Source: a virus
Virus record (IMG/VR): IMGVR_UViG_3300006919_000452
Coordinates: 1 to 23,800 of that record
Strand: one strand, 5' to 3'
DNA length: 23,800 nucleotides
Below the pieces are notes generated by a model. The model was not told the DNA's origin and did no database searches. It saw nothing but the letters and a program-made list of their open reading frames with translations. How positions within the stretch are numbered: position 1 is the first letter of the stretch; each line of letters begins with the position of its first letter. The translations under genes were made by a program, and so were the position numbers. This document shows, piece after piece, positions 1 through 23,800 of this stretch.

Positions 1-1413
1 ACAGAAAGGATCCAATACCTTGCCGTTGGGTGGTGTCACCAACTTGATCAAATAACGCATAAGATCAACTGGCTTGACTGTTGGATGGTTGTTGCCTACA
101 TTGCCAGTTGGTTTATTATTCTTGCACCATTCTTCATACTCGTGCTTGAGCCCGTGTATTTTAATGTTGCCAATATTGGGCAACCAAACATTTTGATTTA
201 TGGGAGCATCAATATAATGTCCGCCCATATGGTTTAACATTTTTGCTTGTGTGGGAATATGAGCGAGAGGGTCTCTTGTTTTGTGTAGTTTTTTACCATT
301 GGCCAATCCATCACCAAAATTATTGCCTGTGGGAATATGACCCAGGTTGCCTTTATTGGCATTATATTGAACACCTGTTCCATCTACATCCCACATACCA
401 CCTTTACTTGTTGGAATATGACCCAGCGGATCGTGTTTTTTGGCGTTTTTTCCTACTTTGTCGCCGCCTAGATTTGCTGTATTTCTTGTGACTGCTTGCT
501 CTGGGCCATACATCTTTGTTGTTCCAGCACTTGGTGGTAATGCTTCAAAACCACAATGTCTTTCTCGGCGGCTTACCTTTGGACAATAGAAATACTTCTG
601 ATAGTCTGGGATATCACCTATCACATTGCTGGGGAAGCGACCTGTGTTTGGGTTTTCAACTTGTCCTAAACACACATTTTTTTCGTATTCCCCAGTGTTA
701 TTCATCTGCTGGGTTTTCTGATATGTGTTTGTTGCGGCCCAATAAGTTGGTTTGTCGCCATTAAAGTCTATTCTCGTGGCATCAATGTTTAGTGCTCCAA
801 CACCGTGCTCAAGCACATTGTCTATGGCACTGCCTTTAAACGGCTTGCGAGCCATACAGATGGGTTCGTGTGCTGGTTTGAGTGCTGTTTTCCAACCTGC
901 CCATTGTTGTGCTTCCGGTGTTTGCGGTGTCCAGTTTGTTCCTTTGCTGTTGTCTTTTGATGCCTGTGCAAGTTTAGACTCTTTGTCTCCGCTATGAACT
1001 GTATAATGTCCTACTTCTGTATAATCATTACCCATAGCCATTTGTCTTTGACTACGAGTGCTTGCGTTTCCTTTTAGTATTCTGCTATCAGCCATTTTGC
1101 CCAAGTCCTGTGCTTTTGGAAAGCCACTAGCATAGATCCACATAATCTGATCGCGGATCTCAAAGCCTGCTTGTTCCAGTGTGATTGCAAGATGGTGATA
1201 GGTTCTTGCCGCACTGAACGCAAGAATATGTCCGCCAGGTTTGAGCACTCGCAAACACTCTTGATAGGTTTCTAACGCACCTGTGTTGGCGTCCCAACTC
1301 TTGCCTAGGAAGTCAATTCCGTATGGTGGGTCTGTGATGATTGAGTCGAAATAGTTGTCGGGATAGTTTTTAAGGGTGTCTCGATTGTCACCCTCTGTGA
1401 TTGTAAACTGCAT
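1..1413 (-). CDS. DNA adenine methyltransferase, beta class (partial, runs off left edge)
   Basis: 471 codons are present and the C-terminus lies beyond base 1. The protein would transfer a methyl group from S-adenosylmethionine to DNA. Catalytic motif IV, DPPYG, is at residues 28-32. A typical HPTVKP segment is at 443-448, and the start of the SAM-binding motif, DPFC, is at 468-471, cut by the window edge. The order IV, then target recognition, then motif I is that of the beta class. DPPY rather than SPPY favours N6-adenine over N4-cytosine. The block around 259-293 (GRFPSNVI, SRRERHCGFE) is like phage DNA methylases. Between it and HPTVKP lies a long insertion with three HIPT repeats (see findings). 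The ATG at 1413 follows a GGAGG Shine-Dalgarno. Likely roles are protection from host restriction or regulation by methylation; the target site cannot be read from the sequence. Confidence 0.9.
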   Translation of the reverse strand, partial: MQFTITEGDNRDTLKNYPDNYFDSIITDPPYGIDFLGKSWDANTGALETYQECLRVLKPGGHILAFSAARTYHHLAITLEQAGFEIRDQIMWIYASGFPKAQDLGKMADSRILKGNASTRSQRQMAMGNDYTEVGHYTVHSGDKESKLAQASKDNSKGTNWTPQTPEAQQWAGWKTALKPAHEPICMARKPFKGSAIDNVLEHGVGALNIDATRIDFNGDKPTYWAATNTYQKTQQMNNTGEYEKNVCLGQVENPNTGRFPSNVIGDIPDYQKYFYCPKVSRRERHCGFEALPPSAGTTKMYGPEQAVTRNTANLGGDKVGKNAKKHDPLGHIPTSKGGMWDVDGTGVQYNANKGNLGHIPTGNNFGDGLANGKKLHKTRDPLAHIPTQAKMLNHMGGHYIDAPINQNVWLPNIGNIKIHGLKHEYEEWCKNNKPTGNVGNNHPTVKPVDLMRYLIKLVTPPNGKVLDPFC

Positions 1414-1486
1414 TTTGTTCCTCCGTAGCCAGTTTTTGTATTAGTTATAAACTCACACATCCACTGGCTACGGATTATAAACCTTT
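1414..1486 (-). promoter_or_regulatory. Inverted repeat overlapping the methyltransferase ribosome binding site
   Basis: The 11-base arms CCGTAGCCAGT (1423-1433) and ACTGGCTACGG (1463-1473) are perfect complements separated by 29 bases. On the minus strand the second arm ends in CGG, whose last two bases are the first two of the GGAGG that serves the methyltransferase ATG at 1413. The hairpin would therefore cover part of the Shine-Dalgarno and could lower translation. There is no U-run after it, so it is not an intrinsic terminator. It could instead be a protein binding site. The pairing is seen directly; the regulatory role is inferred. Confidence 0.55.
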
Positions 1487-1810
1487 TTAGTCGATAATAT
1501 AGTCCTCGTCACAACAGTTTTCGCTGGCAAGAATATTATATTCCACTGCTAACGCTCTTGCTTGATTGAGGTGTGATGGTGCAGTGGGCAACACATATAG
1601 TGCTCTCTCGTCGTTTTCGCCCACAATAGGCCACTTATAACTGGGTTCGGTTAAAATTTGTGTTGCCATCAGTGACACTATGGTTTCCAATTTTGGATCT
1701 TCGGAATAGAATTCTATACAATTGTCAGTGTCGTCTTCGTAATACGAGAACACACAAAATTTACTCGATTCCGGATTTGCAAATTCGGCCCACGGATTAG
1801 TTTTTGTCAT
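1487..1810 (-). CDS. Small acidic protein of unknown function
   Basis: This 107-aa protein is not recognised. It has 20 Asp/Glu against 6 Lys/Arg, so it is strongly negatively charged, with acidic clusters near residues 25-38 and at the C-terminus. There is no signal peptide or membrane segment. The ATG at 1810 follows an AAGGG Shine-Dalgarno and a very good sigma70-type promoter (1845-1873). It sits directly upstream of the DNA methyltransferase and probably shares its transcript. A small acidic protein beside a DNA methyltransferase could be an anti-restriction DNA mimic, but no family motif supports this and it remains a guess. Confidence 0.75.
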   Translation of the reverse strand: MTKTNPWAEFANPESSKFCVFSYYEDDTDNCIEFYSEDPKLETIVSLMATQILTEPSYKWPIVGENDERALYVLPTAPSHLNQARALAVEYNILASENCCDEDYIID

Positions 1811-1844
1811 AATTTTTACCCTTTTATATCGTTATTGTCTATAT

Positions 1845-1873
1845 AATATAGCATAGTTGTATTTAGCAGTCAA
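1845..1873 (-). promoter_or_regulatory. Sigma70-type promoter for the 107-aa gene and methyltransferase
   Basis: On the minus strand the -35 TTGACT (1873-1868) is followed by a 17-base spacer and the -10 TATATT (1850-1845). Transcription would start near 1838, about 28 bases before the ATG at 1810. The -35 lies in the TTTAGCGGTTGACT repeat box, so a regulator bound there would block it. Confidence 0.7.
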
Positions 1874-1881
1874 CCGCTAAA
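1866..1881 (-). repeat. Repeat box (TTAGCGGGTTGACT-like), copy 3
   Basis: Reads TTTAGCGGTTGACTGC on the minus strand. It closely matches the copies at 1911-1930 (minus), 1975-1992 (plus) and, more loosely, 2270-2284 (minus). It contains the -35 of the 107-aa gene promoter. Confidence 0.55.
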
Positions 1882-1910
1882 TTCCGTTTTTTTACTAAAA
1901 AACCTTTTAA

Positions 1911-1930
1911 CGTAGTCAACCCGCTAACCC
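1911..1930 (-). repeat. Repeat box (TTAGCGGGTTGACT), copy 2
   Basis: The minus strand carries GGGTTAGCGGGTTGACTACG. It is the most complete copy and forms one arm of the long inverted repeat with copy 4 (1972-1990). Its TTGACT has no good -10 at 16-18 bases, so it may be an operator half rather than a promoter. Confidence 0.5.
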
Positions 1931-2004
1931 GGTGCCGATCGCGAAGTCTTGAAAAAACCACTGTTGATCTAGGGTCTAACGGGTTGACTATGCGTGGTTT
2001 TTTT
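1913..2004 (-). other. Interleaved inverted repeats, possible RNA pseudoknot or switch
   Basis: Two inverted repeats are interleaved. Stem A pairs 1994-2003 with 1952-1961 (AAAAAACCAC with GTGGTTTTTT on the minus strand). Stem B pairs 1980-1990 with 1913-1923 in 11 perfect base pairs, and extends to 1930/1972 with one bulge and one pair (1924/1979) that is G-U only on the minus strand. One arm of B lies in the loop of A and the other lies outside it, which is the topology of an H-type pseudoknot or of two mutually exclusive hairpins. The wobble favours a minus-strand RNA. No convincing promoter was found for such an RNA: a TTGAAA with an 18-base spacer to CATAGT is only a weak candidate. Stem B may instead be a two-fold DNA binding site. 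Confidence 0.45.
1972..1992 (+). repeat. Repeat box, copy 4, on the opposite strand
   Basis: TCTAACGGGTTGACTATGC reads on the plus strand, opposite to the other copies, and pairs with copy 2. No plus-strand gene follows and no -10 is seen, which favours a binding site or RNA arm over a promoter. Confidence 0.5.
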
Positions 2005-2041
2005 CACTGTTTTCAAACTTTTTAGATTCAGAGTGGATCCA

Positions 2042-2091
2042 CCCAAAGAAAAACCCTCTAGCAGCAAAAGGGAATAAGTTGCTAGAGGGTT
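2042..2091 (-). terminator. Intrinsic terminator
   Basis: The perfect 12-bp stem AACCCTCTAGCA/TGCTAGAGGGTT (2052-2063 with 2080-2091) extends by a G-U and a C-G pair. On the minus strand it runs straight into TTTTTCTTT (2053-2045). On the plus strand the following bases are not U-rich, so it acts mainly on minus-strand transcription. It would end both the structural operon and the putative small RNA. Confidence 0.85.
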
Positions 2092-2243
2092 CCGGTTTTA
2101 TACTTGGAGTATATATTTTTATTAGCAAGAAGCGTTAGTAGGATATTACACATGGCACTGTGTAAAGAGAAATCCATGGACGCAAATCCGGGATTTAGAG
2201 TGGCTGCTTCTTGCAAATATATTTAGTCCGACTCCCGATATAT
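2043..2243 (-). ncRNA. Putative phage small RNA with own promoter and terminator
   Basis: The interval begins at the predicted start site of a near-consensus promoter (2249-2277) and ends at the intrinsic terminator. Its body folds on paper into a three-way junction. The closing stem is GCAAGAAGC with GCTTCTTGC (2125-2133/2206-2214, 9 bp). One hairpin has a TTACACA/TGTGTAA stem and a 6-base loop (2146-2165). Another has AAATCC/GGATTT arms (2170-2196). An A/U-rich extension pairs 2120-2123 with 2216-2219. No known family (6S, tmRNA, tRNA) was recognised. A 31-codon reading frame lies inside but has no ribosome binding site. Promoter, fold and terminator together make an independent RNA plausible; the exact ends are inferred. 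Confidence 0.55.
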
Positions 2244-2248
2244 CACTT

Positions 2249-2277
2249 ATTTTAACTGAAACAGTGTGTGCTGTCAA
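2249..2277 (-). promoter_or_regulatory. Near-consensus sigma70 promoter after the structural operon
   Basis: TTGACA (2277-2272) is a consensus -35. After exactly 17 bases comes TAAAAT (2254-2249). The -35 starts four bases beyond the stop codon of the last fibre gene, so its output is the intergenic RNA, ending at the terminator 2052-2091 unless there is read-through. Confidence 0.7.
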
Positions 2278-2280
2278 CCT

Positions 2281-2706
2281 TTAAGTTGCTGAAATATTAC
2301 CACCCAGTGCAACAATTTTCCAATTGTCCACACTATACACTGCAATGCAAGCCGTGCCTGCATCACCGTTGCTGGTATACACCACGTCACCACTAACTGG
2401 TGTTGCAATATTGCTCACTTGTGCAACTGTTTGTGTGTTCAAACTGATAATGTTGGCCACTGTGACTCTGCCACTATCGGGCTGTAAATTTAGATCTTGT
2501 CCACTTGTGGTTGTCAAGTTTGGTGATATTTGTCCGCCAGGCACCTGTCCGCTGCTGTCTAGACTGGCAATGCCACTGGCTAGACCTCTGCTGTTGATAA
2601 TATCGTTTACTGCTACAATGCTGTCATCCAGTTCACTTCTTGCACTGCTGATGCTTGCAGCCGAATTTCCCACGTATGTGTTTGCTACCGTTGTTGGCCA
2701 AGCCAT
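2281..2706 (-). CDS. Small tail fibre-type protein with M-A-W-P-T-T N-terminus
   Basis: The 141-aa protein begins MAWPTT, as does the gene at 20528-21232, followed by a short helical stretch ending AVNDII near residue 37. The middle contains GIASLDSSGQVPGGQI, a linker common in phage fibres. The C-terminal ~60 residues (VSGDVVYTSNGDAGTACIAV, then DNWKIVALG) look like a small beta-domain that often closes fibre proteins. The ATG at 2706 has an AGGAGAA Shine-Dalgarno. It is the last gene of the structural operon. Role: probably part of the distal tail or host-contact apparatus, by style and position; no catalytic motif is seen. Confidence 0.75.
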   Translation of the reverse strand: MAWPTTVANTYVGNSAASISSARSELDDSIVAVNDIINSRGLASGIASLDSSGQVPGGQISPNLTTTSGQDLNLQPDSGRVTVANIISLNTQTVAQVSNIATPVSGDVVYTSNGDAGTACIAVYSVDNWKIVALGGNISAT

Positions 2707-2718
2707 GTTGTTCTCCTG

Positions 2719-3372
2719 TTATATGTAATAAGGTATGTAGCGAGTAGCGCCATCAACCTTGATAATCAAATAGCCGTCAAGTGTTCTTGTCCCGGCTGCT
2801 GCTGTGTCAAAATCTTCCACAGCCAGAAACAATTCTGATCCTGTTGGTGATCCAGATGCCACAATGGCAGTGCTGTTGTCGCCGTTCACTGACACTGACA
2901 ATCCTTGTTGACTGGCAACTGGTGATCCTGTTTCGCTTGCCTGAATGTCAACTTTGGCATTGGCTTGCAATCCACCTGAAAAATAACTGAATGCATCCAC
3001 TTGCATGCCATCAGCAATATTGACCAAGCCTTGACTGTCCGAAATATTAAAGCCATTCATGTTGATATTGGCTGTTGCAGTTCCACCGGTGCTGCCTGTG
3101 CTGGCAATGGTCAGTGTATCTGTGTTTGCATCAGCAGTGATAATCACATTGTTTCCTGGTGATATAGTCAGTGTATCTGTGCTGCTGTCAGCAATCAAAT
3201 TCACACCATTTGCACTCACTGTGCTAAAACTGTTGGCTGTAAATGGACCTTCGTCCACTATGTCGTTTACATAGGTTGCCATTTTGTATATTTCTGGACG
3301 ACTCACTGAAATCTTGTCTGAATCGCTGTCAAACACAGTTTCGTCAATGTCACCGCTTGGGGGCCAAGGCAT
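2719..3372 (-). CDS. Tail fibre-type structural protein
   Basis: 217 aa, starting MPWPPSG, with an N-terminal ~40 residues related to the M-A-W-P proteins (SRPEIYKMATYVNDIV matches the pattern R-x-[DE]-I-x-x-M-A-x-x-V-N). It carries a duplicated beta unit ending TDTLTI at about residues 64-71 and 82-89, usual in phage fibre shafts, then a Ser/Gly/Ala-rich beta region. The C-terminus, GYLIIKVDGATRYIPYYI, is the kind of end seen in many environmental phage fibres. Its ATG at 3372 follows the stop of the 44-aa gene with no gap; GGAAGA serves as Shine-Dalgarno. Probably a trimeric fibre near the tail tip (inferred). Confidence 0.75.
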   Translation of the reverse strand: MPWPPSGDIDETVFDSDSDKISVSRPEIYKMATYVNDIVDEGPFTANSFSTVSANGVNLIADSSTDTLTISPGNNVIITADANTDTLTIASTGSTGGTATANINMNGFNISDSQGLVNIADGMQVDAFSYFSGGLQANAKVDIQASETGSPVASQQGLSVSVNGDNSTAIVASGSPTGSELFLAVEDFDTAAAGTRTLDGYLIIKVDGATRYIPYYI

Positions 3373-3507
3373 CTAGGTCTTCCTTTTCTTTTTTCTATAA
3401 CCGCCAGCTCGTATAGCACGACCTTGGCGTTCGGCTTGTTCTCGCGTTGGGTAAACTTTGCCTGTGCTACCCCAACGCCATCCAGTTTTGGTTTTTCTAA
3501 CCGGCAT
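3373..3507 (-). CDS. Small basic phage protein, 44 aa
   Basis: 44 codons from the ATG at 3507 to the TAG at 3373. The start follows GGAGAGGAG eight bases upstream and overlaps the end of the previous gene by 11 bases; the next gene starts immediately after its stop. The product has 15 Lys/Arg and 2 Glu, with the pattern GWRWGSTGKVYPTREQAERQ and a KKKRK tail. Short proteins with this W-G-x-x-G-K-x-Y-P-T-R pattern recur among phage structural genes, but I know of no proven function. The charge suggests DNA or RNA contact; that is inference. Confidence 0.75.
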   Translation of the reverse strand: MPVRKTKTGWRWGSTGKVYPTREQAERQGRAIRAGGYRKKKRKT

Positions 3508-4153
3508 TTAGATCACTCCTCTCCACTGTTCCTGTGGTTGTATCCAAACTCACTGTTGGATAACCTGTGACTGTGATATTTACAACACCATCAATGCTGA
3601 CCTTGCCATATGTGTCCACATCACGTATGCTGAAACTGACATTGGCTGGTGCCACATTGGCCACATCCACTATGACTATTTCTGGCTCACTGGCAGCACT
3701 GTTTAGCACCAAGCCAAAGATGCTAGAGAAGTCATTGCTAAGATCAAGACTGCGCTGTGCTGTGTTGCCAGTCAATGTGGTTGTGTCAAGGTTTTGATAG
3801 GTTGCAGTTTTGATAACTGTGTTAAACGTGCTTTGCAATGTTCTTAAAACATCAGCATCGGCATCAACCACAGTTTTAACATATCTGGCTTCAAAACTGC
3901 CAACAGGTTGTGGTGTGTAAGTGACATCATCACTGCTCACTGAATAACTGATACCAACACCGCCGTTGCCAATTCCATCAGCGCCAATCAGTGTTTCGGG
4001 CCATACCCAGGTTGATTCACCAAGATCCACAGCGGCACTGGTGTGTGTGACATTGCCAGTGGCATCAAACAGTGGATCATACCAAGGCCCTGCTGCGCTC
4101 CACGCAACAGTTAAACTGTTCCAATCTGTGGTTCCTGATCTGAATATAGGCAT
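3497..4153 (-). CDS. Virion protein downstream of tail tip, unknown
   Basis: 218 aa, beta-rich, with low Cys and charge and many Thr/Val/Ser, typical of structural proteins. The N-terminal third is Trp-rich (TTDWNSLTVAW, AGPWYDPLF, STWVWPETLIG). The centre contains FEARYVKTVVDADADVLRTL, which resembles an extracellular sandwich domain measuring deviations in position data. The start ATG overlaps the stop of the tail-tip gene (TAATG at 4155-4151). By position it is probably a tail-tip accessory or fibre-anchoring protein. No named family was recognised. Confidence 0.7.
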   Translation of the reverse strand: MPIFRSGTTDWNSLTVAWSAAGPWYDPLFDATGNVTHTSAAVDLGESTWVWPETLIGADGIGNGGVGISYSVSSDDVTYTPQPVGSFEARYVKTVVDADADVLRTLQSTFNTVIKTATYQNLDTTTLTGNTAQRSLDLSNDFSSIFGLVLNSAASEPEIVIVDVANVAPANVSFSIRDVDTYGKVSIDGVVNITVTGYPTVSLDTTTGTVERSDLNAG

Positions 4154-6294
4154 TACAGTTCCTCGAATATGATGTTATTGGGTATAAACCCTGTGAAGTC
4201 CACTGTGAATGCATCACTGGTGGTTTTCAACTGCCTCTGTTTGCCAACAAATTGCAATTTGCAATTCAGTGGTCTACTTGGGTTCAGTGCTTGCAATTCA
4301 ATGTAGCCGTCTCGTGCTGCTGTGTCTTGATTGCCAATTGCAACCTGGAAGTAAGCATTTTCTCTTGGAAAGAATTGCAACAATTGTGTAAAATCAACAT
4401 TTGGTTCGTCAGTGGCAGTAAAGAACAGTCTGACATCCACTTGGCTGTGTCCATACACACTGGGTGATACAGTGGCACTGAGTATTTCTGGCACAGGCAA
4501 AAACTCTGGATCAGCCAGTATGATGTCACCATTGACAATGCCAATCAACAGTCCACTCTCCATTGCTGCTTCAATTTCTTCTTGTGTGTATCCTGGCAAT
4601 TGTGGGTTGTTGTATACAGGATTCAAATCTGGTGGTGCTACCCAATCATAGCCCAGTGGTGCATCGCTTTTGTTGCCAATGTGATGAACCACGCCATCTT
4701 TGTCAATGTATATTGGATAATTTCCAATACTGCCCAGTGTTGGTGTTCTGCGACGATATGGTATTACGTTGCCACCATATATCAAATCATTGTGTTCTTC
4801 AGCAACAATTGAGAAAGTGTAATCACCGTTAAATTGAATGCTTTTAACGCGGAATTCACCGTTGATTCCCAATCCTGAATAAACCAATGTAAAGATATCG
4901 TTGACCTGTAATTGATGCAAACTGGCATCGCCAATGAAAGTCACAATCTTGTTCCTGTATCGACTTTTAGCAATTGCTACTTGTGCGTATTTCAACGCAA
5001 CACTGTCTTGAGTGACATGTTCAAGTGTAAACTTCATTTCATTGAGTCTATTATCGTCTTCGGCAAGATACTGTGCTGCAAGAGCACTGTCCGGTTCTGG
5101 ATAGGTAATTTCAACTGCTTCGTTGGTTAACTGTGTGTCTTGGCGACCACCCATGTAAGTGACATTTACTCTGTTGTATTTGCCTTTTACATTGTCGCTT
5201 TCCAAATTCAGTGTGCCAATAATGCTGTCTTCGCCCACAGTCATAACTGGTGTGCTTGTGGTTCCGTATATTGAATCATCTTGTCTGTTGTCTTCCACTC
5301 TGACAGCAAACCTGCCGCTTTGATAAGGCAGCGCACTTCGCATGTTGAACAACATGGTGCGTGTGTTATCAAACAGTGTTCTGTCAGTGAATATAACAGC
5401 ATTGCATTCGTGGAACTGATCTGGGTTTGCAATGGTTTGACCATCTTGCAATTTGCCCCAGCGAATGTTTTCGTCTCTAAAACTCTTGAAGTTGATTTGA
5501 TCATTGCTGAGCCCCTTTCCATATAAAGGGTTACGCAAATAATCTAACAAACAGTTAATGGGATTGTTGCTAAAAGCCACTGTTTCGTCTGCATATGCCA
5601 CACTTCTTGCAACAGTGTCATCAAAATTGGCAGCATTGGCAATTTTCTTGCCTTTGCACACCACTGTGATAGTTGGGATGCTGCTCCACGGTGTTTCATC
5701 CTGATCTTCAGCACTTTCAACTTTGACCCAAGTCAATCTAAACGCAATATAGGCCAGGCCTCTTAGTCGATGCTGATTGCTCCAACCGCCAACACCAATT
5801 GTGAGTGGTGGTGAGTTTTGTGTGCTTGTTCCGTGATAGGTTTCAAATGTGACCACACCGCGATATTTGCCTTGGTTGGCTTCATAGCGTTGACCTTGTG
5901 CCGAAGTGCCACTCCAGGCCAATATATCATCACAGTATATTTCGGTGTAGCCTTCAATTTCGCCTTCTGCAATAGCAAGCACAATATGCAAGTATTTGTT
6001 GTTTTCACCTTCGGTGCTCACAAACACTCTGCTGCCGCCCACGCGACGAGTTCCGTATATCACAGGAATATTTAGATTGGTGCCCTGTTTGTTAACCAGC
6101 ACACCTTGGTTTTGATTTGTTGCTTGATCAAATCCTGAATCCGGAACATCAAACCCTGGATTGATAATGCTGTTGATAAGATCAGCACTGCCATAACCAA
6201 TGCCTGCACCAATAAGCGCACCAATTGGACCAGCAACCATAAAACCAACAACAGCACCAACTACTGTGGTGATTGCTTCAATTGCATTGCTCAT
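4153..6294 (-). CDS. Tail tip / central fibre protein, J-like
   Basis: 713 aa from the ATG at 6294, which overlaps the stop of the acetyltransferase gene in an ATGA. A longer frame to 6351 exists, but its extra 19 residues are encoded inside that gene. Residues 8-34 are hydrophobic and Gly-rich (VVGAVVGFMVAGPIGALIGA). Next come LNIPVIYGTRRVGG (73-87) and YLHIVLAIAEGEIEGYTEIY (101-120), the hallmark of the N-terminal hub of phage lambda J-type tail-tip proteins. The middle (DRTLFDNTRTML, DSIIGTLNLESDNVKGKYNR) fits the later hub domains. The C-terminal ~150 residues are beta-rich. It closes the tail tube and probably carries or forms the central fibre. It is shorter than lambda J (over 1,100 aa), so the distal fibre part is probably supplied by the small fibre genes downstream. 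Confidence 0.85.
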   Translation of the reverse strand: MSNAIEAITTVVGAVVGFMVAGPIGALIGAGIGYGSADLINSIINPGFDVPDSGFDQATNQNQGVLVNKQGTNLNIPVIYGTRRVGGSRVFVSTEGENNKYLHIVLAIAEGEIEGYTEIYCDDILAWSGTSAQGQRYEANQGKYRGVVTFETYHGTSTQNSPPLTIGVGGWSNQHRLRGLAYIAFRLTWVKVESAEDQDETPWSSIPTITVVCKGKKIANAANFDDTVARSVAYADETVAFSNNPINCLLDYLRNPLYGKGLSNDQINFKSFRDENIRWGKLQDGQTIANPDQFHECNAVIFTDRTLFDNTRTMLFNMRSALPYQSGRFAVRVEDNRQDDSIYGTTSTPVMTVGEDSIIGTLNLESDNVKGKYNRVNVTYMGGRQDTQLTNEAVEITYPEPDSALAAQYLAEDDNRLNEMKFTLEHVTQDSVALKYAQVAIAKSRYRNKIVTFIGDASLHQLQVNDIFTLVYSGLGINGEFRVKSIQFNGDYTFSIVAEEHNDLIYGGNVIPYRRRTPTLGSIGNYPIYIDKDGVVHHIGNKSDAPLGYDWVAPPDLNPVYNNPQLPGYTQEEIEAAMESGLLIGIVNGDIILADPEFLPVPEILSATVSPSVYGHSQVDVRLFFTATDEPNVDFTQLLQFFPRENAYFQVAIGNQDTAARDGYIELQALNPSRPLNCKLQFVGKQRQLKTTSDAFTVDFTGFIPNNIIFEEL

Positions 6295-6755
6295 ACCAAT
6301 ACCTGCCTTAGCATCACACCAGGATCTTGATAGCCTTGGTTTTCCAACCAACGCTGTGTAACTGGTGGTCTAAAACCAATATCACCAGCGCATATTTCTT
6401 TGGCATTCATTGCCTCTGCCCAATTTTTTAGATTGAGCAGCAAGTCTTCAGCAAATCCTTTGTCTCTGTGTTCGGGTAACACATAGATAAATTCACAGTT
6501 GACTCTGATATCTGGACACCAAGTATAAGGTGCTGCATAAGCAAATGCTCCGCCAACTGTTTCACTGTTATATTCAACTGCCAGCACACGATGTGACGCA
6601 AGGATCATTCCTCTGCGTAGGCTTTCTAGTGTGGTGTCACTGTCGAATTGATGTGTGCTGCTGTATGGAGATTCAGCAAAATACTTTTTTGCAAGATCAG
6701 TTAAATCTTTCAAGTGATAACTTTGTGCTTCTATAATCACGATGCTCTGCCCCAT
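6291..6755 (-). CDS. GNAT-family N-acetyltransferase in the tail module
   Basis: 154 aa. The acetyl-CoA-binding motif A is visible as VLPEHRDKGFAEDLL (92-106), with R97-x-x-G100-x-A102 in the pyrophosphate loop. EFIYVLP forms the preceding strand and RWLENQGYQ (135-143) the usual C-terminal signature. The protein would transfer an acetyl group from acetyl-CoA to an amine; the substrate is unknown. It overlaps the preceding hub gene by 19 bases and has no strong Shine-Dalgarno, suggesting coupled translation. Its place between the hub protein and the tail tip means that it is expressed late with the virion. Acetyltransferase-fold proteins are known among structural genes of other phages, including T7 gp13. 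It may therefore modify a virion or host protein, or be an assembly factor. Confidence 0.85.
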   Translation of the reverse strand: MGQSIVIIEAQSYHLKDLTDLAKKYFAESPYSSTHQFDSDTTLESLRRGMILASHRVLAVEYNSETVGGAFAYAAPYTWCPDIRVNCEFIYVLPEHRDKGFAEDLLLNLKNWAEAMNAKEICAGDIGFRPPVTQRWLENQGYQDPGVMLRQVLV

Positions 6756-7315
6756 CTAATATCTTGCACACTGGCTGTGCTGTATTCCATTCCTCTATCA
6801 CCAGGGAACGCTCTTTGCTGACTGCCATCATTGGTTTTACGTCCTGCAGCTCTGTCGAAATCATAAAATTGATTTGCAGTTTGAAATGTCACAACACTTT
6901 CGGTTGCACTTTCTTGCACACTTGCACCCACAATAGCACCATCATAGATCATAATTGGATCAGTGAGCAATGCCATATCACTGTTGTTCAAGAACACTTT
7001 GTAAATTCTAAAAGGTCTGTGCAAGTAGTCATCATTGAGTGCAATGTTGATATAGGCATTTGATGCACCAGAGAATGTGATGTTGATATTGTTTACACGC
7101 ATTTCATCAATTTCTCTTACACCACTGTAAGCAAGAAATGTGCCTTGTGCCAAATAGGTTTGTGTGCCACCGCTTGTTTCTGTTGACGCAGCAATATCAA
7201 ACTGTGCATTAGTAAGATACAGTGGTGTTGCCAGTTGAAATTCCACAAGTTCACAGGTAATAAATGCTCTGCTGTTTAAGATTGTAACAGCACCTGGTGG
7301 TAGAGGACGAGTCAT
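6737..7315 (-). CDS. Baseplate hub / minor tail protein
   Basis: 192 aa. The C-terminal half (FLNNSDMALLTDPIMIYDGA, then SVVTFQTANQFYDFDRAAGR and FPGDRGMEY) is characteristic of hub proteins that precede the tail-tip gene in many siphoviruses, where the segment describes surface loops of a beta-barrel. A VQDIRWGRA end completes it. A GGAGGC Shine-Dalgarno lies about eight bases before the ATG at 7315. Between the distal tail protein and the tail tip this is the expected position of a lambda L-type protein. No Cys cluster for an iron-sulphur site (as in lambda L) is visible. Confidence 0.75.
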   Translation of the reverse strand: MTRPLPPGAVTILNSRAFITCELVEFQLATPLYLTNAQFDIAASTETSGGTQTYLAQGTFLAYSGVREIDEMRVNNINITFSGASNAYINIALNDDYLHRPFRIYKVFLNNSDMALLTDPIMIYDGAIVGASVQESATESVVTFQTANQFYDFDRAAGRKTNDGSQQRAFPGDRGMEYSTASVQDIRWGRAS

Positions 7316-7972
7316 TTACAATGCCTCCTGCAGACTTAGCTCCACTGAGTTTTCGCCGCCGATACCATATTGATATTCTTGGGTGTCGTTTTTGCTGAAC
7401 ACTGTAAATGGAACACCTGTATACACCACTGTGTCACTTGTGGTAACTGCGTCGGTTAAGTTTGGAAAGAAAGTGAGTGTGCCTGCACCAGCGGAATCAA
7501 AAGCAACATCTTCGGTTAACTGATACACCTTGTTGTGATTGCTAAATTTTATAAAATCGCCAGCAAGTAAACCTTCACTGGCACTTACGCCTGCACTGGC
7601 AAATTTTGCCGATCCATATGCTGTGTCAAAATTCACAGTGCTTGCTCCTGTGGCTGCATTGGCTGTGATAGTCATTGTGGTTGAATCGCCAGGATTTGCT
7701 GCTGCCACTGTGGCCACTGTGCCGGCAGTGTTGCTTAAAACTGGCACAATCAAACTCCAACTGTATAAACTGTTGCGTTGCTTGCTCAAGAAACCCATAA
7801 CACGAGCAAATTCTTGCCTGTCAAGGTGTGCATATTCAGCATCAATTTCCCAATACTGGCCAGCAATCTGTTTGCTTTGCCTAACACCACTGATAGCAAT
7901 GGTTGTGATAGTGGGTGCAACAGATTTAACTGTAACTGCGGTGAAGTCTGTGAGTGTAAGTGTTCCTGGCAT
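7316..7972 (-). CDS. Distal tail / minor tail protein
   Basis: 218 aa, directly after the tape measure. The N-terminal part has SGVRQSKQIAGQYWEIDAEY and RQEFARVMGFLSKQRNSLYS, a pattern seen in minor tail proteins at this position (M-like, distal tail). A Thr/Ala-rich insert (about 82-130) separates it from a beta-domain with GLLAGDFIKFSNHNKVYQL (135-153), a feature I associate with short carbohydrate-barrel-type inserts in tail proteins. Role: joins the end of the tail tube to the hub. Assignment is by position and pattern rather than a sharp motif. Confidence 0.7.
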   Translation of the reverse strand: MPGTLTLTDFTAVTVKSVAPTITTIAISGVRQSKQIAGQYWEIDAEYAHLDRQEFARVMGFLSKQRNSLYSWSLIVPVLSNTAGTVATVAAANPGDSTTMTITANAATGASTVNFDTAYGSAKFASAGVSASEGLLAGDFIKFSNHNKVYQLTEDVAFDSAGAGTLTFFPNLTDAVTTSDTVVYTGVPFTVFSKNDTQEYQYGIGGENSVELSLQEAL

Positions 7973-7990
7973 AGTTGTATTTAATCTCTC

Positions 7991-10228
7991 TTATACATTA
8001 CTGCGATTTCCGCGGTCATTCTGAGCCGTTTTGATCATATTCACAATCATTGGCTTGCGTTCAGCAAGCAATTGATCAAATCCTTTGGTGTCATTGGCCT
8101 GGATATAGAAGTTTACGTTTGTTGTGGCTGGTTCAAGATCATTGTTGCGTGTGATACCACCAGATGTAGCCGGAGTAAACATCTCAGGTCCATTTTCTCC
8201 AACAATGTAACTTTGTCCTCCCATAACAGGACCACCCAGTGCTCTGCCTGAATATTGTTGACTTCTAATAGCCGCTACCTGTGCTAGACCACTTGCTAAA
8301 ACAACGCCACCAATTATCAGATTCAATGGGAATGGCAGTTTTAGTGCATTTGCAACACCAGTGTAAGTGCTCATCAATGCTTCAGCAATGTTTAATGCCT
8401 TGGCTGCTTCGAATGCTTTTTTGTTGTATTGTCCAAGTTTGCTTAGTGCTTCTCCGGCCTGGCCAATTACATATTGAGTCTTATCATATTCTGACTTTTC
8501 TTCATACTCATTTCTTTTTCGTGCTAAATCTTGTGCGTCCTGGGCATTTACACCTAGAGCTTTTAGCTCTTTAGCATAGGCAATTTCTTTGAGTTTTTGA
8601 TTTCTAGCAATTAACGATTGTTCGCGATCATATTTTTTGATGATTAAGTTTAGATGTCTATCTTCAGCATCTTGTAATTTAACCTGATGAGCAAATTGTT
8701 TGTCCATCAAGCTAGACATTGTCATACTGTATTGTTCAAAACTTAGTTGTTGTTGTTGGTATAGTTCGGCAACACCTTGAATTGCAAGGCCCACCTCTTT
8801 GTTTTTTTCGATAGCGTCATTTGTATCAACTAATGCGTCGTTGGCAGCTTTTTGTGCTGCTGTTAATTTTTTGGTAATAGTAAGTTGAAGTGTTGAGATA
8901 TCTGTAAATTCACCAATAGCATCATTGACGCTATCTTGATTTTGTCTAAGACTATTTAATTCATCATTCAAATTTGCATATTCTGTTGCACTTAAATTAG
9001 TAGCAGTTAATTGAGCATTGATTGCAGAAATTTGTTCATCATAGCCCTTGGTTAGCTCGTTAAGTGCTGCAACCAGTGGTGTGCCTTCTTTAACCAAATC
9101 TTGCCAGGCCTGCGTATTTCTTTCGCTTGCTGCGTCTAATTTTTGTAATTCGCCATTGATGCGATTTACACTAGTAACCAAACTTCCACTGAGTTTATCA
9201 AATTCACTTTCCCCAACGCCCAATTTGGCATATAATCCATCTAAAGCACCCATTGCGTCAGCAATAGCAATGCCCAAACCAATCAATCCAACAACGCCTT
9301 TGCCAACCGCAGCTTTGTTAAGTCGTAGCATGCCAGTTCCGGCGGCTGCTGCCATTTTACCCATGCGATATAAACTTGTGCCAATGTGATAAACAACCAT
9401 TTGCAGTTTGATAGCCACAAACGCAACTGCTACTGCCCGAAGTTTGTCTATGTTATCAACTACCAGGGCAATAACATTAGCAGCAGCACTTGCCGCTTGA
9501 CCTAATCCTCTACCTAATTGTTCGATGAAAGTTTTATTTTGGCGTATAATAAAGGTAATAGTTTCTACCAATGTTTTTAAGCCACCTTTAGCACTTTCAC
9601 CAAAAGCAACATTGGCTTCAAACACTGCTCCTTGTAAATTGCTAAAACTCTGACTTAGTGTTGCAGCATTAACACTGGCAGCTCGCCCAAATTTGCCATT
9701 TTCTTCACCTAGTTTTCTTAACTCATCAACCAGTTCACGTGAACTGTCTGCTATAATTTTGTTGCCCTTGCCAATATCAGCAACAAATTTGTCATTGTCT
9801 TTGCTGACTTTAATACCAAACTCTTTTAGTCGTTCATATTCACCTGTAAGAGCGTCTGCAACAGCCTCGCCTAATTGTTCAAGGCTTTTACCGTTTGCTG
9901 TAGCAATATTTGAAAAGGCTGTCAAAGATTTATTAGTGGTGTCAATACCTCTACTGGTAAACAGAACAAACGCTTTGGTTATGTCATTGAGATCTTGAGG
10001 AAGACTATTGGCTAAGTCTTGTAGTCTGCCTAATTCTCTGTTTGCTTTGCTTTGACTACCAAGATATGTATTTAGAACTGTTCTGTATTTTTCAAAAGCA
10101 GTATACTGCTGCACAATAGCTTTGGTAGCCAATGCACTAGCTAACGCACCAAGAGCAGCAGTTACTCTACCTAATGCTTTGTCGGCTTGCCTGGTATCGG
10201 CATTGATTTTAAGTGTTGCGTCTGCCAC
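7991..10228 (-). CDS. Tail tape measure protein
   Basis: 745 aa with the usual architecture. An N-terminal helical region (ADATLKINADTRQADKALGR) leads into NSLPQDLNDITKAFVLFTSR and EAVADALTGEYERLKEFGIK, a segment widely conserved in lambda-type tape measures. Hydrophobic stretches follow (about 250-290, 312-330 and 630-655), then long coiled coils rich in Lys/Glu/Gln. The C-terminal VGENGPEMFTP (676-686) is typical of the family. At about 0.15 nm per residue it predicts a tail near 110 nm (inference). The start is GTG at 10228, with AAGGAG ten bases upstream; the frameshifted chaperone gene overlaps it by 20 bases. It sets tail length and is ejected into the host envelope with the DNA. Confidence 0.93.
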   Translation of the reverse strand: MADATLKINADTRQADKALGRVTAALGALASALATKAIVQQYTAFEKYRTVLNTYLGSQSKANRELGRLQDLANSLPQDLNDITKAFVLFTSRGIDTTNKSLTAFSNIATANGKSLEQLGEAVADALTGEYERLKEFGIKVSKDNDKFVADIGKGNKIIADSSRELVDELRKLGEENGKFGRAASVNAATLSQSFSNLQGAVFEANVAFGESAKGGLKTLVETITFIIRQNKTFIEQLGRGLGQAASAAANVIALVVDNIDKLRAVAVAFVAIKLQMVVYHIGTSLYRMGKMAAAAGTGMLRLNKAAVGKGVVGLIGLGIAIADAMGALDGLYAKLGVGESEFDKLSGSLVTSVNRINGELQKLDAASERNTQAWQDLVKEGTPLVAALNELTKGYDEQISAINAQLTATNLSATEYANLNDELNSLRQNQDSVNDAIGEFTDISTLQLTITKKLTAAQKAANDALVDTNDAIEKNKEVGLAIQGVAELYQQQQLSFEQYSMTMSSLMDKQFAHQVKLQDAEDRHLNLIIKKYDREQSLIARNQKLKEIAYAKELKALGVNAQDAQDLARKRNEYEEKSEYDKTQYVIGQAGEALSKLGQYNKKAFEAAKALNIAEALMSTYTGVANALKLPFPLNLIIGGVVLASGLAQVAAIRSQQYSGRALGGPVMGGQSYIVGENGPEMFTPATSGGITRNNDLEPATTNVNFYIQANDTKGFDQLLAERKPMIVNMIKTAQNDRGNRSNV

Positions 10229-10723
10229 GATTCATTTGCTCCTTCGTGCGTTGGTTATCAATCTTAAAGAAAGCAGCCCAACACTTGAGTTCGAACACTG
10301 ATATGTTCATCCCCTCGGCAAGGGTAATCCCTAATTCCCGACACAGCGACATCAAGAACATGATGTCGTGGTCGGCCTTTAGTTTTTTTCCACATCCTCT
10401 AGTGAGTCTTCATCAACACCATTGATAGCACTGGCGATTCGAATAATCACTGCTGGATCTACTTCGTTTAACAATGTAACTCTGTCTGCATTTTGAAACA
10501 TCTTTGTTCCGTCAGCATTTCTTGCTTTTACAATAAGACTTTGCACCAGTGCATCCACTGGTTTGCCTTCTTGCTGTAGTTTCAAGATTTGACTTTCGTC
10601 TCTTAGAGGTGATGTTTGATAGAAGTAAACAGTTGTTTCCCACTCTGGCACGTCAATGCTGTTCAGTGATCCGTCAAGTTTACTGCGGAAGTGTGTAGTC
10701 GCTTTGTTTAATATTGCATTCAT
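10209..10723 (-). CDS. Tail assembly chaperone, -1 frameshift product (G-T type)
   Basis: Reading shifts -1 at the A-AAA-AAC heptamer (10388-10382), so the 114-residue first part continues for 57 codons: LKADHDIMFLMSLCRELGIT, then LAEGMNISVFELKCWAAFFK, then 17 more to a TAA at 10209. The extension fills an otherwise empty 150-base gap and overlaps the tape-measure start by 20 bases, as T overlaps H in lambda. Its sequence (LCRELGITL, FELKCWAAFF) is typical of chaperone C-terminal domains. The longer form binds tail-tube subunits and guides them onto the tape measure, and is absent from the finished virion. A frame with 57 clean codons and domain-like sequence makes this a confident prediction. 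Confidence 0.85.
10338..10388 (-). promoter_or_regulatory. Programmed -1 ribosomal frameshift site: slippery heptamer plus hairpin
   Basis: The heptamer A-AAA-AAC (10388-10382) is followed at once by the zero-frame stop TAA. Six bases later a stem begins: CCGAC/GTCGG (10371-10375 with 10338-10342) encloses a perfect 8-bp stem CGACATCA/TGATGTCG (10361-10368 with 10347-10354) and a 6-base loop. Heptamer, short spacer and strong hairpin are the standard parts of a -1 frameshift signal. Confidence 0.85.
10379..10723 (-). CDS. Tail assembly chaperone, unshifted product (G type)
   Basis: 114 aa, between the tail-completion gene and the tape measure. It has no catalytic motif. The sequence WETTVYFYQTSPLRDESQIL and VDALVQSLIVKARNADGTKM is of the kind seen in tail-assembly chaperones that precede a tape-measure gene, and it ends in an acidic tail just at the slippery site. 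The ATG at 10723 has a good AAGGAG Shine-Dalgarno and overlaps the end of the previous gene. It should be the more abundant form, with the frameshifted form a minor fraction; the ratio cannot be predicted. Confidence 0.85.
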   Translation of the reverse strand: MNAILNKATTHFRSKLDGSLNSIDVPEWETTVYFYQTSPLRDESQILKLQQEGKPVDALVQSLIVKARNADGTKMFQNADRVTLLNEVDPAVIIRIASAINGVDEDSLEDVEKN

Positions 10724-11028
10724 CTGGTTATTCTCCTTGTTTGACCTGTAAGTCTTCTTAAGGTCGGTTTAAGTATACCTCGAGGAGCTTGTTTACTCCA
10801 GCCCTTGTCCAGTCTCTCGATATACGGAACATCATTGATTGCTTCGGCATTTCTGCCTCTGCCTTCAACATGCCATGCTCTTTGGGCTTTTCCACTACGA
10901 CGAGGTGTAAATCCTCTAGCAATCACAGAAGCGTCTTCGATGATTTCTTCGGTAAACTCGTCTAGTGCTTGCCCCAACTTGCGCTGCAAATTGGGACTAA
11001 CAGTTACGTTAGCCCCAATTTTTAACAT
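10720..11028 (-). CDS. Tail completion / head-tail joining protein, HK97 gp10-like
   Basis: 102 aa. TPRRSGKAQRAWHVEGRGR followed by INDVPYIERLDKGWSKQAPR matches the family pattern: T-P-x-x-[ST]-G near the start, aromatic and Ile-Asn centre, then Y-x-x-x-[LE]-x-x-G and A-P-x-G. Such proteins join the tail end to the capsid connector. Its start overlaps the stop of the tail-tube gene (TAATG). In most siphoviruses this gene lies before the tail tube; here it lies after it, so the order is unusual though the function should be unchanged. Confidence 0.8.
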   Translation of the reverse strand: MLKIGANVTVSPNLQRKLGQALDEFTEEIIEDASVIARGFTPRRSGKAQRAWHVEGRGRNAEAINDVPYIERLDKGWSKQAPRGILKPTLRRLTGQTRRITR

Positions 11029-11444
11029 TATGGTGCGTCACCAATTGTCATTGGACCATTGCCCTGGAAGCTGATACTTGCTGTAACCATGCCTTCCATT
11101 TCACTGCTTACGCTGAAACCAGTGATATAGATGTTGCCACTGATCTTTGGGAATCCAGCAAAGTTGCCACCTGGATATGCAATCAATGCAACTGGTGCTG
11201 GTCCGCCTGAACCATCTCCAGCAAAGTTGCCTGGCCAGGCTGATTGATAGACTGATGCACTGTCATACAGCACGTCAGCACTACCTGACCATTCATTCAT
11301 GCCAGTTTTGTATTCTCTGTAAACATCACCCATTGCTGTTGCTTCGATTGTGTTTACAGTGTGATCAATGGTAAAATTGGTGACTTCAGCTACTGCTGTG
11401 CCACCAAGAAAGATTGATCCTTGTTGACCTGTATAGGTTGCCAT
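11028..11444 (-). CDS. Major tail (tube) protein
   Basis: 138 aa. The N-terminal ATYTGQQGSIFLGGTAVAEV and TNFTIDHTVNTIEATAMGD, then REYKTGMNEWSGSADVLYD, follow the tail-tube pattern (strand with G-x-I-x-x-G, a T-x-E-A-T-x-x-G-D turn, W-x-G near residue 52). The C-terminal half is beta-rich (KISGNIYITGFSVSSEMEGM). Copies stack in hexamer rings to make the tail tube. A GAGGAGAA Shine-Dalgarno precedes the ATG at 11444. No sheath gene is adjacent, in keeping with a non-contractile tail. Confidence 0.88.
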   Translation of the reverse strand: MATYTGQQGSIFLGGTAVAEVTNFTIDHTVNTIEATAMGDVYREYKTGMNEWSGSADVLYDSASVYQSAWPGNFAGDGSGGPAPVALIAYPGGNFAGFPKISGNIYITGFSVSSEMEGMVTASISFQGNGPMTIGDAP

Positions 11445-11445
11445 A

Positions 11446-11637
11446 TTAGTTCTCCTCTTTTGGCTCTATGATATCAGCCTCTGCCGTCAAAATTGCTTGA
11501 GGTTTGGGTTGACTTTTTACTGGCTTATTCTCTGTTTTAACAACAGATTCAAAACCAATTTTACGGTAGGCTTCAAGATCTGCAGGATTGATCCATTTGC
11601 TCTTGCTGCCATTATTCACTTCAATTGTGTTGTTCAT
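11446..11637 (-). CDS. Small protein between tail terminator and tail tube, unknown
   Basis: 63 aa, Lys/Glu/Pro-rich. The central INPADLEAYRKIGFESV resembles a short domain found in small phage proteins beside head-tail genes, and the tail (KPVKSQPKPQAILTAEADII) is probably disordered. It starts in an ATGA overlap with the preceding gene. Function is unknown; tail assembly or a minor decoration role is possible from context alone. Confidence 0.7.
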   Translation of the reverse strand: MNNTIEVNNGSKSKWINPADLEAYRKIGFESVVKTENKPVKSQPKPQAILTAEADIIEPKEEN

Positions 11638-12062
11638 GATTGTCCTCTTGGATAGGTGTAATATACTTCTACCATAATATCCACTTTGCCATACATATCC
11701 GGCATGTCAAAGTCAACAGTTACTTCGTTTACACGGCTGATTCGAGCTGCACCGCCCCTGGATCTATCCAGTTCAAGTGTGTCCTCGATTGCTTCGATTG
11801 CAGCGTTTCGCAATGTGTCAATGTTTTTACCATTAACATAAACTGCCAACAACACTTCAAGCATGCTGCTTCGTGTCATTGACGGTATCATCGATTCATC
11901 TGTCTTGGTTTCGTCAGCAGTTTGGATATAAATTGCTGGGAACTGTTGACGGCTTAGCTTGGTTGGATCAAAGTTGCTCCGTGTAACCAGGCCAAAGCGT
12001 GGATCTGTTGCGTTTTGCAACACTTCCACAATGTTTTCGACAATTTGCTCTCTTTTGCTCAT
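11634..12062 (-). CDS. Tail terminator protein
   Basis: 142 aa. The layout SKREQIVENIVEVLQNATD (helix), then PAIYIQTADE, LEVLLAVYVNGKN, TLRNAAIEAIEDTLELD and a final VEVYYTYPRGQS strand is the alpha-beta pattern of tail terminator proteins (gpU class). In these the helix carries the inter-subunit contacts and the last strand ends in Y-x-Y or similar. The ATG at 12062 follows AAAGGT. It would stop tail-tube growth at the length set by the tape measure and bind the connector. Confidence 0.75.
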   Translation of the reverse strand: MSKREQIVENIVEVLQNATDPRFGLVTRSNFDPTKLSRQQFPAIYIQTADETKTDESMIPSMTRSSMLEVLLAVYVNGKNIDTLRNAAIEAIEDTLELDRSRGGAARISRVNEVTVDFDMPDMYGKVDIMVEVYYTYPRGQS

Positions 12063-12065
12063 CGT

Positions 12066-12512
12066 TTACCTTTGTAATCTCAGGAAGTATTGTGGCTCTC
12101 TTTCTGCACTGGTTATGGTGCTGTCGCCATCAAAATCATACAACACACCATCGCGAAGCACAAGATCAAATTCTTCCTTGTATCTTTCGCGATAGTATGT
12201 CATCATTTCCCCAAATCTGTCGCCATCTGGCTCAAATTTGTTTAACTGTGGTAGAACATAGAAACTTAGACAATGAAAAACGGCGCTCCGAGTAAACTGT
12301 GTATCTTCAAGCAACAGCGGATTCATTTCCGGTGAACTCACAATTCTAATATCGTGGACTGCACGATATGAAACTGTTGGCCACCAGCGAATACGCAATT
12401 CTCGCAAGATGTCTTGCTCGGTTTTGGCATGGTATGAACTGAAGTCCTGAATACCATAGTCATATAGATCTGGTAGATATTCTAATAGATCTGCGTCATT
12501 GCTCATCATCAT
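12066..12512 (-). CDS. Head-tail connector / adaptor protein
   Basis: 148 aa, lying just after the capsid gene and rich in helices (TEQDILRELRIRWWPTVSYR, KFEPDGDRFGEMMTYYRERY). The short LVLRDGVLYDFDGDST turn is typical of adaptor proteins. This is the right size, place and secondary structure for the ring between portal and tail. The first of three in-frame ATGs (12512) has a GGAGGG Shine-Dalgarno at the best spacing. No sharp motif is present, so this is an assignment from position and general pattern. Confidence 0.7.
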   Translation of the reverse strand: MMMSNDADLLEYLPDLYDYGIQDFSSYHAKTEQDILRELRIRWWPTVSYRAVHDIRIVSSPEMNPLLLEDTQFTRSAVFHCLSFYVLPQLNKFEPDGDRFGEMMTYYRERYKEEFDLVLRDGVLYDFDGDSTITSAEREPQYFLRLQR

Positions 12513-12527
12513 GGTCTATCCCTCCGA

Positions 12528-13373
12528 TTAAGCTACAATTGAACTGTCAAAGAATAGTGTCTGTCCGTAATCATCATAGATTTCGCCAACGCCATACTGC
12601 ATCGAACAAACAATATCTGTTCCAATTCTGCTAGCGTCACGCTGGATTTCCAATTTTAGATCGCCGACCATGGCCAATCCAAGTGCATCACCGTGGAAGA
12701 TGGCGCCTTTGAATTCACTTGCATCAACACCGCCAACAATGTTAGCGTTTTCATACACTGGAATACCAAACAATAGACCCAAATAGCCTTCACGCATTGC
12801 ATCGTTGGCATAGTCACCTAGTGGGTTCTGCCATGCATTTGTGATGTCTGATTTAAGATCATATGCAATATATGGTGAGATAACAATAGCTGTGCGCTCT
12901 ACAGGAACTTGGCGTCCACGTAGTTGTGCTGCTGCGTTTGCAACATTGGCTGCTGTGATTGCTGCTGTGCCGTCACCAGTGACATTTGTGAAGTTGCCAA
13001 GTAGCACACAAAGATCTGTGTCCACTTTGCGAGCAATTGCTTCACCAAAGAGACGACCAAGATCAGCAGTTACGTTTGATGCTGCTGTGTCCATTGCAAG
13101 GTCACTTACAAGTGTGCGAATTGCACTTGTTGCAACTGTTAGTGTTGCACCTGAAGTTGAAATTGGTGTGTCAGTTACAACTGCGCCTTCTGTGTGATCA
13201 GCTGCTGTTTGCTGTGGGTAAATTGGCACTGTGATTGTGTTGCCTGATGCCATTGGCACATTGTAGTTTTTGACAAGACCCTGCATGATTGAACGCTGTG
13301 ATGCGACAAACATTGCTTCGGCTGTGATTGCCGGTAGTAGGTCGTCTAGGGTTGTGGTTGTTGAACCTGCCAT
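12528..13373 (-). CDS. Major capsid protein (HK97 fold)
   Basis: 281 aa. The N-terminal helix region (TTLDDLLPAITAEAMFVASQ) leads into MASGNTITVPIYPQQTAADH (E-loop-like). TDTPISTSGATLTVATSAIR follows, and AVERTAIVISPYIAYDLKSD-type segments (near residues 158-175) complete a typical capsid pattern. FGIPVYENANIVGG (about 203-216) and the GAIFHGDALGLAMVGDLKLE region (223-242) are usual in the C-terminal half. At 281 residues it is a short capsid protein with no obvious protease domain nearby, so assembly depends on the scaffold gene upstream. An AAGGAG Shine-Dalgarno precedes the ATG at 13373. Confidence 0.92.
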   Translation of the reverse strand: MAGSTTTTLDDLLPAITAEAMFVASQRSIMQGLVKNYNVPMASGNTITVPIYPQQTAADHTEGAVVTDTPISTSGATLTVATSAIRTLVSDLAMDTAASNVTADLGRLFGEAIARKVDTDLCVLLGNFTNVTGDGTAAITAANVANAAAQLRGRQVPVERTAIVISPYIAYDLKSDITNAWQNPLGDYANDAMREGYLGLLFGIPVYENANIVGGVDASEFKGAIFHGDALGLAMVGDLKLEIQRDASRIGTDIVCSMQYGVGEIYDDYGQTLFFDSSIVA

Positions 13374-13393
13374 TTTGAATTCTCCTTATAAGA

Positions 13394-14089
13394 TTAACTG
13401 GCTAAGCCGCTGCTCCTGCGATATTCTGCATAGAGTTTGCGGTGTTCTGGATTTTTAAAATCCAGTTTAGTGATATCCAAAGGTGCATTGTGGTTGTTGT
13501 CACGCACATTGCCTTTGGTGCCACTACCTTTTGCGGTTGCACTTAAGAAATGTGGATTTGCAGTTAAGAATTCTGATACCAAGTCTTCCATGCCCATTGG
13601 GTCACCGTTGTCTGTGTATCTTACAGTGTTTGTTTTGGTGTCAACCACTTCAACTTCTCCTGTTTCATTCATGCGAACTGAATTCTTTACCAAGTTAACA
13701 ACTTGTTCGGGATTAACAGCACGCTTCTTGCTTGCAATATTCAGCATTGCTCCATCAATTTTGATGTTGTGCAATTCTTGTTGCAAAGTTTGAATAACAG
13801 AATCTTTTTTATGCACAGTTTCTTTTAGAATTTCTTCAAACTGTCCACGTTTTTTCTGATCTTCTACTTTGCGAGCCTCTTCGGCTTCAGTGAGTTGTTG
13901 ATAGCGTTCAAGATCCACATCGGCAAATTTGCGTTCGAACTTTTTGCGTTCTCTTTCAACTCTTTCGGCAACAATGCGATTCACTTCTTCCTGACTTAGG
14001 CTGCGTGATTCAGTTGTTGTCGCTTCCACCTGGCTGTCAGAGTCGCCAGTCGTCTCTTTTACCTGTTCAATTTGGCTTTCAGTTTCCAT
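13394..14089 (-). CDS. Capsid scaffolding protein
   Basis: 231 aa, located directly before the capsid gene. The N-terminal 30 residues are acidic/Ser-Thr-rich. Residues 31-110 are charged and helical (SLSQEEVNRIVAERVERERK, then LTEAEEARKVEDQKKRGQFE), with coiled-coil spacing. The C-terminal part is less charged and ends FKNPEHRKLYAEYRRSSG, a short basic helix of the type that binds capsid subunits in other phages. No protease motif is seen, so this is scaffold rather than a fused protease. A GAGGAA Shine-Dalgarno precedes the ATG at 14089. Confidence 0.88.
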   Translation of the reverse strand: METESQIEQVKETTGDSDSQVEATTTESRSLSQEEVNRIVAERVERERKKFERKFADVDLERYQQLTEAEEARKVEDQKKRGQFEEILKETVHKKDSVIQTLQQELHNIKIDGAMLNIASKKRAVNPEQVVNLVKNSVRMNETGEVEVVDTKTNTVRYTDNGDPMGMEDLVSEFLTANPHFLSATAKGSGTKGNVRDNNHNAPLDITKLDFKNPEHRKLYAEYRRSSGLAS

Positions 14090-14180
14090 TTTTTTTCCTC
14101 TATGAGTGTTAATACCTGCATAATGCAGTGATAGTGTTATTTAGTCTAACCATTATTTTCTGGTTTTCTTTGATTTCTTT
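14090..14180 (-). other. 91-base intergenic gap before the scaffold gene
   Basis: One of the few gaps in the structural operon. It contains a near-palindrome CTGCATAATGCAG (minus CTGCATTATGCAG, about 14117-14129) and a weak 5-bp hairpin near 14150, but no convincing -35/-10 pair and no terminator. It may hold an internal late promoter of a type not recognisable here, or an RNA processing site. Confidence 0.35.
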
Positions 14181-14834
14181 TTACGCATCTGATTGCTCAT
14201 GGACTGTGTGTTCCTCCAATCTATCTGGATGAACAAAACACCAAAAGCTGTGCAGTTCTGCTGGATCCATTGTTTGATAGCCATGGCCTTCGAGGAACTG
14301 TTCTAAATGCCACGGTGATACTTCATGATCAATATAAACAAATACTGTGGGTTTGCTGTTGGCGAGCACCTGTTCCAATGCTTCTAGCACAAACAGCGTT
14401 CTTGGACCGGCATCAATCTTGACAAGATCAGTGTCGGTGAACTCTGGTTGATCTGGTGATATCAAACTGTGTTCTGGCAAACAGTAAGTGAGCACATCAC
14501 TGGCAGGTTGTTTACACAGTTTGCAGTCGATGCGATAGTTTGCCAAACTTAGATCAATCATGGTTTGGTCAATGTCAACACCAGTTACGCAATTGCTCAA
14601 TCTCTTGACCCACAAGAGGCTTTGCCCTCTGTCTTGCCCAATGTCAACAATTCTTTTGAATTCTGGTGGTAGTTTAAGGTTTTTCCAAGTTTCAATCATG
14701 CCGCGATATGCCTCGTCGTTTCTGCTGTTTAATACCAAACTGGGCCAAGGCCACGGTCCATTTTGCCCATTGCTTTTGGGAGTAAGTTTGCCGTCTCGGG
14801 GATTGCGATGTATAAGCCTAACACTGTTATCCAC
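14181..14834 (-). CDS. FkbM-like methyltransferase-fold protein between portal and scaffold
   Basis: 217 aa with a Rossmann-type methyltransferase fold. Motif I is VDIGQDRGQS (63-72), with an acidic residue after the next strand in VTGVDID (83-89). DLVKIDAGPRTLFVLEALEQ (136-155) and KPTVFVYIDHE (161-171) match the post-motif pattern of FkbM-type O-methyltransferases. The glycine-rich loop is weak (GQDRGQ), so SAM binding is probable rather than sure. The start is GTG at 14834, overlapping the portal stop by 8 bases, with poor Shine-Dalgarno. Substrate unknown; it is expressed with the capsid genes, so a virion or surface sugar target is conceivable. No other virion protein in the window depends on it in an obvious way. 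Confidence 0.7.
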   Translation of the reverse strand: MDNSVRLIHRNPRDGKLTPKSNGQNGPWPWPSLVLNSRNDEAYRGMIETWKNLKLPPEFKRIVDIGQDRGQSLLWVKRLSNCVTGVDIDQTMIDLSLANYRIDCKLCKQPASDVLTYCLPEHSLISPDQPEFTDTDLVKIDAGPRTLFVLEALEQVLANSKPTVFVYIDHEVSPWHLEQFLEGHGYQTMDPAELHSFWCFVHPDRLEEHTVHEQSDA

Positions 14835-16359
14835 GATCGTTCAGCATTTCTACGTATCCACTTAACAACACATCCAACAGTTCAGGGTGTAATTGTTTGA
14901 TCTCTTCCAGTGTGTAGCCTTCAGCCAACATATCCGAAATGTGTGTTTCCAGTGTGCTGTCTGTTACAGGTTGATGTGTTAATTCAGAATCTGGAACAGT
15001 CAAGTCACTGTAGTCATTGTTTTCTTGATCAATGTCTTCCAGTATTTCACTGAGTTCATGTGGATCGTTCACAATCAATTCTGCCAGTTGACGCTGAATT
15101 TGCACCTTGAGTGAATCTTCAGTGGCCAATTCATTGCTGCCAATCAACACAGCCAGTTCATTGGTTTTGTCACGTGCATTGAAACTGTCTGGATAAGTGA
15201 TAACACCTGTCCATTCTGTGTCTTGCCAATCTGCCCACAGTTCCATTAACTGTTCTTCACACAATTCCAAGTTGTCTGCTTTTTCGCTGAGCTTGGCATT
15301 CAAAACTCTGTTCTCTACTTCAAGAGCCACGCCACTCATGGTCTTGGCTTCGGTGGCTCTAACACTGCCCACTGCTGCCATTCTGTTGATGTTGTCAATC
15401 ATGTCTTTGATTGAACCACGCACACCATCAAGACTGGCACTGGTAGGCTGCAACAGAAACGGCTTCAGTCCTGGATCCATTGTGTCTTCGATTTGTATGA
15501 TGGCTCCTGGACCCGCACCAGCCTGTGTGCCAGCAGTTTTTACCAAACTGGGATGATTGGCCAATTGAATAATTGCAATCTGCTCACTGGTAAGATCATA
15601 GATGGTTCTGTTGATTCTGCTGATGTCAGTGATTTCACTGAGTCCCACGCCATTTACACCAGTTCTTGAACTGTAGCAAATCACTGCTGGAATGCGACCA
15701 AGTTCATTGACTGTAGTGGATTCAACTGTGAATCGATCTGAACCTTCTCTGTAACTGTAAACTGTGATCACCTCTGGTGTGAATTCTCTGTAAACAGTTT
15801 CGCCTTGATTGACACTTTCGATCACTTTCAAATACACCAATTGGTTGCTGCCGTTGGCTTGACGAGCAAAATCCCAAGCCACAACATTGATTGGTGAATA
15901 CAGGCTTAGATATGGACGTATGCCCAATTCGATCTGTTCAGCTTCAGTGTCAGCATCTTGATTGCTTTTGTCCATGATAACCCATGCATGTCCAAATATA
16001 CTGCTGGTAATATCAACCTGACGCATAAACTGATCGAGACTTCTGCCTTCTAGATCTGCATCTTCAAGAAATTCTTGAAATACCGGATTGTCACTCCAAT
16101 CACCAAGTTCGCGACCAGGTGGGTTTGCAAATATAAAACTGTTGTAAAGATGCACAATGCTTTTGCACTGATTGTCATATGGAGTGTTTTCAATGCGACG
16201 AGCATATTCTTCATCGCTTTCAAACAAATATCTTGTAAGATACCCTTGACCTGTATAGATTGGTCCACCCATGTAGCTGTGGTAAAGAAAGCGCCACTCA
16301 GCTATCATTTGGTCATATTCACTTGTATTCTGTTGAAGTTCTTCAACTGTGTTAATCAT
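14827..16359 (-). CDS. Portal protein
   Basis: 510 aa, directly downstream of the large terminase subunit, the usual position. Patterns seen: QCKSIVHLYNSFIFANPP (about 62-80), SPINVVAWDFARQANGSNQL (154-173), GRIPAVICYSSRTGVNG, then GLSEITDISRINRTIYDLTS (about 239-258) and QLANHPSLVKTAG. This matches the portal family that shares the N-terminal stem/wing pattern with DUF4055-type portals. The acidic C-terminal 80 residues are probably the crown. Twelve copies form the ring through which DNA is packaged. The ATG at 16359 follows AAGGAAC. Confidence 0.87.
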   Translation of the reverse strand: MINTVEELQQNTSEYDQMIAEWRFLYHSYMGGPIYTGQGYLTRYLFESDEEYARRIENTPYDNQCKSIVHLYNSFIFANPPGRELGDWSDNPVFQEFLEDADLEGRSLDQFMRQVDITSSIFGHAWVIMDKSNQDADTEAEQIELGIRPYLSLYSPINVVAWDFARQANGSNQLVYLKVIESVNQGETVYREFTPEVITVYSYREGSDRFTVESTTVNELGRIPAVICYSSRTGVNGVGLSEITDISRINRTIYDLTSEQIAIIQLANHPSLVKTAGTQAGAGPGAIIQIEDTMDPGLKPFLLQPTSASLDGVRGSIKDMIDNINRMAAVGSVRATEAKTMSGVALEVENRVLNAKLSEKADNLELCEEQLMELWADWQDTEWTGVITYPDSFNARDKTNELAVLIGSNELATEDSLKVQIQRQLAELIVNDPHELSEILEDIDQENNDYSDLTVPDSELTHQPVTDSTLETHISDMLAEGYTLEEIKQLHPELLDVLLSGYVEMLNDRG

Positions 16360-16390
16360 TTGCTCGGTTCCTTGCTAGTATTTAACTGAC

Positions 16391-17617
16391 TTACATAGTC
16401 CATCGACCCAAAGGTTCAGTTGGGCCTCTCAGAGGCTTGATAGGATAGATGCTGCTAACACAATATCCTAATGCGTCATTTTGGTGGTCAAAACCCGAAT
16501 CCTTATCGGGCACTTGTGTTCCGGGTTTGTATGTTTGCTTGGTTAAACATTCAATGGTTTTTTTGCAGTTTGGTGATATACGCAAACGCACAGTGTTGGA
16601 ACTGCTACACAATGCACTGTTGACACTGTTGATTCTGTCTTTGACTGGCATATGGCGTCTTGGATACACACAGCGTATTCCTGCATTTTCCAATATGGTA
16701 ATGTCACTGCGTCCACCCGCTGAAGTTTTTAACGCGACACCTGCTGGGTCTGGATAAGCAGTCATTCTGCTGTTTGGATAACGACTGTGCAACTCTTGAA
16801 CCAGTTCATCTGTGTTTGAACCATATATCACTATTTCGTCAATCACATGCAATCCTTGAGCAGTCTGAACAGCCACAACTGCTGATATTGGATTTCTATT
16901 AAAATCACAACCAACCAGCAAACTTGGACTTGGTGGGTCTGTGTATGGTTGGATATTCTGCTCTGCATTGAATGCAAAATATATCAATCCTGAATAATTT
17001 TCGAAACTAGCTTCATACTCTTGTCTAAATGTTCTTTCATCAAGATCATTTTTTGCTGCTGCAATTTCTTCTGGTGGGATACGCCCACCTTGCAAACTGG
17101 TATAGGTATAACTCCACCAATCTGTTTCATTGGGGTCTTGCCCTTTTTGATATAGATCATATGTCCAGTTCTTGCCGGCTGGTGTGGTTATAAACAGTGC
17201 TGGTCCACCAGTGTCTGAAAGTGTTGGCCTTATAACTTCAGTCCAGGCACTTTCGTCAATATAGGCAAACTCGTCTAATACAACACCATTCAATCCAACA
17301 CCACGCAAGCTGTTTTCATTGTCAGATCCTCTTAGACTGATACTGCTTCCGTTGACCAATTCAATTGTTAAATCACTTTCATTGGTTTTGCGAATCCAAC
17401 GCAAATCATACAATCTGTTTTTCAACTGTTTCCAAACTGTTTGTTTGGCTTGTCGATAGCTTGGTGCCACATACCATACCTTTTGATTGGGTTTGCTGGC
17501 CCACTTGCACATTTCACGTATAGCAAGAAAGGTTTTTCCGCCACGTCTGCCTGCCACCACACAGCGAAATCTTGCTGGATTTTGTGCAATCAATTTTTGT
17601 GGTTCACTTAGTGCCAA
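16391..17617 (-). CDS. terL: Terminase large subunit
   Basis: 408 aa, the DNA-packaging motor and nuclease. Visible motifs: Walker A GRRGGKT (23-29); Walker B VVLDE (112-116, D115 and E116); coupling motif FITTPAGKN (142-150); EYEASF after RTFRQ (195-205). The nuclease acidic residues are D238 in LLVGCDFNRN, D290 in YPDPAG and D377/D381 in FDHQNDALGY. The start is an uncommon TTG at 17617, with GAGGAA eight bases upstream; the only longer in-frame stretch starts within the small-subunit gene and offers no good start. TTG may limit expression. It acts with the small subunit and the portal. Confidence 0.95.
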   Translation of the reverse strand: MALSEPQKLIAQNPARFRCVVAGRRGGKTFLAIREMCKWASKPNQKVWYVAPSYRQAKQTVWKQLKNRLYDLRWIRKTNESDLTIELVNGSSISLRGSDNENSLRGVGLNGVVLDEFAYIDESAWTEVIRPTLSDTGGPALFITTPAGKNWTYDLYQKGQDPNETDWWSYTYTSLQGGRIPPEEIAAAKNDLDERTFRQEYEASFENYSGLIYFAFNAEQNIQPYTDPPSPSLLVGCDFNRNPISAVVAVQTAQGLHVIDEIVIYGSNTDELVQELHSRYPNSRMTAYPDPAGVALKTSAGGRSDITILENAGIRCVYPRRHMPVKDRINSVNSALCSSSNTVRLRISPNCKKTIECLTKQTYKPGTQVPDKDSGFDHQNDALGYCVSSIYPIKPLRGPTEPLGRWTM

Positions 17618-17622
17618 TCTGC

Positions 17623-18024
17623 TTATTCCTCTATGGTTGGTTCAGTTAAATCTGTGTCAGTCCAGGGCAGTGGAGCATTGTCACTGCTCAATGTGCCTTG
17701 ATCTGATTGTCCAAGGCAATTTTTCCCCAGCCAAATCAGCATGACAGCGTTGCCACTCATAGCAACTTCAAACTGTTTGCGTCTAAGACTCATGCACATT
17801 TCAGCTTTGCCTGCCAACAATTCCTGTTTGAAATTGTAACGCAGTGTATTGCTGTCTAAACCCAGCAAATCACAGATTTCTGAATCCTTGCAACCCAAAC
17901 TGGCGTATATTTTGACCTGATTTGGATCAATTATCTTTTTGTCTCTGCCCACTACTCTGCCTTCCACTTCCATGATGGCAGTTTTTGGTGCACGACGAGC
18001 TGTTATCCGGACGTTATCACTCAT
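17623..18024 (-). CDS. terS: Terminase small subunit
   Basis: 133 aa. A helix-turn-helix region lies at about 34-66 (NQVKIYASLGCKDSEICDLL, then SNTLRYNFKQELL), followed by RRKQFEVAMSGNAVMLIWLG (81-100) and KNCLGQSD (101-108), a pattern strongly conserved in small terminases of this type. It recognises viral DNA and brings it to the large subunit, whose gene follows after a 5-base gap. Its start overlaps the stop of the 112-aa gene (TAATG). No pac or cos site was identified in this window. Confidence 0.9.
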   Translation of the reverse strand: MSDNVRITARRAPKTAIMEVEGRVVGRDKKIIDPNQVKIYASLGCKDSEICDLLGLDSNTLRYNFKQELLAGKAEMCMSLRRKQFEVAMSGNAVMLIWLGKNCLGQSDQGTLSSDNAPLPWTDTDLTEPTIEE

Positions 18025-18362
18025 TATGCACTTCTGTCTTGAACAAAGATTCTAAAATATCTTGCAGCAACCAAACCATTGGTTGTGGTAATGGTGTTGG
18101 TAACAGTGTAGTTTTTGCTAACTGATCCACCTCTAATCCAAATTGTAGCCAAACTGGTTGCTGGGTTAAACGTGTTGGCATCTGTGGTCAATGGCGACAG
18201 ATCAGGTGTCAGTGTTTGTATATCCCACACGCTGGAACCAATGGCATCACCAGTTTCCATCCAGTCACTCCAGTCCATGCTGTAGTCTAGATAACTCTCT
18301 GGGTCTTTGTCAATATAACTTCCAATTCTGTCTGTGCGGAAGCCTGATAGTGTTGTTGTCAT
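18024..18362 (-). CDS. Ig-like virion protein
   Basis: 112 aa. SGFRTDRIGSYIDKDPESYL (6-25) and YSMDWSDWMETGDAIGSSVW (27-46) are a known phage pattern of a short beta-sandwich protein near packaging genes. The C-terminal half, SLATIWIRGGSVSKNYTVTN and RYFRIFVQDRS, is a cadherin/Ig-like strand pattern. Typically such proteins are fibres or capsid/neck decorations. The ATG at 18362 overlaps the stop of the 563-aa gene in an ATGA. There is an AAGGAG Shine-Dalgarno. It probably works with the 563-aa fibre just upstream. Confidence 0.7.
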   Translation of the reverse strand: MTTTLSGFRTDRIGSYIDKDPESYLDYSMDWSDWMETGDAIGSSVWDIQTLTPDLSPLTTDANTFNPATSLATIWIRGGSVSKNYTVTNTITTTNGLVAARYFRIFVQDRSA

Positions 18363-20050
18363 GCGACTCTCCTTATACTTGCATTATATGTTGGCAAGAA
18401 CAACGTTCTAGTTTCACTGCTGATTTGCAGTTGTCTGTTTTCTTGATAAATCACGGCGATTCGAGTTTCGCTATTGACATCAACTGTTCTGTATGCTGTA
18501 GGCTGTAGTTCTTTACCGATTGTGACTTGAATAAAGAATGCAGTCCAAGTGCCACTGGCTTGTATATCTATCTCTGCTATAGTGGTCTGGAAGAATTCTG
18601 CATCCATAAACACCACAACACCAGTTAACACTTGAGCATTCACTGTGGTTGTGAATTCACTTACAATGTTTACAGAGATGTCAAACACTATGCCTGCAAC
18701 AGTTTGCATATCAAAGTTGCTTGTGATAGCAACTGCGCCACTGTCAACAGCAACTGCCGCATTGGTTATCATAGAGAATTCACTTACACAATTGACTATA
18801 CCAAAGTGTATCTTGGTAGCCGTTGTGCTCATGGTGAACACCACAGGCATATCCACACTTGGTGTCATTGTTACGTCAGCAGTTGCCACCATTGTGGTAA
18901 TAACTGGCATGTCAACAGTGGCAAACACCACCTTGATGCCTGTGATTGCTGCCGAAAACACTGTGTTCCAAGTGGCTGTTGCATTTTGAGTCACTGTGCC
19001 TGTAATTGAACAGGTGGTGTTTGCTGCCATTGAGATTTCAGCAAGCAACAGATAGCTGCCTGTGGCTGACATAGTGAATTCACTGAATGCATTCACTGTT
19101 CCACCGTGTATCAACAGTGGTATCACCGTCATTGAGAAGCTGTTGTTGCTGATAACTCTTCCTGTGAGTATCAGCCTTGGTGTGCCTGTGAATGTGATTT
19201 GTGTTGGCATCCACAAACTGCCAACTGGCCCCCAGATTTCGTAAGGCCATGTATCCCAAGTAACCACACTGTCCCAAGTGTAATCGGCATATTCGCCAGC
19301 CAGTGTAATAAAGTTTGCACCAACAGTGTTCTGACTGAAACTGCTGACCATTGTGGCACTGCCTTCAATAAACAGATAGACCACTGCGTCTGTGACCATG
19401 GAACAGATCACTGGCATAGTGGCTGCTGCGTCGACGGCAACTGAACTTGATAGGGTTTGTGTGAACTGAGAGGAGAATGTTGCAGTTCCACCCACAAACA
19501 AGTCTGGGACTATTGTGGTAGTGAATGCAACTGATATGTCAACTGTGGCTGTGCTGTGCAGTATGCTTGCTGCAATAGTGATACTGGTATCACTATCCAT
19601 GTCGATATCGCCTCTAAGTGTAGCTCTTGCGTGAATTTGCATGAGAAACACATCATCTATACTGATGATTGCGGCAATAAGATTTTGTGCATTCAATGCC
19701 ACGGCTGTGGCTACATTCACAGTGATAGCAGCAAATATGCTGACATCGGCTGTGGTAGTTTGATTGAAACTGCTGGCAAAGGTGCCAGCAGCCTCTAGTG
19801 TTATTCCACTGCTGACAGTGATTGAAAACTCAGTTTGCCAGGATGCACTTGCATGCTGCTCAACAACACCGACGACCCCGTCCATGCTGAATGCTGAATA
19901 CATTCCCACAGTGGCATTTACATAAGTGACAATTTCGCCTGCAACAGCCATAGCGGCTCGTGCAGTTATTGGTCCAAGAACATAATCATCTTGTGCTTGA
20001 ACATAATCTTGTGTTACATAATTGCCAATCCAGGCTTCAATCACTGCCAT
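18359..20050 (-). CDS. Long periodic beta-repeat fibre protein
   Basis: 563 aa, rich in Thr/Val/Ala/Ser and almost without Lys, Pro or long helices. A motif of the type [AV]-x-x-S-x-[FM] recurs about every 20-21 residues. Anchors fall near 54, 75, 95, 176, 196, 217, 238, 305, 325, 347, 365, 387, 407, 425, 446, 466, 486 and 505. A Trp-rich insert at 253-282 (YADYTWDSVVTWDTWPYEIW) interrupts the series. The N-terminal 28 residues (GNYVTQDYVQAQDDYVLGP) differ and probably anchor it. The C-terminus has three E-x-R units (SETR, QENR, SETR; 527-549). This reads as a trimeric beta-helical or solenoid fibre; its place just before the terminase genes is compatible with a neck or head fibre. Confidence 0.75.
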   Translation of the reverse strand: MAVIEAWIGNYVTQDYVQAQDDYVLGPITARAAMAVAGEIVTYVNATVGMYSAFSMDGVVGVVEQHASASWQTEFSITVSSGITLEAAGTFASSFNQTTTADVSIFAAITVNVATAVALNAQNLIAAIISIDDVFLMQIHARATLRGDIDMDSDTSITIAASILHSTATVDISVAFTTTIVPDLFVGGTATFSSQFTQTLSSSVAVDAAATMPVICSMVTDAVVYLFIEGSATMVSSFSQNTVGANFITLAGEYADYTWDSVVTWDTWPYEIWGPVGSLWMPTQITFTGTPRLILTGRVISNNSFSMTVIPLLIHGGTVNAFSEFTMSATGSYLLLAEISMAANTTCSITGTVTQNATATWNTVFSAAITGIKVVFATVDMPVITTMVATADVTMTPSVDMPVVFTMSTTATKIHFGIVNCVSEFSMITNAAVAVDSGAVAITSNFDMQTVAGIVFDISVNIVSEFTTTVNAQVLTGVVVFMDAEFFQTTIAEIDIQASGTWTAFFIQVTIGKELQPTAYRTVDVNSETRIAVIYQENRQLQISSETRTLFLPTYNASIRRVA

Positions 20051-20056
20051 AACAGG

Positions 20057-20452
20057 TTATGCCATTGTGATAGTTAGCTGACCAGTCGAGATTTGGAAGG
20101 TATCTCCATCAGTGACTGTTTTTGCTACACTGAGTGCGCCATAAAACAGCACATTGCCACCACTTGCAGCATCCATAACTGCTGCATAGGTAATGGTTCC
20201 CCAGTTACCACCTGAAGCAGTTGGGAATGTTACGTTGGCATTGTTGGTGCTTGAACCACTTGATGCTGCTCCAAATGTCACCACTGTTCTGGCATAACCG
20301 TTGCCAGTTACTTCAGCTGTTGGCGAGTTTGATTCCAAGCCTGTGTCGGCTGTGAACAAACCCACATACAGTGCAGTTGGTTGTGGATATGCTGCCACGT
20401 CTAATACATGGTCTAATACTTTGTCTTCTAGATAATCGCTTGCTGCGGCCAT
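20057..20452 (-). CDS. Tail fibre-associated protein, paralogue of the 125-aa protein
   Basis: 131 aa. SDYLEDKVLDHVLD, PTALYVGLFTADTG, EVTGNGYARTVVTF and ASGGNVLFYGALSVAKTVTD, then GQLTITMA, align end to end with the protein at 21491-21868. This is a common small beta-rich virion protein of environmental siphoviruses, usually labelled a tail fibre or minor tail protein. GAGGAG precedes the ATG near 20452. It lies just upstream of the 563-aa fibre. Confidence 0.78.
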   Translation of the reverse strand: MAAASDYLEDKVLDHVLDVAAYPQPTALYVGLFTADTGLESNSPTAEVTGNGYARTVVTFGAASSGSSTNNANVTFPTASGGNWGTITYAAVMDAASGGNVLFYGALSVAKTVTDGDTFQISTGQLTITMA

Positions 20453-20527
20453 TTTGTTTTCTCCTCTAAAATAGCTATATCGAACACTGCCAGTTTATAG
20501 TCCGGGCTGTGTGTGCGGACTGAAAGT
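20453..20527 (-). other. 75-base intergenic gap with a small hairpin
   Basis: A 6-bp inverted repeat AGTCCG/CGGACT (20499-20504 with 20516-20521, 11-base loop) follows the upstream stop codon. No U-run follows, so it is not a standard terminator. A Shine-Dalgarno (GAGGAG) for the next gene is present. A weak TATAGC or TATTTT could be a -10, but no good -35 is seen. Confidence 0.35.
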
Positions 20528-21232
20528 TTATGCTACCTTGTAAAACACAATGGGCTGTCCACGCATCATTGCAGTTGACTGTGGTGGTGTGTTTTGACCA
20601 CCACTTTGATAAGTCCACATCCATTTGGTATAACTGGTTGTGTTAAAGCGCATTTCATCGCTTTCATCAAATACACTTACCTGCCCTGATGTGTTTGGTG
20701 ATGGAGTTAATAACACATAACCATCGCTTGCTATATCTGTGCCAATGCTGTTAACAGTGCTTACAAGATTGTTGCTGCCATCAACTGGAAATATGTAACT
20801 TAACCTTCTATTATATTCAAATGGGGGCCACACTATCACATAGGTGCCACTTGCAAATGTGCAAACACCACTGGCATCTTGTGAAAACAGGTTGTTGGGA
20901 TCACTTAATTCTGTGAGCAACATGGGGAACTGCCAGTCGCCTGCACCTGGTGCTTGACCAAAAGCACTGGCTGTTGTGGTATTGGTAGGCATCAAAACTA
21001 TCTGTGCTGGGTTCAAGTTTGGTGCAATGTCTGTGATAGGTGCCGGAATAAACTTGCTTTGTGCTGTGCTATATTTCAATATGTCATTGTTGCTCACACC
21101 ACTGTCAGTGATTGAGTTGGTCATGGCGTTTACCGAATCAGCCATGTTCTTGATGTCAACTCTGGCCAATGCTGGTGAGTCTGTGCCTTGGTCTAAATTT
21201 TGTGTGCTAATGTTTGTTGTTGGCCAGGCCAT
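20528..21232 (-). CDS. Fibre-type virion protein with M-A-W-P-T-T N-terminus
   Basis: 234 aa from the ATG at 21232, which has a strong AAGGAG Shine-Dalgarno. An upstream in-frame ATG at 21274 lies inside the preceding gene and has no such signal. Residues 1-40 (MAWPTTNISTQNLDQG, then DSPALARVDIKNMADSVNAM) share the pattern of the proteins at 2281 and 2719. The remainder is beta-rich (SDPNNLFSQDASGVCTFASG, YVIVWPPFEYNRRLSYIF, then DEMRFNTTSYTKWMWTYQSG). Probably an exposed virion part; the N-terminus is likely its attachment module. Confidence 0.75.
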   Translation of the reverse strand: MAWPTTNISTQNLDQGTDSPALARVDIKNMADSVNAMTNSITDSGVSNNDILKYSTAQSKFIPAPITDIAPNLNPAQIVLMPTNTTTASAFGQAPGAGDWQFPMLLTELSDPNNLFSQDASGVCTFASGTYVIVWPPFEYNRRLSYIFPVDGSNNLVSTVNSIGTDIASDGYVLLTPSPNTSGQVSVFDESDEMRFNTTSYTKWMWTYQSGGQNTPPQSTAMMRGQPIVFYKVA

Positions 21233-21242
21233 ACTGTTCTCC

Positions 21243-21494
21243 TTACATAAACTGATTTGTGAGCAAGAATGCACACACAGTTGCTAATACACCGATGATA
21301 ACATCGCGAGCTTTGCTCCATCTATCCTGTTCGCTGTGGCGAATGGTGTGCAAATCATTGCGTATTTCAATCAGCATTGTTTCAATGCTGGTAATTCTTT
21401 TGTCTAGTTCTTCAATTTTGTTTGCCATACGATCATATCTCTCTGCACAAAGATCTACATGTGCTTCAAGATTTGTTCGCTCTAGCTTGCTCAT
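21243..21494 (-). CDS. Coiled-coil protein with C-terminal membrane span
   Basis: 83 aa. Residues 1-60 are charged and helical with heptad spacing (ERTNLEAHVDLCAERYDRMA, then IEELDKRITSIETMLIEIRN). Residues 64-80 (DVIIGVLATVCAFLLTNQ) form one predicted transmembrane helix. This layout resembles the haemolysin XhlA or small holin-like accessory group, and a membrane protein in this region may belong to lysis or to envelope penetration. No endolysin or spanin gene lies beside it. It could equally be a tail protein inserted in the membrane. Its stop precedes the next Shine-Dalgarno directly. Confidence 0.65.
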   Translation of the reverse strand: MSKLERTNLEAHVDLCAERYDRMANKIEELDKRITSIETMLIEIRNDLHTIRHSEQDRWSKARDVIIGVLATVCAFLLTNQFM

Positions 21495-21868
21495 GTCAGC
21501 GTTACCGTCAATTGCCCAGCAGCAAACACCAGGCTTTCACTGCTGGTAACAGTAAATGGAATCATGCCAGTGGCATACAGCAAATTGCCACCAGTGCTGG
21601 CATCATATATGCCAACTGCAACCGCATTGTAATCACTGGTAGCAGTAAATGTGATTGCTGCGCTGTTTGTGGTGATTCCGCCACTGGGTGCATCCCAACT
21701 GGCAGTTTGTCTTGCATAACCATTGCCTGATATTTCTGTTATGGTTCCGCCTTCGGTGTATGCACTGAACAGTGCCAAATAAACTGTGGCTGGTGAAGTG
21801 TAACTGGTATTTCGCAGCGTTGCATTAAGCAATGCTGTTTCCAAATAGTCGCTCATAGCGGTGCTCAT
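21491..21868 (-). CDS. Tail fibre-associated protein, 125 aa
   Basis: Start chosen at 21868 (MSTAMSDYLE), which follows AAGGAA and overlaps the upstream stop in an ATGA; the longer frame adds 16 residues from inside that gene. SDYLETALLNATL, PATVYLALFSA, EISGNGYARQTASW and GGNLLYATGMIPF parallel the gene at 20057. Beta-rich, 125 aa. Likely a small virion protein associated with tail fibres; the exact site is not known. Confidence 0.78.
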   Translation of the reverse strand: MSTAMSDYLETALLNATLRNTSYTSPATVYLALFSAYTEGGTITEISGNGYARQTASWDAPSGGITTNSAAITFTATSDYNAVAVGIYDASTGGNLLYATGMIPFTVTSSESLVFAAGQLTVTLT

Positions 21869-22902
21869 AGTAATATTCCTTCTGGTAAATTGGTAGTGGT
21901 ATAGATGGTGCTCCACTCACTTGGAGTTTTGCTAAAGCCAACCTGGGCTTGATAATTGTTGCTTTCTGAATATCTATCAGTGCCTGTAGTTGGCAAATAA
22001 TACATATAGGTTCCTGTGCCATATGCCACTGCCACTGGTGAACCTGTATTATAACAGTTAAACCAACTTTTGCCGCCATTGATAGTGCCACTGCACCATA
22101 CTCTGTTCATGCCATCACTGTAGCTTTGTTGTATATCCCAATGGTGACCTAACCATACTGCGCCGCCAGCCCAAAGGTGTTGGCTGTTGAAGCCGCCTCT
22201 TTGGTTGAACCAGAAACTGTCGGCAGCAGTGTTGTATGGATATATCACAGATATATCTGTGGTATTGAACATGGTAGCATAATCCAAATTGGTAGTGTTA
22301 TTGAAACCCTTATCTTCAGATAGCAACACAGTGTTGGTTGCAAGATCAATCACAGCGAATCTTATATAGTAATTCCAACCTGAACCTCCGGTCCAGTTGA
22401 CATAATCACTGCTGTTTGGTGAACAACCCATATACAGTTGTAGCCAACTACCACCGTAACTGTCAGGTATGGTTGATGACAAAAATGAGCCGCCCATGGG
22501 TGAGTTGTAGCCAATGGTCCATAGATTCTGTCCACCATTGTAAATCAGCTGCATGTTCCAGTCATATTGCTGTGAATTTTGATCCAGAACCCGCCACACC
22601 ATGGGATCTGCATTGTCTTGATTGGTAGTGGGCAATTGCCAAGTGGTTGAGGCACACCACTTGCCTGTGTTGTAGCCAGTTTCACCAGTTAATCCTGATA
22701 TGTCAATCTCTGGTGAAGTCATATCATTGACCTGACTGTTTGATGCAACAGCCTGATTGTTCTGGTTAATTTGCAGTTTACCATCAGTGGGCATGGCAAA
22801 ACTGCCTGTAAATGCTGATTCACTGGTAAATTTAGCAAAAGGATCGCTGCTACCCCATGCTGCGTTTGCTACCATATATGCTGATCCAACAACTGAAAAC
22901 AT
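21865..22902 (-). CDS. Trp/Tyr/Gly/Asn-rich fibre or lectin-like virion protein
   Basis: 345 aa, unusually rich in Trp, Tyr, Gly, Asn and Ser. It contains repeated loops such as TGKWCASTTWQLPTTNQDN (about 79-97), GGQNLWTIGYNSPMGGSF (about 123-140) and SWFNQRGGFNSQHLWAGGAV-type turns. Such composition is typical of surface-exposed, sugar-binding beta-sandwich domains. The C-terminus, GFSKTPSEWSTIYTTTNLPE, is not diagnostic. There is no signal peptide. The ATG at 22902 lies six bases after the partial fibre gene, with only a weak GGTG ribosome site. A receptor-binding or carbohydrate-binding role is inferred from composition and position. Confidence 0.7.
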   Translation of the reverse strand: MFSVVGSAYMVANAAWGSSDPFAKFTSESAFTGSFAMPTDGKLQINQNNQAVASNSQVNDMTSPEIDISGLTGETGYNTGKWCASTTWQLPTTNQDNADPMVWRVLDQNSQQYDWNMQLIYNGGQNLWTIGYNSPMGGSFLSSTIPDSYGGSWLQLYMGCSPNSSDYVNWTGGSGWNYYIRFAVIDLATNTVLLSEDKGFNNTTNLDYATMFNTTDISVIYPYNTAADSFWFNQRGGFNSQHLWAGGAVWLGHHWDIQQSYSDGMNRVWCSGTINGGKSWFNCYNTGSPVAVAYGTGTYMYYLPTTGTDRYSESNNYQAQVGFSKTPSEWSTIYTTTNLPEGILL

Positions 22903-22907
22903 ATCAA

Positions 22908-23800
22908 TTACACCGTGCTGAATGCTGGTGAGATGCTGATGTAGAAGTTAGCACCATCTGTGGTAACCATTGCCCATTGATGCCCGTTTGCTGGCAAAAC
23001 AATCTCGTTAATACCATTGCTGTAATAGTATCCTGCACCACTTGGGAATGTGATAGTTCTAGCAGTGGTATCAGCACGGAAAAGCACAGTCATTGTTTCA
23101 GCACCTCTGTTTGTCTTGGGTGAAGCTGAAGTGTTTGCATTGATGATACTGATACTGGTAATATCCTGATCAACATCCACTCTTTTGAAATTTGATTGTG
23201 AATAATCCAGCGTTAGCGCACCTGCACTAGCTGTTGGAGCCTCTCGCAATTCAGTGGCTCTGCGAATCATGCCCAATTCTGAATAACTGCGCAAATCTTC
23301 ATTGCGAATGAAATAGTATTGGTCAATGTCCCGGTCCATACTGGCACCAGTGCCAAATCTAACCGAATTCTGATCCTGGTTGTGGATACACATGATGCCA
23401 CCGCTACCCAATGCATTCAATGAATCACTGCCAAATCTGGTGTCAAATCCCATTCCAACCCAGCGTGCGCTTAACAGTGCACCGGGGGTGTCTTCAGTGT
23501 GCCCAGCAATCAATGCTGTGGCACCAGTGACTGTGTTGGTGCCACCATCTGTTCTACCTGCAATCCAGGTTAAGGTGGCTGCTCCAGTCATAAAGCCTAA
23601 ATCACTGTCCACTGTGGCTCCATCACCAGCCTTGATAGCATTGTAGAATCCAATGTTTCTAAATGCGCTGGTAGCAGTGCTATCGCCTTTGGTATTAAGC
23701 ACATTGGTTAAACCATAAACTCTGCTGCTGTTTGACGCAGTGCTGGTGAAGTCTGCAATAGTTTGAATTGCTGTGCCAGCATATCTTGCGCCACCGTTAG
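22908..23800 (-). CDS. Tail fibre protein, C-terminal part (runs off right edge)
   Basis: A frame starting at a GTG at 23702 can be read, but the same frame stays open upstream to base 23800 (it encodes AIQTIADFTSTASNSSRVYG just before), so this is the C-terminal ~297 residues of a longer gene. It is Gly/Thr/Ser-rich, with GFDTRFGSDSLNALGSGGIM and MDRDIDQYYFIRNEDLRSYS. The last part, FKRVDVDQDITSISIINAN, then TVLFRADTTARTITFPSGAG and NGHQWAMVTTDGANFYISIS, is a recurrent C-terminal domain of phage tail fibres. It should form part of the host-contact fibre. Confidence 0.8.
   Translation of the reverse strand, partial: NGGARYAGTAIQTIADFTSTASNSSRVYGLTNVLNTKGDSTATSAFRNIGFYNAIKAGDGATVDSDLGFMTGAATLTWIAGRTDGGTNTVTGATALIAGHTEDTPGALLSARWVGMGFDTRFGSDSLNALGSGGIMCIHNQDQNSVRFGTGASMDRDIDQYYFIRNEDLRSYSELGMIRRATELREAPTASAGALTLDYSQSNFKRVDVDQDITSISIINANTSASPKTNRGAETMTVLFRADTTARTITFPSGAGYYYSNGINEIVLPANGHQWAMVTTDGANFYISISPAFSTV

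Follow-up and report, generated by a model that had tools for sequence, protein, structure and literature searches.

A candidate structured noncoding RNA at the late-operon 3′ end of a phage genome fragment

Bacterial 3′-UTR-derived small RNAs (sRNAs) lie directly after the last stop codon and share the terminator of the operon. In phage lambda, 6S RNA is the pR′-tR′ leader, which combines a constitutive-type promoter, an RNA of ~195 nt, an intrinsic terminator and same-strand downstream genes. The pRNA of phage phi29 is a three-way junction closed by a long stem and made from its own promoter, and its complementary left and right loops serve ring assembly. To our knowledge, the relatives of the abundant Pelagibacter siphophages have so far yielded few noncoding RNAs. 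Phage-encoded sRNAs include lambda PreS and OOP, ipeX, and CfrI of cyanophage S-PM2 (review PMC12197685). Of these, ipeX is processed out of a longer phage transcript (PMC12197685), and CfrI is ~225 nt long and of intergenic origin (PMC2984593, PMC12197685). Ornate large RNAs of the GOLLD and ROOL types, structured and noncoding, are present in phages as well (PMC12286853).

Here we describe a predicted RNA in the window, a 23.8-kb fragment (23,800 nt) of the IMG/VR virus record IMGVR_UViG_3300006919_000452, an uncultivated phage of aquatic origin, with its genes on the minus strand. Like the phage sRNAs listed above, it would be small, noncoding and from a phage genome, and it shares with CfrI its intergenic position and similar size. 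It has no sequence or Rfam relation to any of them. CfrI runs antisense to psbA and to a gene for a homing endonuclease; the window RNA is antisense to no predicted gene. GOLLD and ROOL are much larger, and the window RNA has no Rfam match. It resembles 3′-UTR-derived sRNAs in following the last stop codon directly, in using the operon terminator and in having a predicted promoter of its own. Promoter type, ~195-nt length, terminator and same-strand downstream genes are as in lambda 6S RNA, but the window RNA comes after the late operon, not before it, and the downstream gene has its own promoter. In kind it resembles a phage sRNA, and it is probably a real phage RNA that had not been described before.

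The intergenic locus and its promoter

The order of the TerL, portal, capsid, tail tube and tail J genes is colinear with that of Phage DSL-LC06 and of Pelagibacter phages HTVC026P, 111P, 112P and 202P. The gap at 1811-2280 is the sole ORF-free stretch of at least 120 nt within the whole window, and it holds a promoter, a fold and a terminator, in that order. On one side lies a late gene encoding 141 aa. On the other side a new unit begins, with a 107-aa ORF followed by a DNA methylase gene. The features of the locus, in the direction of transcription, are:

2281..2706, minus strand: 141-aa last gene of the late (structural) set; minor tail protein by a weak PHROG match, 61% identical homologue in IMGVR_UViG_3300047557_002762
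2249..2277, minus strand: consensus promoter TTGACA-17-TAAAAT (TTGACA 2277-2272, 17-nt spacer, TAAAAT 2254-2249), predicted start ~2243
2125..2214, minus strand: three-way-junction RNA domain of the minimum-energy fold, closed by P1 (GCAAGAAGC/GCUUCUUGC); z -5.0, pair probabilities 1.00
2214-2206/2133-2125, minus strand: P1 closing stem, minimum-energy fold
2170..2196, minus strand: P2 hairpin, 6 bp, 1x2 internal loop (C / AU), 4 bp, loop UUGC, minimum-energy fold
2146..2165, minus strand: P3 hairpin, 7 bp (arms 2165-2159/2152-2146), loop GUGCCA, minimum-energy fold
2045..2091, minus strand: intrinsic terminator common to the RNA and the late operon, from fold and pattern scan
1812..2041, minus strand: following regulatory region with a 15-bp inverted repeat, GGTTGAC sites and the 107-aa gene's own promoter, TTGACT-17-TATATT (1873-1845)
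1487..1810, minus strand: 107-aa ORF that opens the next transcription unit; no match in Pfam or PHROG

The promoter scores 11/12 and is the top promoter-like match in the window. Simple shuffles yield ~0.6 matches as good per 23.8-kb window, which is near chance, so the match is informative only because of its position, upstream of the fold and 3 bases past the stop codon at 2281. A preliminary description of this DNA had given the same -35 box, spacer and -10 box, and had placed them 4 bases after the stop codon.

That description had also recognised neither a known RNA family nor a clear coding frame. The former was borne out: Rfam gave no family at the gathering score in the window, and the weak matches under a permissive threshold were at chance level. 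The domain region of the relative IMGVR_UViG_3300047557_002762 also had no Rfam match. The latter needs amending, as a 44-codon frame with a TTG start crosses the fold at 2216-2082 (31 codons counted from its ATG), but no similar ORF occurs in the corresponding region of that relative. ARAGORN found no tRNA or tmRNA in the window. The opposite strand carries no credible antisense gene, just short frames of ~27-42 codons. A nucleotide search of phages and plasmids returned nothing above chance, and the exact P1-arm pattern had 17 matches in IMG/VR, about equal to a rough chance estimate. None of 30 phage genes was a convincing antisense target (best p ~0.04 in 30 tests). We noted that the P2 apical region CCGGAUUUGC (~2191-2182) could pair without mismatch, over 10 nt, with codons 11-14 of the neighbouring 107-aa gene (1780-1771), a match within chance numbers for the whole window.

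The predicted fold and the closest relative found

The three-way junction and its three named stems, as proposed in the preliminary description, are all present in the minimum-energy fold. P1-P3 have pair probabilities of 0.71-1.00, both for a start at 2243 and with upstream late mRNA included. The 202-nt transcript has a folding energy of -60.6 kcal/mol (z -5.9), and the 105-nt domain without the terminator retains a z of -5.0; in both cases 0/200 shuffles were as stable. P2 is composed of an outer helix (2196-2191/2175-2170) and an inner helix of 4 bp (2189-2186/2181-2178). The arms of the terminator (2091-2080 / 2063-2052) are followed by TTTTTCTTT. It is a strong intrinsic terminator, as had been claimed, with 12-13 pairs by count instead of 14; the automatic scan lists the inner 6 pairs only.

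Protein-guided scans of IMG/VR yielded one usable close relative, and two GTDB scans yielded none. The relative, IMGVR_UViG_3300047557_002762 (30,064 bp; hereafter L184), was recovered with a tail J protein profile (65% identity in J). It is the closest complete relative found, colinear with the window at ~60% protein identity. A single gene holds both of its ends, which suggests that it is probably a circular genome opened inside that gene. In L184 the 141-aa homologue is followed by two small genes and then by an intergenic stretch holding a similar domain, in the order closing stem, second closing helix, extra hairpin, P2, P3, terminator and promoter of the next gene:

L184:2333-2479: closed domain, closing stem 2333-2344/2468-2479
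L184:2396-2423: P2, same architecture as in the window, loop CGCUU
L184:2433-2453: P3, loop GUGCC (GUGCCA in the window)
L184:2503-2524: terminator
L184:2542: promoter of the next gene

MAFFT placed the two RNAs out of register, and pairing was compared by explicit coordinates instead. P2 has a common build in both genomes (6 bp, an internal loop with a single C 5′ and two bases 3′, 4 bp and a terminal loop of 4-5). Between the window and L184, 7 of the 10 P2 pairs and 5 of the 7 P3 pairs have changed on both sides. Together, both sides differ at 12 of 17 pairs, one side at two and neither at three; none is broken and all are standard. The wobble pairs compared are G-U on the transcribed strand and would be A-C on the other. 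The preliminary description had held that compensatory changes in related phages would support the fold, and for P2 and P3 they were found, in one relative. This covariation speaks for structural constraint on an RNA and makes a coding explanation less likely. A fold that is kept while nearly all of its base pairs change points to a function.

The covariation rests on two sequences, and the single homologue L184 was picked by inspection. Adjacent P2-P3 hairpins of the shared build occurred in 1/10,000 folded shuffles of either sequence. A strict descriptor, run over 4.0 Mb of strand sequence, matched 95 rows with duplicates counted (~2e-5 per position), and among these only the window and L184 have GUGCC in the P3 loop. 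About 0.005 descriptor matches are expected in the L184 interval, and the five-letter loop match cuts this several hundredfold further. The chance probability of the structural match is ~1e-5 before allowing for post hoc choice, and the true significance is weaker because the descriptor was written after seeing the pair. Primary-sequence similarity is marginal: under one scoring 7/2000 shuffles did equally well, and under another it lacked significance. The L184 domain was not recovered by a covariance model based on the window alone; we attribute this to low information and to the extra hairpin between P1 and P2-P3 in L184, although doubt stays. Overall, we judge it likely that the two domains are homologous.

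On the sense strand of L184, 1427-2542 has no promoter-like site of 9/12 or better, so the domain there would be expected to form the 3′ end of that genome's late transcript. Judged from the two genomes, the conserved part appears to be the fold plus the terminator that closes the late operon, with the promoter specific to the window. We regard the structured element as real, most probably a noncoding RNA, and a candidate for a new RNA family. Its descriptor, a P2 with a 1x2 internal loop and a P3 with GUGCC as its loop, upstream of the late terminator, can be used to look for further members.

The window RNA is like phi29 pRNA in its three-way junction, long closing stem, predicted promoter of its own and origin in a phage genome. 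Membership in that class finds no support: by inspection the P2 and P3 loops are not complementary (UUGC and GUGCCA in the window, CGCUU and GUGCC in L184), and there is no phi29-type packaging ATPase, the window terminase being a standard TerL.

Proposed role and competing explanations

We favor, at a probability of about 0.5, a phage-encoded, structured, noncoding small RNA of ~195 nt that comes from the late-operon 3′ end and acts in trans. The late transcript would run into the fold and stop at its terminator, while the window phage would additionally make this 3′ end as a free RNA from its own promoter. This is the simplest reading that accounts for every part. The free RNA may act on phage or host mRNA, or via protein binding, its putative contact sites being the junction strands and the P3 loop, where GUGCC(A) is invariant; a trans function is suggested by the dedicated promoter and the unpaired conserved loop. 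The preliminary description saw an independent transcription unit, or alternatively a stabilised 3′ end of the late transcript. The window has a promoter match and a terminator, but outside the window genome an independent unit is unsupported, and the lack of a promoter-like site in L184 fits the alternative. The two may both be true, as in bacterial 3′-UTR-derived sRNAs.

The main rival, which we regard as possible but clearly less probable, is a purely cis-acting 3′ end of the late mRNA, in which fold and terminator block exonucleases and end the transcript and the promoter is incidental or serves otherwise. No other terminator lies between the late genes and the fold, the fold is unaltered when upstream late mRNA is added, and the L184 domain follows late genes without a recognisable promoter. 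However, a terminator hairpin is usually enough to protect a 3′ end, and several branches together with a conserved loop sequence hint at a further role. It would also leave unexplained why an 11/12 promoter lies, exactly spaced, right past the stop codon. We think it unlikely that the RNA is instead a leader or attenuator of the downstream 107-aa ORF and DNA methylase gene, with regulated read-through of the terminator, for which lambda pR′-tR′ (6S RNA) and the HK022 put-type antiterminator RNA are the models. The order of promoter, structured RNA of ~195 nt, strong terminator and same-strand genes, with two adjacent hairpins, would suit such a leader. Against it, both the 107-aa gene (1873-1845) and the next gene of L184 (L184:2542) have promoters of their own, the upstream promoter is missing in L184, and the predicted fold and terminator coexist with no evident antiterminator pairing.

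Translation of the 44-codon frame from TTG 2216 (or of 31 codons from the ATG), driven by the promoter, is very improbable. The frame is open to 2082, GGAG lies ~15 nt upstream of the TTG, and in another relative (L188, 55% identity) the 141-aa homologue is followed by a promoter at the same place and the 110-aa protein gene that it drives, not by the window RNA. But the start sites would be hidden in P1/P2, the spacing is poor, the stop lies inside a terminator arm, and L184 has no counterpart frame, as base pairs but not codons match there. We give similarly little weight to a DNA-level element, such as a replication origin or operator cluster, whose inverted repeats fold as RNA by accident. 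The adjoining 1812-2041 does contain inverted repeats and repeated GGTTGAC sites, and the L184 site is also at a late/early boundary. Yet the P2/P3 wobbles are of the G-U type only in the transcribed sense, and the promoter-terminator spacing fits a transcript.

Neighbouring elements and other phages

GGTTGAC sites cluster within 1845-1985 and at the RNA promoter (2279, 1921 and 1875 on the minus strand, 1982 on the plus strand), with two others in the window. The longer form GGTTGAC[A/T]GC is confined, in the window, to the two -35 boxes of the RNA promoter and the 107-aa gene promoter, and an inverted repeat, TTTAGCGGTTGACTGCTAAA, spans the -35 box of the latter. The cluster at both promoters looks like a shared operator. 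At 1900-2010 the 15-bp inverted repeat (TAGTCAACCCGTTAG and its partner) shares bases with another potential hairpin, GAAAAAACCAC/GTGGTTTTTTC. Only one of them can form at a time, and they may make up a switch, a terminator or a cruciform site.

In DSL-LC06 (L019, OR003941.1), in the region that corresponds to the window locus, we identified a 755-nt stretch at 573-1327 with no ORF >48 codons and a fold z of -6.2, which ends with a terminator (about 1270-1292) and a perfect TTGACA-17-TATAAT. It has no Rfam match and the P2-P3 motif is absent. Located where late and early genes of that phage meet, the stretch is a candidate for a large, structured noncoding RNA. More speculatively, and in our opinion rather doubtfully, a new RNA family could mark the late/early boundary in a siphophage lineage allied to DSL-LC06 and the HTVC026P-like Pelagibacter phages. 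The signature of such a family would be a three-way junction upstream of the late terminator in which one loop, GUGCC(A), is invariant, the 0.7-kb stretch of DSL-LC06 being an enlarged or analogous form.

Several otherwise different phages (L196, L197, L199, L200 and L202, ~6230-6380) share a conserved motif, CTGGCGnnG..AAAGCC...GGGTGA...TAGCTGA, which had no Rfam match in L197 and L199. The motif follows a tail gene and precedes the next structural one, and is a possible 5′-UTR RNA element.
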